In this document: piece by piece, positions 1-64,000 of the stretch
Layout: the number at the start of each line of letters is the position of its first letter
Numbering within the stretch: the first letter of the stretch is position 1
Assembly: GCA_937949525.1 (NCBI GenBank)
Contig: CALEDT010000017.1
Span: forward strand, 1 to 64,000
Length of the DNA stretch: 64,000 nucleotides
Direction: 5' to 3'
DNA from: an uncultured Burkholderiales bacterium
GTDB lineage: Bacteria; Pseudomonadota; Gammaproteobacteria; Burkholderiales; Thiobacillaceae
Notes under the pieces: generated by a model
Databases searched by the model: none
What the model saw: the letters and a program-made list of their open reading frames with translations, nothing else
What the model was told of the DNA's origin: nothing
Program-made: the position numbers and the translations under genes

Positions 1-550
1 GAAGGCACTGTACCGGCGCATGTGCGACCTGTTCCTGGCCGACTTCCCGGCCGTGCCGGAACGGATCGCTGCAGCGCAGGCACGCGGCGAACTGGCGGAG
101 GCAAGGCGCCTCGCCCATTCCTGCCAGTCGGCGGCAGCCAGCATCGGCGCGTTGCAACTGGCGCGGCTTGCGCGCACGGTGGAAGCCGCCTATGCGGATG
201 GCCACGCGCCGGAAGAGACGCAGACCGAAGCGCTGGCCGACGAGATGGCGCGCGTGACCCGGGCGCTGGCTGCCCTGTCGGCGCCCATGCCGCCAGCCGA
301 TGGGCCTCGCGCCAGCGACGATCGGGTCGCTGCCCGCAACGCCTGCGACCGGCTGACCAGTCTGCTGCGCGCCCACGACGCCACCGCCGGCGACGCTCTT
401 GCAGCGCTGCGCAAGGCGTTGCCGGAATCGGTGCACGACGCCGACATGGAAGGCTTGCAGGTTCTGATCGAGGATGTGGAGTACGAAGCCGCGCTCGATC
501 GGCTGGCGGTTTTGCGCGAACGCATCGACACGCTGGGGGTGAACGAATGA
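1..550 (+). CDS. C-terminal part of HPt-domain signalling protein (probably hybrid histidine kinase), 5' end outside window
   Basis: The reading frame is already open at base 2 and runs to a TGA at 548-550, so only the C-terminus is visible. It contains a histidine phosphotransfer (HPt) motif, AHSCQSAAASIGA, in which the His would accept phosphate in a multistep phosphorelay, followed by a second helical stretch ending in the L-x2-L-x2-L-x-ERI pattern usual at the end of hybrid sensor kinases. It overlaps the next gene by 4 bases (ATGA), so the two are probably co-translated and the downstream REC domain is a plausible phosphate acceptor. Kinase and receiver domains, if present, lie upstream of the window, so the full architecture is inferred. 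Confidence 0.75.
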   Translation, partial: KALYRRMCDLFLADFPAVPERIAAAQARGELAEARRLAHSCQSAAASIGALQLARLARTVEAAYADGHAPEETQTEALADEMARVTRALAALSAPMPPADGPRASDDRVAARNACDRLTSLLRAHDATAGDALAALRKALPESVHDADMEGLQVLIEDVEYEAALDRLAVLRERIDTLGVNE

Positions 551-1455
551 GTCCAGGACTCAAGCTGCTGATCGTCGATGACGAAAAGCAGAATCGCGCG
601 CTGTTGACCGAGCTGCTGAAGGACGACTACCAGATCATCCTGGCCAAGAACGGCGATCAGGCGCTGGCGCGCGCACGCGAACATACACCGGACATCATCC
701 TGCTGGACGTGCTGATGCCCGGCATGGATGGCTACGCGGTGATCCGCGCGCTCAAGGAGGACGATCGGACCCGCGACATCCCGGTGATCTTCATCACCGC
801 GTTGGATGCCGATACCGACGAGGAGCGCGGCCTCGATCTGGGTGCGGTGGACTATCTCGCCAAGCCGTTTCGGCCATCCATCCTGCGCGCGCGCGTGCGC
901 AATCACCTGCAGTCCGCGCACCAGCGGCGCCTGCTGGAGAAACTGGCCATGCTGGACAGTCTGACCGAAATTCCCAATCGACGCCGCTTCACCCAGGTGT
1001 ACGAGCAGGAGTGGCGCCGAGGGCTGCGCAATCACCAGCCGGTCTCTCTGGTGATGATCGACGTCGACCTGTTCAAGGCTTACAACGATGCGCACGGCCA
1101 TGCCGCCGGCGACCTGGCGCTGTACCGGGTCGCCCAGGCGCTGGAAGCGGCGGTACGCCGGCCCGGCGACTTCGTCGCCCGCTATGGCGGCGAGGAATTC
1201 GTGCTGTTGTTGCCCGAGGCCGACGCCGCCGGCGCGCGCATGCTGGCGGAACAGGCGCGGCGCGGCGTGGAGGCGCTACACATCCCGCACGTCGCATCAC
1301 CGCATGGCTGGCTCACCATCAGTCTGGGCGGCGCCACGCTGGTGCCGGACGAGATCCACGCCGAATCCGATCTGTTCCTGCGCGCGGACGCGAGTCTGTA
1401 TGAGGCCAAACGGCAGGGGCGCAACCGGGTCGAGTGGGCGTCCTCGGCGTCGTGA
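547..1455 (+). CDS. Response-regulator diguanylate cyclase (REC-GGDEF)
   Basis: This 302-residue cytoplasmic protein should make cyclic di-GMP from two GTP. Residues 1-120 form a receiver domain with the acidic pair at 11-12, phospho-acceptor D54 in LLDVLMPG and K106 in AKPF. Residues 135-300 form a GGDEF domain whose active-site signature is GGEEF at 214-218. An RPGD inhibitory I-site (205-208) lies five residues before the signature, so product feedback inhibition is expected. The start is the ATG overlapping the stop of the upstream HPt gene; an in-frame extension further upstream is only a shadow of that gene. It is the last gene before a convergent gene and probably acts as the output of the upstream phosphorelay. 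Confidence 0.93.
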   Translation: MSPGLKLLIVDDEKQNRALLTELLKDDYQIILAKNGDQALARAREHTPDIILLDVLMPGMDGYAVIRALKEDDRTRDIPVIFITALDADTDEERGLDLGAVDYLAKPFRPSILRARVRNHLQSAHQRRLLEKLAMLDSLTEIPNRRRFTQVYEQEWRRGLRNHQPVSLVMIDVDLFKAYNDAHGHAAGDLALYRVAQALEAAVRRPGDFVARYGGEEFVLLLPEADAAGARMLAEQARRGVEALHIPHVASPHGWLTISLGGATLVPDEIHAESDLFLRADASLYEAKRQGRNRVEWASSAS

Positions 1456-1465
1456 CCTGCGCCGC

Positions 1466-1484
1466 GCACGCCGGCGTGGCGTGC
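1466..1484. terminator. Hairpin between convergent genes
   Basis: GCACGCC at 1466-1472 and GGCGTGC at 1478-1484 form a 7-bp stem with a 5-base loop in the 39-bp gap between the diguanylate cyclase and the convergent cysG. There is no T-run, so it is at best a weak or bidirectional terminator. Confidence 0.35.
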
Positions 1485-1494
1485 ACGGCGGCGC

Positions 1495-2940
1495 TCACAT
1501 CTCCAGCGCCGCAGGTTTGTCCAGCGGGGTATGCCAGTGATCGTCGGCGTGCGGCTCGGGGTGAAACCAGTTCAGCTTGGCATGCAGGCTGACCACGCTG
1601 CCGACGATGATCAGGGTGGGCGGTTTCAGTTCGGCCATGGCGGCCTGGGCGGGCAAGGTGTCGAGCGTGCCGGTGACCACCTTCTGGTTCAGCGTCGTGC
1701 CCTGCTGCACGATGGCCGCGGGCGTATCGCCCGGCAGGCCATGCCGCTTCATTTCGGCACACAGCGTCACCAATCCCTTTAGACCCATATAGATCACGAT
1801 GGTCTGGCCTGGGCGGCAGAGCATGTCCCAGTCGAGATCCATGGTGCCATCCTTGAGATGGCCGGTGACCAGGATCAGCGCCTGCGCGTGATCGCGATGG
1901 GTGAGCGGGATGCCGGCATAGGAAGCGACGCCCGCGGCCGCCGTGACCGCCGGCACCACCTGGAACGGCACACCGTGCTCGCGCAGCGTCTCGATCTCCT
2001 CGCCACCGCGGCCGAAAATGAACGGGTCGCCACCCTTCAGGCGCAGCACGCGCTTGCCTTCCTTGGCCAGACGCACCAAGATCAGATTGATTTCCTCCTG
2101 CGGCACGGCATGGTTGTCGCGTTCCTTGCCGACGTACAGGCGATCGGCGTCGCGGCGGCACATGTCGAGGATGGCCGGCGCCACCAGGCGGTCGTACACC
2201 ACCACGTCGGCTTGCTGCATCAGACGCAGCGCACGGAACGTCAACAGGTCGGGATTACCGGGACCGGCACCGACCAGATAGACCTCGCCGGTATCCGGCG
2301 CGGCGCCGTCGGCTTCCAGCATGGCCTTCAGACTGGCCTCGGCTTCCTGCTCACGTCCGGCGAATACCATTTCTGCGATCGGCGAAAGCAGCGCCTTCTC
2401 CCAGAACTTACGTCGACCCTCGCTGGTGGTGAAACGTGCGCGCACCGTGTGCTTGAAGCGGCCTGCAAGCGCGGCGAGGCGGCCGTAGGCCGCCGGGATC
2501 AGGGTTTCCAGGCGCGCTCGCAGCAGGCGCGACAGCACCGGCGCCTCCCCGCCGCTGCTGACCGCCACCATCACCGGCGAGCGGTCGATGATGCTGGGCA
2601 TGATGAACGAGCAGCGCGCCGGCCGGTCGACCACGTTCACCGGCACGTGGCGGGCGCGCGCGGCCTCGGCCACCGCGCGATCGACCGCGTCATCGCCACT
2701 GGCGGCGAACACCACGTCCATGCCGTCCAGATGCTCGGCGCGGAAGTCCTCCTGACGGTGTATCAGCCGGTCGGTGCCCGCCAGTTCGGCGAAAGCCGCC
2801 GCCAGCGGGCGCGGCGATACCGCCGTCACCCAGGCGCCAGCGGACAGCATCAAGGCCGCCTTGCGCGCCGCCGTGTCGTCGTCGCCGACGATCAGACCAT
2901 TGCGTCCGCGCAGGTCGAGGAATATGGGCAGGTAGTCCAT
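1495..2940 (-). CDS. cysG: Siroheme synthase CysG, with altered NAD-binding glycine motif
   Basis: This 481-residue protein matches trifunctional CysG. The N-terminal half is a precorrin-2 dehydrogenase / sirohydrochlorin ferrochelatase, with NVVD and CSFIMPSIIDRSP around the catalytic Asp and phospho-Ser regions. The C-terminal half (from about residue 218) is a uroporphyrinogen-III methyltransferase with VYLVGAGPGNPDLLT near its start. It would make siroheme, the cofactor of DsrAB, and is last in the dsrN-dsrR-cysG group. I chose the ATG giving MDYLPIFLDL; the longer frame upstream is low-complexity and lacks homology. One oddity stands out: the usual VGGGxVAxRK dinucleotide motif reads VGDDDTAARK, so two glycines are aspartates. 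The dehydrogenase/ferrochelatase step may therefore be impaired, while the methyltransferase half looks intact. Confidence 0.93.
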   Translation of the reverse strand: MDYLPIFLDLRGRNGLIVGDDDTAARKAALMLSAGAWVTAVSPRPLAAAFAELAGTDRLIHRQEDFRAEHLDGMDVVFAASGDDAVDRAVAEAARARHVPVNVVDRPARCSFIMPSIIDRSPVMVAVSSGGEAPVLSRLLRARLETLIPAAYGRLAALAGRFKHTVRARFTTSEGRRKFWEKALLSPIAEMVFAGREQEAEASLKAMLEADGAAPDTGEVYLVGAGPGNPDLLTFRALRLMQQADVVVYDRLVAPAILDMCRRDADRLYVGKERDNHAVPQEEINLILVRLAKEGKRVLRLKGGDPFIFGRGGEEIETLREHGVPFQVVPAVTAAAGVASYAGIPLTHRDHAQALILVTGHLKDGTMDLDWDMLCRPGQTIVIYMGLKGLVTLCAEMKRHGLPGDTPAAIVQQGTTLNQKVVTGTLDTLPAQAAMAELKPPTLIIVGSVVSLHAKLNWFHPEPHADDHWHTPLDKPAALEM

Positions 2941-3020
2941 GGAAGCAGGGCGAAGTGGAGTGTGGTGAGCAAAAAACGGGGCGGCACGGGTACCGGCGGT
3001 GGCGGCGGCAGGGCCTATGA

Positions 3021-3371
3021 TCAACTGCTGCAGCCGCCCGAGCCGCAACCGCCGGAACCGCAGCCGCCGGTGCCGCAGCCGCCCGCGGCACTGGCCTTGC
3101 TGAACACGAAACGCGATTCGCCCGGCGCCACCTCGGCGAAATCGATGGTGACATCGTCGAGATACGGCTTGGATTGCGCGTTGATCAGCAGGGTCACGCC
3201 CCAGGAATCGATGGCGGAATCATTGCTGCGTTCATCGTCGAAACCCATGCCGAACTCCAGCATGCCCGCGTCGTTGACGCGCGCGGCGATACGCAACGCC
3301 ATGCGTTCCGCTCCGGCCTGGATGGCGGCGGCGCGTATCTGTTCGGCGGCTTCCTTGGTCAAACTGAGCAT
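3021..3371 (-). CDS. dsrR: DsrR, A-type carrier-like protein with Cys-Gly repeat tail
   Basis: This 116-residue protein has the HesB/IscA fold pattern (N-terminal MLSLTKEAAEQIR, core LRIAARVNDAGMLEFGMGF) and sits directly after dsrN, the place of dsrR in Allochromatium vinosum. As in known DsrR, the first of the three IscA cluster-binding cysteines is missing, so it is not a typical iron-sulfur scaffold; A. vinosum DsrR is known to act post-transcriptionally on dsr expression. The unusual part is the C-terminus: from residue 97 a five-residue unit GGCG(T/S) repeats, placing Cys at 99, 104, 109 and 114. A good ribosome site (AAGGAG) precedes the ATG. Confidence 0.87.
   Translation of the reverse strand: MLSLTKEAAEQIRAAAIQAGAERMALRIAARVNDAGMLEFGMGFDDERSNDSAIDSWGVTLLINAQSKPYLDDVTIDFAEVAPGESRFVFSKASAAGGCGTGGCGSGGCGSGGCSS
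3025..3088. repeat. 15-bp period coding repeat in the 3' end of dsrR
   Basis: The plus strand shows repeated CCGCAGCCGCCGG(A/T)(A/G) units of 15 bp. They encode the five-residue Gly-Cys repeat of DsrR, and such a repeat can change copy number by slippage. Confidence 0.7.
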
Positions 3372-3395
3372 GTCATCTCCTTGAGGTGAAAAAAT

Positions 3396-4778
3396 TCAGG
3401 CGGCGAGTCGCGTGGCCACGGGCGGTCGCTGCTCGCGCCAGGCCCGCATCCTCGCAAGAAAAGGGTCGATCCAGCCATCATCCCCACAGCCACGCCGATG
3501 GCAATACGATGCCAGCAGGTTGCGGTAGACGATGCCATCGTTGCGCCCATCGACGCCATGCCCGCGACGCACGCGGTAGGCGTAACGCAAACCCGGGCCC
3601 AGGTTCTCCAGGTGGGAGTAGTGGAACTCATGTGCCGGTAATGGCTGCGCCGAAGCGTCCTCGGTCGGCTCCAGCAGCGCATAGCCGCGCCCGACCGGAC
3701 GTGCGCCCATGACCGCGTCACCGGGAATCACGCCGACCATGGGGGCGACGCGATCACCCCACACCAGCGAGCGTGCCAGATACATGAGCCCGCCGCACTC
3801 GGCATAGACCGGTAGCCCCTGTTCGATGGCCGCGCGCACGGCGGCCCGCAAAGCGGCGTTGGCGGCCAGTTCGTCCATGAACATCTCCGGGAAGCCACCG
3901 CCCAGCAACAGGCCGTCGAGCTGCGGCAAGGCTTGGTCACGCAGCATGTCCAACGGCACCAGTTCGACGCCACGCGCGCGCAGTTCGTCCAGATCGTCCT
4001 GGTAATAGAAGCCGAACGCACGGTCCAAGGCATAGCCCAGACGCAGGCCACCGCAGTCGGGCATTGGCGGCTGCCGTAGGTCGGCCGGCTCGGGCCGGGC
4101 CGAGCCGGCCAGCGCGAGCAAGGCATCAAGGTCGACCTGCGCTGCGACCGCCGCCGCGATGGTATCGATGCGCGCATCGGCCTGTTCCGCCTCGTTTCCG
4201 GGAATCAGCCCCAGGTGGCGCTCGGTGATGCGCATCGCCGCATCCTGGCGCACGGCACCGAGCACAGGCAAATCGGTGTAGCGCGCGACCACGGCGCGCA
4301 GCTTTTCCTCGTGGCGTGGCCCGCCCACCTTGTTCAGGATCACGCCGACGATGTCGACCGCCGGGTCGAACGCCTGATAGCCGAGCAGCAGCGGTGCGAT
4401 ACCGCGGGTCATGCCGACACAATCCAACACCAGCACGACCGGCACGCCCAAGAGCTTGGCCAGCGCCGCATTGCTGTTGCCGCCCTCCAGATCGACGCCG
4501 TCGTAAAGCCCCTTGTTGCCTTCGATCACGGCAACGTCGGCGGCGCGCGCATGGCGCCCGTACAACGCGCGGATGTCGGCCTCCGGCATCATGTGAAAAT
4601 CCAGGTTGTAGCTGGGGCGGCCGCTGGCGCGTGCGTGCCAGATCGGATCGATGTAATCCGGGCCCTTCTTGAACGCCTGCACACGTACACCGCGTGTGTG
4701 CAGCGCCCGGCACAGACCCAGCGTCAGCGTGGTCTTGCCCGAGGACTTGTGGGCGGCGGACAAGTAGATGGCGGCCAT
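3396..4778 (-). CDS. dsrN: DsrN, siroheme amidase-type cobyrinate a,c-diamide synthase homolog
   Basis: This 460-residue protein belongs to the CobB/CbiA amidotransferase family. Residues 1-200 carry an ATP-binding domain starting with a P-loop-like SAAHKSSGKTT, then KKGPDYIDP and a long CbiA-type region. The C-terminal class-I glutaminase domain has its nucleophile Cys in YAECGGLMYL and the partner His near HEFHYSHLE. In dsr clusters this protein is thought to amidate siroheme to the siro(heme)amide used by DsrAB, using glutamine and ATP. It lies 24 bp before dsrR and just downstream of the terminator that follows dsrP, so it may depend on read-through or on its own promoter. Confidence 0.94.
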   Translation of the reverse strand: MAAIYLSAAHKSSGKTTLTLGLCRALHTRGVRVQAFKKGPDYIDPIWHARASGRPSYNLDFHMMPEADIRALYGRHARAADVAVIEGNKGLYDGVDLEGGNSNAALAKLLGVPVVLVLDCVGMTRGIAPLLLGYQAFDPAVDIVGVILNKVGGPRHEEKLRAVVARYTDLPVLGAVRQDAAMRITERHLGLIPGNEAEQADARIDTIAAAVAAQVDLDALLALAGSARPEPADLRQPPMPDCGGLRLGYALDRAFGFYYQDDLDELRARGVELVPLDMLRDQALPQLDGLLLGGGFPEMFMDELAANAALRAAVRAAIEQGLPVYAECGGLMYLARSLVWGDRVAPMVGVIPGDAVMGARPVGRGYALLEPTEDASAQPLPAHEFHYSHLENLGPGLRYAYRVRRGHGVDGRNDGIVYRNLLASYCHRRGCGDDGWIDPFLARMRAWREQRPPVATRLAA

Positions 4779-4797
4779 GACGCGATTCTAAGCGAAA

Positions 4798-4834
4798 AAC
4801 ATAAAAGCCGACAAATTTAGTCGGCTTTTATGTT
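4798..4834 (-). terminator. Strong intrinsic terminator inside the dsr cluster, between dsrP and dsrN
   Basis: The left arm AACATAAAAGCCGAC (4798-4812) and right arm GTCGGCTTTTATGTT (4820-4834) are a perfect 15-bp inverted repeat around a 7-base loop. On the minus strand, the dsr transcription direction, the stem is followed by a T-rich tract (the 3' arm ends ...TTTTATGTT and runs into TTTCG). It begins 36 bp after the dsrP stop and ends 20 bp before the dsrN start, so it should end or attenuate the long dsrA-P transcript. Confidence 0.85.
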
Positions 4835-4870
4835 CGGATCTCCACCGCTCAACGCGGCGTTTCCCGGCGC

Positions 4871-6076
4871 TCAGGCTTTCTCGGCTTCCAGCGCTTTGAA
4901 ATCGTCCTGCGGCAGGAAGCGGAAGGCACGTACCGCAGCGACGGTCAGCACGAAGGCGATGCCGATGCCACCGAAGCCCAGCAGGAATTCGTACACGGTG
5001 GGTGAGTAACCATGGACCACACCATCATAGAAGCTGCTGCTCTCGGCATGGCCCGGGAACAAGTCGAGTGGGAACGCTTGGCCGCCGACGATGGTGACGT
5101 ACATCTGCGCCAGGCCGCCGATGATGACCAGCAGGGCCGCCGCCATGACGGTGCCCACGGACTGGCGCGCACCGGGGCTGTACAGCAGCGCCAGCGGCAG
5201 CAGGCCGCCGATCACGATCTGGCCGCCCCAGAACAGCACGGTGTAGCTACCACCCTCCAGCAGGATGAAGCGCTCGAACTCCCACGCCTTGGCGAAGTAC
5301 AGGTTGGTGAGGTGGAATACCACGGTGAAATACAAGGACGCGGCGATGAACACACCCAGCAGATTCTTCATGCGCGCCAGTATGGCCTCGTCCAGCTTGA
5401 GACCGTTCCACTTGTACATGGCCGACTGCACCACCAGGAACACGGCCAGCCCATAGGCGAACGACATGATGATGAACATCGGCGCCATCATCGCGGAGTT
5501 GTAACCGGCGCGCGCCACCAGGAAGCCGAAGATGGAACCCGTGGCGGTGGTCAGCGCGAGCCGCCAGAGGAAGGCGACCAGACCGACGGCGCGCGAGTAG
5601 CCCTGCAGCTTACGGTCCATCAGCGTGAGCAGATACAGACCGACGATGGCGAAGAAGCCGTTATAGAAGATCATGTTCCACGCGAAGATGGACTTGAAGT
5701 TGTAGTAGGTCATCGCCACGATCAGCCGGTCCGGCCGCCCGAGATCGAGCACCAGCACGGCCAGACCACCGGCGAGCATGGCCAGCGCCAGCATGCCGGA
5801 CAGCGGCGCGCGCGCCTTGTACACCTTCTTGCCGAACACCGAGCCGATGGACGCGACGTTCAATACGCCGGAGGCGGCGACGATCAGGAACACCGCGAAC
5901 ACGTGCGGCAGACCCCAGACGATCTGGTTGTCCATGCCGGTGAGCACATGACCGTGATGTTCCAGCGTGAAGAACGCGTACAGCATGCCGAGCACGACGA
6001 GTCCGCCGAGCCCGAGCAGAGCCCAGAACAGGCCGGGCTTGCAGCGTTGTTGGTCGAAGCAGCTTTCGATCGCCAT
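4871..6076 (-). CDS. dsrP: DsrP, NrfD-type integral membrane subunit of DsrMKJOP
   Basis: This 401-residue, very hydrophobic protein has about ten predicted membrane helices and the NrfD/PsrC pattern, including VLDLGRPDR and NMIFYNGFF in the first half. It is the quinone-interacting membrane subunit that pairs with the ferredoxin-like DsrO in the DsrMKJOP complex, linking periplasmic redox chemistry and the quinone pool to cytoplasmic DsrK/DsrC. An AAGGAA ribosome site precedes the ATG, and dsrO ends only 3 bp upstream, so the two are translationally close. A terminator follows. Confidence 0.95.
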   Translation of the reverse strand: MAIESCFDQQRCKPGLFWALLGLGGLVVLGMLYAFFTLEHHGHVLTGMDNQIVWGLPHVFAVFLIVAASGVLNVASIGSVFGKKVYKARAPLSGMLALAMLAGGLAVLVLDLGRPDRLIVAMTYYNFKSIFAWNMIFYNGFFAIVGLYLLTLMDRKLQGYSRAVGLVAFLWRLALTTATGSIFGFLVARAGYNSAMMAPMFIIMSFAYGLAVFLVVQSAMYKWNGLKLDEAILARMKNLLGVFIAASLYFTVVFHLTNLYFAKAWEFERFILLEGGSYTVLFWGGQIVIGGLLPLALLYSPGARQSVGTVMAAALLVIIGGLAQMYVTIVGGQAFPLDLFPGHAESSSFYDGVVHGYSPTVYEFLLGFGGIGIAFVLTVAAVRAFRFLPQDDFKALEAEKA

Positions 6077-6079
6077 GGT

Positions 6080-6832
6080 TCAGATTCCTTGGTAGCGCAC
6101 GCCGGTGTTGAGGCCGAGGTCGGCGCGCACCTCGATGGACGGCTGGGCCTTGAGCGCGCGCGCCAGATCGCTGTCGGGATCCTTGAGATCGCCGAACAGC
6201 ATGGCGCGGTGGCCATTGGCGTTGCACGCCTCGACGCACGCCGGCTCCTGATCACGGTCGACGCGATGGGCGCACAGCGTGCATGACTCGACACAGCCCA
6301 TGCCACGCGGTACGTCGGGTTTTTGATTGGTCACCGGCTCATGCTGGAACGAACGCGCTTTGTACGGGCAGGCCATCATGCAGTAACGACAGCCGATGCA
6401 GATGTGTTGGTCGACGCGCACGATGCCATCGGCGCGGCGCATGGAAGCACCGGTCGGGCACACGTCGACGCAGGGTGGATGTTCGCAATGCTGGCAAAGC
6501 ATGGGCAGACTGTGCACACGGCCGGTGCGCAGATCCTTGATGTCCAGCTTGCGGATGTACTGCACGTCCTGCGGGCCGGTCTTGCCCGACAATCCGTTCT
6601 CCTCGTTGCAGGCGGTGACGCAGTCGCTGCAGCCGTCACCACACTTGCTGGTATCGATCAGCATGCCCCAGCGCACATCCGCCGAGGCCGGCTGTTCCGG
6701 CGGGCGGCTGTGGGCGACGCCGTACAGCAGCGCTCCGGGCGCGACCGCCGCGCCGGTCACCAGGGCGCCGGTCTTGAGGAACTCCCGGCGTTGTGGGTCG
6801 GTGTGCACATCCTGCTTGACTGGCTCGCTCAT
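6080..6832 (-). CDS. dsrO: DsrO, Tat-exported periplasmic iron-sulfur protein
   Basis: This 250-residue protein begins with a twin-arginine signal (RREFLKTGALVTGAAVAPG), so it is exported folded to the periplasm. The mature part has four clusters of cysteines typical of the DmsB/PsrB ferredoxin family: CGDGCSDCVTAC, CQHCEHPPCVDVCP, CIGCRYCMMACP and CTLCAHR...C...C. It transfers electrons between DsrJ and DsrP. The start is the ATG that overlaps the dsrJ stop by four bases; the longer frame upstream only reads through dsrJ. Confidence 0.95.
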   Translation of the reverse strand: MSEPVKQDVHTDPQRREFLKTGALVTGAAVAPGALLYGVAHSRPPEQPASADVRWGMLIDTSKCGDGCSDCVTACNEENGLSGKTGPQDVQYIRKLDIKDLRTGRVHSLPMLCQHCEHPPCVDVCPTGASMRRADGIVRVDQHICIGCRYCMMACPYKARSFQHEPVTNQKPDVPRGMGCVESCTLCAHRVDRDQEPACVEACNANGHRAMLFGDLKDPDSDLARALKAQPSIEVRADLGLNTGVRYQGI

Positions 6833-7284
6833 TGACTTGCTCCGTTCAGCGTGGACGCGAGGATGGGCGAGGTTTCCCCGCGCGGTGTGGCACCCACGCG
6901 CGTGGGCGCCTTGTCCGCCGGACGCGTGGCATGGCAGTTCCAGCAGTCCAGTTTGACGCCGGCATAGACGTGGCAGGCCATGCAGAAATCCTCCCTGGCG
7001 GAAGCGACGCTGCCGGTATGGGAACCGGCATGGCATTCGACGCAGCCCTTGAGGCTGTGCTTGGTGGTACGTATGCCCTGGCGCATCGTCTTGTCACGCT
7101 GGTGCTTCAGCATGTTCATGTGATGCCGGCGCATGGTCTCGGTGTCCTCGACGCAGGCATCGCCCTTGCCTCGCTCGAGCTTGGGCAGATTCACGCCCGC
7201 CGCCGCCTCCTGCGACGGGAAGGCGAACATCGCCGTCACGCCGAGGAGGACGGCGAGGCGCAGCCAATGGGCCAGTCTCGCCAT
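6829..7284 (-). CDS. dsrJ: DsrJ, triheme periplasmic cytochrome c
   Basis: This 151-residue protein starts with an uncleaved-type signal anchor (MARLAHWLRLAVLLGVTAMF) and carries three CXXCH haem sites (CVECH, CMACH, CWNCH). This matches known DsrJ, where one haem has unusual His/Cys ligation. It is the periplasmic electron entry or exit point of the DsrMKJOP complex. I chose the ATG at 7284, because the longer frame overlaps dsrL and starts inside its coding sequence. It overlaps dsrO by four bases. Confidence 0.94.
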   Translation of the reverse strand: MARLAHWLRLAVLLGVTAMFAFPSQEAAAGVNLPKLERGKGDACVEDTETMRRHHMNMLKHQRDKTMRQGIRTTKHSLKGCVECHAGSHTGSVASAREDFCMACHVYAGVKLDCWNCHATRPADKAPTRVGATPRGETSPILASTLNGASQ

Positions 7285-7300
7285 GCCAGTCACCTTCACC

Positions 7301-9262
7301 TTACTCGCCCATGCCCATGACGATGTAACCGGTCGGGCACACATCGGCGCAAATGTGACAGCCGATGCACTTGGTGTAATCGGTGTCGACGTAACGCCCG
7401 GTGGTCGGGTTGTCCTTCTTCTTGACCTTGAACACGGCGGTCTGCGGGCAGTACACCACGCAGTTGTCGCATTCGAAGCACAGTCCGCAGGACATGCAGC
7501 GCTTGGCTTCCGCCACCACTTCCTTCTCGCTCAACTGGCCCAGACGGTCGTCGAAATTGCCGAGCGCGGTTTCCTTGTCGAGGTGGACGATATGGCGCTT
7601 GTTGCGCGGCGTGTGGACGAAATGGCCGAGGAACATCTCGGTCGAGGGAATCACGTAGCGCTGCGAGCGATCCTCGAAGTTGTGCAACAGGTCCTTGCGA
7701 TCCGACGTACCCCACTCCTGCCCATGGATCTCATGGTACTCGTGCCCGGTTTCCACCCACTTGCGCACCAGATCCCAATGATGCACGTCCACCTTGGGAC
7801 GCTTGTCGAGGTCGTGCCCCTTCAGATAGGCGTCGATCCCGTCGGCGGCGATGCGCGCATGGCCGATGGCGGTGGTCAAAAGGTGCGGCCGGATCACGTC
7901 ACCGCCGACGAATACCTTCTCCTTGTTGGGGAAACGGTAGTTGCGGTCGGCACGGATCAGGCCGTTGTTGTTGTTGAAGGACTCCAGACCGGTGAAATCG
8001 ACCGCCTGACCGATGGCGGAGACGATCAGGTCCGCCGGCAGATCACGTTCGGTGCCTTCGATGATCTTGGTTTCCTTACCGACGACCTCGAATTCGGCCA
8101 CGCGCAGCGCAGTGGCACGGCCGTCCGGGCCGACCACCACGGCCACCGGCGTGACACCGCCGATGATCTCGATGCCTTCCGCCTGGGCGTGCTCGATCTC
8201 GTTCTTGTTGGCCGCCATCTTGTCGATGGTGGCACGCGACACCAGCACCACCTCGGCGCCCTGACGCGCGGCGATGGAGCTGACATCGTGCGCGGTGTGG
8301 CCGGCCAGCACGTGCTCCGGCAGGTCCTTGTCGGTGATATTGGTGATCTTGCCCAGTCGGCGGGCGACCGTGGCCACGTCGATCGAGGTATCGCCGCCAC
8401 CGATGACCACCACCTTCTCGCCGACGTGCTGCAGGCGGCCTTCGTTGAAGGCGCGCAGGAAGGACATGGCGGTCACGCAGTTGGGCGCCTCCGCGCCGGG
8501 CACCGGCAGCGCGCGGCCCGATTGCGCGCCCAGCGCCATGAACACCGCGTCGAACTCCTGTTCGATCTGTTCCATGCTGATGTCGGAACCGATGCGCGTA
8601 TTCAGCCGGGTTTCGACGCCCAGATCGAGGATGCGCTGGATCTCGCCATCCAGCACGTTACGCGGCGTGCGGAAACCCGGAATGCCGTAGCGCATCATGC
8701 CGCCCAGTTCGGCGTGGTCGTCGAAGATGGTGCAGGCGTGGCCTTTCTTGGCCAACTGGTAGGCGGCGGCCAGGCCGGCGGGACCGCCGCCGATGATGGC
8801 CACCTTCTTGCCCGACGGCGCCGCGGTCGGCGCGTCGAACTTCATGTTGTTTTCCAACCCCCAGTTACCGATGAAGTGTTCCACCGCGTTGATGCCGACG
8901 TGATCTTCGACCTGGTTGCGGTTGCAGCCGGATTCACACGGCGCGGGACAAACCCGACCCATCACGGCGGGGAAGGGGTTGGCATCCGTGATGCGGCGGA
9001 AGGCGTATTCCTGCCAGCTCATGCCCGCGGGCGGTTTTTCGATGCCGCGGGCGATGTTGAGGTAACCGCGGATGTCCTCGCCGGCCGGGCAGGATCCTTG
9101 GCAGGGTGGCGTGGAGAGCACGTACTCCGGACACTTGTGAGTCCAGCCCGCCTGGAAGATCATCTCCTGCGAGCGACGGTAGTTCTTCTCGGTCTCGCCG
9201 TCCTTGTAACGGCGCCAGGTCAGACCCTCGGTTTTCTTCACATCCTTGGAAGTGACAGCCAT
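7301..9262 (-). CDS. dsrL: DsrL, iron-sulfur flavoprotein NAD(P)H oxidoreductase
   Basis: This 653-residue protein resembles the small subunit of glutamate synthase (GltD). It has an N-terminal cysteine-rich domain (CPAPCESGC), an FAD-binding Rossmann motif GGGPAGLAAAYQLA near residue 158, a second NAD(P)-binding motif GGGDTSIDVA, and a C-terminal ferredoxin domain with CMSCGLCFECDNC and CIGCHICADVCP. In sulfur oxidisers DsrL associates with DsrAB and passes electrons from sulfite formation to NAD. The C-terminal ferredoxin extension is typical of the oxidative type. dsrJ follows after 16 bp. Confidence 0.95.
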   Translation of the reverse strand: MAVTSKDVKKTEGLTWRRYKDGETEKNYRRSQEMIFQAGWTHKCPEYVLSTPPCQGSCPAGEDIRGYLNIARGIEKPPAGMSWQEYAFRRITDANPFPAVMGRVCPAPCESGCNRNQVEDHVGINAVEHFIGNWGLENNMKFDAPTAAPSGKKVAIIGGGPAGLAAAYQLAKKGHACTIFDDHAELGGMMRYGIPGFRTPRNVLDGEIQRILDLGVETRLNTRIGSDISMEQIEQEFDAVFMALGAQSGRALPVPGAEAPNCVTAMSFLRAFNEGRLQHVGEKVVVIGGGDTSIDVATVARRLGKITNITDKDLPEHVLAGHTAHDVSSIAARQGAEVVLVSRATIDKMAANKNEIEHAQAEGIEIIGGVTPVAVVVGPDGRATALRVAEFEVVGKETKIIEGTERDLPADLIVSAIGQAVDFTGLESFNNNNGLIRADRNYRFPNKEKVFVGGDVIRPHLLTTAIGHARIAADGIDAYLKGHDLDKRPKVDVHHWDLVRKWVETGHEYHEIHGQEWGTSDRKDLLHNFEDRSQRYVIPSTEMFLGHFVHTPRNKRHIVHLDKETALGNFDDRLGQLSEKEVVAEAKRCMSCGLCFECDNCVVYCPQTAVFKVKKKDNPTTGRYVDTDYTKCIGCHICADVCPTGYIVMGMGE

Positions 9263-9357
9263 CTTCGCTCTCCTATCGTCAAATACTTGCGGCGCTCACG
9301 CGATGCCGCGCCTCTACGCTCGTTGGCACGGCGCACCGTGCCCCTTGATGTTTCGTT

Positions 9358-10881
9358 TCAATCCAGAACGATCGCCGTGCTGACCAATTGGTGCACACCG
9401 CCAACCTGGCCACGATCGAAACCGTAATACGGCAATACCTTGGTGAACTGGGCCTTGCAGATGGCACAGATCAACGCCAGGAAATTGACGCCCTTGGCCT
9501 GCGCCACGGCGTGGTAGGCATTCATGCGCGGCAGCGCGCCTTTGACGCGCACTTCGATCAGGTCGTCGGTCAGCAGGCCACCGCCGCCGCCGCAACAGAA
9601 GGTCGCCTCGCCGATGGTGTCCGCGTCCATGTCATGGAAGTGGTTCGCCACCGCCTTGATGATGTTGCGCGGTATCGTGAACTGGCCCCCGGGCTCGTTG
9701 CCCATGCGCGAGCCGCGCGCGACGTTGCAGGAGTCATGAAAGGTGATGACGCGGTCGTCGTTGCGCGATTTGTCGAACTTCAGCGCCCCTTTCTCGATCA
9801 GGTCCCAGGTGTATTCACAAATGTGCATGGGCTGCGGATACCGCGCGTCCAGTTGCTGTTGCAACTGCTTGGAGAACGGGTCGTCGCCACCGTAACCGAT
9901 GCCGGTCAGGGTATTCCAGAAGCTGTAGGCGACGCGCCAGGCATGACCGCATTCGCCGACGATGATGCGCTTGACGCCCAATTCCAGCGCAGCATCACGG
10001 ATGCGCATGGCGACATTGCGCATGGTTTCGTAGTTGCCGTTGAACAGCCCGAAGTTGCCGGCCTCCGACGCCTTGCTGGACAAGGTCCAGGACACGCCGG
10101 CGGCATGGAACACCTTGGCGTAGCCGATCAACGACTCGACATGCGGCTCGGAGAAGAAATCGGCGGAGGGCGTGACCAGCAGGATCTCGGCACCCTCGAC
10201 GTCGAGCGGCAACTTCACGGGCACGCCGGTATCGGCTTCGATGTCCTCCTCCAGACCGAGCAGCGTGTCTTCCAACGCCGGGCCTGGCAGGCCGAGGTTG
10301 TTACCGATCTTCTGTACCTTGACGAGAATCTCGTTGGAGTACTTCTGCCCCATGCCGACGTGGTTCAGGATCTCGCGGCCGGCCATGGTGATTTCGGCCG
10401 TATCGATGCCATAGGGACAGAACACCGAACAGCGGCGGCATTCCGAACACTGGTGGTAGTAGCTGTACCACTGGTTGAGCACGTCCTCGGTCAGATCTTC
10501 GGCACCCACCAGCCAGGGCGCGATCTTGCCCGGCAGCGTGAAGTAGCGGCGGTAGACCTTGCGCATCAGATCCTGGCGTGCGACCGGCATGTTGTTGGGA
10601 TCGGCGGTGCCAAGGAAATAATGACACTTGTCGGTGCAGGCGCCGCAGTGCACGCAGGCATCCAAGAACACGCGCAGGGAGCGATATTTGCCCAGCAGAT
10701 CGCCCATCTTGTCGATGGCGCGCTGTTTCCAGTCCTCCCCGAGTTCCCAGGGATAGCCCAGGTATTCCTGTGGCCCCTGCGGCGCGATGAATGATTTCGC
10801 GTGCGCCATCGCGCCTTCCCGGACCTTGGGGATGTCGGTTTTGTCCGTCAGTGTGGGAATGTCAAACTCGGCGGCTGCCAC
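9358..10881 (-). CDS. dsrK: DsrK, HdrD-like iron-sulfur subunit of DsrMKJOP
   Basis: This 507-residue cytoplasmic protein has two [4Fe-4S] ferredoxin motifs (CVHCGACTDKCH and CSECRRCSVFCP) and two C-terminal CCG domains (GECGHAW, HDSCNVARGSRMGN, FCCGGGGG). These build the special cluster that, as in heterodisulfide reductase HdrD, handles disulfide chemistry. DsrK interacts with DsrC and with membrane partner DsrM. The start MAAAEFDIPTL is separated from dsrM by 53 bp and from dsrL by 95 bp. Confidence 0.95.
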   Translation of the reverse strand: MAAAEFDIPTLTDKTDIPKVREGAMAHAKSFIAPQGPQEYLGYPWELGEDWKQRAIDKMGDLLGKYRSLRVFLDACVHCGACTDKCHYFLGTADPNNMPVARQDLMRKVYRRYFTLPGKIAPWLVGAEDLTEDVLNQWYSYYHQCSECRRCSVFCPYGIDTAEITMAGREILNHVGMGQKYSNEILVKVQKIGNNLGLPGPALEDTLLGLEEDIEADTGVPVKLPLDVEGAEILLVTPSADFFSEPHVESLIGYAKVFHAAGVSWTLSSKASEAGNFGLFNGNYETMRNVAMRIRDAALELGVKRIIVGECGHAWRVAYSFWNTLTGIGYGGDDPFSKQLQQQLDARYPQPMHICEYTWDLIEKGALKFDKSRNDDRVITFHDSCNVARGSRMGNEPGGQFTIPRNIIKAVANHFHDMDADTIGEATFCCGGGGGLLTDDLIEVRVKGALPRMNAYHAVAQAKGVNFLALICAICKAQFTKVLPYYGFDRGQVGGVHQLVSTAIVLD

Positions 10882-10934
10882 TTCGGCTCCTCGGCTGGAT
10901 CAAGCGTTGACTACGTTGTGCCCGCGCGGCGCTG

Positions 10935-11672
10935 TCACGCCCGGTCGCGTTCCATCGCCGCCGCCCAGGGCGCGATGTGCCGCGTCTCCCGCGGGTTGTC
11001 CTTCTGGTTACGGGTCGGGCTGAAGAACACACCCGGCGCGTGCAGCAGCTTGCTCACGGGAAAGATGATCATCAGCAGTGCCACCAGCGCCAGGTGAATC
11101 AGCAGGATGGGGTCGGCGGGTACGGGATGCCAATCGAAAGTCATCAAACCCAGGGTGAACGCCTTCAGTGCGACGATGTCGGTGTGGGCGACGAAGGTGA
11201 TCATCATGCCGGATGCGCCAATCGCGAGCAGTAGCGCCAGCATCAGGTGATCGGACGGCGTGGAGATGTAGCGCACCCGATCGACCAGGAAACGCCTCGC
11301 CCACAATCCGGCGAGGCCGACGACCATGCCGAAGCTCGCGTACTTGCCGAACGGTTGCACGAACTCGACCCAGAACCACACCGGCTCCTGGAAGTAACGG
11401 AAATGCCGCAAGATCACCAGCGCCAGACTGACGTGAAACAACCAGCCGAACAGCCAGATCCACTTGTTGGACTTGAACAGCGACTCGAACAGCACCACCT
11501 CCCGTGTCATGCGCAACGCGACACCGGAGGTCGTCGTCGGCGCCGGCGTCGTCGGGATCACCAACGGCGCCGGGGTGCGGGCATATTCATAGATGCGGTA
11601 CGCAATACCACCGATCAGGATGATCGCGGCCAGATAAAACAGGCCCGTGTAAACAAGGGTCAGAGCAGTCAT
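10935..11672 (-). CDS. dsrM: DsrM, NarI-like cytochrome b membrane subunit
   Basis: This 245-residue membrane protein has about six hydrophobic segments and conserved histidines (FHVSLALVILRHFRY, FVAHTDIVAL, LIHLALVALLMI) of the respiratory nitrate reductase gamma-subunit type that bind haem b. It anchors DsrK and exchanges electrons with the quinone pool. I chose the ATG preceded by AAGAGGAACGG; the extra 25 codons upstream are unlike the family. Confidence 0.93.
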   Translation of the reverse strand: MTALTLVYTGLFYLAAIILIGGIAYRIYEYARTPAPLVIPTTPAPTTTSGVALRMTREVVLFESLFKSNKWIWLFGWLFHVSLALVILRHFRYFQEPVWFWVEFVQPFGKYASFGMVVGLAGLWARRFLVDRVRYISTPSDHLMLALLLAIGASGMMITFVAHTDIVALKAFTLGLMTFDWHPVPADPILLIHLALVALLMIIFPVSKLLHAPGVFFSPTRNQKDNPRETRHIAPWAAAMERDRA

Positions 11673-11831
11673 CCGTTCCTCTTGGGACAGCCAGTCGAGA
11701 GTCGGGAATGGAACGTTGGGCGCAAAGCCGGCCGTTCGCGGTGTCACCGCGCCTTACGCTCCACTTTCGACTCCCGGCTACGTTGCATCAGCCGGGAGCA
11801 GGTCCGGCGCGCCGGACCGCCGAGACCAAGA

Positions 11832-12167
11832 TCAGATGCAGCCGGTCGGCTTGGGCAGGCCGGCGATCTTGCACGCCTGCTTGGCGGGGCCGTAGGGGAA
11901 CAACTCGTACAGGTACTTGTTGTTGCCCTTGTCGGCGCCGAGCTTCTTGGCGATGGCCTTGGTCAGCACGCGAACGGCTGGGGCGATCTGGTACTCGTCG
12001 TAGTATTCGCGCAGGAAGTTGACCACTTCCCAATGCGCGTCGGTCATGTCGACCTTTTCTTCCTTGGCCAGGTAGTCGGCGACTTCCTGGTTCCAGTCGG
12101 CCAGATTGGTCAGATAACCCTCTTCGTCGACTTCGATGGACTTGCCGGCAACTTCAACCATAGGCAT
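11832..12167 (-). CDS. dsrC: DsrC, sulfur-carrier substrate protein of DsrAB and DsrK
   Basis: This 111-residue protein carries the full DsrC C-terminal arm: two cysteines ten residues apart (CKIAGLPKPTGC), the second penultimate. These form the trisulfide or persulfide that carries sulfur between DsrEFH, DsrAB and the DsrK subunit. The AAGGAG ribosome site six bases before ATG 12167 decides the start (MPMVEVAGKS). It is the active DsrC; compare the cysteine-free paralog at 17012-17344. The 159-bp gap to dsrM is the largest within the first part of the operon. Confidence 0.96.
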   Translation of the reverse strand: MPMVEVAGKSIEVDEEGYLTNLADWNQEVADYLAKEEKVDMTDAHWEVVNFLREYYDEYQIAPAVRVLTKAIAKKLGADKGNNKYLYELFPYGPAKQACKIAGLPKPTGCI

Positions 12168-12189
12168 AGCGAACTCCTTCAGCAAAAAA

Positions 12190-12489
12190 TTACAACCAGG
12201 ACTGGCAGGCGTTGTGCTCGGTGACGAGATCAACGAATCCACCGTAATCCACGATCTTCACTCCGTCCAGAACGCGCCCGGCGACGCCGCGCGCCTCGAG
12301 GTCGGGACCCAGGGCATAAATCTGCAGGTCGGCCATGGCCGACTGGATTTTCGCCGCCGCCGTACTACCCTTGGTCGCCGCGTAGACGGCGTCCTCGATC
12401 AGCAGAACGGCGGAACCCTTCGTGGCCAGGCGCAACGCGCTGTCGAGCGCGGTACGTTCGGTGGCCGACTTGTTCACGATGTGCAGCAT
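12190..12489 (-). CDS. dsrH: DsrH, subunit of DsrEFH sulfurtransferase
   Basis: This 99-residue DsrH/TusB-family protein starts MLHIVNKSATERTALDSAL. DsrE2F2H2 hexamers take up sulfane sulfur and hand it to DsrC. DsrH closes the EFH trio, with 13 bp to dsrF upstream and 22 bp to dsrC downstream. A cysteine near the C-terminus (HNACQSWL) is present; its role is not established here. Confidence 0.94.
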   Translation of the reverse strand: MLHIVNKSATERTALDSALRLATKGSAVLLIEDAVYAATKGSTAAAKIQSAMADLQIYALGPDLEARGVAGRVLDGVKIVDYGGFVDLVTEHNACQSWL

Positions 12490-12502
12490 GTCGTTATCTC
12501 CG

Positions 12503-12901
12503 TCAGCAGCTGATGACCACGTCCTGGTCGGCCATCAGGGCCGCCATGGCGGCACTATCGAGTACCGTCACGTCGACGATCAGGTCGTCCTCGGTCAGGC
12601 CGCGCGCTTCCATGGAATCCTTGTCCACGTACAGCTTCTCGATGTCGTAGCCTTCCAGGGCGCGGTAGGTCTTGGAGAAATCCTTGACCTCGATACCCTT
12701 GGTGTTGACGCCCTTGATCAACTGGTAGACGCCGTCGTCGGCAAACACCAGGCTCACGTCCTGATCGAAAGCGGCCGAGATCAACACCACTTCCAGCGCC
12801 TCCAGCGCGTAGATGGTGCCGTGCGGCGCCTTGCGGTTGACGAACATGAACTTCTTGACGACGCCCTCGCCGCCTTCCATGTCATCCATCATGTCGCTCA
12901 T
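12503..12901 (-). CDS. dsrF: DsrF, subunit of DsrEFH sulfurtransferase
   Basis: This 132-residue DsrF/TusC-family protein has the core KKFMFVNRKAPHGTIYALEALEV. The start MSDMMDDMEGGEG is supported by TGAGGA upstream; the longer frame would overlap dsrE. It works as the structural partner in the DsrEFH hexamer that feeds sulfur to DsrC. It starts 10 bp after dsrE ends. Confidence 0.94.
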   Translation of the reverse strand: MSDMMDDMEGGEGVVKKFMFVNRKAPHGTIYALEALEVVLISAAFDQDVSLVFADDGVYQLIKGVNTKGIEVKDFSKTYRALEGYDIEKLYVDKDSMEARGLTEDDLIVDVTVLDSAAMAALMADQDVVISC

Positions 12902-12911
12902 CTTGTTTTCC

Positions 12912-13271
12912 TCAATCACCGAAGGTGACCAGGCGATCGCACTGGATGCCGGCCTCCACCAACTGGCCGAGACCGGAGATACGGAAACCCGGCGCCAGGA
13001 TCTCGTCCTTGATGCCGCGGCGCAAGCCGGCGGCGACGCACACCACGAGATCGACACCATGCTCTTCCGCCAGCCTGGACCAGCGGTTGACCACGTTGCG
13101 GTCGTCCTGCGGCGGCTCGGTCAGCTTGTTCGCGTTGTGCACGCCGTCGTGATAAAAGAACACGCGCGGCACCTTGTGACCCTTCTCGATGGCCGTGCGC
13201 GCGAACAGGTAGGCGCTATCGCTGGCCTGGTGGTTATACGGGCCTTCGTTCACCAATATACCGATCTTCAT
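12912..13271 (-). CDS. dsrE: DsrE, catalytic subunit of DsrEFH sulfurtransferase
   Basis: This 119-residue DsrE/TusD-family protein has the active-site cysteine in VVCVAAGLRRGI. That cysteine receives a persulfide from upstream sulfurtransferases and passes it on to DsrC. It is the first of the tightly packed E-F-H trio and follows dsrB after a 64-bp gap that contains a GC-rich hairpin. Confidence 0.95.
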   Translation of the reverse strand: MKIGILVNEGPYNHQASDSAYLFARTAIEKGHKVPRVFFYHDGVHNANKLTEPPQDDRNVVNRWSRLAEEHGVDLVVCVAAGLRRGIKDEILAPGFRISGLGQLVEAGIQCDRLVTFGD

Positions 13272-13310
13272 TTAAATATCCCTATCTCCGATTATCCAAA
13301 TCACCCATGA

Positions 13311-13328
13311 CCCGGGGATTTCCCCGGG
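13311..13328 (-). promoter_or_regulatory. Intercistronic hairpin after dsrB
   Basis: CCCGGGGA and TCCCCGGG form a perfect 8-bp stem with a 2-base gap, 7 bp after the dsrB stop codon. No T-run follows on the minus strand, so it looks more like an RNA-stabilising or partial-termination element than a full terminator. Confidence 0.5.
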
Positions 13329-13335
13329 CGGGCAT

Positions 13336-14409
13336 TCAGAAGCGGATGTGCGCCGAAGCGTTCAGGCTGTTGCGGCCGCCGCGCCAGTTATCGATGTGAT
13401 ACTTGGTGAACGGCAGACCGGTCTTCTCGAAGAACGCCGGCCAGCCGATGCGGTCGATCCAGTCGTTCATGCGCTCCCACGGACGACCATCGGCCTTGTA
13501 GGTATCCAGGATCTTCTTGACCACGGCGCTGACTTCGGGCCAACGGGGGGCGTTGTTGGGCAGGCCGGCGGCCACCAGCTTGTGGAAGGTCGGGCGCGAA
13601 CGCGCGTTGGAGTTCTTGCCACCGACCCAGATCGCGATCTTGGAGTGCTCCGGATCGTTGATCTGCATGGGCGGGCACGGCGGGAAGCAGGCACCGCAGC
13701 AGATGCACTTCTTCTCGTCCACTTCCAGCGACGGCTTGCCGTTCACCAGCGCCGGGCGGATGGCAGCCACCGGGCAGCGAGCCACGACGGACGGGCGTTC
13801 ACAGACGTTGGCAACCAGGTCATGATTGATCTTGGGCGGCTTGGTGTGCTGCACGATGATGGCGATGTCGGCCTGACCGCCGCAGTTGATCTCGCAGCAG
13901 GAGGTGGACAGCTTGACGCGGTTGGGCATCTCGCACTTGACGAACTCGTCATAGAGCTCGTCCATCAGCGCCTTGACCACACCGGAGGCGTCGGTGCCCG
14001 GGATGTCGCAGTGCAGCCAACCCTGCGTATGGGCGACCATGGAAACGGAGTTGGCGGTGCCGCCGACCGGGAAACCGTTGTCGGTGAGCGCCTTGATCAG
14101 CGGCTCGACTTTGGCCTGATCGGTGACCATGTACTCGATGTTGGAACGCGCGGTGAAACGGACGTAACCATCGGCGTACTGATCGGCGATGTCGGCCAGC
14201 TTGCGGATGGTGTAATGGTCCATCTGGCGCTGGGTACCGGCCTTGACGGTCCAGATCTCGTCGCCGCTCTCGGCGCGGTGGTACAGCACGCCCGGCTTCG
14301 GATGGGAATGGAACACCCACTTGCCGTAATTGTTCTTCATGACCGGGTGCATGTAGGGCATCGGATCGGGCGCGCCGGATTCGATGGTTTCGTGAGTCCT
14401 TTCAGCCAT
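13336..14409 (-). CDS. dsrB: DsrB, beta subunit of reverse dissimilatory sulfite reductase
   Basis: This 357-residue protein has the siroheme/[4Fe-4S] cysteine pattern in STSCCEINCGGQ and a ferredoxin insertion CICCGACFPPCPP. With DsrA it forms the alpha2beta2 enzyme that, in sulfur oxidisers, runs in the oxidative direction to make sulfite from DsrC-bound sulfur. ATG 14409 was preferred over a TTG four codons upstream because GGAGAGA stands at the right distance. There is an 80-bp spacer to dsrA containing a GC-rich stem. Confidence 0.96.
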   Translation of the reverse strand: MAERTHETIESGAPDPMPYMHPVMKNNYGKWVFHSHPKPGVLYHRAESGDEIWTVKAGTQRQMDHYTIRKLADIADQYADGYVRFTARSNIEYMVTDQAKVEPLIKALTDNGFPVGGTANSVSMVAHTQGWLHCDIPGTDASGVVKALMDELYDEFVKCEMPNRVKLSTSCCEINCGGQADIAIIVQHTKPPKINHDLVANVCERPSVVARCPVAAIRPALVNGKPSLEVDEKKCICCGACFPPCPPMQINDPEHSKIAIWVGGKNSNARSRPTFHKLVAAGLPNNAPRWPEVSAVVKKILDTYKADGRPWERMNDWIDRIGWPAFFEKTGLPFTKYHIDNWRGGRNSLNASAHIRF

Positions 14410-14489
14410 ACTTCTCTCCAACTAATGAATCGAAATTGTCGTTCGCCGCCGCCACCGCCCGGCGGGCGGCACGGCGGTCCCGGGCAGGC

Positions 14490-15791
14490 TCAGGCGGCGG
14501 CCTGCTTGCGCTCGAACCACTTCTCGGCTTCCTCGTCCCAGCCGTCGGTACGCACGTACGGGTTGGTGCGGGGGTGCACGATCATGTTGGGATCGACGTC
14601 GATGTCCAGACCTTCGAGGAAGTTGACCAGACCGATGCGCTCGATCATTTCGCCGGTGCGCTCATGCTCCAGCGCATTCTCGGCGAAGAAGTCGAGGATG
14701 TTGCGCGCCAGATCGTTGAGTTTCTCGAAGTCCTCGTCGGATTCCAGCTTCATGAACGGAATGATCACGGTACCCATGGTGGCACCGATCTTCAACACGC
14801 CCTTGCCGCCGACCAGAATGGTGACGCCCTTGTCTTTGCCGGGCAGCAGCGCGCCGGGCATCACGTTCAGGCAGTGCATGCAGCGTACGCAGTTGTGGTT
14901 GTCGATCTCCAGGCAGTGCTCGTCGGACAGCGCGACCTTGGTGATGCCTTCGCCGGCCGGTGCGCCATCGTTCTTCTTCAGTTGGATGGCCTTGGTCGGG
15001 CAGTGATTGACGACCATGTTGATGGTGTCTTCGATGCCGTGGGCGGCGTACCACTCGCGCGCCAGCTTCTCGTCGGCACGGATGCTGTCACGCCAGGTGC
15101 CGATGGTGGCCATGTCGGAACGCTGGATGGCGTTGACGCAGTCGTTCGGGCAGCCGGAGAACTTGAACTTGAACTTGTACGGCAACGACGGACGGTGCAT
15201 GTCGTCCAGATTGTTGTTGATCACGGTACGCAACGCGCGCGCCTCGTCGAAGCAGGACATCTCGCAGCGCGCGGCGCCGACGCAGGACATGGAGGTGCGC
15301 AGGGCGGGACCGGCGCCGCCAAGGTCGAAGCCCATTTCGTTCAGCTTGTCGAACGAACGCTGCACGTCCTCGGTCTTGATGCCCTGGAACATGATGTCGC
15401 CGGACTGGCCGTGGAACGCAATCAGTCCGGAACCGCCGGTCTCCAGCCAGGCATCGCACATCTGGCGCAGCAGGTCGGAGGTGTAGTGCATGCCGGCCGG
15501 CGGCTGGATACGCAGGGTGTGGAATTCGGCAGCCTCGGGGAACATCGGCTTGCCATTGGCATCCTTCAGCTCGGTGAAGCGCGGAATGACGCCACCACCG
15601 TAGCCGACGACACCGACGGTACCACCCTTCCAGTAACCGAACTTGGTCCGGTAGGAGGTTTCCAACTGCCCCATCAGGTCGACCATCATGTCGTTGTCGT
15701 TGGCCAGGCGCTTCAGTCCGGTGACGAACGACGGCCAGGGGCCCTTCTCCAGCTCATCCAAATTGGGGGTGTCGATCATTTGTTTAGCCAT
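14490..15791 (-). CDS. dsrA: DsrA, alpha subunit of reverse dissimilatory sulfite reductase
   Basis: This 433-residue protein has the siroheme-cluster cysteines in CVGAARCEMSC and a ferredoxin domain with CVRCMHCLNVMPG. It pairs with DsrB. The start is the ATG giving MAKQMIDTPNL, preceded by AAGGAGA; the frame extends 16 codons further upstream without support. As first gene of the dsr cluster it lies next to the divergent control region. Gene content (dsrEFH, dsrL, no dsrD) indicates the oxidative type. Confidence 0.97.
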   Translation of the reverse strand: MAKQMIDTPNLDELEKGPWPSFVTGLKRLANDNDMMVDLMGQLETSYRTKFGYWKGGTVGVVGYGGGVIPRFTELKDANGKPMFPEAAEFHTLRIQPPAGMHYTSDLLRQMCDAWLETGGSGLIAFHGQSGDIMFQGIKTEDVQRSFDKLNEMGFDLGGAGPALRTSMSCVGAARCEMSCFDEARALRTVINNNLDDMHRPSLPYKFKFKFSGCPNDCVNAIQRSDMATIGTWRDSIRADEKLAREWYAAHGIEDTINMVVNHCPTKAIQLKKNDGAPAGEGITKVALSDEHCLEIDNHNCVRCMHCLNVMPGALLPGKDKGVTILVGGKGVLKIGATMGTVIIPFMKLESDEDFEKLNDLARNILDFFAENALEHERTGEMIERIGLVNFLEGLDIDVDPNMIVHPRTNPYVRTDGWDEEAEKWFERKQAAA

Positions 15792-16059
15792 CTGTCTTTC
15801 TCCTTGAAGTCTGAACCACAGGGTGTCGCCATCGATCACACAGCACCTTCCCGCCGGGGATGCGCCCGCACGGTATGAGTCCGTACATATTAGGGAGTGC
15901 TAATCCCGCCATCCATCATTCCGATGGGGTAAACGCATCATTCGCTCGGGTAGCCCCCAACCTACCCGATCGGGTAGGCGCGCTTTAATCCCGAAGGGCG
16001 TGCCTATACCTGAGTGGAAATGTCAGATAATCAGCACATCAATACATAACTGAATCATT
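15792..16059. promoter_or_regulatory. Divergent control region between dsrA and the plus-strand cluster
   Basis: These 268 bp contain no gene and drive two opposite transcripts. The strongest element is a perfect 18-bp palindrome at 15961-15978 (CCTACCCGATCGGGTAGG); its half TCGGGTAG recurs alone at 15946-15953. A second inverted repeat, ATTAG-N6-CTAAT, lies at 15889-15904. Candidate -10 hexamers are TAATAT on the minus strand (15887-15892, toward dsrA) and GATAAT on the plus strand (16026-16031); neither has a clear -35 partner, which would fit activator-dependent promoters. Confidence 0.6.
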
Positions 16060-16311
16060 ATGGACCAGATCACCTCGCTTGCGAAGTTTCGCAACCCCTA
16101 CGGCAACCAGGAGATCGAACTGCAGGACGTACGCTATGCGGCCGGGGGTACGCCCATGCTGCGGCTGCGCATCCGTGAACGCGGCGCGCGTTTCACCATC
16201 TTCGATGTCGATCCGGTGACCGCGCGTTACTGGGCCGAGCAGATGCTGCACTGGGCCGCGCCGCTGGCCGACGCCGCCGAAAAGCCGGAATCGGCGCCCG
16301 ACGGGGAGTGA
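16060..16311 (+). CDS. Small conserved-looking protein of unknown function
   Basis: This 83-residue, charged, soluble protein has no signal peptide or membrane segment. The first 65 residues look like a small beta-rich domain (EIELQDVRY...PMLRLRIRE...RFTIFDVDP) followed by a helix (ARYWAEQMLHWAAPL) and a disordered tail. I do not recognise a characterised family with certainty. It is first in the plus-strand cluster facing away from dsrA, ends 3 bp before the Cas6-like gene, and is therefore almost certainly co-translated with it. The position suggests a partner of that protein. Confidence 0.8.
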   Translation: MDQITSLAKFRNPYGNQEIELQDVRYAAGGTPMLRLRIRERGARFTIFDVDPVTARYWAEQMLHWAAPLADAAEKPESAPDGE

Positions 16312-16314
16312 GCC

Positions 16315-16968
16315 ATGCGCATGTACAACCCCGAGTGGGAAGCGATCAAGCGTTTCGAATACACGCCGCGTTTCAAGGACGTGCAGTTCGAGCTCGCCGG
16401 CCTGGAGATCCCCGCCGACCACGGCGCCGCACTGTATGAGGAGATCGCCCGGCTGCTGCCGTGGCTGCGCGACACGCCGGAGGCGGGCATCCATCCGGTG
16501 CACGGGGCGCCCAGCGGACGCAATGCCAACCTGGTCATCAATCGTCGCGTCCGGCTGGTGCTGCGCCTGCCGGTGGCGCGCGTGGATGCGGCCGGCGAAC
16601 TGGTCGGCCAGGCGATCGATCCGGGTGCCGGACCCATCACCATCGGCGCCTTGAAAGAGAAAGCGCTGACGCCATATGGCACGCTGTATTCGCACTTCGT
16701 CGTCTACGGCACCGAGGACGAGGCGGAATTCCTCGACCGCGCCCATGCCGAACTGGAGCGCATGGGTGTGGCGGCCGGCTTGATTCCCGGCAAGCGGCGG
16801 CAAATGCATACCCCCAACGGGGTTATTGGCGGATACAGCCTGATGCTGCACGATGTCGGCCTGATGCAGTCCCTGAGCCTGCAGGAGAACGGTATCGGTC
16901 TGCATCGCGGTTACGGGTGCGGCATCTTGATTCCGCACAAATCGATCAAGGAAGTGCCCATCGGCTAA
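16315..16968 (+). CDS. Cas6/Cmx6-like RNA-binding or endoribonuclease-family protein, no CRISPR nearby
   Basis: This 217-residue protein matches my memory of the Cas6 family annotated as Cmx6 (type I-MYXAN). It has FELAGLEIPADHGAAL and LLPWL near the N-terminus, RRVRLVLRLPVARV in the middle, and a C-terminal glycine-rich segment SLSLQENGIGLHRGYGCG (187-203 region) followed by PHKS. Cas6 proteins cut CRISPR precursor RNA at repeat hairpins. Here there is no array, cas1 or interference gene in the window; the neighbours are sulfur-transfer genes. Candidate catalytic histidines are H36, H60 and H63. Its substrate may be a cellular RNA, or it may have lost nuclease activity. Homology is from memory, not from a search. 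Confidence 0.8.
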   Translation: MRMYNPEWEAIKRFEYTPRFKDVQFELAGLEIPADHGAALYEEIARLLPWLRDTPEAGIHPVHGAPSGRNANLVINRRVRLVLRLPVARVDAAGELVGQAIDPGAGPITIGALKEKALTPYGTLYSHFVVYGTEDEAEFLDRAHAELERMGVAAGLIPGKRRQMHTPNGVIGGYSLMLHDVGLMQSLSLQENGIGLHRGYGCGILIPHKSIKEVPIG

Positions 16969-17011
16969 CCCCCGGCGGGCGGGTTGACAACACGTGAAAC
17001 AGGAGAAAACC

Positions 17012-17344
17012 GTGGGATACGTTTTGAACGGCGAAGAACTCGAAGTGGATGACGAGGGCTTTCTGACCGAGGCCAACTTCAGTGACGAGATCGTGCCGGT
17101 CATCGCCGAAGCCGAGGGCATCACGCTGACCGACGAACACTGGCAGGTCATCAACTACATGCGCGACAAGTACCGCGAGGACGGCCACACCCCCAATTTC
17201 CGCAACATGGTGGCGGAGATGGATGAACTGCACCCGGGCGTCGACTGGAAGAAGAAGCTGTACGAACTGTTCCCCAAGCAACCCAACCGCCAGTCCGCCA
17301 AGGTGGCCGGCCTGACCAAGCCGTTCGGCAAGGGTGGGTATTGA
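17012..17344 (+). CDS. DsrC/TusE-family paralog lacking both C-terminal cysteines (RspA-like)
   Basis: This 110-residue protein aligns end to end with the DsrC at 11832-12167 (LNGEELEVDDEGFL, DEHWQVINYMRDKY, KKLYELFP). In the C-terminal arm, where DsrC has CKIAGLPKPTGC, this protein has AKVAGLTKPFGK, so both redox cysteines are gone and it contains no cysteine at all. It therefore cannot carry sulfur the way DsrC or TusE does; cysteine-free members have been called RspA and proposed as regulatory. The GTG start at 17012 is decided by AGGAGA at 17001-17006; a GTG six codons earlier lacks a ribosome site. It follows the Cas6-like gene by 43 bp. Confidence 0.9.
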   Translation: MGYVLNGEELEVDDEGFLTEANFSDEIVPVIAEAEGITLTDEHWQVINYMRDKYREDGHTPNFRNMVAEMDELHPGVDWKKKLYELFPKQPNRQSAKVAGLTKPFGKGGY

Positions 17345-17367
17345 GGCGGGCTGGTAGCCGGTAACCA

Positions 17368-17395
17368 CTTGGGGCGCGCATCGCGCGCGCCAAGG
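17368..17395. terminator. Imperfect hairpin after the DsrC-like gene
   Basis: CTTGG(G)GCGCGC pairs with GCGCGCCAAG around ATCGC, with one bulged G, between the DsrC paralog and the sulfurtransferase. No T-run follows, so it may only slow transcription. Confidence 0.35.
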
Positions 17396-17430
17396 CAGGA
17401 GCCACCCGCTACGCGTTGCCCGCTACGACC

Positions 17431-18279
17431 ATGTTCACCAACACCCTCGTCACCACCGAAGATCTGGCACGTCATCTGGACGACCCCAACTGGGTCGTGT
17501 TCGACTGCCGTTTCACCCTGACCGATCCCGAGGGCGGACGGCAGGCTTATCTGAAACATCATGTTCCCGGCGCCCATTACGTCCACCTGGACGAGGATCT
17601 CGCGGCGCCGGTCAGCGCATCCAGCGGGCGTCATCCGCTGCCCGACGCGCAGACCTTCGGCGAAAAGCTGTGCCGCTGGGGCGTCGGCGTCAACAAGCAG
17701 GTGGTGGTGTACGACGACAGCTACGGCGCCATGGCTGTGCGCATGTGGTGGATGCTGCGCTGGCTTGGGCACCCCGGTGTGGCGCTGCTCGACGGCGGTT
17801 ACCCCAAATGGATGCGCGAGATGCGTCCCGTCACCGCCGACCTGCCGCAGACGCGCAAGGGCAACTGCGCCTGCCTGCCCGAGCCCAGTCAGATCGTCGA
17901 CGCCGACGACGTGCTGCGCGCCAGCACCAATACCGATTTCCTGATCATCGACGCGCGTCCGGAACGGCGTTTCACCGGCGAGTACGAGCCGCTCGACCCA
18001 GTGGCCGGCCATATTCCCGGCTCCATCAACTGGTCGTTCGAGGAGAATCTGGACATCGACGGCACCTTCTTGCCGCCGGAGGCGCTGCGCGAGAACTTCC
18101 AGGCGCTGCTCAAGGGCCGGCCGCCCTGGCGGGTCATCCATACCTGCGGCTCGGGCGTGACCGCCTGCCATAACCTGCTGGCCATGGAAATCGCCGGCCT
18201 GCCCGGCTCGCGCCTGTACCCCGGTTCCTGGAGCGAGTGGATCCGCGACCCGGCGCGACCCGTGGCCACGGGCGAATGA
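17431..18279 (+). CDS. Two-domain rhodanese sulfurtransferase, 3-mercaptopyruvate type
   Basis: This 282-residue protein has an inactive N-terminal rhodanese domain (residues 1-135) and an active C-terminal one with the loop CGSGVTAC, whose first Cys carries the persulfide. CGSGV(T/S)A loops are typical of SseA-type 3-mercaptopyruvate sulfurtransferases, whereas classical thiosulfate rhodaneses often use CRKGVTA. There is no signal peptide, so it is cytoplasmic. The ATG at 17431 was preferred over an upstream TTG. Beside dsr and a DsrC paralog it is a natural donor of persulfide sulfur, but the acceptor is unknown. Confidence 0.92.
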   Translation: MFTNTLVTTEDLARHLDDPNWVVFDCRFTLTDPEGGRQAYLKHHVPGAHYVHLDEDLAAPVSASSGRHPLPDAQTFGEKLCRWGVGVNKQVVVYDDSYGAMAVRMWWMLRWLGHPGVALLDGGYPKWMREMRPVTADLPQTRKGNCACLPEPSQIVDADDVLRASTNTDFLIIDARPERRFTGEYEPLDPVAGHIPGSINWSFEENLDIDGTFLPPEALRENFQALLKGRPPWRVIHTCGSGVTACHNLLAMEIAGLPGSRLYPGSWSEWIRDPARPVATGE

Positions 18280-18294
18280 TCGAGGAGTACGAGC

Positions 18295-18879
18295 ATGGCG
18301 CTGCGCGTCAAGACCGTCTGGTTCAAGAAAGAAGGTGAACGTCCTGCCGACGAAATCGCCACCGTATTGGCCTCCACCATCTGGCGTCTGGCCGACAAGG
18401 CGGTGGACAACCTGTCCAAGGCCAACTTCGACATCGTCACGCCGCAGCGCGGCTTCCGCATCATCGCCGAGTTGACCGCCTTCCTGGTGCACTACGTCGA
18501 CCGCCTGGCCTACGGCCGTCTGGCGGAGGACAAACGCTACGCGCTGGTCAGCGCAGTCGGCCTGCGGCTGGCCGAGATCATGGAACAGAACGTGCTCGAC
18601 TTCACCGGCGGCCGGCGCGATCCGGATTACGACTACCGCCAGGGCTACATCGACCGGCTCAACCAGCGCATGACCGACTACGCCGAGTTCGAGTTTCCGC
18701 AAGACAAGGCCAGCTTCCAGGCATTGCGCTTCCTCAGTCTGATGATCCGCGAGGACATGCTGGAATCCGACCAGAGCTGGATCCAGGATCAACTGATGGA
18801 CATCGAACTGCCGGAAATGATGGGCATGGTCAGGAAGAACATGGATGGTTTCTACCCGGTCAAGGGCTACGACGCCTGA
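18295..18879 (+). CDS. Soluble helical protein of unknown function
   Basis: This 194-residue, mostly alpha-helical cytoplasmic protein begins MALRVKTVWFKKEGERPADE. It has no cysteine cluster, signal peptide, membrane helix or known catalytic motif that I can see. Long amphipathic helices (IIAELTAFLVHYVDRLAYGRL, RFLSLMIREDML) suggest a protein-protein interaction role. It starts 15 bp after the sulfurtransferase with GAGGAG upstream, so it is in the same operon. I do not recognise the family. Confidence 0.82.
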   Translation: MALRVKTVWFKKEGERPADEIATVLASTIWRLADKAVDNLSKANFDIVTPQRGFRIIAELTAFLVHYVDRLAYGRLAEDKRYALVSAVGLRLAEIMEQNVLDFTGGRRDPDYDYRQGYIDRLNQRMTDYAEFEFPQDKASFQALRFLSLMIREDMLESDQSWIQDQLMDIELPEMMGMVRKNMDGFYPVKGYDA

Positions 18880-18913
18880 ACGATCAGGCTCTACCCGTTC
18901 GCCGTTGCCCGCC

Positions 18914-19846
18914 ATGATTCCGCGCCACTCCCCCTTCCACCCCGACAACGATGCGGGCTATCAGGCATGGCGCGCGGCCAAGCTGGAGGGTTATCCGCAA
19001 CGCGGCGAAGACCTGATCGTCGAGGTCGCCAATCCGCACCAGTTGACGGCCGGCGAGTATGACGCGCTGTGGCGGCGCATCGCCAAGACCAACATGGCGA
19101 TCTACGCCACGCGTCTGGGCGAGCGCGAGGACAAACGGGCCGTGAGCGCGCTGGCGCGCCAATTCGACCTGAAACGGCTGGATGCCAACTGGCTGGCCGA
19201 CGAGGACGGCATTTCCAGCCTGACGCCGCGCGACGACGACGTCAGTGAGCCGGGCAGCCGCCCCGTCGGGCAGGATCCGGGCAAGCGCGGTGACTACATC
19301 CCCTACACCCACCACCGCATCCGCTGGCACACCGATGGCTACTACAACCCGCCCGAACGCCGCATCCTGGCGATGACGCTGCATTGCGTGCGCCAGGCCG
19401 ACACCGGTGGCGAGAACGATCTGCTGGACCACGAGCTGGCCTACATCGCGCTGCGCGATGCCGATCCGCAACACATCCGCGCGCTGATGGCCGCGGACGC
19501 CTTGACCATCCCCGCACGCGTGGACGAACAGGGCACCGCGCGCGACGACGAAACCGGCCCGGCGCTGCTGGTGGCGCAGGACCGCCTGCACCTGCGCTAC
19601 ACCGCGCGCACCAGGAGCATTGCCTGGAAACAGGATGCCGCCACGCAGGCCGCGCTAACCGCCCTCGAGGCCGTGCTGACCGGTCCGACACCGGGCGTAT
19701 TCACGCTGCGTCTGGAGCCCGGCATGGGTCTGATCTGCAACAACGTATTGCACACGCGCGCCGGTTTTCAGGACCGCCCCGAGCATCGGCGCCTGCTGTA
19801 CCGCGCCCGCTATTACGACGCGCTGCGCGATCTGCGCGCGGCCTGA
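18914..19846 (+). CDS. TauD/TfdA-family Fe(II)/2-oxoglutarate-dependent oxygenase
   Basis: This 310-residue protein has the metal-binding HxD motif in IRWHTDGYY (residues about 138-146) and the distal His in LHTRAGF, followed by a basic residue cluster for 2-oxoglutarate. Such enzymes hydroxylate small molecules, for example taurine to release sulfite; the substrate here cannot be read from the sequence. The start MIPRHSPFHP is the ATG at 18914, 35 bp after the unknown gene, and earlier in-frame codons overlap that gene. It closes the plus-strand cluster and is convergent with the NarL-like gene. Confidence 0.86.
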   Translation: MIPRHSPFHPDNDAGYQAWRAAKLEGYPQRGEDLIVEVANPHQLTAGEYDALWRRIAKTNMAIYATRLGEREDKRAVSALARQFDLKRLDANWLADEDGISSLTPRDDDVSEPGSRPVGQDPGKRGDYIPYTHHRIRWHTDGYYNPPERRILAMTLHCVRQADTGGENDLLDHELAYIALRDADPQHIRALMAADALTIPARVDEQGTARDDETGPALLVAQDRLHLRYTARTRSIAWKQDAATQAALTALEAVLTGPTPGVFTLRLEPGMGLICNNVLHTRAGFQDRPEHRRLLYRARYYDALRDLRAA

Positions 19847-19901
19847 ATGGCTCTCGTCAACGGCGCCCACGCGGACTACGGACCCGCGCGTGGACGGGTG
19901 C

Positions 19902-20570
19902 TCAGCCCTTGCGCCCGACGTCGATACCCGGCGTCAGCCGGTTCTCGACCGCGAACACGGCGGCCTCCACGCGCGATGACAGGTTCAGCTTGGCCAGGAT
20001 GTGACGCACATGCAGTTTGACCGTGTCGTAGCTGATGTCGAGGGCGCGCGCGATGGCCTTGTTGCTCTCGCCCCTGGCCAGGTGGCTGAGGATCTCCCGC
20101 TCACGCTGGGTCAGCGACTCCAGCAGTGAGGTGCTGCTGGTGTTCTTGCTGTCGAGCAGGCGCACCAGCTTGGCGGTCATGGCCGGCGCCACCACCGACT
20201 CGCCGCGTGCCGCGCGCTGGATGGCGTCGACCAGTTCGTCCGGCTCCATGCTTTTCAGCAGATAGCCGTTGGCGCCGGAGCGCAGCGCGCGCGCCATGTC
20301 CTCCTCCGCCTCGCTGACGGTCAGCAGCAACACCGGCAGCGTGAAGCCGTCACGACGCAGATCCTGCATCACCAGGATGCCGTCGGTACCGGCGATGTTC
20401 AGATCCAGCAGCAGCACATCGGGCGCGTGCCGGCGCAACAGCGCGGCCACCTCGCCTGGATCGCCGGTGATGGCGTCGACATGCACCAGATCCTCACGCT
20501 CCAGCAGTTCCGCCAGGCCCTTGCGGAACAGGGTGTGGTCGTCCACCAGAACCACATGCAGCGCGCTCAT
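19902..20570 (-). CDS. NarL/FixJ-type response regulator
   Basis: This 222-residue protein has an N-terminal receiver domain (acidic pair near 10-11, phospho-Asp in LLLDLNIAG, Lys in YLLKS) and a C-terminal LuxR-type helix-turn-helix (LTQREREILSHLARGESNKAIARAL, given here only as landmarks LTQRE and NKAIA). It overlaps the upstream kinase gene by four bases (ATGA), so the two form a two-component pair. The targets are unknown; proximity to dsr makes redox or sulfur control possible but unproven. Confidence 0.93.
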   Translation of the reverse strand: MSALHVVLVDDHTLFRKGLAELLEREDLVHVDAITGDPGEVAALLRRHAPDVLLLDLNIAGTDGILVMQDLRRDGFTLPVLLLTVSEAEEDMARALRSGANGYLLKSMEPDELVDAIQRAARGESVVAPAMTAKLVRLLDSKNTSSTSLLESLTQREREILSHLARGESNKAIARALDISYDTVKLHVRHILAKLNLSSRVEAAVFAVENRLTPGIDVGRKG

Positions 20571-21808
20571 CGCGTGTCCTCCACACCTTGGCGGGCGGGG
20601 AAGCTCAGGCGCACGATGGTGCCGCCGGCCGGCCGGCTCTCGATGGTCAACGTGCCGCCCAGCTTGGCGGCACGCTCGCGCATGATGGTCAGGCCAAAGC
20701 TCTTGCCGACGTTGCTCATGGCGCCGCCCGGCAGGCCGACGCCGTCGTCGGCGACGTTGACCACGTACTGGTTGTCGTGCAGATCCAGGGTCACCACCAC
20801 GTGGCGCGCGCGCGCATGCTTACAGATGTTGTACAGCGACTCCTGGATGATGTGGAACACCTGAATCTCCTCTTCCGGCGTGAGCACCACATCCTGCGCC
20901 ACGTTGAGGAAATCGACGTCGGCATTGGCCTTCTTGGTGAAGCTCTCGGCCATTTCCTGCAAGGCTGGCACCAGCCCCCGCGGATCGATGCGGTCGCGAA
21001 ACTGCGTGATCAGGTTGCGCAGTTCGGAATAGGCCATGTCCACCGCCTCCTCCACCTCGCCCAGGTAGCGGTTGGCGCGTTCCTGATCGCCCAAGGCCAG
21101 CGATTCGTTCAACACGGTCAGCCGCATCTTGGCGTAGGCCAGGGTCTGCGCCAGCGAATCATGAATCTGGTTGGCCAGCATGGTGCGCTCGTTCATCAGC
21201 GAAATGCGCATGTTCTCGCGCGTCAGGCGCGCGTTCTCCAGCGCCATGCCCAGATGTTCGCTGATCGAGTTGAACAGGTAGCGGATGTCCTCGGGCAACG
21301 GTTCCGGGTTGTCCATGAACATGTTGTACACGCCCAGCACCTTGCCCTTGTGGCGCAGCGGCACGGCGTAGACGGTGCGGCATTGCTGGGCGAAGTAGAT
21401 GTGGCGCACCTGCTTCTGGCACACCTCCATGACGCTGTCGCTGTGCGCGGCGTGGGTCAGCGTGGCCTTGCCGCAGATGCCACATTCCAGCGGCACGTAG
21501 CGCTCCTTCTCCACCAGCGCCGCCGACAGGCCGATGGAGCCGATCATGCGCAGATGCGCGCCATCGGCGGTGAGCACGCGCACCGCACCGGCCTTGGCGC
21601 GCGAGATGCGCACCATGATCTCGAGGAAGCGCATCAGCATCTGCTCCGTGTTGGCTTCGGAGTTCATGCTGCTGGCGATCTCGGCCAGCACCTCGATGAC
21701 CGGCAAGCGGTCGCCGCGCACATCGGCGGCGCGGGTGATGGCATCCAGGGGAATGTGTTGCGCGTGCACGGCGGGCACCGGTGGCTGCGTTGACACGATG
21801 TTAATCAA
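20567..21808 (-). CDS. NarX/NreB-type sensor histidine kinase with a cysteine-containing GAF domain
   Basis: This is a protein of about 409-413 residues. A GAF domain spans about residues 55-195, a HisKA_3 dimerisation helix carries the phospho-His in NQIHDSLAQ (H216), and a C-terminal ATPase domain ends with GLTIMRERA and GGTLTIES. There is no membrane segment, so it senses a cytoplasmic signal. The GAF domain carries four cysteines at about 109, 112, 130 and 143 (CGIC...C...C), a possible iron-sulfur or redox site. The frame opens with TTG (21808); a GTG four codons later (21796) is an equally weak start, and neither has a clear ribosome site. Confidence 0.9.
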   Translation of the reverse strand: MINIVSTQPPVPAVHAQHIPLDAITRAADVRGDRLPVIEVLAEIASSMNSEANTEQMLMRFLEIMVRISRAKAGAVRVLTADGAHLRMIGSIGLSAALVEKERYVPLECGICGKATLTHAAHSDSVMEVCQKQVRHIYFAQQCRTVYAVPLRHKGKVLGVYNMFMDNPEPLPEDIRYLFNSISEHLGMALENARLTRENMRISLMNERTMLANQIHDSLAQTLAYAKMRLTVLNESLALGDQERANRYLGEVEEAVDMAYSELRNLITQFRDRIDPRGLVPALQEMAESFTKKANADVDFLNVAQDVVLTPEEEIQVFHIIQESLYNICKHARARHVVVTLDLHDNQYVVNVADDGVGLPGGAMSNVGKSFGLTIMRERAAKLGGTLTIESRPAGGTIVRLSFPARQGVEDTR

Positions 21809-21947
21809 GTCGGGCCTATCCCGGCAAAGGCGAAGGCCAAACGGGGCCGGGCCGCGTGAGGCAGGTGAGCGTGGTTATAATCCGGTGCCACAGCCGCTCG
21901 ACCGATGATTCCCAACGGGTGCCCGACGCACCCTGGTCAACCACCCG

Positions 21948-22772
21948 ATGCCCACGGAATCCCCAGCTTTCAAGATCAGGAACGCGAGCTTTCCGTTGTT
22001 CGTGCTGCACGTGCAGACGGCGCAGATGGAAACGTTCACGCAGCAGATGCGCGCCCATGTGGCGCAGGCACCGGAGTTCTTCGCCGGCGCACCGGTGGCG
22101 CTGGCGTTGGATGGCGACGCGTTGCCGGATTTCGCCGATCTGGCCGCATTCATGCGCGAGATCGGCCTGCCGCTGGTGGGTCTGGTCGGCGGTTCGCCCG
22201 CGCAGCGCGATGCGGCGCGCGCGGCCGGCCTTGGCCTGTTGCCGGAAAAACCGGCCCGTGCCAGGGCCGCGCGCGCGCAGCCGGCCGACGGCGAGCAGAC
22301 CACACCGGCAGTCGAACCGGCCGCGTCCCCGGACCAGGCTGAGGCGGCCATCGGAGACGACGCTCGAACACCTGCGGCGCAGCCGGTGGCCGAAGTCGGC
22401 GAGACGCCGGCGGCCGTCGGGCTCGGGCCGCGCGGCGCGCTGGTGATCGACAAGCCGGTGCGCGCCGGCCAGCGCATCCATGCCGAAGGCTGCGATCTGG
22501 TGGTGCTGGCCATCGTCAACGCCGGCGCCGAGCTGATCGCCGACGGCGACATCCATGTCTATGCGCCGCTGCGCGGCCGCGCCCTGGCAGGCGCGCGCGG
22601 CAACACGGCGGCGCGCATCTATGCGCAGGCGATGGAGGCCGAACTGGTGGCCATCGCCGGCTACTACCTGGTGTTCGAGCAGGGCGTGCCGCAAGAGGCG
22701 CGCGGCAAGCCGGCGCAGGTCTATCTGGATGGCGAGCGGGTCAGCCTGAGCCCGTTGCGGCCCCTGCGCTAA
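21948..22772 (+). CDS. minC: Septum-site determining protein MinC
   Basis: This 274-residue protein has the MinC architecture: an N-terminal FtsZ-inhibiting domain (FKIRNASFPLFVLHV), a long Ala/Pro-rich linker (about 105-160), and a C-terminal beta-helix domain (VRAGQRIHAEGCDLVVLAIVN, with repeated Gly turns) that binds MinD. It prevents FtsZ ring formation near the poles. It is first of the minCDE operon. Confidence 0.95.
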   Translation: MPTESPAFKIRNASFPLFVLHVQTAQMETFTQQMRAHVAQAPEFFAGAPVALALDGDALPDFADLAAFMREIGLPLVGLVGGSPAQRDAARAAGLGLLPEKPARARAARAQPADGEQTTPAVEPAASPDQAEAAIGDDARTPAAQPVAEVGETPAAVGLGPRGALVIDKPVRAGQRIHAEGCDLVVLAIVNAGAELIADGDIHVYAPLRGRALAGARGNTAARIYAQAMEAELVAIAGYYLVFEQGVPQEARGKPAQVYLDGERVSLSPLRPLR

Positions 22773-22831
22773 AAAACCATGCGCTACACTCGCGCGCACT
22801 TCCCTCTTCTCAAGGCCGGAACGGAATCAAC

Positions 22832-23644
22832 GTGGCAAAAGTCATCGTAGTCACCTCGGGCAAGGGCGGCGTCGGCAAGACCACCACCAGCGCCAGCTTC
22901 TCCAGCGGCCTCGCGCTGCGCGGCAACAGGACGGTGGTCATCGATTTCGACGTCGGCCTACGCAACCTGGACCTGATCATGGGCTGCGAGCGCCGCGTGG
23001 TGTTCGACATCGTCAACGTGATCCATGGCGAGGCGGCGCTGTCGCGGGCACTGATCAAGGACAAGCACTGCGACAACCTGTTCGTGCTGCCGGCCTCGCA
23101 GACCCGCGACAAGGAGGCGCTGACCCTCGACGGCGTGCAGCGCATTATCGACGAGCTGAAGGAAAGCTTCGATTACATCGTCTGCGATTCTCCGGCGGGC
23201 ATCGAGCACGGCGCCTATTCGGCGATGTACTTCGCCGACGAAGCGCTGGTGGTGACCAATCCGGAAGTGTCCTCGGTGCGCGATTCCGACCGCATCCTGG
23301 GCATCCTCGCCGCCAAGTCGCGGCGCGCCGTGGAGGGCCGGGAGCCGGTCAAGGAGCACCTGCTGGTGACCCGTTACAACCCGACACGCGTCGCCGCAGG
23401 CGAGATGCTGTCGGTGGACGACATCCAGGAAATCCTGCGCATCCCGCTGCTGGGCGTGATTCCGGAATCCGAAGCGGTGCTACAGGCCTCCAACGCGGGC
23501 ACACCCGCCATCCACCTGGAGAAGAGCGACGTCGCCGAAGCCTACAAGGACGTGGTGGCGCGCTTCATGGGCGAGGACGTACCCATGCGCTTCGTCACCG
23601 CGGAGAAAGTGGGGCTGTTCAAACGACTGTTCGGAGGCCGCTGA
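22832..23644 (+). CDS. minD: Septum-site determining ATPase MinD
   Basis: This 270-residue protein has the deviant Walker A motif GKGGVGKTT at the start, the Walker B-like [10 protein letters not shown], and a C-terminal amphipathic membrane-targeting helix (GLFKRLFGG). It recruits MinC to the membrane and is displaced by MinE. The start codon is GTG at 22832, fixed by the conserved N-terminus [13 protein letters not shown]. minE follows after one base. Confidence 0.97.
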
Positions 23645-23645
23645 C

Positions 23646-23924
23646 ATGTCCCTGATCGACAGCCTGCTCGCCTACCTGCGCGGTGACGAGAAGAAGACCG
23701 CCGCAGTCGCCAAGGAACGCCTGCAGATCATCCTGGCGCACGAACGCGCCGGCCGCGGCGCCGATGCTCCCGACTATCTGCCGGCCCTGCAGGAAGAGCT
23801 GTTGCAGGTGATCGCCAAGTACATCCACATCGACCGCGACATGATCAAGGTGCAACTGGAGAAGCACGGCGATTACGAGGTGCTGGAGCTGAACGTCACG
23901 CTGCCCGAGCGCCCGCGGGCCTGA
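23646..23924 (+). CDS. minE: Cell division topological specificity factor MinE
   Basis: This 92-residue protein has the MinD-interacting segment [14 protein letters not shown] in the N-terminal half and the dimerisation domain in the second. It stimulates MinD ATPase to create pole-to-pole oscillation. It completes a standard minCDE operon. Confidence 0.96.
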
Positions 23925-23949
23925 TGGCCGTCTGATCGGCTGCCGCCGT

Positions 23950-25413
23950 ATGCGCGCGCTGTTGTTGGCTGCGGGGCTGGGCGCGCTGGCGGTCGCCGGT
24001 TTCGCGCCGCTGCCGGCCCATCCGCTGGTCATCCTGAGCCTGGCGGCGCTGTTCTGGCTGGTGCGGGACGTCATGCCCATGCGTGCAGCGGCGCTGGGCT
24101 GGGCCTGGGGTCTGGGCCTGTTTCTCACCGGCGTATCGTGGGTCTTCGTCAGCCTGTCGCTGTACGGCGGCATGCCCGCGCCGGTGGCCTTGCTGGCCAC
24201 CCTGCTGTTCTGCGCTTTCATCGCCCTTTATCCCGCGCTGGCGCTGGCGCTGGGCGCGCGTCTGGCGCCGCCCGGCTGGCGCCGTCTGGCCCTGACGCTG
24301 CCGGCGTGCTGGGTGCTGCTGGAATGGCTGCGCGGCTGGCTGCTCACCGGTTTCCCCTGGTTGGCGCTGGGTTACGCCCAGGCACCGCATGGACCGCTGG
24401 CCGGCTATGCACCAGTGCTGGGGCTTTACGGCGTCAGCCTGGTCACGGCCCTGATCGCCGGCCTGCTCGCCGGTTTCGCCGCCCGCGCGCGCGGCCAGTG
24501 GCCGGCGCTGCTGCTGGTGACGGCGCTGTTCGTCGGCGGCTGGGCGGGGCGTCAGATCGCCTGGACCACGCCGGTCGGTGAACGCATCCGCGTGGCCCTG
24601 GTGCAGGGCAACGTCGCGCAGGACATGAAGTTCCGCCCGGACAAGCTGGACGGCACGCTGCGCCTGTATGCCCTGCAGGTGCTGGCCAGCGACGCGGATC
24701 TGGTGGTGCTACCCGAGACCGCGCTGCCGCTGTTCCGCTCCGCCGTGCCGCGCGACTATCTCGAACTGCTCGCCGAGCATCAGCGTGCGCGCGGCGGCGA
24801 CCTGCTGCTGGGTTTGCCGGAGGACGTCGACGAGGACTACTACAACAGCGTGGTGAGCCTGGGCACCTCGCCCGAGGGCAATTACCGCAAGCATCATCTG
24901 GTTCCGTTCGGCGAGTTCGTGCCCTGGGGCTTCCGCTGGCTGGTGGACATGATGGCCATTCCGCTGGGCGACTTCGCCACCGGCGCGCGTGACCAGCCGC
25001 CGATCGCCGCCGCCGGACAGATGCTGGCGGTGAACGTGTGTTACGAGGATGCGTTCGGCGCCGAGCGCATCGCCGCCGCGCGCGACAGCACGCTGCTGGT
25101 CAATGTCAGCAACGATGCCTGGTTCGGCGCCAGCCTGGCGCCGCGCCAGCATCTGCAGATCGGCGCCATGCGCTCGCTGGAGGCGGGACGCTGGCAACTG
25201 CGCGCCAACAACACCGGCATCACCGCGGTGCTCGACCAGTGGGGCCACGTCCAGGCGGAACTGGCGCCATTCACCACCGGCACGCTGCACGCCACCGCGC
25301 AGGGCATGACCGGGTTGACGCCGTATCTGCGCTTCGGCGACGGCCCGGCCCTGGTGCTGGCCGGTCTGCTGCTCGCCGCGTCGCTGTGGCCGCAGCGACG
25401 GGCAGCGCACTGA
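23950..25413 (+). CDS. lnt: Apolipoprotein N-acyltransferase Lnt
   Basis: This 487-residue inner-membrane enzyme adds the third acyl chain to lipoproteins. Six or more hydrophobic helices fill residues 1-200, then a periplasmic nitrilase domain carries the catalytic Glu in LPETALPLF, the Lys in HLVPFGE-preceding YRKHH, and the Cys in VNVCYEDAF. One terminal membrane helix follows. Its usual neighbour is corC/ybeX; here it follows minE by 25 bp, so the placement is local. Confidence 0.95.
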   Translation: MRALLLAAGLGALAVAGFAPLPAHPLVILSLAALFWLVRDVMPMRAAALGWAWGLGLFLTGVSWVFVSLSLYGGMPAPVALLATLLFCAFIALYPALALALGARLAPPGWRRLALTLPACWVLLEWLRGWLLTGFPWLALGYAQAPHGPLAGYAPVLGLYGVSLVTALIAGLLAGFAARARGQWPALLLVTALFVGGWAGRQIAWTTPVGERIRVALVQGNVAQDMKFRPDKLDGTLRLYALQVLASDADLVVLPETALPLFRSAVPRDYLELLAEHQRARGGDLLLGLPEDVDEDYYNSVVSLGTSPEGNYRKHHLVPFGEFVPWGFRWLVDMMAIPLGDFATGARDQPPIAAAGQMLAVNVCYEDAFGAERIAAARDSTLLVNVSNDAWFGASLAPRQHLQIGAMRSLEAGRWQLRANNTGITAVLDQWGHVQAELAPFTTGTLHATAQGMTGLTPYLRFGDGPALVLAGLLLAASLWPQRRAAH

Positions 25414-25477
25414 CACCGGAACCTTGCCCGTTGCGGGTAATCTCTACGCCCACGTCACTCTCGCAACGGAGCCGCCG

Positions 25478-26689
25478 ATGGCCAAACCGATCGGATTGCT
25501 GCTGATCACCCTCGCCGCCAGCGCCGTGCTGGCGCTGCATGCGCCGCCCGCGTTCGATCAGGCCGGCGGCGCGGCGCAATGTCTGAACGTCGGCGAATGG
25601 GCCCGGCCCGGCGACGGCGGCGTGCGCCGACTGACGGCGCCGGCGCTGTACGACGAAGCGGCGCGCCAACGCGTGGTGCTGCTCGGCGAACAGCATGACG
25701 ACGCGGAACACCATCGCTGGCAGTTGCAGGTGCTGGGCGCGCTGCACGCGCGTCGGCCGGACATGGCGCTCGGCTTCGAAATGTTCCCGCGCCGGGTGCA
25801 ACCGGTGCTGGACCGCTGGGTGGCGGGCGAACTGAGCGAGGCCGATTTCCTGCGCGAGGCGGATTGGGACGAGGTCTGGGGCTTCGACGCGCGCCTGTAT
25901 CTGCCGCTGTTCCATTTCGCGCGTATGAACCGCATTCCCATGCTGGCGCTCAACGTCGACAACCCGCTGGTGCGCGAGGTCGGCCGCGCCGGCCTGGACG
26001 CCGTGCCGCCGGAACGGCGGGAAGGCGTCGGCCGGCCGGCGCCGTTGCACCCCGACTACCGGGAGGCTTTGCTGGAGGCGTTCCGCATGCACATGCGCGC
26101 CAGCCCGCATGGCGGCGAGGATGCCGGCGACAGCCCGGCCTTCCGCCATTTCACCGACGCGCAACTGCTGCGCGACCGCGCGTTCGCCGAAGGCATCGCC
26201 GAGGTCGCCGCACGCAGCGATGCGCCGCTGGTGGTGGGCATCATCGGTGCCGGACACATGCGCCATGGTCATGGCGTGCCGCAGCAACTGGCGGCCTTGG
26301 GCATCGATCGCGTCGTGGTCTATCTGCCGCATGAGGCCGGCGGCGACTGCCGCGCGTTGGCCAAGGGCTACGCCGACGCGGTATTTGGCGTGCGCGCGCC
26401 GCCCGCCAGCGCGAGCTGGCGCCCGTTGCTGGGCGTGCGCCTGAGCGATGCCCGTGATGGCGTGCGCGTCGAGAGCGTGGTCAAGGACAGCCCGGCGGAG
26501 GCCGCGGGCCTGCGCGCCGGCGACGTGATCGCGCAGATCGCCGGCGAGTCGGTCAGCGCATCGCGCGACGTGGTCGCCGCGGTACAGCGCCAGGCGCCCG
26601 GTACCTGGCTGCCGTTGCGCGCCCGGCGCGACGGCGCGGAAGTCGAGATCGTCGCCAAGTTTCCCACCCGGGCGCGCCCGACGCCGTGA
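25478..26689 (+). CDS. ChaN-like haem/iron-regulated domain protein with C-terminal PDZ domain
   Basis: This 403-residue exported protein has a signal peptide (MAKPIGLLLITLAASAVLALHA) and a ChaN domain (VVLLGEQHDDAEHH near residue 66, then GFEMFPRR and a late GAGHMRHGHG). ChaN proteins are envelope proteins linked to haem or iron. Residues about 310-400 form a PDZ domain (LGVRLSDARDGVRVESVVKDSPAEAAGLRAGD, landmarks LGVRL and AGLRAGD). The ATG at 25478 gives a proper signal peptide; the 18 extra codons upstream do not. It overlaps the next gene by one base (TGATG), so the two are coupled. Confidence 0.85.
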   Translation: MAKPIGLLLITLAASAVLALHAPPAFDQAGGAAQCLNVGEWARPGDGGVRRLTAPALYDEAARQRVVLLGEQHDDAEHHRWQLQVLGALHARRPDMALGFEMFPRRVQPVLDRWVAGELSEADFLREADWDEVWGFDARLYLPLFHFARMNRIPMLALNVDNPLVREVGRAGLDAVPPERREGVGRPAPLHPDYREALLEAFRMHMRASPHGGEDAGDSPAFRHFTDAQLLRDRAFAEGIAEVAARSDAPLVVGIIGAGHMRHGHGVPQQLAALGIDRVVVYLPHEAGGDCRALAKGYADAVFGVRAPPASASWRPLLGVRLSDARDGVRVESVVKDSPAEAAGLRAGDVIAQIAGESVSASRDVVAAVQRQAPGTWLPLRARRDGAEVEIVAKFPTRARPTP

Positions 26690-28743
26690 TGCCGGCGCGC
26701 GGCTCATGGGCCTGGATGGCCGGCGTGTTGGCGCTGGCCGCCGGTCTCGCCATGCTCGCCGGCGCGTTCGGCGGCGGCACGCCAGCGGGCGCGGCGGCGC
26801 CGGCACGCATCCATGTGGAGCTGGACATCGAACTGGACCCGGCGGCGCGCACGCTGCGCGCCGATGCACGCCTGCACATCCCCGCTGGCCTGTCCGGCGA
26901 TTTCGCGCTGGCACACGGCTTCGAGGTCGATGCGTTCAGCTTCGATGGTGTCGCGCGCGCGACGAAGGCCGATGCACGGCAGCCGCATCTCGCCATCTGG
27001 CGCGTCGGCACGAGTGCGCGCGATCGCGAACTGCGCCTGCGTTATCACGGCCTGCTGGCGCCGCTCGACACCGACCTCGACCATCGCGGCGTGCTGCGCG
27101 GCCTGCCGGCGCAGGCCGGCGCCGAGGGCGCCTACCTGCCGGCCGGCGCGGCCTGGTATCCGCTGGTCGACGGGCTGTTCAGCTACCGCCTGACCGTCAC
27201 GCTGCCGCCCGGCCAGATCGGCATCGCGCCGGGCCGCCTGATCGAGGAATCGCCGCCCGCCACCGCCGCTGGCGGCGACGCACCCTACCGCGCGGTATTC
27301 GATTTTCCCCAGCCGGCGGATGGCATCGATCTGATGGTCGGGCCCTATGTCGTGGCGGAATGCATGGCCCCGCTGGGCGAGCGCGAAGTGCGCCTGCGCA
27401 CCTACTTCCACGCCGATCTCGCCGATCTGGCGCAGGATTATCTGCGCGACAGCGAAGCCTATCTGCGCCTGTACGACGATTGGATCGGTCCCTACCCGTT
27501 CGCCGGCTTCAGCGTGGTGGCCAGCCCGCTGCCCACCGGCTTCGGCATGCCGGGGCTGACCTATCTGGGCCGCGACGTGATCCGCCTGCCGTTCATTCGT
27601 GCCACCTCCCTGGGGCACGAGATCCTGCACAACTGGTGGGGCAACGGGGTCTATCCGGACTGGGCCAGCGGCAACTGGTCCGAAGGACTCACCACCTACA
27701 TGGCCGACTATCACTACCAGGCGCGCCAGTCGGCCGAGGCCGCGCGCGAGGCGCGCCGCCAGTGGCTGCGTGATTTCGCCGCCGTGCCGGCGGGCGAGGA
27801 CCGGCCGCTGACGGCCTTCACCTCGCGCACGCACGCCGCCGCCGGCATCGTCGGCTACGGCAAGGCGGCCATGCTGTTCCACATGCTGCGGGAGCACATC
27901 GGCGCCGAGGCGTTCGATGCCGGCGTGCGTCGCTTCTGGCAAGAACAACGGTTCCGCGTGGCCGGCTGGCGCGAACTGCAGGCCGCGTTCGAGCAGGCTT
28001 CCGGCCAGGATCTGCACGATTTTTTCCGCCAGTGGCTGACACGCACCGGCGCAGCCGACCTGCGCATCGTCGAGGCCGAGGTCCAGGCCGGCCGTCTGCG
28101 CCTGCGCCTCGCCCAGAGCGAGCCGCCCTATCGGCTCGATCTGCCCCTGTGGGTACGCACCGACGCGGGCGAGGAACGGCACGTCGTCGCGCTACACGCG
28201 GCGCTGACGGACATCGACTTGGCGACCTCGTCACCGCCCCGCGCCGTGCGCATCGATCCCGGCTTCGATGTCTGGCGCCATCTGGCCGCCGACGAAATCC
28301 CGGCGACTCTGCGCCAGATCATGCTGGCGCAAGACCCGCGGGTGCAAATTGCAGACTCGGAGGCCGCCTTCCGAGAGGCCGCGCGGACACTGACCGCGCG
28401 CCTTTTGGAGAACGCGCCGGTGGACGGCGGGCTGACGGCGGACAGGGCCGGCGTGTTGTTCCTGCGCGACGACCGGGCCGAGGTCGAACTGGCACGGCGC
28501 GGCCTGCCCCCGCCGCCACCGCAGGTGCTCGGTCGCGGCGACGCCCGCGCCTGGGCCGCGGCACGCGGCGACGCGCCACCGGTGGTGGTGATCAGTGCGC
28601 GCGACGCCCAAGCGCTGGCCGACCTGACGCGCGCGCTGCCACACTACGGCCGGCAGAGCTACGTGGTGTTCGAACGCGGCCGCGCGCTGGAGCGCGGCGT
28701 CTGGCCGGCGGCGGAACGCTGGGTGGAAGTGCGAGGCCGGTGA
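26689..28743 (+). CDS. Peptidase M1-family (aminopeptidase N-like) exported protein
   Basis: This 684-residue protein has an N-terminal hydrophobic signal (GVLALAAGLAMLAGA) and an M1-like beta-sandwich. Its zinc site is GHEILHNWWGNG near residue 308, with the third ligand in WSEGLTTY. The substrate loop that reads GAMEN in many aminopeptidases reads GFGMPGLTY, so substrate use may differ from classical PepN. The last 150 residues are a less typical domain. It is translationally coupled to the ChaN-PDZ gene, suggesting a joint envelope role. Confidence 0.88.
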   Translation: MPARGSWAWMAGVLALAAGLAMLAGAFGGGTPAGAAAPARIHVELDIELDPAARTLRADARLHIPAGLSGDFALAHGFEVDAFSFDGVARATKADARQPHLAIWRVGTSARDRELRLRYHGLLAPLDTDLDHRGVLRGLPAQAGAEGAYLPAGAAWYPLVDGLFSYRLTVTLPPGQIGIAPGRLIEESPPATAAGGDAPYRAVFDFPQPADGIDLMVGPYVVAECMAPLGEREVRLRTYFHADLADLAQDYLRDSEAYLRLYDDWIGPYPFAGFSVVASPLPTGFGMPGLTYLGRDVIRLPFIRATSLGHEILHNWWGNGVYPDWASGNWSEGLTTYMADYHYQARQSAEAAREARRQWLRDFAAVPAGEDRPLTAFTSRTHAAAGIVGYGKAAMLFHMLREHIGAEAFDAGVRRFWQEQRFRVAGWRELQAAFEQASGQDLHDFFRQWLTRTGAADLRIVEAEVQAGRLRLRLAQSEPPYRLDLPLWVRTDAGEERHVVALHAALTDIDLATSSPPRAVRIDPGFDVWRHLAADEIPATLRQIMLAQDPRVQIADSEAAFREAARTLTARLLENAPVDGGLTADRAGVLFLRDDRAEVELARRGLPPPPPQVLGRGDARAWAAARGDAPPVVVISARDAQALADLTRALPHYGRQSYVVFERGRALERGVWPAAERWVEVRGR

Positions 28744-28769
28744 GCGGGATGGCGCGGGCGGCGTGGAAC

Positions 28770-28845
28770 GTCGTCATTGCGAATGCTGCGCCGCAATCCA
28801 GGGGATGGCGCGGGTACGCCGCTCGCGACGACATCCCCGCACCCC
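28770..28845. repeat. Possible remnant of a dispersed intergenic repeat
   Basis: The text GTCATTGCGAATGCTGCGCC followed by GCAATCCAGG resembles the start of a widespread bacterial intergenic repeat of the CGTCATTGCGAG...GCAATCCAG type, usually palindromic as a whole. Only one end is clear here. It occupies most of the 104-bp gap between two convergent genes. Confidence 0.4.
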
Positions 28846-28847
28846 TG

Positions 28848-29552
28848 TCACGCTGCTCCGGCAAGCCAGCGTTGCGCCTTTTCCAGTTGCTTCCAGTCGT
28901 CGTAGCTCAGCGCCGTGCGCGCGCGGGCGAGCGGCAGCGCGCACTGCATCAGTTGCGCGGTGGCGAGCGCATCGGCCAGCGCGCTGTGGCGCGCGAAGTT
29001 GCCGATGTCGAACAGTTCGGTCCAGTGATCCAGCGCGCGGTGCGTGCGCGCATAGCGCGGTAGCAGTTCGGGCAGCACATAGGCCAGATCCAGCCAGTCG
29101 TGCTTGAAGGTGAAACCGAGATGACGGCGCATCGCCCGGTTGATCATGCTCTGGTCGAAGGCCACGTGGTAGGCGACCAGCGGCGACTTGCCGAGGTACG
29201 CGAGAAAACGCAGCAGCGCATCGACCGGATCGAGCCCCTCGCGCTGCGCCTGGCCGCCGATGCCGTGGATCAAGATGTTGTCCTTGCCGCTGACGCGTTC
29301 CTGACGCAGCACCACTTCGAAGCTGTCGCCCAGATCCACCTTGCCGTCGCGCACCGCGCAGGCACCGATGGCGATGAGCCGGTCGCGCTTCAGGTCCAGC
29401 CCGGTGCTCTCGACATCCACCACCACGCAGCGCGTATGTTGCAGCGGTTCGGTCAGGTCGGGCGCCGGCTGCGCGCGCCAAGCCTTCAGCCGGCGCTCGG
29501 CCTCCGCGTCCAGACACGACGCCGGGCGGAACAGTCGGGCGAGCAGGTTCAT
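28848..29552 (-). CDS. DnaQ-like 3'-5' exonuclease domain protein
   Basis: This 234-residue protein has exonuclease motif I VVVDVESTGLDL (acidic pair D and E), motif II around YHVAFDQSMI and motif III HSALADALAT. It resembles the DNA polymerase III epsilon family but is not the replicative dnaQ by context. It lies 31 bp after the cNMP/CBS/DUF294 gene, a pairing I recall from other proteobacteria. ATG 29552 is used in preference to the adjoining GTG. Confidence 0.9.
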   Translation of the reverse strand: MNLLARLFRPASCLDAEAERRLKAWRAQPAPDLTEPLQHTRCVVVDVESTGLDLKRDRLIAIGACAVRDGKVDLGDSFEVVLRQERVSGKDNILIHGIGGQAQREGLDPVDALLRFLAYLGKSPLVAYHVAFDQSMINRAMRRHLGFTFKHDWLDLAYVLPELLPRYARTHRALDHWTELFDIGNFARHSALADALATAQLMQCALPLARARTALSYDDWKQLEKAQRWLAGAA

Positions 29553-29583
29553 CACCGGCCATGCGCACGGCCTGACGCCGTGC

Positions 29584-31470
29584 TCACACCTTGTAGTCCA
29601 TGGCCAGCCGGCTTTGCACCTTGCGCGCCTGGCGGAACGACTCCTTCAGGATGCGCCGGTCCAGATCGTTGAGCTGGTCCGGATCGATGCGGTTGTCCAT
29701 CTCCCGCCCGGCCTGATTCTCCTCGTGCTGGCCGCGCAGGCGCAGCATCTGGATGAAATAGAAGGCAGATATCCACGCCTCCACCTCGGCCTGCGGGATG
29801 TGCAGTTTCGGCGCGGCCAGGCGCAGACGAGCGGCGGTATTGGTGGCATGCGCGCCGGTGGCGAGCGAGAACACGCGCGCCGCATCGACGAACGGCGTGG
29901 TGCCGTTCAGCTTGAGGTCGAGCGTGTTGGCGTGTTCGCCCTCGGACGCCACGACGAAATCGCGCACCAAGCCCAGGGGCGGTCTATTGCGCAAGGCGTT
30001 GGCGGCCATCTGGTGCAGGAAGCGCGGGGTCGCCTGCGCGCGCTGCATCAGCCAGGCGCGCAATTGCTCGGCCAGGTTGGTCTCGCCATGCAACGCGCGA
30101 AAATCGAAGAAGATGCTGGCATTGAGCAGCGATTCCGGATCGCCCGCATCGATCCAGCGCGAGAACTGTGCGCGCCACTCGTCCAGTGACAGGCACCACC
30201 TGGGGTTCATGGCCATGATCTCGCCTTTGCACAACGGGAAGCCGCAGGCGTCGAGCGCGCGGTTGATGCGCTCGGCCAGCGGCAACAGCATGGCCCGCAG
30301 TTCGTCCGCGCTCTTGCCCGCGGGCGGGACGAATAGGATGCCGTTGTCCTGGTCGGTGGCCAGGGTCTGTTCATAACGCCCCTCGGAACCGAACGCCAGC
30401 CAGCAGAAACTGTGCCGGGGCGAGCCGGCGGCGGCGCACTCCAGTTCGATCACCCGTTGTGTGATCAGATCGTTGAGCGTGGACAGGATCTGCGTGAGCT
30501 GCTCGGCAGCCACGCCCTGCGCCATCATGTTGTGACCGAGCTGGCGGATGTCCTCGGCCACCGGCGGCAACTCGGCGATGGTTTCCGCCCGCCGGATGGC
30601 GGCGGAGATACGGGTCACGCCGACACGCTGCAGGGAAAACAGGTCCTTCTCGGATACCACACCGACCAACCGGCCGTGCTCCGCCACCAGCACGTGGCGA
30701 AAGCCGCGCCGCGCCATCAGCAGCGCCGCCTCGAAGGCGTGTGCACTCGGCGACAGCGTGACCGGATCCGGGGTCATCAGCTCGCGCATCGGTGTGGCCA
30801 GATCGACGCCCGGCAGGATCACCCGCCCGATCAGGTCACGCACGGTGAAGATGCCGAGCGGCTGATCCGCGCCATCGACCACGACGATGGAGCCCACGCC
30901 GCTGGCCTGGATGGTTTCCAGCGCCGCACGCAACGGGGTGTCGGGCGCGCAGGTCACCGGCCGGGCGCGCGCAATCTCGGACAGCGGGCTTTCCAGCGAT
31001 TGCTGCTCCGACGTGGCGGTGGCATAGCTGGCCTGGATGCTGCGCTGCGACTTCTCCAGCAGACTGGCGATGCGCCGGGTGCAGAAGTCCTGGAACGGCG
31101 CCGACAGGCTGCGCAGTTCATGGAAATGATCCGCGTCCAACTCATAGGTGAACACGTCGGTATGCGCGCGAAAACGGGAGATGGCGGCGCGCTTGCTGAG
31201 CAGTGCGCCGAGCGGGAAGCACTCGCCCTCGCCCAGTTCCAGCCAGGCCGCGGCCTCGCTCTGGTCACCCTGGACCACGCCCTGCTTGATGATGAACAGC
31301 CTGCGCACCAGGCCCTGCTCGGGCGCCAGCATGACCTCGCCCTTGGCGTAGTAACCGAGGCGCAGTCGCTCCGCCAGCCAGATCAGATGCTCGCCCGCCA
31401 TGGCATCGAACGGCACGAAGCGACGCAGGTGATCGACGGTGGCCTGGATCAGCGAGTTGGGCGCGGTCAT
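29584..31470 (-). CDS. cNMP-binding / CBS-pair / DUF294 putative nucleotidyltransferase
   Basis: This 628-residue cytoplasmic protein has, in order, a cyclic-nucleotide-binding-like domain (about 10-140), two CBS repeats (about 165-290; PLGIFTVRDLIGRVI and LVGVVSEKDLF), a DUF294 nucleotidyltransferase-like domain (about 310-450; FGSEGRYEQTLATDQDNG) and a C-terminal DUF294 substrate-binding domain. Such proteins are thought to sense adenine nucleotides and modify a partner by nucleotidylation. It forms an operon with the downstream exonuclease. ATG 31470 starts MTAPNSLIQATVDH. Confidence 0.92.
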   Translation of the reverse strand: MTAPNSLIQATVDHLRRFVPFDAMAGEHLIWLAERLRLGYYAKGEVMLAPEQGLVRRLFIIKQGVVQGDQSEAAAWLELGEGECFPLGALLSKRAAISRFRAHTDVFTYELDADHFHELRSLSAPFQDFCTRRIASLLEKSQRSIQASYATATSEQQSLESPLSEIARARPVTCAPDTPLRAALETIQASGVGSIVVVDGADQPLGIFTVRDLIGRVILPGVDLATPMRELMTPDPVTLSPSAHAFEAALLMARRGFRHVLVAEHGRLVGVVSEKDLFSLQRVGVTRISAAIRRAETIAELPPVAEDIRQLGHNMMAQGVAAEQLTQILSTLNDLITQRVIELECAAAGSPRHSFCWLAFGSEGRYEQTLATDQDNGILFVPPAGKSADELRAMLLPLAERINRALDACGFPLCKGEIMAMNPRWCLSLDEWRAQFSRWIDAGDPESLLNASIFFDFRALHGETNLAEQLRAWLMQRAQATPRFLHQMAANALRNRPPLGLVRDFVVASEGEHANTLDLKLNGTTPFVDAARVFSLATGAHATNTAARLRLAAPKLHIPQAEVEAWISAFYFIQMLRLRGQHEENQAGREMDNRIDPDQLNDLDRRILKESFRQARKVQSRLAMDYKV

Positions 31471-31913
31471 GGCGGCGGTGACGAAGTGATGGCGACGGGA
31501 TTATCGCACCGCGCCGGGTCGGGCCGCAGCCGCGCCCTGCATCGTGCCACGGTGGAACGATGCCTGAGCTGCGTGGCGTGATCGCCGCGTCGGCTGCACC
31601 GCCTCGCAATGTCGGCCCATCGTAGCCGGCCACGCTCACGACACGCATACGGAATGGGGACGCCCCCCGGCCAGGCCGGGGGGCGGTTGCCCGTCACCGA
31701 GGCAACGGGCGGGGGGAGGACGGGTCACCGGATGAGCCATCAGGCAACACTCCGGAGAATGTCTTGCATGCTAACCGTGACGACTTACGCCTGCCTTACA
31801 GCCGCAAGGCGGCAACGACGAACGAAGTCATGCAGATGACACGTTGGGGTCACACCACCGTTACACGGACCGTCTATCGTCATCGGTTCATCCAACTTTC
31901 CGGGAGTCAGGCC
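31471..31913. promoter_or_regulatory. 443-bp divergent intergenic region with GC-rich hairpins
   Basis: No convincing gene is present. At 31661-31685 CGCCCCCCGGCC and GGCCGGGGGGCG form a perfect inverted repeat, and directly after it GTTGCC (31686-31691) pairs with GGCAAC (31701-31706). The two adjacent stems lie about 230 bp before the nucleotidase start and could be a structured leader, a terminator for unseen transcription, or part of a promoter. I cannot assign a riboswitch class. Confidence 0.45.
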
Positions 31914-34130
31914 ATGCATCGGACACAGAGAACATGGGCGCTTGCCGCAACGCTGACGCTGGTGGCAGCGTTGGCCGGCTGCAACGACGACAACGCACCG
32001 CGCCGCTCCGGGGTGCTGCTCGATGCACCGGTCGACGGGGTGGCCTACTCCGGCAACATGGGCAACAGCGGCGTCACCGCCAACGGCGGCCGGTTCGATT
32101 ATTACGACGGCGAGCTGATCACCTTCCAGGTGGGTGCGCTCACACTGGGGCGCGCCGCCGGTGCGCCGGTCCTGACGCCGGTCGACCTCGCCGGCGGCAG
32201 CGGCGCCCTGGGCGAGGGCGCCACTCGTGTGCTGCGGGTCCTGCAAACGCTGGACCAGGACGGCGACCCCGCCAACGGCATCACCATCACCGCAGCCACG
32301 CGCGCCGCGATCACCCAGGCGGTGGACGTCGTGGCCGGGCAGGAGGCGGCCGTGCTGAACGCGGTGCGCCAGGCCAAGCCCGGCGTGAATCTGGTGGAGC
32401 GCGATACGGCCCTGGCGCATTTCGCCAACACCCTGGTGGACCGCGGCATCGCGCTGCAGCCGCCCGCCCCCGCCGGCGGCACACCGGTGACGCTGACGCT
32501 GCTGCATACCAACGACACCCATTCCCGCCTGGAGAGCTTCAAAGAGAACGACGTGCTGCAGGGCGGCGTGGCGCGACGCAAGACGCTGATCGAGCAGGTT
32601 CGCGCCGCGATCGACCCGGGGCAGACGTGCAAGAACCATCTGCTGGTGGACGCCGGCGACTTCGCGCAGGGCACGGTGTTCTACAACGCCTGGGAGGGCA
32701 GCGAATCGATCATGGCCATGAACGACATGGGCTACGACGTCGCCACGCTGGGCAACCACGAATTCGATCTGGGCCCGGCCAAGCTGGCACGCGCGCTGAA
32801 GGGCGAACCCATCGTGATCGCCGGCACGACGCACCAGACCGAGGCACCGAACTTCCGCATCGTCGCCACCAACATCGACGTATCGGGCGAAGCGCACCTG
32901 AAGAATCGGGTGAGCAAGTACGCCGTCATCGAACGCTGCGGCCAGAAGTACGGGGTGCTGGGCATCGTCACCGAGACGCTGCCGCAGATTGCCAGTCCCG
33001 GTCCGAACGTCCGCATGCTGGACTACGTCAGCAGCGTGAATGCCGCCAGCGCGCTGCTCAAGGCGCTGGGCATCGACAAGATCATCCTGCTGTCGCACTA
33101 CGGCTACGGCGTCGACATCGCCAAGGCGCCGGAACTGTCCGGCGTGGACATCATCGTCAGCGCGCACGACCATCGGCTGCTGGGCGATGCCGACTACATC
33201 AACGCGCAGACCTCCGCCCCCGGCTACGCCGGCCAGGGTGCCCTGTCCGCCGGCGCCTATCCGACCGAACTCACCGACCGCGACGGCAACAAGGTGCTGG
33301 TGGTCTCGGCATACGAATGGGGGCGTTGGCTGGGCCGTCTGGAAGTGTCGTTCGACGCCCGGGGCCGCGTCATCGCCGGCACCAACAGGTCCATGTTCGT
33401 CGATGGCCGCACCGTGGCCGAGGATGCCACCCTGGCCGCCAAGGTCGCCGCCTACAAGGTGCCGGTCGATGCGTTCGCCAACGTGCTCGTCGGTACCAGT
33501 TCGATGCTGTTCTCGTCGAGCCGCGGGGCGGTGTCGCCGAATTTCGTCGCCGGCGTGCGCACGGCCGAAACCGTGCTCGGCAACCTGGTCAGCGATCTGA
33601 TGCAGACCGCCGCCGCCGCCAGCGATGGCGCGGTCGCGGCATTCACCAACGGGGGCGGCCTGCGCGCCGACATCCAGCCGGGCAATGTCACGTTCGGGCA
33701 GGCGCTGGCGGTGCTGCCGTTCGGCAACACGCTGTTCGTCATGGATCTCACCGGCGCCGACATCATCGACCTGATGGAAACCAGCGCAGGCAAGGTCGGC
33801 GGCGGCGGCTTCCTGCAACACTCGCGGGGCCTACGCATGACCTATTGCGCGGACGCCGGCAACTGCGCCAACCCGCTGAAGCCCGGCGGCCGGGTCACAT
33901 CCGTACAGATCGCCGGCCAGAACGTGGTGCCGGGCGACACGTATCGCCTGGCGACCAACAACTTCACCGCTGGCGGCGGCGACGGCTACGCCTTGCTGAA
34001 AGACGCCTGCCAGCGTCCGGGCAATTACTGCCGCGACACCGGCATCGTCCTGCTCGACCTGCTGGTCGACTCGCTGCGCAGCGGCACGCCGCTGGCCGCC
34101 GAGCTGGACGGGCGCATCACGCGCCAATGA
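31914..34130 (+). CDS. 5'-nucleotidase/metallophosphatase lipoprotein with extra N-terminal domain
   Basis: This 738-residue protein has a lipoprotein signal ending LVAALAGC, so Cys22-23 region should be lipidated. Residues about 25-190 form a domain seen in other lipoproteins (SGVLLDAPVDGVAYSG, FDYYDGELITFQVGALTLG). A calcineurin-like phosphoesterase domain follows, with HTNDTHSR, DAGDFAQGT, LGNHEFDLG and SAHDH metal ligands. The C-terminal 5'-nucleotidase domain carries FTNGGGLRADI. It would hydrolyse nucleotides or similar phosphoesters outside the cytoplasm. The ATG at 31914 has GGGAG upstream; the 50 codons before it are not signal-like. Confidence 0.92.
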   Translation: MHRTQRTWALAATLTLVAALAGCNDDNAPRRSGVLLDAPVDGVAYSGNMGNSGVTANGGRFDYYDGELITFQVGALTLGRAAGAPVLTPVDLAGGSGALGEGATRVLRVLQTLDQDGDPANGITITAATRAAITQAVDVVAGQEAAVLNAVRQAKPGVNLVERDTALAHFANTLVDRGIALQPPAPAGGTPVTLTLLHTNDTHSRLESFKENDVLQGGVARRKTLIEQVRAAIDPGQTCKNHLLVDAGDFAQGTVFYNAWEGSESIMAMNDMGYDVATLGNHEFDLGPAKLARALKGEPIVIAGTTHQTEAPNFRIVATNIDVSGEAHLKNRVSKYAVIERCGQKYGVLGIVTETLPQIASPGPNVRMLDYVSSVNAASALLKALGIDKIILLSHYGYGVDIAKAPELSGVDIIVSAHDHRLLGDADYINAQTSAPGYAGQGALSAGAYPTELTDRDGNKVLVVSAYEWGRWLGRLEVSFDARGRVIAGTNRSMFVDGRTVAEDATLAAKVAAYKVPVDAFANVLVGTSSMLFSSSRGAVSPNFVAGVRTAETVLGNLVSDLMQTAAAASDGAVAAFTNGGGLRADIQPGNVTFGQALAVLPFGNTLFVMDLTGADIIDLMETSAGKVGGGGFLQHSRGLRMTYCADAGNCANPLKPGGRVTSVQIAGQNVVPGDTYRLATNNFTAGGGDGYALLKDACQRPGNYCRDTGIVLLDLLVDSLRSGTPLAAELDGRITRQ

Positions 34131-34253
34131 CGATCCGTGCGCGCAACGGCCGCACGGCCGGGGCGCGCAGTCCGCGCATGCGTGGCGACACGCGTCGCCG
34201 GCACGCACATTGCGGTATGCTAGGGCGCTCCACTTCGCCGCCGCTCCGCCGCC

Positions 34254-34916
34254 ATGCGCGTGCTCATCGTCGAGGACGATCCCATCCTGCTGGACAGCCT
34301 GACGCGCGCCATGCGCGCCGCCGGCTACGCCACCGACCAGGCCGGTGATGGCGAGCTGGCGCTCGGCCTGCTGCGCGGCGGCGGCTTCGATCTGGCGATC
34401 CTCGATCTCGGCCTGCCCCGGGTGGATGGCTTGCAGGTGTTGAGTCGGGCGCGCGCCGCCGGCTGTCGTGCGCCGGTGATCATCCTGACCGCGCGCGACG
34501 GCATCGACGACCGCGTGCGCGGCCTGGATCTGGGCGCCGACGACTATCTGGCCAAGCCGTTCTCGCTGTCCGAGCTGGAAGCGCGCGTGCGCGCGCTGCT
34601 GCGCCGCGGCCAGGGCGGCGCGCCCGTCCTGACCTGCGGTACGCTGAGCTACGATACCGTCGGCCGCCGCGCCAGCGTCGGCGCGGACATGTTGGAGCTG
34701 TCCCAGCGCGAGCTGTCGGTGCTGGAGGCGCTGCTGTTCCGCCAGGGCAAGGTGGTGAGCAAGGAACAGTTGATCGAGAGCCTGTGCGGCTACGGCGAGG
34801 AGGTCAGCGCCAATGCCATCGAGGTGTACGTGCATCGCCTGCGCCGCAAGCTGGAGCCGGCCGGCGTGGGCATCCGCACACTGCGCGGGCTGGGGTATCT
34901 GATGGACAGGATGTGA
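34254..34916 (+). CDS. OmpR/PhoB-type response regulator (QseB/PmrA-like), no partner kinase adjacent
   Basis: This 220-residue protein has a receiver domain (acidic pair 8-9, D51 in AILDLGLPRVDG, Lys in YLAKPF) and a winged-helix DNA-binding domain (LTCGTLSYDT to RTLRGLGYLMD). The usual kinase gene does not follow; moaE begins 13 bp downstream and is probably co-transcribed. A GGTATGCTAGGG sequence about 40 bp upstream may include the -10 element (TATGCT). Confidence 0.93.
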   Translation: MRVLIVEDDPILLDSLTRAMRAAGYATDQAGDGELALGLLRGGGFDLAILDLGLPRVDGLQVLSRARAAGCRAPVIILTARDGIDDRVRGLDLGADDYLAKPFSLSELEARVRALLRRGQGGAPVLTCGTLSYDTVGRRASVGADMLELSQRELSVLEALLFRQGKVVSKEQLIESLCGYGEEVSANAIEVYVHRLRRKLEPAGVGIRTLRGLGYLMDRM

Positions 34917-34929
34917 ACGGAGCCGGACC

Positions 34930-35379
34930 ATGAAGATCGCCGTGCAGCAAGCCGAATTCGATCTGGCCGCCGAGGTCGCGGCACTGTATCGTGCCAACCC
35001 CCGGGTCGGCGCCGTCGCCAGCTTTCTCGGCCTGGTGCGCGACATCAACGACGGCCAGGGCGTGAGCGCGATGACCCTGGAACACTACCCGGGCATGACC
35101 GAAAGAGCCCTCGCCGACATCGTCGAGCAGGCGCGTGGCCGCTGGGACGTCATCGATGTCTGCGTGATCCACCGCGTCGGTCCGCTCAGTCCCACCGATC
35201 CCATCGTGCTGGTCGCCGTCGCGTCCGCGCATCGCGGCGATGCCTTCGCGGCATGCGAGTTCATCATGGATTTCCTGAAGACGCGCGCGCCGTTCTGGAA
35301 GAAGGAGCGCACACCGCAGGGCGAACACTGGGTGGACGCGCGCGAGTCGGACGAGGCAGCGGCAGCGCGCTGGCGCTGA
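34930..35379 (+). CDS. moaE: Molybdopterin synthase catalytic subunit MoaE
   Basis: This 149-residue protein has the MoaE core (VGAVASFLGLVRDIND, LEHYPGMTERAL, HRVGPLSPTD, and KTRAPFWKKE with the catalytic lysines). MoaE receives sulfur from thiocarboxylated MoaD to make molybdopterin. moaD and moaC are not in this window, so the pathway genes are dispersed. A good GGAG site precedes the ATG. Confidence 0.96.
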   Translation: MKIAVQQAEFDLAAEVAALYRANPRVGAVASFLGLVRDINDGQGVSAMTLEHYPGMTERALADIVEQARGRWDVIDVCVIHRVGPLSPTDPIVLVAVASAHRGDAFAACEFIMDFLKTRAPFWKKERTPQGEHWVDARESDEAAAARWR

Positions 35380-35394
35380 GCGCCGCGCCCGGAT

Positions 35395-36507
<1,113 letters not shown>

Positions 36508-36601
36508 GCCATGCCCCGTCAAGGCGTCAGCCTCGCTTCGCCTCCGGCCGACAGCGGCGGAACCTTGCCGGCGTAACGCGCATTCGTCAAGTATCACCGC
36601 C

Positions 36602-38416
36602 TCACCGGCGAACCGATGGATCGGCGGGGGTGCAGTCAGGGGCTGCGGGGGTGGCGCACGGCGCCTCCTGCATGACTTCGGCCGGCGCGCATGCAGGCTC
36701 CGCCCCGCCGTCCGCGTCGGGCAAATCCACCCAGAACGTGCTGCCCTGCCCGACCCGGCTCTCCACGCCGATGTCGCCGTCCATCCGTTCCACCAGCTTC
36801 TTGCTGATGGCCAGCCCGATGCCGGTACCCTCGATGTCGCTGTCTTCTCGGCCGAGGCGGTGAAAGGCGGTGAACAGCCCGGCCTGTTGGTCCTCGGGGA
36901 TGCCCAGGCCGGTGTCGCTGACCGTAAGCCGCACCCGGCCGGGGGCGACGAGGCCGCAGGTGATGCGCACCTCGCCGCCGCGGCGGTTGTACTTGACCGC
37001 ATTGGACAACAGGTTCAACAACACCTGCTTGATGCGCAGCCGGTCCGCACGCACCCGGCGGCCGGCGCAGCCCGCCAGATCACGGCGGAACGTCAGGCCC
37101 TGACGGATGGCGCCGGGCCCCACCAGCGCGGCGCACTCGCCGATCAGATCGGCGAGCGGCACCGGCTCGATGCGCAGGGCCACCCGCCCCGATTCGATGC
37201 GCGACAGATCCAGCACCTCGTTGATCAACGCCAGCAGGTGACGGCCCGCCTTGAGGATTTCGACCACATTGTCGCGTTGTTCGTCGCCGAGCCGCGCATC
37301 CATCTCCAACAGTTGGGCAAAACCCAGGATGGCATTCATCGGCGTGCGCAGTTCATGGCTCATGCTGGACAGGAATTCGCTTTTGGCGCGACTGGCCTTG
37401 CGCGCGGCCTCCAGTGCATCGGCCAGCCGCCTCTCCGCCGCCTTGCGTGCGCCGATGTCGCGCACCACGCCGACGAAACTGCGGCCACCCTCCCCGGTCA
37501 TCGCGCTGACCGCCAGTTCCAGCGGAAACGTGCTGCCATCCTTGCGCCGCCCGGTGACTTCCCGGCCGGCGCCGGTGATATGGGCGACACCCGTGTCGAG
37601 GTGACGCTGCAGGTAGCCGTCGTGGGCACTGTGATCCGGTTCCGGCATCAGCAGGCTGACGTTGCGGCCGAGCACCTCGTCGGGGGTATAGCCGAACATG
37701 CGTTGGGCAGCCGGATTGAAGGCCGTGACGGTGCCCAGTTGGTCGATCACGATGACACCGTCCACCATGCTGTCCAGCAACGCGCGCAGGCGCGCTTCGC
37801 TGGCCTGCAGGGCGCGTGCGGCGCGCACCTCCCCGCTCACGTCGCGGGTCACCACCACCACGTGCGAGACTTCGCCGCCGGCGGCGGCGGCGCGGTAAGG
37901 ATAGTAGGTGATGGCGCATTCGCTGCTTCCCTGACCAGGCAGATCCAGCGTGGTCTGCAGCGCAACCGTTTGGCCCTGGTCGAAACACTGCCGCAGACGG
38001 GGCACGATGTGGTCGCGGTAGTCCGCTTCACCCCAGACCTCGGCAAGATGCACGCCGAGCACCGCATCGCACCGCCGGGCCATGGCCACGCACCAGCGAT
38101 CGTTCACCGCCTCGTAGCGATGCTCGCGATTGATCACGCTCATCATGTCGCCGACCGCATTGACCATGAATTCGTAGCGTTCCAGGCGGGCCTGCGCACG
38201 CCGGCGGGCATCGACGTCGGGCAGATGACGGATGAGCCAGGCCGCCACCAGTGCCGCGACGGCAGCGGTCAGCACGGTGTCCCAGGTCACCCGGCCCTGG
38301 ATCGCCAGACTCATGCCGGCGACGAGGGCGGTGCTCAGCAGAGTGGCCGACAGCGTGAGCTGCCAAAGCCGCATGCGGCCGACCATGCCTTGGAAGGTTG
38401 CCCTGAAAGCGGACAT
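36602..38416 (-). CDS. Membrane-associated PAS sensor histidine kinase
   Basis: This 604-residue protein has two N-terminal membrane helices (LTLSATLLSTALVAGMSLAI and LTAAVAALVAAWLI), two PAS domains (about 85-205 and 215-340, the second with FGYTPDEVLGRNV), a HisKA domain with SMSHELRTPMN, and an ATPase domain with LLNLLSNAVKYN, DTGLGIP and GTGIGLAI. Phosphate probably passes to the adjacent HD-GYP regulator. ATG 38416 is preferred over the adjoining TTG. The C-terminal 35 residues are Ala/Pro/Cys-rich and probably disordered. Confidence 0.92.
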   Translation of the reverse strand: MSAFRATFQGMVGRMRLWQLTLSATLLSTALVAGMSLAIQGRVTWDTVLTAAVAALVAAWLIRHLPDVDARRRAQARLERYEFMVNAVGDMMSVINREHRYEAVNDRWCVAMARRCDAVLGVHLAEVWGEADYRDHIVPRLRQCFDQGQTVALQTTLDLPGQGSSECAITYYPYRAAAAGGEVSHVVVVTRDVSGEVRAARALQASEARLRALLDSMVDGVIVIDQLGTVTAFNPAAQRMFGYTPDEVLGRNVSLLMPEPDHSAHDGYLQRHLDTGVAHITGAGREVTGRRKDGSTFPLELAVSAMTGEGGRSFVGVVRDIGARKAAERRLADALEAARKASRAKSEFLSSMSHELRTPMNAILGFAQLLEMDARLGDEQRDNVVEILKAGRHLLALINEVLDLSRIESGRVALRIEPVPLADLIGECAALVGPGAIRQGLTFRRDLAGCAGRRVRADRLRIKQVLLNLLSNAVKYNRRGGEVRITCGLVAPGRVRLTVSDTGLGIPEDQQAGLFTAFHRLGREDSDIEGTGIGLAISKKLVERMDGDIGVESRVGQGSTFWVDLPDADGGAEPACAPAEVMQEAPCATPAAPDCTPADPSVRR

Positions 38417-38507
38417 CAACGGTGCGTCACTTCGATCGGCTCGATTACCCCGGGTGTTATCGGCGGAATCGGCCGGTTCTTGATGTCCGACGCCCCCCGG
38501 CAGCCGC

Positions 38508-41279
38508 TCAGTGCGCCGCTTCCCAGTTGGGCCCCGCGCCCACCTCCGCCTTCAGCGGCACGGCCAGCCGGGCCACGCCGCACATCTTTTCCGGCAGGCC
38601 GGCACGCACCTCGGCCAGCTCCGCTTGCGGCACCTCCAGCACCAGTTCGTCATGCACCTGCATGATCAGGCGGGCGCGCAGGCCGGCGTCGTCGAGCCAG
38701 GTCTGCACGGCGATCATCGCCAGCTTGATCAGGTCGGCGGCGGTGCCCTGCATGGGCGCGTTGATCGCCGCGCGCTCGGCGCCGGCTCGGCGCGCCGGCG
38801 CACCGCCGGCCAGCTCCGGCAGGTATAGGCGGCGACCGAACAGGGTTTCCACATAGCCGCGCGTGCGTGCCTGTTCACGCGTGCGTGCCATGTATTCGGC
38901 CACACCCGGATAGCGCGCGAAATAGCGGTCGATGTACTGCTGGGCGACGTTGCGTTCGACATTCAACTGCTGGGCCAGGCCGAATGCCGACATGCCGTAG
39001 ATCAGGCCGAAATTGACCGCCTTGGCCATGCGCCGCATGTCCGGCGTCACCGCCTCCGGCGCCACGCCCTGCACCTCGGCGGCGGTGGCGCGGTGGATGT
39101 CGGCGTCCTCGGCAAAGGCCTGGAGCAGGCCGGCATCGTTGGACAGGTGCGCCATGATGCGCAGCTCGATCTGCGAATAGTCGGCGGAGACGATGACCTG
39201 GCCGGGTTCGGCGATGAACGCCTCGCGGATCTTGCGGCCCTCCGGGGTGCGTACCGGGATGTTCTGCAGGTTGGGGTCGTTGGAGGCCAGCCGGCCCGTC
39301 ACCGCCACGGCCTGGGAATAGGTGGTGTGCACGCGGCCGGTGTCCGGGTTGATCATGCCCGGCAGTTTGTCGGTATAGGTCGATTTCAGCTTGGCCAGCG
39401 CGCGATAGTCGAGGATCAGGCGTGGCAACGGGTGGTCCAGCGCCAGCTCGTGCAACGCGTCCTCGTTGGTCGAAGGCGCGCCGCCCGGGGTCTTCTTCTT
39501 CGGTTTCAGTCCCAGCCGGCCGTACAGGATCTCGCCCAACTGCTTGGTCGAGTTGAGGTTGAACGGCTGGCCGGCGGCGGCATGCGCCTTTTCCTCCAGT
39601 GTCAGCATCTCGCGCGCCAGCGTGTCGGAGTGGGTGCGCAGCAGTTCGGCGTCCAGCCGCACGCCGGTGCGCTCCATGCGCGCCAGGATGGGCAGCAGCG
39701 GCATCTCGATGTCGCGGTAGACGGCGTGCAGGCGCGCCTCGGCAACCAGCCGCGGGTACATGGCGCGGTGCAGACGCAGCGTGATGTCGGCATCCTCGGC
39801 GGCGTATTCGCTGGCGCGTGCGATCTCCACCTGGTCGAAACCGATCTGGCCCGCGCCTTTGCCACAGACGTCCTCGTACTTGATGGTGTTTTCGCCCAGG
39901 TGCCGCGCCGCCAGCGTGTCCATGTCGTGGCGCTCGTGTGCTTCCAACACATAGCTCTGCAGCAGCGTGTCATGGGCGATGCCGGCCAGATGAATGCCGT
40001 GGTTCATCAGCACGTGCCAGTCGTACTTCAGGTTCTGGCCCACCTTGGCCAGCGCGGCATCCTCCAGCAGCGGCTTGAGCCGGGCCAGCGTCGGCCCGGT
40101 CGGCAGTTGCGCCGGCGCGCCGGCATAGCGGTGCGCCAGCGGCAGATAGGCGGCCTCGCCGGATTCGACGCTGAACGACAGGCCCACCAGGCGTGCCCGC
40201 ATGGGGTCCAGGCTGGTGGTTTCGGTATCGAGGCAGACCAGCTCGGCGGCGCGCAGCTTGTCCAGCCACAGCGCCAAGGTCGCCTCGTCGAGGACGGTCT
40301 GGTAGCGACGCGTCACCTTCCCCTCGCCTGCCGACGCGGCGGGGGTCTGGGGCAAGGGCGGCGTTGCGTCGGGCGCGGGCGTCGGAACCGGATCGCCGCC
40401 TGCCGCTGCCTCGTTCCCGCTTGCCGGGGCGACGGCAGACAGTTCGCGCAGCCAGGTACGAAAGCCGTAAGTCGCGAACAACGCCCGCAGCTTCGCCGTG
40501 TCCTCGTCACGCCAGGTCAGTTGTTCCGGTGCGAGCGGCAGCTCGACGTCGGTCTTCACCGTCACCAGCCGCCGCGCCTGCGGCAGCCAGTCGAGCGCGC
40601 GGCGCAGGTTGTCGCCGGCCACGCCCTTGATCTCGCCGGCATGCGCCAGCAGCGTGTCGAGGTCGCCGTACTGCGTGAGCCATTTCACCGCCGTCTTGGG
40701 GCCGACCTTGTCCACTCCCGGCACGTTGTCCACCGCATCGCCGACCAGGGTCAGGTAATCGACGATGCGCGCCGGCGGCACGCCGAACTTTTCCTTCACT
40801 GCCGCTTCGTCCAGCACCTCGTTGGTCATGGTGTTGACCAGGTGGACGTGCGGCGTGACCAGTTGCGCCAGATCCTTGTCGCCGGTGGACACCACCGCGC
40901 GCATGCCGGCGGCTTCGGCCTGACGTGTCAACGTGCCGATGACATCGTCGGCCTCCACCCCCTCCACCATCAGCAGCGGCCAGCCCAGCGCACGTACCGC
41001 CTCGTGCAGCGGCGCGATCTGCCGCGCCAGGTCGTCCGGCATGGGCGGGCGCGTGGCCTTGTAGTCGGCATACCAGTCGTCGCGGAAGGTGCGGCCCTTG
41101 GCATCGAACACGCAGGCGGCATGGGCGGTCGGGTAGTCCTTGCGCAGCCGCTTGAGCATGCTGATGACGCCGTACAGCGCGCCGGTGGGTTCGCCGGCGG
41201 GCGAGCGCAGATCGGGCAGCGCGTGGAACGCGCGGTACAGGTAGGACGAGCCGTCCACCAGCAGCAGGGTGTGGGACAT
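38508..41279 (-). CDS. polA: DNA polymerase I
   Basis: This 923-residue protein has a 5'-3' exonuclease domain (LLLVDGSSYLYRAFHALP to about residue 290), a 3'-5' exonuclease domain (VCLDTETTSLDPM) and a family-A polymerase domain with DYSQIELRIMAH, KAVNFGLIYGMSAFGL and MQVHDELVLEVP. It serves DNA repair and Okazaki fragment maturation. The start MSHTLLLVDG is supported by GGAGG eight bases upstream; the much longer frame on this strand reads back through the neighbouring gene. The large open frame on the opposite strand is a GC artefact. Confidence 0.97.
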   Translation of the reverse strand: MSHTLLLVDGSSYLYRAFHALPDLRSPAGEPTGALYGVISMLKRLRKDYPTAHAACVFDAKGRTFRDDWYADYKATRPPMPDDLARQIAPLHEAVRALGWPLLMVEGVEADDVIGTLTRQAEAAGMRAVVSTGDKDLAQLVTPHVHLVNTMTNEVLDEAAVKEKFGVPPARIVDYLTLVGDAVDNVPGVDKVGPKTAVKWLTQYGDLDTLLAHAGEIKGVAGDNLRRALDWLPQARRLVTVKTDVELPLAPEQLTWRDEDTAKLRALFATYGFRTWLRELSAVAPASGNEAAAGGDPVPTPAPDATPPLPQTPAASAGEGKVTRRYQTVLDEATLALWLDKLRAAELVCLDTETTSLDPMRARLVGLSFSVESGEAAYLPLAHRYAGAPAQLPTGPTLARLKPLLEDAALAKVGQNLKYDWHVLMNHGIHLAGIAHDTLLQSYVLEAHERHDMDTLAARHLGENTIKYEDVCGKGAGQIGFDQVEIARASEYAAEDADITLRLHRAMYPRLVAEARLHAVYRDIEMPLLPILARMERTGVRLDAELLRTHSDTLAREMLTLEEKAHAAAGQPFNLNSTKQLGEILYGRLGLKPKKKTPGGAPSTNEDALHELALDHPLPRLILDYRALAKLKSTYTDKLPGMINPDTGRVHTTYSQAVAVTGRLASNDPNLQNIPVRTPEGRKIREAFIAEPGQVIVSADYSQIELRIMAHLSNDAGLLQAFAEDADIHRATAAEVQGVAPEAVTPDMRRMAKAVNFGLIYGMSAFGLAQQLNVERNVAQQYIDRYFARYPGVAEYMARTREQARTRGYVETLFGRRLYLPELAGGAPARRAGAERAAINAPMQGTAADLIKLAMIAVQTWLDDAGLRARLIMQVHDELVLEVPQAELAEVRAGLPEKMCGVARLAVPLKAEVGAGPNWEAAH

Positions 41280-41354
41280 GGGGCCTCCGGGGCGATGGCG
41301 CATTGTATCGGCGGGGCGCATACAATCGCCCATCCCCTGTCTGGCCACCGCGAC

Positions 41355-42083
41355 ATGAGCAAACCCAAGCTTCCTTCCCTGATCGATCCCGGCGGCAATG
41401 CCGAGGCGCGTCTGTCCGCGCGCGAGTCCTGGCGCATGTTCGCGATCATGGCGGAATTCGTCGAAGCCACCGAGCGGCTGGCGCCGATCCGCCCGGCGGT
41501 GAGCATCTTCGGCAGCGCGCGCGTGACCCCGGATTCGGTCTGCTACATGCTCACCGAGCGCATCGCGCGCAAACTGTCGGATGCCGGCTTCGCGGTGATC
41601 TCGGGTGGCGGGCCGGGCGTCATGGAGGCCGCCAACAAGGGCGCGTTCTTCGGCAAGTCGCCCAGCGTCGGCCTCAACATCCAGTTGCCGCACGAGCAGC
41701 ACGCCAATCCGTTCCAGGACATCAGCCAGACCTTCCGCCACTTCTTCGCGCGCAAGGTGATGTTCGTCAAGTTCGCCAGCGCCTACGTGGTCATGCCGGG
41801 CGGCTTCGGCACGCTGGACGAGCTGATGGAAGCGTTGACGCTGATCCAGACCGGCAAGACCCGGCGCATCCCCATCATCCTGGTGCAGACGTCCTTCTGG
41901 GGCGGCCTGATCGACTGGTTCCGCGCGCGGCTGGTGGCGGAGGGCATGATCAACGCCGAGGACATGGAACTGATCCAGGTCATCGACGACCCCGACGCCG
42001 TGGTCGAGGCCATCTTCCGCCACTACGAGACGCGCGGTTTCGAGCCGTCGGCAGCCGAGCGGGAGATACTGCTCAACCTGTGA
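41355..42083 (+). CDS. LOG-family (YgdH/YvdD-type) nucleoside monophosphate phosphoribohydrolase-like protein
   Basis: This 242-residue protein has the family motifs GGGPGVMEAANKGA and PGGFGTLDE (often mis-annotated lysine decarboxylase). Family members cleave the N-glycosidic bond of nucleoside 5'-monophosphates, including cytokinin precursors in plants. It starts at ATG 41355, divergent from polA, with a 75-bp spacer shared by both promoters. DUF2782 follows. Confidence 0.92.
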   Translation: MSKPKLPSLIDPGGNAEARLSARESWRMFAIMAEFVEATERLAPIRPAVSIFGSARVTPDSVCYMLTERIARKLSDAGFAVISGGGPGVMEAANKGAFFGKSPSVGLNIQLPHEQHANPFQDISQTFRHFFARKVMFVKFASAYVVMPGGFGTLDELMEALTLIQTGKTRRIPIILVQTSFWGGLIDWFRARLVAEGMINAEDMELIQVIDDPDAVVEAIFRHYETRGFEPSAAEREILLNL

Positions 42084-42130
42084 ACGGGGATCGGACTGCT
42101 ATGATGAAACCATCGATGGGAAGGATCGCC

Positions 42131-42457
42131 ATGTCCCGCTACACCCTGGCGCTGGTCGCATGGCTGGCTTGGCCGCCGGCCGGCCACGCGCAAACCGACC
42201 TGCAACCGCTGCCCTACATCCCGCCGCCGCCGGGCATGGTGGATGCCGACTTGGAGCCGCAGATCACCATCGTCCAGCGCGGCGAGGATCACGTCGAGGA
42301 ATACCGCATCCGCGGGCATCTGTACATGATCAAGGTGACGCCGCCGCACGGCCGGCCGTACTACCTGGTCGATCATCGCGGCGATGGCCAGATGCGGCGC
42401 TACGACGACCTGTCGCCGAACTTCCAGGTGCCGTTGTGGGTCATCCACCCGTTTTGA
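42131..42457 (+). CDS. DUF2782 family small exported protein
   Basis: This 108-residue protein has a signal peptide (MSRYTLALVAWLAWPPAGHAQ) and the core PEITIV/RGEDHVEEYRIRGHLYMIKVTP typical of DUF2782, which commonly lies next to polA in gammaproteobacteria. The function is unknown. GGAAGGA sits before ATG 42131; the in-frame ATGs at 42101 and 42104 would spoil the signal peptide. Confidence 0.88.
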   Translation: MSRYTLALVAWLAWPPAGHAQTDLQPLPYIPPPPGMVDADLEPQITIVQRGEDHVEEYRIRGHLYMIKVTPPHGRPYYLVDHRGDGQMRRYDDLSPNFQVPLWVIHPF

Positions 42458-42523
42458 GTCGCCCGCTGTTAGGCTAACCCCCGTTCCTCACCCGCAGGCC
42501 GCGTGCGCGGCAGATCCCGTTTC

Positions 42524-43297
42524 ATGTCCGAATTGACCGTTACCCGCATGCCCGCCGCGGCCGGCGTGGCCTGGATCCGTGCCGGTTGGAGCCTGTTCGT
42601 GCAGGCGCCGATCCAGTGGACCGGCATGACCGCACTGGTGTTTCTGACGCTGATGGCGTTGAGCCTGATTCCGCTGATCGGCGCTACCTTCGTGCAGGTG
42701 CTCTCACCGTTCATCGTCGCCGGTTACCTGGCCGCCAGCCGCGCCGGCAGCGCGGGTCAAACGATCAACTTCCTGTTCCTCGCCGCCGGCTGGCGCGAAG
42801 GGCGCGAGTCCATGCTGGTGATCGGCATCGTCTACATGCTCGGCACGGTGCTGACCTTCACGCTGGTCGGCTTCCTCACCGGCGGCGATCTCGCCACGCT
42901 GCTGCGCGAATCGCAGAACCCCGGCGCGTTGACGCCGGAACAGGCGGAACGGCTCATGGCCGGCGCGCTGCCGACGCTGGCACTCGGCACATTGCTGTTC
43001 GCGCCGTTGCTGATGGCCACCTGGTTCTCGCCCGGCCTGGCGATGTTCGAGCGCTTCCCGCCGGCACGCGCGATGTGGTGGAGCCTGTGGGCCTGCCTGG
43101 TGAACTGGCGGCCGGTGCTGACCTACAGCCTGCTGCTGGGCGTGATCGGCCTGGGCGCGGTGCTGATTCCGTTCGGCCTGGGTCTGCTGGTGTTCCTGCC
43201 GCTGACCTTGACCGCGACCTATGCCGCCTATCGCGACATCTTTCAGCCGGTGGTGGCCGATCCGCTGCCGGCGCGGATCGAGGAGGCCACCCCATGA
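42524..43297 (+). CDS. BPSS1780-type integral membrane protein
   Basis: This 257-residue protein has about five or six membrane helices (LVFLTLMALSLIPLIGATF, LVIGIVYMLGTVLTFTLVGF and others) and the opening VTRMPAAAGVAWIRAGWSLF that I associate with the BPSS1780 family. The function is unknown. It overlaps the following cytochrome-like gene by four bases (ATGA), so they are coupled. Confidence 0.85.
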   Translation: MSELTVTRMPAAAGVAWIRAGWSLFVQAPIQWTGMTALVFLTLMALSLIPLIGATFVQVLSPFIVAGYLAASRAGSAGQTINFLFLAAGWREGRESMLVIGIVYMLGTVLTFTLVGFLTGGDLATLLRESQNPGALTPEQAERLMAGALPTLALGTLLFAPLLMATWFSPGLAMFERFPPARAMWWSLWACLVNWRPVLTYSLLLGVIGLGAVLIPFGLGLLVFLPLTLTATYAAYRDIFQPVVADPLPARIEEATP

Positions 43298-43779
43298 AAT
43301 GGCCACTGTTGTGCGCCGCACTGACTCTGGCGCTGCCGGCGCAGGCCACGCCACCGGTACGCTTCGGTGACGCGCTGCACGCCAAGTTCCACCACGATCG
43401 CTGCCTGCAATGCCACCAGTTCAACAGCCGCGCGCATCAGGGCCGCGCGTTTCACTCGCATCGCGCGCGCTACCTGTGCGACAACTGCCACGCCCCGCGC
43501 CTCACCGGCCTGGCGCGCGGCGAGTGGATGGCGCCGGCCGACAAGTTCGACTACACCGGTCTGGACGCGCGCACCACCTGTCACCTGATCAAGCGCAACC
43601 TGGGCAGCGGTGACACCCGCCGGCTGATGCGCGAGCACCTGCTCGACGATGCGCGCATCCGCTGGTCGCTGGAGAGCGGCATGACACCCGCCGGCCGTTT
43701 TCCCACCGTACCGGGTGGCTACGAGGCCTGGGCGCGCGACGTCAAGGCCTGGATCGACGGCGGCATGATCTGCGATTGA
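43294..43779 (+). CDS. Small periplasmic multi-haem c-type cytochrome-like protein
   Basis: This 161-residue protein has a signal peptide (MKWPLLCAALTLALPAQA) and two CXXCH haem motifs (CLQCH, CDNCH); a further TTCHLIKR resembles an incomplete site. Its position between a membrane protein and a DsbD_2-type protein suggests an envelope redox role. No close family is recognised. It overlaps the upstream gene by four bases. Confidence 0.85.
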   Translation: MKWPLLCAALTLALPAQATPPVRFGDALHAKFHHDRCLQCHQFNSRAHQGRAFHSHRARYLCDNCHAPRLTGLARGEWMAPADKFDYTGLDARTTCHLIKRNLGSGDTRRLMREHLLDDARIRWSLESGMTPAGRFPTVPGGYEAWARDVKAWIDGGMICD

Positions 43780-43806
43780 CGCGGGTCTTCGCCCCGCGCT
43801 GCCGCC

Positions 43807-44469
43807 ATGCCCGAAATCTCCCTGCTCGCCGCGTTCCTCACCGGCCTGCTCGGCGGCGCGCACTGCGTCGGCATGTGCGGCGGCATCGTCACCGCCATGT
43901 CGTTCCAGCGGGGCGGCCGCCAGCCGTTTGCATTCCACATCGGCTACAGCGCCGGGCGGGTGCTCAGCTATACGGTGGCCGGCGCGCTCGCCGGCCTGGT
44001 CGGTTCGGCCGCCTTCCTGTCGCAGCATCTGTGGCCGTTGCAGCAGGGCCTGTACGTGCTGGCACAGGGGGTGCTGATCCTGCTCGGACTCTATCTGGCC
44101 GGCCTCGACCGCACCGTGCTGGTGCTGGAACGCGCCGGCGGCGCGCTGTGGCGGCGCATGCAGCCGCTGTTCGGCCGTCTGCTGCCGGTACGCGACGCGC
44201 GCCACGCGCTGGCCGCCGGCGTGCTGTGGGGCTGGCTGCCATGCGGACTGGTGTACAGCGTGCTGGTGATGGCGCTGGCATCCGGCGCCGCCGCCTCCGG
44301 TGCCCTGCTGCTGCTGGCCTTCGGCGCGGGCACCCTGCCCAACCTGCTGCTGATGGGCTGGGCGGCGGAACGTCTGCAACGGCTGACGCGGCGCGTCTGG
44401 GTACGCCGCGGCGCCGGTCTGCTGGTGGCGGCGATGGGAGTCTGGGGCTTGGCGCGGATGCTGCTCTGA
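43807..44469 (+). CDS. DsbD_2/TauE-SafE-type membrane protein with HC-x2-MC metal motif
   Basis: This 220-residue protein has six predicted membrane helices and the paired motifs GGAHCVGMCGG and GWLPCGLVYS found in the family often annotated 'sulfite exporter TauE/SafE' or CcoS-linked urease-accessory-like proteins. The Cys/Met/His pattern suits copper handling or thiol transfer for cytochrome assembly rather than sulfite export. It follows the cytochrome-like gene by 27 bp, which supports a role in haem-protein maturation. Confidence 0.9.
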   Translation: MPEISLLAAFLTGLLGGAHCVGMCGGIVTAMSFQRGGRQPFAFHIGYSAGRVLSYTVAGALAGLVGSAAFLSQHLWPLQQGLYVLAQGVLILLGLYLAGLDRTVLVLERAGGALWRRMQPLFGRLLPVRDARHALAAGVLWGWLPCGLVYSVLVMALASGAAASGALLLLAFGAGTLPNLLLMGWAAERLQRLTRRVWVRRGAGLLVAAMGVWGLARMLL

Positions 44470-44487
44470 GCGGCCGCCCGTGGTCAT

Positions 44488-44916
44488 TCAGGGCGCCGGA
44501 AAGCTGCGGCTGAACTCCAGCTTCAACGGCTTGCCCAGCACGTTGGCGCTGACCAGAAAGCGCAACGTGTTGGGCGCATCGATGCGGAACTCACCCACAT
44601 AACGCACGCTGTCGGCATCCTTCCGTTCGCGCATCGGGATGCTGGACAACTGGTTGCGCTGATCGATCGCACCGACGTACACCTGCCCCGGCACCGCTTC
44701 CATCTGGCCGTTGCGCCCCTTGCGCAGCAGCGTCACCTTGATCACCGCACGATCCGGCGCCACCGCGACGTTGTAACGGCGTACGGCATCCTCGGTCAGT
44801 TCGGTCGAGGGCAGCGCGATGCAGTGCATCTCCAGATTGCCGGCGCTGACGGTGGCATCGGCCTGCGCCGGCAGGGCAAACAGCAAGGCGAGCAGCAGCA
44901 GGTATCGGCGCGGCAT
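44488..44916 (-). CDS. DUF4426 family exported protein
   Basis: This 142-residue protein has a signal peptide ([19 protein letters not shown]) and the DUF4426 pattern ([24 protein letters not shown], then [11 protein letters not shown]). Its role is unknown. GAGGAGACC lies just upstream of ATG 44916; the same frame continues upstream without signal peptide or homology. It is convergent with the DsbD_2-type gene (18-bp gap). Confidence 0.9.
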
Positions 44917-45046
44917 GGCGGTCTCCTCGAACGCGAATGGAATTATCACTATAGGCCCCGGCCATCGCGCGCGACGGCTCGGTGGGGACGAGGCCAATGA
45001 TAGACTTCGACCACTCGGTAGCCACTTGGTGAAAGCTTTACGTGTC

Positions 45047-46372
<1,326 letters not shown>

Positions 46373-46507
46373 CGCCAGCGCGCGCGGATGGTCCCCGGCG
46401 ACCGCGAAAAAATCCCTTATCCGCCAATAAAAAAACCCTAGCCCACGCCGCGCGCCGCCCCTGTAAAGTTCGCAAGTTTCTGATTTCCCTCATTGCCGGA
46501 GAACCCG

Positions 46508-48358
46508 ATGGCCAACCGTTCCACGCTCGAACCCAAAGTCGCCGCCGCCACCAGCGCCGATACCCTGTTCGCCCTCGCGCGCGAGTGCTTCGACGATCCG
46601 ACCGACATGGCCTACGCCAAGGATATCCTGACCAGCGCCGCCTTCACCGGCGCCGCCGACGCGCGCAAGGCGCTGGACAAGGTGGCGGGCGATGCCATGT
46701 TCACCAAGGATTTCGTCACGCTGGCGATCGGCTACAAGGCGCTGGGCGACGAAGCCAAGGCCAAGGAGATGCTGGGTCAGGGCGCCGATTTCGCCATGGA
46801 CGGCGGCGAGAAGGTATCCGTGGGCATGGGCCAGTGGCTGGCGCTGGCCGATGCCGCCGCGGCCGCCAAGGCGCTGGCCGGCGCGCTGAAGGAAGTATCG
46901 GCCACCGAGGAACTGTACGGTCTGGCCAACGTCGTGGCCGAACTGAACGACGCCGCGCTGTTCGGCCAGGTGATCGACAAGATCAAGACCAAGGCCGGCC
47001 GCGCCGCCGATTTCGCGCGTCTGGCCCGGACCATCGCCAAGGGGGGCGACACTGCCAAGGCCGTCGAGGTGATCAACGAGGGCGCGGCCAAGTATGGCAG
47101 CCCGGCCGATCTGATCGCGCTGTCCGGTGCCATGGCCGAGATCGACCCCGCCGCCGCCGCCGCGTTGTACGACAAGGCACTGGAATCGGCCAAGGATTTC
47201 ACCGCGTTGATGCAGGTGCTGGCCGCCGCCGCCGGCAACGCCGAGTTCACCAAGGCCGTGCTGGCCAAGGCCGGCGCCATCGCCACGGCCAGCGGCGAAC
47301 TGATCCAGTTGGCCGACGCCTATGCCGGTATCGGCGATGCCCAGGGTGTGGCCGACATGCTGACCAAAGCCGAAGAGTCGGTGGCCAACCTGGACGAGAT
47401 GCGCAAGGTAGTGGAAGCGGTAAACAAGCATGCCGCCGATGACGCCGCGCGCATCGAGCGCGTCGCCGGCAAGCTGGCCAAGCGCGAGGCCAACCAGGCC
47501 CAGTATGTGACGCTGCAGAACGAAGAAGCCAAGTGCACCACCATCAAGCAGTTGATCGCGCTGGCCGACCGCATCATGGCGGAGCTGGACGACGCCGCCT
47601 ACGCCGCCAAGGTGCTGGGCAAAGCCGAGGCGCAGATGCGCGAGGAAGGCGCGTTCCACTTCGCCCGCTTCAAGTCCCTGATCCTGGGCGTCGACCGTCT
47701 GGGCGACAAGGCCTGGCTCTCCAAGCTGCTCGACGAGAGCGTGGCCAACGCCAACGACTTCGTCTGGTTCCGCGAGATCGTCATGACTTGCGCCACGGAA
47801 CTGCGGGACGCCGACTACGGCCGCGCGCGTGCGCGCGCCTACATCGAGGGCCGCGCGCTGGGCGACAGCCCGTATGACTACACCAAGATGGCGGAGACGG
47901 TGCAGACCGCGCTGGGCGACGCCGCGCTGGCCGCGAAGCTGCTGGCCGACGCCGCCGCGCGTGCCAAGGATCACTATGCGCTGGCGCACATCGCCAAGCT
48001 GTATCGCGACATCGGCGACGGCGCGCAGGCCGATGCGCTGTTCGCCAAGGCCGTCGAAGCCTGCACCAACGGCGACCAGTGCGTGCAGCTCGCCACCCGT
48101 CTGAAGGCTTACGAACTGCCGCCGTCGGAGATCGCACCGCTGATGGACCGGTGTGGTGCCCGCCTCGCCAGCGCCAACGACAAGCTGCGCTGGGCCGAGG
48201 GCGTGGCCGATCTGTTGCTGGATGGCGCCTGGGCCGACCGGGCCTACGGCACCATCGCCGGCAGCTTCACCAGCGAAGCGGAGCGCAAGCGCTTTGCGTT
48301 GAGCCGGCAGTTGCGCACCGGCTACCGCTTCTTCGGGCCGGGCGTGCAGGCGCACTGA
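46508..48358 (+). CDS. Alanine-rich alpha-solenoid (TPR-like) protein of unknown function
   Basis: This 616-residue soluble protein has no signal peptide, membrane helix or catalytic motif. It is almost entirely helical and built from units of about 31-34 residues, for example starting at LYGLANVVAELNDAA, DFARLARTIAKGGDTA, DLIALSGAMAEIDPAA, ALMQVLAAAAGNAE and ELIQLADAYAGIGDA. The pattern resembles tetratricopeptide or Sel1 repeats, so it is probably a scaffold. It starts at ATG 46508 with GGAG upstream, 135 bp after hslU. The family is not one I recognise. Confidence 0.85.
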   Translation: MANRSTLEPKVAAATSADTLFALARECFDDPTDMAYAKDILTSAAFTGAADARKALDKVAGDAMFTKDFVTLAIGYKALGDEAKAKEMLGQGADFAMDGGEKVSVGMGQWLALADAAAAAKALAGALKEVSATEELYGLANVVAELNDAALFGQVIDKIKTKAGRAADFARLARTIAKGGDTAKAVEVINEGAAKYGSPADLIALSGAMAEIDPAAAAALYDKALESAKDFTALMQVLAAAAGNAEFTKAVLAKAGAIATASGELIQLADAYAGIGDAQGVADMLTKAEESVANLDEMRKVVEAVNKHAADDAARIERVAGKLAKREANQAQYVTLQNEEAKCTTIKQLIALADRIMAELDDAAYAAKVLGKAEAQMREEGAFHFARFKSLILGVDRLGDKAWLSKLLDESVANANDFVWFREIVMTCATELRDADYGRARARAYIEGRALGDSPYDYTKMAETVQTALGDAALAAKLLADAAARAKDHYALAHIAKLYRDIGDGAQADALFAKAVEACTNGDQCVQLATRLKAYELPPSEIAPLMDRCGARLASANDKLRWAEGVADLLLDGAWADRAYGTIAGSFTSEAERKRFALSRQLRTGYRFFGPGVQAH

Positions 48359-48448
48359 GCGGACGGGCAGGATACGGCAGCAAGGGCAACGGGAACCGGA
48401 ACGGCCTCAGCGCCGACTCAGGTAACCGTCTCCCCGTATCCCGCCGCC

Positions 48449-50074
48449 ATGTCCACCGCCCTGTTCCGCTGGTTCGACCGCAACATCCTGGAACTCGGCC
48501 GCGAGCTGCGGCTTTCCTACCTGCCGCCGCTGATGGTGTACTGCGCGGCGGGGGTGTCGGGGCTCACCGGCATCGTCGGTACCTTCTTCGTCAAGGAATA
48601 CCTGGGTCTGTCGGCCGCCTTCCTGGCCGCGCTGGGTTTCTGGGCGGGCATCCCGTGGGCGCTGAAGATGCCCATCGGCCACCTGGTCGACCTGATGTGG
48701 AAGCACAAGGCCGGACTGGTCTATCTGGGCGCCGGGCTGATCGCCGCCAGCCTACTGATCATGGTCGGCCTGATCGCGCAGCCGGACGCCATGCGCGCGG
48801 TGATGCCGATCGAAGCCTGGTTCGTGCTGTCCGTGCTGCTGTCACCGGTCGGCTACGTGATGCAGGACGCGGTGGCGGACGCGATGACCGTCGAGGCGGT
48901 GCCGCGCGTCGACGAACGGGGCCAACCGCTGGCGGCGGAAACCATCCGGCTGATGCACACCACGGTGCAGACCCTGGGCCGCGTCGCCATCATCGGCGGC
49001 AGCGTGCTGGTGGCGGTGGTCAACGTCGTGCTGTTCCAGGGCGTCGAGGCGCTGTCCCAGGAGGCCAAGGCGGACATCTACGCGCGCGTCTATCAGTACG
49101 CGCTGGTCATCCCGGCGCTGTCGGTGCTGGGCGTGCTGCTCGCCGGCCAGCTCAAGCGCCGTGCCGCGCGCCGGCTGCGCGCCGCCGGTCACGACGCCGC
49201 TAGCATCGCGCGCATGCTGCACGAGCCGGAGACCAGGACCGCGCCCAACTGGTGGATCCTGGGCGGCAGCGCATTGTTCGTCGCGGTCACCATCGGCGTG
49301 GGCCTGTCCGACCTGCGCTGGGGGCAGGAGATCATCTTCATCGGCTCGTTCGCGGTGATCGCCTTCATGATGTCCAGGCTGCTGCGCGAGTTGTCGCCGG
49401 AGGCGCGGCGCACGCTGCTCGGCACCGCCATCATCATCTTCGTCTACCGCGCCATGCCCGGACCCGGTGCCGGCTCGACCTGGTGGATGATCGACGAACT
49501 GGGCTTCGATCAGGCCTTTCTCGCCACGCTGTCGCTGATCGCCAGCAGCCTGACGCTGGTCGGCCTGTTCCTGTTCCGCCGCTTCATGGCGGAGCGCTCC
49601 ATCGCCTACATCGTGGTGTTTCTCACCATCGCCAGCACGCTGCTGTCGCTGCCCATCATCGGCATGTACCACGGCCTGCACGAATGGACCGCCGCGCGCA
49701 CCGGCGGCGTAGTGGACGCGCGTTTCATCGCCATCATCGACACCGCGCTGGAGTCGCCGCTCGGGCAGATCGCCATGGTGCCGATGCTGGCGTGGATCGC
49801 CAATTCCGCGCCCGCCCACCTGAAGGCGACCTTCTTCGCGGTGATGGCCTCGTTCACCAATCTGGCGCTATCGGCGGCGCAACTGGGCACCAAGTACCTG
49901 AACCAGATCTACACGGTGAGCCGCGAGGTGCGCGATGCCGCGACGGGCGCCGTCCAAGTGGCGGCGGATTACTCGGAACTGGGCCACCTGCTGGTGACCG
50001 TGACACTGCTGGGCCTCACGCTACCGCTGTTGGCCATCTGGCTGACCCGGCTGGCTCGGCTGCGCAGCGCCTGA
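48449..50074 (+). CDS. BT1-family (folate/biopterin transporter-like) membrane protein
   Basis: This 541-residue MFS-type protein has about 12 membrane helices and the BT1 signature region (FFVKEYLGLSAAFLAALGFW, LKMPIGHLVDLMW, SPVGYVMQDAVADAM). Plant and protozoan relatives carry folates and pterins; bacterial substrates are mostly untested. It stands alone between the solenoid protein and the convergent zinc operon. Confidence 0.85.
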   Translation: MSTALFRWFDRNILELGRELRLSYLPPLMVYCAAGVSGLTGIVGTFFVKEYLGLSAAFLAALGFWAGIPWALKMPIGHLVDLMWKHKAGLVYLGAGLIAASLLIMVGLIAQPDAMRAVMPIEAWFVLSVLLSPVGYVMQDAVADAMTVEAVPRVDERGQPLAAETIRLMHTTVQTLGRVAIIGGSVLVAVVNVVLFQGVEALSQEAKADIYARVYQYALVIPALSVLGVLLAGQLKRRAARRLRAAGHDAASIARMLHEPETRTAPNWWILGGSALFVAVTIGVGLSDLRWGQEIIFIGSFAVIAFMMSRLLRELSPEARRTLLGTAIIIFVYRAMPGPGAGSTWWMIDELGFDQAFLATLSLIASSLTLVGLFLFRRFMAERSIAYIVVFLTIASTLLSLPIIGMYHGLHEWTAARTGGVVDARFIAIIDTALESPLGQIAMVPMLAWIANSAPAHLKATFFAVMASFTNLALSAAQLGTKYLNQIYTVSREVRDAATGAVQVAADYSELGHLLVTVTLLGLTLPLLAIWLTRLARLRSA

Positions 50075-50102
50075 CCGTGTATCAGGGCGGCGGCGGCCGG
50101 CG

Positions 50103-50693
50103 TCAGCGCGGCGCCTTGTAGGGCGTCACCTCGGTGGCTTGCAGGCGATAACCGGACTTGCCCATGGGCGTGTCGGAGCGGCCGATGCCCAGCGTGCCGC
50201 TGACCCATACCGCCTCCATGGTACGCACGTTCTTCACCGGCTGGTTGGGCATGACGTGGATGATCTGGTTGGCCGGCGGCGGCGGTACGTGGATGCAGGC
50301 GCCGAAATAAGGCACCAGCAGGAATTCACGCAGCTCGCCGGGGCCGCCGTCGAGCGACACGACGAATCCGGGGATGCGCACGCGCTGGCCGTCCAGCGCA
50401 CGATTCACCGGCGCGGCATCCCAGGCCTTGCGCATCGCATCCAGCGCCGCCATGGCACGCGGATCGGCATCGTCCAGGCTGGCCAGATCCAGCCCCTTGA
50501 AAGCCGCGGACGGATCCCAGTCCGGCGGCAGCAGATCGTCCCAAGTGAGGGTGCGCACGCCGCTGCGGGCGGGTGCCGCCTTGGTCGCCGCCTGCGGCAG
50601 GCGGTCACCGACCTGGTAATCGGTCTTGCTGGCGACAACCGGGGTGGCGGACAACAGCGCGATCAGCAACAGGGGCAGGGATCGATTGGGCAT
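50103..50693 (-). CDS. DUF3299 exported protein, last gene of the metal-uptake operon
   Basis: This 196-residue protein has a signal peptide (MPNRSLPLLLIALLSATPVVA) and the DUF3299 core (VRIPGFVVSLDG, EFLLVPYFGACIHVPPPPANQIIHV). Family members are found with DUF2796 and an ABC transporter in the Zur-controlled zrg/zrm loci of Vibrio and Pseudomonas, as I recall. Here it lies 65 bp after the ABC-3 permease on the same strand, which fits that grouping. The conserved Cys-His region may bind metal. Confidence 0.9.
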   Translation of the reverse strand: MPNRSLPLLLIALLSATPVVASKTDYQVGDRLPQAATKAAPARSGVRTLTWDDLLPPDWDPSAAFKGLDLASLDDADPRAMAALDAMRKAWDAAPVNRALDGQRVRIPGFVVSLDGGPGELREFLLVPYFGACIHVPPPPANQIIHVMPNQPVKNVRTMEAVWVSGTLGIGRSDTPMGKSGYRLQATEVTPYKAPR

Positions 50694-50758
50694 GGTGGAC
50701 GATCGTGAGCGTGGGGCGTGGCCCGGTTATGACCGGAAACGGCGGCGTCGGTTGCGCA

Positions 50759-51556
50759 TTATCCGCGATTTCCAGGCTCGAATCGTTCACCGTGCCGGAC
50801 CCGGGGCAGCGCGGCGAGCACCACCAGCAGCGCGACCAGCACCGGCGCGAACGGCTGATCCAACCGCAACGCGATGGCAAACGCCAAACCATAGGCGGCG
50901 AGGCCGATGCCGGCGGCGAGCCACGCCGCGCGCCGCCAGTCCGGCGCCCGGCGGAAGGCGATCCAGGACGGCAGGAACACCAGCGCGAACGCGGCCATCA
51001 GGCCGAGCGTGGCGGTGGCCACGGCGATGGCCAGCGCCGCCAGCAGATCGAAGCCCAGATGCCAGCGCCAGGCGGGCAGACGGTTGGCGCGCTCGTACAG
51101 CGGAAACAGGCGCGCGCGCACCAGACGCGGCGTCAGCCGGGGCACCAGCAGCAGACCGCAGACGCACACCGCCAGCGCGATGCCCAACTCGCGTGCGCTG
51201 GCGAAATACAACTGACCTTCCACCACGGCGTGCGCCAGCGCCTCGCCCAGGCCGCTGTTGGCGGCGAGCAGCAACGTCGCCGCCCAGCCGGCCAGGATCA
51301 TCCAGGCGAAGGCGCTGTTGCCGCGCGCGCCGCTGAGGAACTTGATGGTGGCCGCCAGCACGGCGCCGAGCGGCGCGCCCAGCACCGCCGGCAGGTGCAG
51401 GGACAGACCGGCGAGCCCCGCCGCGCCGGCGAGATGAGCCAGGCCCAGCGCCGCCAGCCACTCGTCGCGCAGGCGCAGCAGGTTGCCGAGCAGCGGCAGC
51501 AACACGGCCAGCGGCAAACCGGCGAGGAAGGGGATCAGGAACAGGTGGTCGGGCAT
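50759..51556 (-). CDS. ABC-3 family (ZnuB-like) metal permease
   Basis: This 265-residue protein has about eight membrane helices and an arrangement like ZnuB/MntB permeases. It directly follows a ZnuC-like ATPase (10-bp gap) and a ZnuA/TroA-like binding protein. ATG 51556 (MPDHLFLIPFL) avoids a hydrophilic N-terminal extension. Zinc is the likely substrate by context; manganese is possible. Confidence 0.85.
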   Translation of the reverse strand: MPDHLFLIPFLAGLPLAVLLPLLGNLLRLRDEWLAALGLAHLAGAAGLAGLSLHLPAVLGAPLGAVLAATIKFLSGARGNSAFAWMILAGWAATLLLAANSGLGEALAHAVVEGQLYFASARELGIALAVCVCGLLLVPRLTPRLVRARLFPLYERANRLPAWRWHLGFDLLAALAIAVATATLGLMAAFALVFLPSWIAFRRAPDWRRAAWLAAGIGLAAYGLAFAIALRLDQPFAPVLVALLVVLAALPRVRHGERFEPGNRG

Positions 51557-51566
51557 CGGCCGGCCT

Positions 51567-52160
51567 TCACCGGGGCACCATCTCCACCACCCGCGCATCC
51601 AGTCGCCGCAGGAAAACACGGTCGTGGCTGACGATCAACACGCCGCGGCGTTCCCGCGCGGTGGTGATCTCCTCCACGGCGACATCGACATGCGTCTGAT
51701 CGAGGTGGTTGGTCGGCTCGTCCAGCAGCACCAGGTCGGCATCGCCGGCGATGCAGATCCACAGACACAGCAACTGGTATTCGCCGCCGCTGAGCCGATC
51801 GATGCGGCGGCCAAGGCAGGCCGCCAGGCGCGGCGGCGGCGTCAGCGCCCGCGCATCGAGCCAGGCCAGCAGCTCGCGACCGGATACCGGTGCTTGCGGA
51901 CGCTGCGGATTCTGCGCCAGATGACGCAGGCGCAACCCGGCGGCCAGCCACAGCGCGCCGGCATGGCGACGCGCGCTGCCGAGGATCGCCGCCAGCAAAG
52001 TGGACTTGCCGGCACCGTTGGGGCCGTGCAGGCCGACGATCTCGCCGCGCGCCAGTTCCAGGCTGCACGGCGGCGACAGCGGCCGGTCGTAGCCGGCCAC
52101 CAGTTCATCCAGGCACAGCAGGAGAGCGCCGCCGCCATGCCGGCTCGCATCGCACGTCAT
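51567..52160 (-). CDS. Short ZnuC-like ABC ATPase
   Basis: This 197-residue ATP-binding subunit has Walker A GPNGAGKST, signature LSGGE and Walker B ADLVLLDEPTNHLD, with the switch His in VSHDR. At 197 residues it is shorter than usual for ZnuC (about 250), lacking the C-terminal extension where zinc or regulatory sites often lie. The ATG overlaps the binding-protein stop by four bases. Confidence 0.9.
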   Translation of the reverse strand: MTCDASRHGGGALLLCLDELVAGYDRPLSPPCSLELARGEIVGLHGPNGAGKSTLLAAILGSARRHAGALWLAAGLRLRHLAQNPQRPQAPVSGRELLAWLDARALTPPPRLAACLGRRIDRLSGGEYQLLCLWICIAGDADLVLLDEPTNHLDQTHVDVAVEEITTARERRGVLIVSHDRVFLRRLDARVVEMVPR

Positions 52161-53044
52161 GCCGACGGTGAGGTCAGCGCCGTCACCCAGGCGTCGATCA
52201 CGCGGAAATAGTCCTCCGCGCGCGCGTCCGAGGACGGTTCCATCGGCACCACGTGACTGCTCCAACCGAGCAGTGCGGCCAACCGGTCGGCGGACTGCGC
52301 CGGTTGATAGGCCTGGCGCAGCACCACGCCGCGCCGACCGCGCAGTTCGCCGACCAGGCGTTCCAGGTGACCGGCACCGGGTGGCACGCCGGGCACCGGT
52401 TCCAGATAGCCCAACACCGGCACGCCCAAGCGCGCGAGCAGATAGTCGCCGTCGCGGTGGTACAGCACCGCGCCCGGCGCGCCGGCGAGGCGCGCCCGCC
52501 AGCCGGGCAGGCGCGCCTCGACGGCGCGGCCGAACGCCGCCGCGTTGGCGCGAAACGCGGCCGCCTCGCCCGGCCGCAGCCGCGCCAGGCGCTCGGCGAG
52601 CGCCTGGGCGATGGCCGCCATGCGCGCCGGATCGAGATTGACATGCGGGTTGCCCATGGGATGCACGTCGCCCCGGGCGCGGTCGGCGGGCTGGCCGGCG
52701 TCGAGCAGCGGCACCTGCGCCGCCGCCTCGAAATAGCCGGGACGGCCGGGCAGGATGCGGGGATTGGCGGCGCCGGCGATGGCCGCCGGCAACCAGCCCA
52801 CCTCCAGCTCGGCGCCCACCGCCACCACCAGTTCGGCGTCGCGCAGCGCACGCAGCATGGACGGGCGTGCCTGCAGGGCATGCGGGTCGCGGTCCGGTGG
52901 CGCCAGCACGGTCACCCGCACCGCATCGCCGCCGACCACGCGCGCCAGCATGCCCATGCTGGCGGTGGTGGCCGCGACCTCGAGGTGCGCCCGCGCCGTC
53001 AGTGGCAACAGCAAGCAGCACAGCAATATGCAGAATCGGCGCAT
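52157..53044 (-). CDS. ZnuA/TroA-like metal-binding periplasmic protein
   Basis: This 295-residue protein has a signal peptide (MRRFCILLCCLLLPLTARA). Metal-ligand candidates are the His in DPHALQARPS, the His in GNPHVNLDP, the His in VLYHRDGD and an acidic residue near the C-terminus. It lacks the long His-rich loop of many zinc-specific ZnuA proteins. It delivers metal to the ABC-3 transporter encoded just downstream. Confidence 0.88.
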   Translation of the reverse strand: MRRFCILLCCLLLPLTARAHLEVAATTASMGMLARVVGGDAVRVTVLAPPDRDPHALQARPSMLRALRDAELVVAVGAELEVGWLPAAIAGAANPRILPGRPGYFEAAAQVPLLDAGQPADRARGDVHPMGNPHVNLDPARMAAIAQALAERLARLRPGEAAAFRANAAAFGRAVEARLPGWRARLAGAPGAVLYHRDGDYLLARLGVPVLGYLEPVPGVPPGAGHLERLVGELRGRRGVVLRQAYQPAQSADRLAALLGWSSHVVPMEPSSDARAEDYFRVIDAWVTALTSPSA

Positions 53045-53054
53045 GTCCGTGTCC

Positions 53055-54521
53055 TCAGAACTTGTGCGCGCCGTGGCTGCCCAGGCTGTGCTGATACTGC
53101 AGGAAGATCTGGTTGACCCCCTGTTTCTCGCCGTCCTCCCACAGTTTGGCGCGCGAGGCTTGCAGCCGCAGTCTGGAGAACTCGGTGAGATGGCGGGTCA
53201 GCGCCACGGTCCAGCGGTCGGAGGTCTCCCACTCGCGCACGTTGGTGCCGCGATCCACCTTGTTGGTCATGCCGGTGATGTCGTAGCGCGCGCCGATCTG
53301 CCAATGCGGCGCGAAGCCGTACACCGCCTGCAGGTAGGCGCCATCCTGGGTGAACTTGCGCGGCGCGCCGATCGCGCCGGCATTGGTCTGGTGATAGGCC
53401 ACGGTCAGATCCTTGCGTTGGCGCAGATACTCGGCCGCCAGTGTGACGTCGCCCTGACCATACGCGCCGGGCGCGTCGAACTTGTACACCAGGTCGCCGC
53501 CCCACAGCCAGCCATCGCCCTGCAGGCCGTGCACCGAGGCCAAAGGGTTCTGTGCGCGATGGTCGTGCACTTCCTGCAACTGCCGGCCCTTGGCGTAGGA
53601 GACTCCCAACTGCACCGCATGGCTGTCGCCCAGATCCGGCGCCAGCTTGACAAAGGTGGTGAGCAGGCGCGGTCCGGCCTTCTCCGCTCCCATGCCGCCA
53701 TGGCCGATGCCGATCACGTCATCCGGCAGCGCCTGAGCGCCGCTGACGAAATGGTGGTCGCGGCCCTGCAGCAGTTCCGCACCGACCAGGCTGTACAGGC
53801 TGCCGGTGCGCGGCGTCCAGGTCAGTTGCAGGCCGGTGTCGCGCAGTCCGTGCTCGCCCAGCAGCGTCCGATACGGCAGGTTCTGGTCGACGAAATCCCA
53901 AGTATGCGGGTGCTGGCTGTTCAGGTAGCCGATGCCGGACAGGAAACGGCCGCCACGCAGCTTCAAACCGCCGGGCAAGGCGCGCGTGTCGAAATAGGCT
54001 TCCTCGACCTCGACGCCACCGCCGGAGTCCACCGCCAGGTACAGATTGGCGTCGAAGTACGGACTCACCGTCGCCGAGAACGCGATCTCGGTCTCGCGCA
54101 GGTTGAAACCGCGCTCCAAGGCGGTGTGGTCGTGGTCGCCGTGGGCATGGGTGATGCCGTCGATGTGCTCGTAGATCTCCGCGCCCTTGCCGCGCTTGTT
54201 GTCAGCGTACCAGACGCCGTCCAGGATGACCGAGATGCGCGGGTTGAAGGCGCTGCCGGAGCTGACTTCGCCCAGACGGTCCTGCGCATGCACACCTACG
54301 CCCTCGGGCGCGGCCGACGCCACGGGTGCGCGGCCCTCGGCCGCGCGCAGCCGGCCTTCCAGTTCGTTCAGGCGCGCCTCGTAGGCACGCTGCATCTGTT
54401 GCATCTGTTGCTGGAACTCGGCGCGCAGCCGCTCCAGTTCGCGGTTGTCGACGGCCTGGGCGGCGGCGCCGGACGCCCAGGCAAGGGTCACGGCCGTGGT
54501 GAGTAGCTTACGGGTAAACAT
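53055..54521 (-). CDS. Outer-membrane beta-barrel protein with N-terminal coiled coil, in zinc operon
   Basis: This 488-residue protein has a signal peptide (MFTRKLLTTAVTLAWASGAAAQA) and a short coiled coil (about 25-65, RAEFQQQMQQMQRAYEARL). A long beta-strand-rich region ends in an aromatic/Phe-terminated strand (QYQHSLGSHGAHKF), typical of outer-membrane barrels. A His/Asp-rich stretch (THAHGDHDHT, about 145) may bind metal. It probably lets zinc through the outer membrane, as its position before the binding protein suggests. GGAAGG precedes the ATG. Confidence 0.85.
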   Translation of the reverse strand: MFTRKLLTTAVTLAWASGAAAQAVDNRELERLRAEFQQQMQQMQRAYEARLNELEGRLRAAEGRAPVASAAPEGVGVHAQDRLGEVSSGSAFNPRISVILDGVWYADNKRGKGAEIYEHIDGITHAHGDHDHTALERGFNLRETEIAFSATVSPYFDANLYLAVDSGGGVEVEEAYFDTRALPGGLKLRGGRFLSGIGYLNSQHPHTWDFVDQNLPYRTLLGEHGLRDTGLQLTWTPRTGSLYSLVGAELLQGRDHHFVSGAQALPDDVIGIGHGGMGAEKAGPRLLTTFVKLAPDLGDSHAVQLGVSYAKGRQLQEVHDHRAQNPLASVHGLQGDGWLWGGDLVYKFDAPGAYGQGDVTLAAEYLRQRKDLTVAYHQTNAGAIGAPRKFTQDGAYLQAVYGFAPHWQIGARYDITGMTNKVDRGTNVREWETSDRWTVALTRHLTEFSRLRLQASRAKLWEDGEKQGVNQIFLQYQHSLGSHGAHKF

Positions 54522-54600
54522 GCGTTTTCCTTCCGATTCATCGGACCATGTGGCGCCCTGCGGCATGGGCCGCGCCGGGCGGGATAAGGTGGGGGACGGG

Positions 54601-54617
54601 GCCGCGCCGGGCGCGGC
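54601..54617 (-). terminator. GC-rich hairpin after the DUF2946-like gene
   Basis: GCCGCGCC and GGCGCGGC form a perfect 8-bp stem around one G, two bases after the stop of the DUF2946-like gene and 80 bp before the outer-membrane gene. No T-run follows, so it may give partial termination inside the metal operon. Confidence 0.45.
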
Positions 54618-54619
54618 GG

Positions 54620-54928
54620 TCAGCGCGTGGCGGGCGGTGGCGCGCGGCTGAAATAGGCGGGCCGCCGGGGGTCGGCGTCGGCCGGCGCGGCCCCGTACGG
54701 CAAGACGGAAACCCGATCGTTGACGGACGGCAGAACCTTCGCCGACGTCGGCAGACCGGCGGCCAGCGGCGCGTGCCCGACGCACAGCTCGCAGGTCACG
54801 CCCGGCTCGTGCTGGTCGTGATCGTCCAGCCAATGTTCCAGCGCATGCGCCAGCGCGGCGTGCTGCGCCCAGAGCAGGCACAGTACCAGCCACAGACGTG
54901 GCAGCAGCCGGCGCGCGGTGCCGGTCAT
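54620..54928 (-). CDS. DUF2946-like small exported protein with CxxC and His residues
   Basis: This 102-residue protein has a signal segment (LPRLWLVLCLLWAQHAALAH) and the pattern H-x3-H, HDQHE then CELCVGHAP typical of DUF2946, whose members accompany metal-uptake genes. The role is unknown, possibly metal binding. It overlaps the permease gene upstream by four bases. Confidence 0.75.
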   Translation of the reverse strand: MTGTARRLLPRLWLVLCLLWAQHAALAHALEHWLDDHDQHEPGVTCELCVGHAPLAAGLPTSAKVLPSVNDRVSVLPYGAAPADADPRRPAYFSRAPPPATR

Positions 54929-56183
54929 ATCCTCGGCGTCAGGCCGTCGGCCAGCGACAGCCGATAGGCGCGATAACCAGGCAGCAGGCTGGCCAGCGTG
55001 CCGACCGCCAGCACCCAACCCAGCCACTGCCATTCCTGCGCCGTTGGCCAGGCATGACTGGGGGCGATGCCGTAACTGGCCTGCAACCACGGCCCCAGGC
55101 CCGCAGCCAGCACGGTGACCAGCAGCAGACCCAGCAGCGCGCCCAGCAGCGTCACGGCGAAGCCTTCCAGCGCCAGCAACGCGAACAGGTCGCGCGGGCG
55201 CGCACCGACCGAGCGCAGGATGGCCAACTCGCGCCGGCGTTCGCCCAGCCCGGCCAGCACCACCGCCACCATGCCGGCCAGACCGACCGCCACCACCAGC
55301 GTGGACATGGCCAGCAGCGCGCGTTCCGCCACCGCCAGCAGATCCCACAACTGGCTCAGCGCCACACCGGGTAGTACCGCCATCAGCGGCTCGGCGCGGT
55401 AGCCGTCCAACTCGCGTTGCAGCGCGAACACCGCGGCGCGGTCGTGCAGACCGACCAGCACGGCGGTGACCGACTTGGGCGTCAGGTCGAACTTGCCGAC
55501 CAATTCGGCCGGTATGGAGAACCCGGGTATGGGCGCGCCGCCCTGCCAGTCGAGATGGATCGCCTCCATCGCCTGCAGACTGATGTGCACGCTGCGGTCC
55601 ACCGGCGTGCCGGTGCGCGCCAGGACGCCCACCACGGTGAACGGCTTGTCGTCGTGTTCCGCGCCGGTGAAACCGCCGCCGCCATGGGTCAGCGTGATGC
55701 GATCGCCCAGGCGATAGCCCAGGCGCTGCGCCACCTCGGCGCCCAGCACGGCCTCGAACAGCGCTTCGAACGGCCGGCCCCCGGCGAAGCGCAGCGGCTG
55801 GCGGTCGCCATGGCGGAAATGGACGAAATAGTCGGCGCTGGTGCCGACCACCGGGTAGCCCAGATGCGAGTCGCCCAGCGCCAGGGGAATGGTCCACGCC
55901 ACTTCGGGGCGTTCGGCCAGCATGCGCGCCGCCTCCCAGCTCATGTCGTGCGTGGTCTCGCCGATGCGGAACACCGCGTAGAGAATGAGCTGGATCGGGC
56001 TGGCGCGCGCGCCCACCACCAGGTCGGTGCCGGACACGGAATGCGCAAAACCGGCGCGCGCGTCCTGACGCACGCGCTCGATGCCCAGCAACAGCGTCAC
56101 CGCCAACACGATGGCGAGCAGGGTCAGGCCCAAGGTGTGACGCCGGTTCCAGGCGCTGCGCAGCGCCAGCGGCAGCAGATGAC

Positions 56184-56187
<4 letters not shown>
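54925..56187 (-). CDS. FtsX/MacB-type ABC permease (ZrgC/ZrmC-like)
   Basis: This 420-residue protein has one N-terminal and three C-terminal membrane helices flanking a periplasmic domain, the FtsX-type arrangement, with GERRRELAILRSVGARPRDLF in the conserved cytoplasmic loop. It pairs with the LolD-like ATPase encoded upstream, overlapping by four bases. In the ZrgA-containing loci I know, this pair acts with DUF2796 and DUF3299 proteins under Zur control. Confidence 0.9.
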
Positions 56188-56891
<704 letters not shown>

Positions 56892-56917
56892 GGTCGCGGC
56901 GTCACCTGCGGCCCGGC

Positions 56918-57493
56918 TCACCAGCTCAGTGCGCGCGCACGCGTGGTCAGGCGCGCCGCGCTCTGCCGGCCCGGCGCCGCCACCTGCGCATCGATGCGGC
57001 GCAAACCCTTGAACGTGTCGGCCAGGCGCACTTCCATACCGGTCAGCGCGGCCGGCCGGTCGCAGACGAAGCGGTACTGCGCGACCAGATCGGCATGACC
57101 GTCGTCACCTTGCTGCGGCGCGCCACGCGGCGCCGGCCGGGCCGTGCCACCCACGTCGCTCAGCAACACCGGATCCAGCACCGGCGACTCGATGGCCACC
57201 TCGGCCAGCCGGCAGCGCGCCGCGGCGGTCGGCACGAACAGACGATCACCCTGACGCAGCTTGGCCGCCATGTCGCGCACCGCCGCGCGTTCCTTGTCAT
57301 CGCGCGGCGCGCGCTCGAAGCCCAGCAGGTTGTCCAGCGGCGACTCCAGGCGCAGGCGCAGGTGCTCGCCATCGACCACCACCTCCAGCTTGCCGACGCC
57401 GTGCACATGGCTCTTGTGCGCGAGCGCGGGCGTGGCGACGAGACCGAGGACCAGCAGGAATAGCCTGAATGGCGACGAGGCGGAACGGTACAT
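56918..57493 (-). CDS. ZrgA-like (DUF2796) periplasmic zinc-related protein
   Basis: This 191-residue protein has a signal peptide ending ATPALAH and the DUF2796 start HKSHVHGVGKLEVVVDG, with a His-rich N-terminus suited to zinc. It is first in the long minus-strand metal operon and follows a candidate Zur-box promoter. AAGGAG precedes the ATG. The family is Zur-controlled in Vibrio cholerae (ZrgA), as I recall; zinc binding is inferred here. Confidence 0.92.
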   Translation of the reverse strand: MYRSASSPFRLFLLVLGLVATPALAHKSHVHGVGKLEVVVDGEHLRLRLESPLDNLLGFERAPRDDKERAAVRDMAAKLRQGDRLFVPTAAARCRLAEVAIESPVLDPVLLSDVGGTARPAPRGAPQQGDDGHADLVAQYRFVCDRPAALTGMEVRLADTFKGLRRIDAQVAAPGRQSAARLTTRARALSW

Positions 57494-57857
57494 GGCTTGC
57501 TCCTTGGGCGTGACGGTGGTCAGGACGGTGGTCGGGCCGGCAGACCAGGTGATGCATCAGTACGGGTGGATCGCGTCTGAGTGCAACACAGTTGCGCATG
57601 ATACACGGCAAGACGGGTTGCGTGCGATTTTGCTCCACCGCCTGGCCGTTGGCGTCCGCGCTTGCACGGTGGCCCCCGGGTAGCAGGTCGTTGGCCGCGT
57701 GCACGCGCATGGCGGCGAGGCACGACAGCGGGGAGGACGATGTGAACTGCCGTTTCATGCGCGCCTCCCGCCGGTCGAATGTCCGCCCGTCGAACGCGGA
57801 GGCAGCGTCGTTGCGCGAGACCACGCACCGGCCGGTCTGCGAAATTTCATCGCGCGC
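57494..57857. promoter_or_regulatory. Promoter region of the zrgA operon, otherwise no clear gene
   Basis: This 364-bp region lies between the zrgA start and the end of the CobW-type gene. Apart from the operator and promoter noted separately (57557-57598) I see no supported gene. A minus-strand ATG at 57759 with a GGGAGG site begins a short signal-like stretch that then runs through the operator, so it is probably a remnant. Confidence 0.5.
57557..57598 (-). promoter_or_regulatory. Candidate Zur-box and promoter for the zrgA operon
   Basis: On the minus strand -35 TTGCAC (57581-57586) and -10 TACTGA (57557-57562) are 18 bp apart. The inverted repeat TGCAAC-ACA-GTTGC (57582-57595) covers the -35 element, as expected for a repressor site, 89 bp before the zrgA start. 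It shares its core with the perfect palindrome at 60730-60754. Confidence 0.6.
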
Positions 57858-59009
57858 TCAGGCTGCCGCTTCGGTGCGCCAGTCGGGAAAGGGATCATCG
57901 AGCCCGAGCCACGCCGCCTCGCCCGACGCCATCTCGGCGTCGCTCAGCAGGCAGATGTCGAAGCAGGCGGTCAACGCCGCCTGATCCATGTCGATGCCGA
58001 TCAACACGATCTCCTGGTAGCCCGCGCTCCGCATGCCGCCTCGCTCATCACCCGCATCCGGCCAGTAGCCGGCCGGACCGTACTCGCGGCTGGAACCGGC
58101 CAGCGACCAGACGCCGGCGATGCGCGGCCGGCTTGCCAGCCAGAACCAGCCCTTGGCGCGGATCACACCGGGCCATTCGGTATGGATCCAGTCCCAGAAG
58201 CGGCGCGGATGAAACGGGCGGCGCGCCCGATAGACGAAGCTGGCGATGCCATACTCCACCGTCTCCGGCACATGTTCGCCGCGCATTTCCTTGAGCCAGC
58301 CCGGCGCCTGCGCCGCCTGTTCGAAATCGAACAGGCCGGTGTCGAGCACGGCCGCGAGGTCGACCCGACCGTGACGCGCGATTTCCAGTTTGGCGCGCGG
58401 ATTGAGCGTATGTAGCAGTGACAGCAGACGCGCCAGTTCCGCCGCGCTGACCAGGTCGGCCTTGTTGACGACCAAAACGTCGCAAAACTCGATCTGGTCC
58501 ACCAGCAGCGTCGCGACCGTGCGGCCATCCTCCTCGCCCAGCGCTTGGCCGCGCGCGGCGATCCGGTCGTCGCTGGCGTAGTCGTCAAGGAAGTTGCGCG
58601 CGTCCACCACCGTCACCATCGTGTCCAGGCGGGCGACATCCGCCAGCGAAGCGCCCGTTTCGTCGGCGAAGGTGAAGGTTTCCGCCACCGGCAGCGGTTC
58701 GGAGATGCCGGTCGATTCGATCACCAGATAATCGAAACGGCCCTCGCGCGCCAGCCGGCTCACTTCCCGCAGCAGATCCTCGCGCAAGGTGCAGCAGATG
58801 CAGCCGTTGCTCATTTCCACCAGCTTTTCCTCGGTGCGCGACAACGCGGCGCCCCCCTCGCGCACCAGCGCCGCATCGACGTTGATCTCGCTCATGTCGT
58901 TGACGATGACCGCCACCCTGCGCCCTTCGCGGTTGTGCAGGATGTGGTTGAGCAGCGTGGTCTTGCCGGCGCCGAGGAAGCCGGACAGCACGGTGACAGG
59001 GAGGCGCAT
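57858..59009 (-). CDS. COG0523 (CobW-type) GTPase, putative zinc metallochaperone
   Basis: This 383-residue protein has the P-loop [12 protein letters not shown], the CxCC metal motif in [11 protein letters not shown], the base motif NKADL and a C-terminal CobW_C domain ([17 protein letters not shown]). COG0523 GTPases use GTP to deliver metals, and those next to Zur genes serve zinc-poor cells. ATG 59009 was chosen; a TTG at 59063 would add 18 residues. It ends the run that starts with the ZIP transporter, separated from hisI by the remnant of another CobW gene. Confidence 0.92.
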
Positions 59010-59153
59010 ATCGGACCGGGAAGCGGTTTGCGGCCTATCGGGCTCCTGACGGGCTTGGGTCAAGGGGTCATTCCCACACCGCGTCCAGCGCCAGCATCAC
59101 GCGCGGTGTGTCTGATGTCGCGCCATGCGCAATGCCAGGATCGACGCGCGCAT

Positions 59154-59469
59154 TCATGTCGCACCTGCCGTCGACGCGGCAAGGTTCCGCGTGCAGGCCG
59201 CCCAAGCTGCGCGGAACTCGTGTTCCGGCAGATCGCGACCCATGAATACCAGCACCCTTTCGCACACCTCGCCGTCGTGCCGGGGACGGTCATGGTCACC
59301 GCCCATGATCATGTGCACGCCTTGAAAGGCCACTTTGTCGCGGTTTCCCGACAGACGCAGGGTGCCCTTGTAGCGCAGCAGGTCGGCGCCATGCTTTTGC
59401 ACCAGCGGCGCCATGGCCGGCGCCCAGAAAGCCGGTCAGCACCGTCGCGGGAATGTGCGCATCAGTCAT
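59154..59469 (-). pseudogene. CobW-type GTPase remnant with internal deletion and frameshift
   Basis: The remnant starts MTDAHIPATVLTGFLGAG, the first strand and half P-loop of a COG0523 GTPase, and then changes frame at about 59415-59420. The other frame carries a clear CobW_C end: LVQKHGADLLRYKGTLRLSG, FQGVHMIMGGDH and ERVLVFMGRDLPEHEF. The rest of the GTPase domain, including CxCC and NKxD, is missing, about 200 residues, so it cannot be functional. It overlaps the hisI stop by eight bases and lies between hisI and the intact GTPase gene. Confidence 0.8.
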
Positions 59470-59917
59470 GCTGGCCGTCTCCATAAGCCGCGACCGGATC
59501 GTAAACCTTGCGGGTTTCGAGAAAGGTCAGGCTGAAATCGGTCTTGCCCGCGTGAATGTTCAATTCGCGGAAAAAGCAGGAGCGATAGCCGACATGGCAG
59601 GAGGCGCCGCCGATCAGGTCGACCTTGAGCAACAGGCAATCCTGATCGTCATCGATCAGAATGTGCCGCACGCGCTGGGCCTGACCGGATCGTTCGCCCT
59701 TGCGCCATAGCCGTTGGCGAGCGCGCGACCAGTAGTGTGCCATACCCGTTTCGATGGTCAGGCGCAGCGCGTCACGGTTCATCCAGCCCAGCATCAGCAC
59801 GTCCCCGCTCTGGTCGTCCTGGGTGATGCAGGGGATCAGACCCTGAGCGTCGAAATGAGCCTGTAGTTGGCGACCTTCCTCAATTGCCGCGAGATCGCCC
59901 CGTTGCGGAAAGTCCAT
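59462..59917 (-). CDS. hisI: HisI paralog (phosphoribosyl-AMP cyclohydrolase) lacking one zinc ligand
   Basis: This 151-residue protein matches HisI (MLGWMNRDALRLTIETG, HYWSRARQRLWRKGERSG, SCHVGYRSCFFREL). In typical HisI zinc is held by three cysteines, the first in D-C-D-G-D. Here that segment reads DDDQDC, so the first Cys is replaced by Asp90, though Cys107 and Cys114 remain. It sits among ZIP and CobW genes, away from other his genes, fitting a spare enzyme for zinc-poor growth, a type known from Zur regulons. It starts 12 bp after the ZIP gene ends. Confidence 0.92.
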   Translation of the reverse strand: MDFPQRGDLAAIEEGRQLQAHFDAQGLIPCITQDDQSGDVLMLGWMNRDALRLTIETGMAHYWSRARQRLWRKGERSGQAQRVRHILIDDDQDCLLLKVDLIGGASCHVGYRSCFFRELNIHAGKTDFSLTFLETRKVYDPVAAYGDGQHD

Positions 59918-59929
59918 GGATGTCCCCCT

Positions 59930-60682
59930 TCAGTGCGCATGTGGCAAAAGCCGATTGATCCAATACACCACGGCGACGCCGGCCAGCAGCAGGGCGAGTT
60001 GCGCGACGCCGTCAGCGAGGCGGCGGCGGCGGTGCAGTTCCGGCACCAGATCGGCGATGGCGATGTAGATAAAGCTGGCGGCGGCGATGACGATGACATA
60101 CGGGATCGCCGCCTGCACGCCATCCAGCGCCAGGTAGCCGAGCACGCCGCCCAGCAACATCGCCGCGCCGGATAGGGCATTGAGTGCCAACGCGCGGCCC
60201 CTGGACAGCCCGGCGGCCAGCAGCACCATGAAGTCGCCGATTTCCTGAGGCAGTTCGTGCGCCAACACGGCCAGCGTGGTGACCCAGCCCAAGCGCACAT
60301 CGACCATGAAGGCAGCGGCGATCAGTACGCCATCGACGAAATTGTGCAGGCCGTCGCCCAGCACGATCATCGGTACCTGCGGCGCGGGCGCGGCATGGGC
60401 ATGCCCATGCGCGTGATCATGGCGCCACAAGGCCGCTTTCTCCAACAGGAAGAACACGACGATGCCGACCAGCACGAGCTGACCGACCTGCTCGGCTTCC
60501 AGTCCGAGATGGGTCGCTTCCGGCAGCAGTCCGGTGAAGGCGAACGCCAGCAATACACCGACCGCGAACGCCACCATGCGGTCGGCGAAGCGCGGCAGCC
60601 AGGTCAACGCCAACGTCGCCGCCAGCAATACCGACAGCACGCCACCGGCAAAGGTGGCGAGCAGGATGTGCATCAGGGTCAT
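59930..60682 (-). CDS. ZIP-family metal transporter
   Basis: This 250-residue membrane protein has about eight helices and the two ZIP metal-site helices: GDGLHNFVDGVLI and AHELPQEIGDF. A short His-rich loop (HDHAHGHAH) follows helix 3. It imports zinc or other divalent metals. A candidate Zur-repressed promoter ends 48 bp upstream, and hisI follows 12 bp downstream. Confidence 0.93.
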   Translation of the reverse strand: MTLMHILLATFAGGVLSVLLAATLALTWLPRFADRMVAFAVGVLLAFAFTGLLPEATHLGLEAEQVGQLVLVGIVVFFLLEKAALWRHDHAHGHAHAAPAPQVPMIVLGDGLHNFVDGVLIAAAFMVDVRLGWVTTLAVLAHELPQEIGDFMVLLAAGLSRGRALALNALSGAAMLLGGVLGYLALDGVQAAIPYVIVIAAASFIYIAIADLVPELHRRRRLADGVAQLALLLAGVAVVYWINRLLPHAH

Positions 60683-60709
60683 GGCGCGGTGGGCGTTGGC
60701 GGAGCGCGG

Positions 60710-60754
60710 ATTCTAGGCGCTCCCCAGTCCTACATGCAACATTGTTGCATGTAG
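60710..60754 (-). promoter_or_regulatory. Promoter with perfect 25-bp palindromic operator (putative Zur box) before the ZIP gene
   Basis: The palindrome occupies 60730-60754 and contains the core TGCAACATTGTTGCA with arms CTACA/TGTAG. On the minus strand the -35 TTGCAT (60734-60739) lies inside it and the -10 TAGAAT (60710-60715) follows at 18 bp. Repressor binding would block RNA polymerase. The adjacent Fur-family gene encodes the probable repressor. Confidence 0.75.
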
Positions 60755-60771
60755 GGTCGCCCCAGGGCGCT

Positions 60772-61811
<1,040 letters not shown>

Positions 61812-61815
<4 letters not shown>

Positions 61816-62225
61816 GCGCAGTGCGGGCAACGCCCTTCGACCGTCAGCTCCACGCCTTCAACGCTGAACCCCTCGGGCAGATGCAATTCGGCCGGCGTCG
61901 GCAGGGTTTCCAGGCAGAACACGCGGTGACAGCGCAGACAGTGGAAATGGGCGTGCCGGTGAGCCGACGTGGCCACGGCATTGAACCGCCAGATGCGATC
62001 CTCGCCGGCGATCTTGTGCGCCAGACCCTGGCGCACCAGCCATTCGAGCACGCGATACAGGGTGACGCGGTCCAGCGCCTCCTGCTCGGCCAGGGAACGT
62101 TCCAGTTCGTGATGGGTGAGCGCTCGCGGGGCCTGCAAGAGCGCGGCGAGTACGCGCCGGCGCGCGGGCGTGACGCGCCCGCCTTGGGCGCGCAGCAAGG
62201 ATTCGGCCTGATCGATGCCAGTCAT
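61812..62225 (-). CDS. zur: Fur-family regulator, probable Zur
   Basis: This 137-residue protein has an N-terminal winged helix ([31 protein letters not shown]) and a dimerisation domain. Its metal sites lie in [18 protein letters not shown] and the structural-zinc cysteines in the terminal CPHC. Context (two CobW GTPases, ZIP, ZrgA-type and ZnuA-type genes) points to zinc sensing rather than iron or peroxide. ATG 62225 gives [11 protein letters not shown]; the frame extends upstream only as a shadow of lipA. No strong ribosome site is visible. Confidence 0.88.
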
Positions 62226-62312
62226 GCGCGCGATGGTAACGTGAAACCGTGCCTGCGTCGGCGCCCGCACGTGCCACCGCAGCGCCGGGTCATGGTTAGA
62301 ATGCGCACCACC

Positions 62313-63239
62313 ATGGCCGACCCCCTGCTGCACAAGGGCGCCGCGAAAACCGCGCGCATCCCCGTCAAGATCATCCCGCGACCACGCACGCGTCTGCCGG
62401 CCTGGATCAAGGCACCGGCGCCGACCGGGACACAGGTGGCCCAGTTGAAGGCCACGCTGCGCGCGGCGGGGCTGCATACCGTGTGCGAGGAGGCGGCCTG
62501 CCCCAACCTGGGCGAGTGCTTCCGCCAAGGCACCGCCACGTTCATGATCCTGGGTGACCTGTGCACCCGGCGCTGCCCGTTCTGCGACGTCGGCCATGGA
62601 CGGCCTTTGCCGCCCGACGCGGACGAACCGGCACGGCTGGCTGACACGGTGGCGGCGATGAAGCTGCGCCATGTGGTGATCACCAGCGTCGACCGCGACG
62701 ATCTGGCCGACGGCGGCGCGGCGCATTTCGCCGCCTGCGTCAAGTTGGTGCGCGCCGCCGCCCCCGGCATACGCGTCGAAATCCTCACGCCGGACTTCCG
62801 CGGCCGGCTCGAGCGCGCGCTCGTGGCCCTGGCCGGGGCGCCGCCGGATGTGATGAACCACAATCTGGAAACCGTGCCGCGCCTGTACAGGGCCTGCCGC
62901 CCCGGCGCCGATTACGCGCACTCGTTGACATTGCTGGATGAGTTCAAGCGCGCGCACCCCGGCGTGCACACCAAATCCGGGCTCATGCTGGGCCTGGGCG
63001 AACACGACGATGAAGTGGTGGCGGTGATGCACGATCTACGCCGGCATCAGGTCGACCTGCTCACGCTGGGTCAGTACCTGCAACCCGGCCCCCATCACCT
63101 GCCGGTGGCACGCTTCGTACCGCCCGAAGGGTTCGAGCGGCTGGCGGGCATCGCCCGGGCACTCGGCTTTCGCCACGTCGCCAGCGGCCCGCTGGTGCGC
63201 TCCAGCTATCACGCCGACCGGCAGGCCGCCACGCTGTGA
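62313..63239 (+). CDS. lipA: Lipoyl synthase LipA
   Basis: This radical-SAM enzyme of about 308 residues inserts two sulfurs into octanoyl groups. The auxiliary cluster cysteines are in [12 protein letters not shown], the radical-SAM cluster in CTRRCPFC, and the late serine in VRSSYHA. ATG 62313 is used; ATG 62301 would add four residues, but the TTAGAAT just upstream looks like a -10 element, implying a short or absent leader. It is divergent from the Fur-family gene. lipB is not adjacent. Confidence 0.95.
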
Positions 63240-63266
63240 CCGTGGCGCCCGCCGGGTCGGGGCTGC

Positions 63267-63842
63267 TTACAACGCCATGCCGTGCGCTCGCACCTCCTCT
63301 TCCGCCAGCAGTTTGCCGACTTCACGCGTCAACGCGCGCATCACGCCGGCGGCATTGCGCATGCCCGCCTGCATGCCGTTGACTGCGAGGCCACCGAGGG
63401 GCGCCAGCGCGCCGGCCAGTTCCTTGAGCGGGTCGAGGCAGGCTTCGCCCTCGGTGCTCACCGGGGCCGGTGTCTGCGGCGCCACCTGAGCGCCGTCACG
63501 GAAGCCCTGGCGGAAACGCGCGATGTCCCATTGCCAGCGCATCAGCCGGCCGGCTTCATAAGCGGTGATACGGCCTTCGCGCTGGGCCTGTTCGATGGCG
63601 GCGAAACGCGCCATGGTCTCAGCCACCAGCGCGGCATCGTCGGGTGCCGCCGGCGCCGTTGCGCGCGGAGCCGGCATACGCGCGCGTGCGCAGGCCCTGG
63701 CGTCGCCCGGCTTTGCCGACATCTGCGGCAGTCCGGCGGCGGTATCCTCGACGGGGTTGGCATGGCCGGGGCCGGCCGCGGCGAACAGCAACGTCGTCAG
63801 CGTAGCGATGGTGAACGTCTTCAGAGGGGAACGGGATGTCAT
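63267..63842 (-). CDS. Exported Ala-rich protein of unknown function
   Basis: This 191-residue protein has a signal peptide (LKTFTIATLTTLLFAAAGPGHA) followed by an Ala/Pro-rich linker and a C-terminal helical region containing GGLAVNGMQAGMRNAAGVM. I recognise no family. AAGGAGA precedes ATG 63842. It is convergent with lipA. A frame extending further upstream has no support. Confidence 0.78.
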   Translation of the reverse strand: MTSRSPLKTFTIATLTTLLFAAAGPGHANPVEDTAAGLPQMSAKPGDARACARARMPAPRATAPAAPDDAALVAETMARFAAIEQAQREGRITAYEAGRLMRWQWDIARFRQGFRDGAQVAPQTPAPVSTEGEACLDPLKELAGALAPLGGLAVNGMQAGMRNAAGVMRALTREVGKLLAEEEVRAHGMAL

Positions 63843-64000
63843 GATCTTTCTCCTTGAGGTTGCCCGCCGGCACCGATTGCACGGCGGTGAAGCCAGTGTG
63901 CGGCGGCGGCGTGAGCGCGCGATTTCCGCCCTGTTGCCAAATTGCAAGCAGTTGTTTCAGGCCGGAATCGCGCTCCCGAGGGCGGATGATCATTGCGCGT
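63843..64000. other. Upstream region of the exported-protein gene, no gene seen
   Basis: These 158 bp hold the ribosome site and probably the promoter of the exported-protein gene. I see no clear -10/-35 pair or hairpin in it. Confidence 0.4.

Follow-up and report, generated by a model that had tools for sequence, protein, structure and literature searches.

What does a Cas6-like protein do beside the genes of reverse Dsr? Purple sulfur bacteria, thiobacilli and numerous symbionts that live by thiotrophy oxidize sulfur through reverse Dsr, a pathway whose components are regarded as known. In the 64,000-nucleotide stretch of a Thiobacillaceae genome analysed here (the window), the gene for such a protein lies in an operon that diverges from dsrA, and the NCBI model that the protein passes would label it a CRISPR protein. 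No published description of a dsr-linked Cas6-like protein was found in the literature searched, the dsrQ naming paper being outside its scope.

Organization of the divergent operon

The first-pass annotation had described six plus-strand genes facing away from dsrA, and gene and profile calls place all six as it claimed (Table 1). Their operon and the dsr operon share one intergenic region, a putative bidirectional promoter. The dsrA start at about 15791 is our choice of start codon on the minus strand; for TauD, a start at 18914 is likelier than one at 18845, and the start of the rhodanese is uncertain between a TTG at 17416 and an ATG a few codons further on. The leader upstream of the operon is conserved among relatives. 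Its palindrome occurs once in the genome, allowing up to 2 mismatches, and is exact in 16 of 36 leaders from relatives and the window when identical strings are counted. A "structure" signal in the leader was found on both strands, as expected from DNA palindromes.

Table 1. Features of the divergent locus in the window
Feature	Position	Strand	Profile match or remark
DUF6967 small protein, 83 aa	16060..16311	+	PF22295, 99 bits
Cas6-like protein, 217 aa	16315..16968	+	PF09559 and TIGR02807 (Cmx6)
DsrC paralog, 116 aa, 0 Cys, C-terminus KGGY	16994..17344	+	PF04358, 110 bits
Two-domain rhodanese, like 3-mercaptopyruvate sulfurtransferase	17416..18279	+	PF00581
All-helical protein, 194 aa, no known family	18295..18879	+	No profile match
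TauD-family Fe(II)/2-oxoglutarate oxygenase, dsrQ	18914..19846	+	PF02668
Perfect 16-bp palindrome CTACCCGATCGGGTAG	15962..15977		Intergenic region common to the dsrA and Cas6 operons
dsrA, at the head of the divergent reverse-dsr operon	14490..15791	-	TIGR02064, 500 bits
True DsrC of the dsr operon, both cysteines, ends ACKIAGLPKPTGCI	11832..12167	-	

The rhodanese scores 148.6 bits against NF008557, under the cut-off of 250. The helical protein matches nothing in NCBIfam, nor in Pfam at E values up to 1, and a fold search with its model (pLDDT 85) found nothing, the best PDB match having an E value of 0.074. A set of 84 sequences was compiled for it, and it accompanies dsr in many Gammaproteobacteria.

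The Cas6-like gene follows dsrA and not Cas1

A sample of 369 gammaproteobacterial genomes was screened for PF09559, dsrA and Cas1. PF09559 is present in 118 genomes and dsrA in 119, with both in 111 (Fisher p = 7e-75, a statistic that ignores shared ancestry). Five of the carriers are genomes of 1.0–1.1 Mb with no Cas1. Because the gene is found in 111 of the 119 dsrA-bearing genomes sampled, five of them just 1.0–1.1 Mb in size, it is unlikely to be idle.

CRISPR association was judged by Cas1 matches, and by Cas3 as well in the window's own genome, which has no Cas1 and no Cas3 above the cut-off. Sixty-eight of the 118 carriers, that genome among them, lack a Cas1 match, and no association with Cas1 was detected (50/118 carriers vs 85/251 others, p = 0.13). 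By this measure the refuting outcome named in the first-pass annotation, a gene that always accompanies a CRISPR locus, did not occur, and a CRISPR-linked Cas6 is rejected, the gene following dsrA instead. The other seven genes scanned beside it include no cas family (six genes in the case of PADLOC). A Cas6 match alone is therefore poor evidence of CRISPR.

A phage or plasmid origin was rejected. A search of 50,697 phage records gave no match (E 0.01), and a single scan of viral contigs yielded no confirmed relative. The six plasmid matches are cyanobacterial Cmx6, five of them next to cas3 and the sixth, from Gloeobacter, not. In the genomes with rDsr that were examined outside the class, PF09559 is absent, so rDsr as a pathway does not depend on the Cas6-like protein. 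A distance-matrix test of co-inheritance gave r values of 0.61 (Cas6-TauD), 0.42 (Cas6-DsrA), 0.32 (Cas6-DsrCL) and 0.06 (Cas6-DsrB), in a test whose control pair failed, DsrA-DsrB reaching 0.23, under the permutation maximum of 0.39; the values were therefore set aside.

Conservation of the neighbourhood

Two sets of loci were compared: a close set of 32 contigs from a genome scan and a class set of 112 loci from Gammaproteobacteria. The gene order DUF6967-Cas6-DsrC-like-rhodanese is kept in 32/32 close contigs, which indicates that the arrangement is more than chance. The divergent dsrA is present in 30 of these, and the other two contigs stop within 2.5 kb upstream of Cas6. Across the class set, a divergent dsrA lies within 5 kb of Cas6 in 79 loci and a different dsr gene in one; 12 loci stop within 2.5 kb, and 20 have no dsr upstream, 19 of these being in genomes that carry dsrA elsewhere.

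The gene for the DsrC paralog that ends in KGGY is directly downstream of Cas6 in 86 of the 112 class loci. It is missing from 21, in 11 cases with a KGGY gene elsewhere in the genome and in 10 with no intact one. A rhodanese follows Cas6 within 2 kb in all 32 close loci and in 7/112 class loci, so the triple of Cas6-like, DsrC-like and rhodanese genes, whose conservation the first-pass annotation had set as a check, is largely confined to relatives of the window. The pairing of the first two extends class-wide, and for this core the refuting outcome named there, no conservation outside close relatives, did not occur.

The other genes spread unevenly. DUF6967 is encoded in 32/32 close loci and in seven of eight more distant relatives, the eighth locus stopping just past Cas6; these counts come from tblastn, since a single long frame from L112 had contaminated the iterated profile. 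By profile it is absent from all 112 class loci, yet tblastn shows one in L126. The helical-protein gene is found on the same strand in 44 class loci. TauD, on the same strand and within 3.5 kb of Cas6, is present in 77 and absent at that distance from 35, partly due to contig ends, and it adjoins dsrA in 4/5 oxidative-type loci from genomes outside the class.

Family, predicted fold and likely active site of the Cas6-like protein

The Cas6-like protein exceeds the cut-offs of PF09559 (180.8 bits; cut-off 26.7) and TIGR02807 (Cmx6; 138.4 bits; cut-off 98.85). Its best solved relative by sequence is 8fcj_B (E 7.3e-17), the Cas6 of a type I-B CAST. An AlphaFold2 model with a pLDDT of 90 retrieves the same entry as the top Foldseek match (E 1.9e-18, TM 0.82), followed by further Cas6 entries of lower TM, and the predicted structure matches the Cas6 fold.

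The histidine at residue 36 of the window protein is likely the catalytic one, judging from the alignment and from a position close to it in 4c97, an entry titled as an H37A mutant. It is kept in 149/152 sequences. The Gly-rich loop, ENGIGLHRGYGCG in the window protein, has Gly columns conserved at 97–99%, R79 and R85 are found in 152/152 sequences, and the protein carries a C-terminal PHK end. From these features we infer a Cas6-family RNA-binding protein that is probably still an RNase. Catalytic activity may nevertheless have yielded to plain RNA binding, because the histidine is missing from three of the 152 sequences (L096, L108 and L113, of which two come from relatives in the order to which the window belongs) and 8fcj_B has Asn at that place. 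The gene is under purifying selection, with dN/dS of 0.08–0.19 in 13 close pairs (dS 0.28–0.64). In a tree rooted on six Cmx6, the 152 dsr-type sequences split off with a support of only 0.25.

The DsrC paralog has lost the penultimate cysteine

The DsrC-family protein had been described as free of cysteines, and the window paralog has none. Among 140 profile matches, 131 end in KGGY and the remaining nine are true DsrC. The penultimate cysteine, which is used by both DsrC and TusE, is replaced by Gly in all 131 KGGY proteins. In the last 112 residues, 110 have no cysteine and 21 have one, so "cysteine-free" is rejected as a family-wide rule. The KGGY protein is also not an exclusive partner of Cas6, as it occurs in 5/5 oxidative-type dsr genomes outside the class, all without PF09559. 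When 15 dsrA-negative genomes of the class were searched, one gave any match, which stopped before the profile end.

Search for an RNA target

No RNA substrate for the Cas6-like protein was found among the dsr-transcript hairpins, in the operon gaps or with Rfam, which returned nothing near the gathering score for positions 15000–20600. The dsr-transcript hairpins were rejected as targets, since they do not track Cas6. A hairpin between dsrB and dsrE is present in 30/30 gaps listed for the window and its relatives (one record entering twice) and is mostly confined to them: in Cas6-positive Gammaproteobacteria the median gap is 23 nt, and just 22 of 69 are 30 nt or longer, six of these with z < -2. 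Hairpins after dsrC with z < -2 occur in 48/66 Cas6-positive and 3/4 Cas6-negative Gammaproteobacteria and in 3/5 loci outside the class, and dsrA-dsrB gaps give a hairpin score in loci without Cas6 too (4/5 outside the class). In the gaps from Cas6 to the DsrC-like gene, z < -2 is reached in 0/29 close and 16/80 class loci, with no common word except those resembling ribosome-binding sites.

Proposed function and alternatives

RNA-level control of sulfur oxidation is the reading that we prefer. It is close to an even call, in our estimate, that a Cas6-family protein, now out of CRISPR, is a companion of reverse Dsr and tunes it at the RNA level together with a non-reactive DsrC paralog. A Cas6 family member would have left CRISPR and become a near-constant partner of oxidative Dsr in Gammaproteobacteria; the putative endoribonuclease would recognise a specific RNA and so tune sulfur-oxidation transcripts. 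The paralog would act as a non-reactive regulator and not as a sulfur carrier, either at the docking sites of DsrC or, in the way reported for DsrC itself, on DNA.

We counted in favour of RNA-level control the co-occurrence with dsrA, the divergent dsrA nearby in 79 of 112 class loci, the lack of association with Cas1, the five small Cas1-free carriers, the retained His, Arg and Gly-rich loop, the fold and the dN/dS. Two published observations were also counted: in Allochromatium vinosum on sulfide, dsrEFH and dsrC transcripts are significantly above dsrA (PMC3397948), and DsrC is reported to bind the DNA that lies upstream of dsr (PMC5944118). Counted against it were the missing RNA substrate, rDsr without PF09559 outside the class, and the three sequences lacking the histidine. 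A bolder version is somewhat improbable: that an ex-CRISPR endonuclease controls the reverse-Dsr regulon across Gammaproteobacteria, often with the KGGY DsrC as a "sensor or decoy" in which the KGGY arm would replace the sulfur-carrying C-terminal arm. If true, it would add an RNA-level control layer to a major biogeochemical pathway. More generally, if the Cas6-like protein acts on RNA, sulfur oxidation includes a post-transcriptional layer, and Cas6 can persist stably away from CRISPR. The place of the gene beside dsr, apparently outside any CRISPR system and usually next to a DsrC look-alike that lacks the working cysteines, points to an unstudied side of bacterial sulfur oxidation that may act at the RNA level.

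We regard it as unlikely that the Cas6 fold has no RNA role and instead gives a Dsr protein, be it the DsrC paralog, DsrAB or another, its scaffold. In 86 class loci the Cas6-like gene immediately precedes the KGGY gene, which suits this explanation, as does the failure to find a target in the gaps and hairpins examined, and the PHK end could be a new interface; a scaffold, however, has no need to keep the likely catalytic histidine and the Gly-rich loop. The 21 class loci without a KGGY gene also speak against it, as do the rDsr genomes outside the class that have KGGY proteins but no Cas6.

The chances are poorer still for an accessory sulfonate/sulfite module, in which DsrQ acts on sulfonates to free sulfite, with a minor regulatory part for the Cas6-like protein. 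PMC7596348 contains such speculation on TauD/DsrQ, and the gene is common in the class set and stands beside dsrA outside it, but the 35 class loci without TauD within 3.5 kb, some of them due to contig ends, argue against the module, which also offers no role for the C-terminus that is conserved in the DsrC paralog.

The RNA thiolation raised in the first-pass annotation would have rhodanese persulfide passed to the DsrC-like protein as a relay, in the manner of TusE, and on to RNA presented by the Cas6-like protein. DsrEFH and DsrC do resemble TusBCD and TusE (PMC3397948), and the rhodanese is constant in the close loci. We nonetheless consider this very improbable, because the penultimate cysteine is gone from every KGGY paralog, most of which, like that of the window, have no cysteine in the part compared, and because the sulfurtransferase, downstream in just 7/112 class loci, is dispensable to the arrangement. 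Processing of CRISPR RNA in trans on distant arrays, with the dsr position incidental, is scarcely credible and already largely refuted, for family membership and Cas1 in 50 carriers favour it but 68 carriers, the window's genome included, have no Cas1 and the gene tracks dsrA.

Comparison with known systems

PMC7596348, citing Lenk et al. 2012, uses the name dsrQ for a TauD-like gene located upstream of dsr. The window TauD agrees with DsrQ in family and in its divergent orientation from dsrA; it is last in the window's operon, whereas in most TauD-bearing class loci it precedes Cas6.

The KGGY paralog shares PF04358 with true DsrC and is similar to it in length and in the core motif (LFP, Q, AGL); true DsrC is the protein that ends in TGC(V/I) with two C-terminal cysteines, whereas the window paralog has neither; the KGGY relatives L108 and L112 retain the upstream one. 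With TusE, the window paralog shares the family TIGR03342 (82.8 bits; cut-off 53.5) but lies far under the TusE equivalog cut-off (77.5 bits; cut-off 191) and lacks the penultimate cysteine.

The Cas6-like protein has the DH motif, the likely catalytic histidine and the Gly-rich loop of Cmx6 from six cyanobacterial plasmids. It shares a second histidine (GIHP) with 8fcj_B and not with these Cmx6, and its PHK end is found in neither. The neighbours of type I-MYXAN systems (cas3, cas8a1, cmx8 and adaptation genes) were not found among the genes scanned at the Cas6-like locus. Unlike Cmx6 and the Cas6 of type I-B CAST, the Cas6-like protein is coupled to dsr.

Organization of the operon

The operon resides in a host genome of 2.68 Mb (64 contigs, 100% complete) and comprises six plus-strand genes divergent from the minus-strand dsr cluster, as described in the first-pass annotation, which also correctly described the DsrC-like protein as devoid of cysteines (0 counted). 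The true DsrC of the dsr cluster has the C-terminus TGCI. The TauD gene corresponds to dsrQ, a name that reportedly originates from Lenk et al. 2012. The palindrome between dsrA and the operon, which has one site only in the genome when up to two mismatches are allowed, is a likely candidate operator for a dsr-specific regulator. The regulator and kinase genes converging on the operon are also found near it in several close relatives.

Coordinates of the operon and of neighbouring features in the window
Feature	Position	Strand	Description
dsrC-dsrM hairpins	11676-11831	minus	strong hairpins
dsrB-dsrE hairpin	13272-13335	minus	GC-rich, with a conserved stretch between it and dsrE
Palindrome	15962-15977		CTACCCGATCGGGTAG; perfect, 16 bp
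Operon	16060-19846	plus	DUF6967, Cas6-like, DsrC-like, two-domain rhodanese, 194-aa helical protein, TauD-family oxygenase
Regulatory genes	19902-21808	minus	LuxR-type response regulator and GAF-domain histidine kinase

With the Cas6-like protein as query, 32 loci with 45-80% identity were found on genome contigs; their record titles include Thiobacillus, Hydrogenophilales and Parasulfuritortus. The first four genes of the operon are found in the same order in all 32, and the helical protein and TauD each in 31 (one contig ends first). The dsrA gene is divergent in 30 loci, and the other two end less than 2.5 kb upstream. We also chose eight relatives at greater distance from within the same family and order, one of which is the contig of locus L049. 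Cas6 and the DsrC-like protein are present in 8/8, DUF6967 in 7/8 and the rhodanese in 6/8. The Cas6-like gene is present in 36 of the 61 relatives searched.

Coupling of the Cas6-like gene to dsrA

In a sample of 369 gammaproteobacterial genomes drawn by the search tool, 118 genomes representing 87 of the 272 genera have a PF09559 match. The dsrA gene (TIGR02064) was counted at E < 1e-30, which we set to retain split genes, and is present in 119; 112 of these score above the curated cut-off. Both occur together in 111 genomes (Fisher p = 7e-75, a value inflated by shared ancestry). Among the seven carriers without dsrA, five (G127, G153, G187, G246, G377) have the gene on a contig that stops at the module or shortly upstream of it, G378 displays a dsrA stretch beside the Cas6 gene by profile, and G359 is unexplained. 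Among the eight dsrA genomes without Cas6, the contigs of G130, G139, G170, G183, G267 and G298 break inside dsrA or less than 2 kb upstream (G298 as far as the fragment goes); G271 has more than 10 kb upstream of dsrA with no Cas6 there, and the contig picture of G414 is ambiguous. Judging from these contig coordinates, the real concordance may be above the counted figure.

Gene order was read in 112 of the 118 carriers. Upstream of Cas6, 79 loci have a divergent dsrA no more than 5 kb away and one has another dsr gene; 12 loci end within 2.5 kb, and 20 have no dsr gene there, of which 19 encode dsrA elsewhere in the genome. In 86 loci, the DsrC paralog ending in KGGY is encoded downstream of Cas6, on its strand and no more than 500 nt away; it lies at another place of the locus in five and is missing from the locus in 21. 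Of these 21 genomes, 11 have one elsewhere and 10 show none that is intact. TauD shares the strand of Cas6 and lies no more than 3.5 kb from it in 77 loci, and the helical protein is present in 44 of the loci. No DUF6967 was detected by profile in the 112 loci; tblastn, however, found one in L126. Of the conserved neighbourhood expected earlier, the pairing of Cas6-like and DsrC-like genes thus extends across the class, while the rhodanese lies within 2 kb downstream of Cas6 in only 7/112 loci.

Several class loci (L143, L116, L183 and others) contain more conserved neighbours without a Pfam match: a 241-aa protein directly precedes Cas6 in 44/112 loci, a 76-aa protein forms a cluster of 52 loci with other frames mixed in, and a 64-aa protein is found in 39. 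In many gammaproteobacteria (L154, L118 and others), two further Fe(II)/2-oxoglutarate oxygenases, one of them PKHD-type, are located downstream of Cas6, mostly on the opposite strand; the region can therefore hold three such oxygenases.

Among 319 genomes sampled from the phylum, 52 encode dsrA. PF09559 was detected in four, all with dsrA: the window, two further representatives of its order and one more from its family. The Cas6-like gene is confined to the class in this sample, as the remaining 48 dsrA genomes lie outside it and lack PF09559. The dsr regions of 14 of these 48 were read. Five display the oxidative arrangement (dsrE, dsrC, dsrM, dsrK), in genomes that we take to be Alphaproteobacteria; the others miss most of these genes nearby and may be of the reductive type. 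TauD lies beside dsrA in four of the five oxidative loci (the fifth has about 1 kb of upstream sequence only), and all five genomes encode a KGGY protein elsewhere, implying that both are more widely spread than Cas6.

Relation to CRISPR

Cas1 (PF01867) occurs in 135 of the 369 class genomes, and the Cas6-like gene is not associated with it (50/118 carriers versus 85/251 others, p = 0.13). The possibility that the gene always accompanies CRISPR is contradicted by the presence of Cas1 in only these 50 carriers and its absence from the genome of the window, where all Cas3 profile matches fall below the cut-off. Five carriers of 1.0-1.1 Mb (G099, G202, G315, G347, G410) contain dsrA and no Cas1.

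The DsrC paralog

Among 140 loci with a DsrC-like profile match, the best match ends in KGGY in 131 and is a true DsrC in nine. The last 112 residues of the 131 KGGY proteins contain no cysteine in 110 cases and one in 21, never at the penultimate position; those of L108 and L112 retain the upstream DsrC cysteine place. Cysteine-poor relatives are reportedly named in the DsrC review of Venceslau et al. 2014. One paper describes DsrC homologues that lack both cysteines and are encoded away from the dsr operon in the Solemya velum symbiont (PMC4287430), and another reports that Thiodictyon has three further DsrC-like proteins (PMC5944118); DsrC-like proteins of this kind have therefore been seen before.

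Candidate RNA targets

A dsrB-dsrE hairpin with a varying stem is found in all 30 gaps listed from the window and its relatives; 26 such gaps were measured, with z < -2 in 13 and a stem of at least 8 in 23. As it is not a feature of the class, it was rejected as a class-wide Cas6 target. The hairpins following dsrC were likewise rejected, because they also occur in reverse Dsr loci without Cas6. The gaps between Cas6 and the DsrC-like gene share only words resembling ribosome-binding sites.

The Cas6-like protein and its proposed role

The AlphaFold2 model of the Cas6-like protein (pLDDT 90) superimposes on the type I-B CAST Cas6 8fcj_B with a TM of 0.82, followed at lower TM by other Cas6 structures; 8fcj_B is also the best solved relative by sequence (E 7.3e-17). 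Of 152 aligned sequences (151 distinct), 149 retain the PxDH-motif His (exceptions L096, L108, L113), all have R79 and R85, and 150 have E137; the set features a Gly-rich loop and a PHK end. An SGNGW stretch occurs in many gammaproteobacterial sequences and is absent from that of the window. Among the pairs listed, dN/dS is 0.08-0.19 in 13 (dS 0.28-0.64), 0.27 in the closest (dS 0.09) and 0.42 in one at dS 0.65; the median over 370 pairs, not gap-aligned and partly saturated, is 0.23.

On the simplest interpretation, the Cas6-family protein would bind RNA, would probably still cleave it and would thereby control some sulfur-oxidation transcript, and the DsrC paralog would act as its regulatory partner in many species, but not all. 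The data establish the family, the predicted fold, the coupling to dsr and the lack of an association with Cas1, whereas RNA binding, cleavage, the target and the partnership are inferred. The main rival is that the Cas6-like protein serves purely as a scaffold.

No description of a Cas6-dsr link was found in the full-text literature, whose coverage excludes most subscription papers (e.g. Lenk et al. 2012); the searches comprised cas6 with dsr or Thiobacillus, orphan Cas6, Allochromatium locus tags, RspA with DsrC, and DsrC paralogs with TauD. In the passages retrieved, PMC10952691, PMC5728499, PMC5944118, PMC8889020 and PMC8226683 mention cas6 solely in relation to CRISPR, and PMC10504309 mentions neither CRISPR nor TauD.

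Comparison with known Cas6 proteins

A Gloeobacter morelensis plasmid (L211, 7968-8759) carries a gene annotated as type I-MYXAN Cas6/Cmx6. No second cas gene is annotated less than 8 kb away, and its neighbours include a cupin and a gene of the PAPS-reductase family. Genes for cas3 lie beside five of six cyanobacterial-plasmid Cmx6. These six have the DH motif and Gly-rich loop in common with the dsr-type Cas6, but lack its second His and PHK. By contrast, 8fcj_B has the second His, as in the window protein, and an Asn in place of the first.
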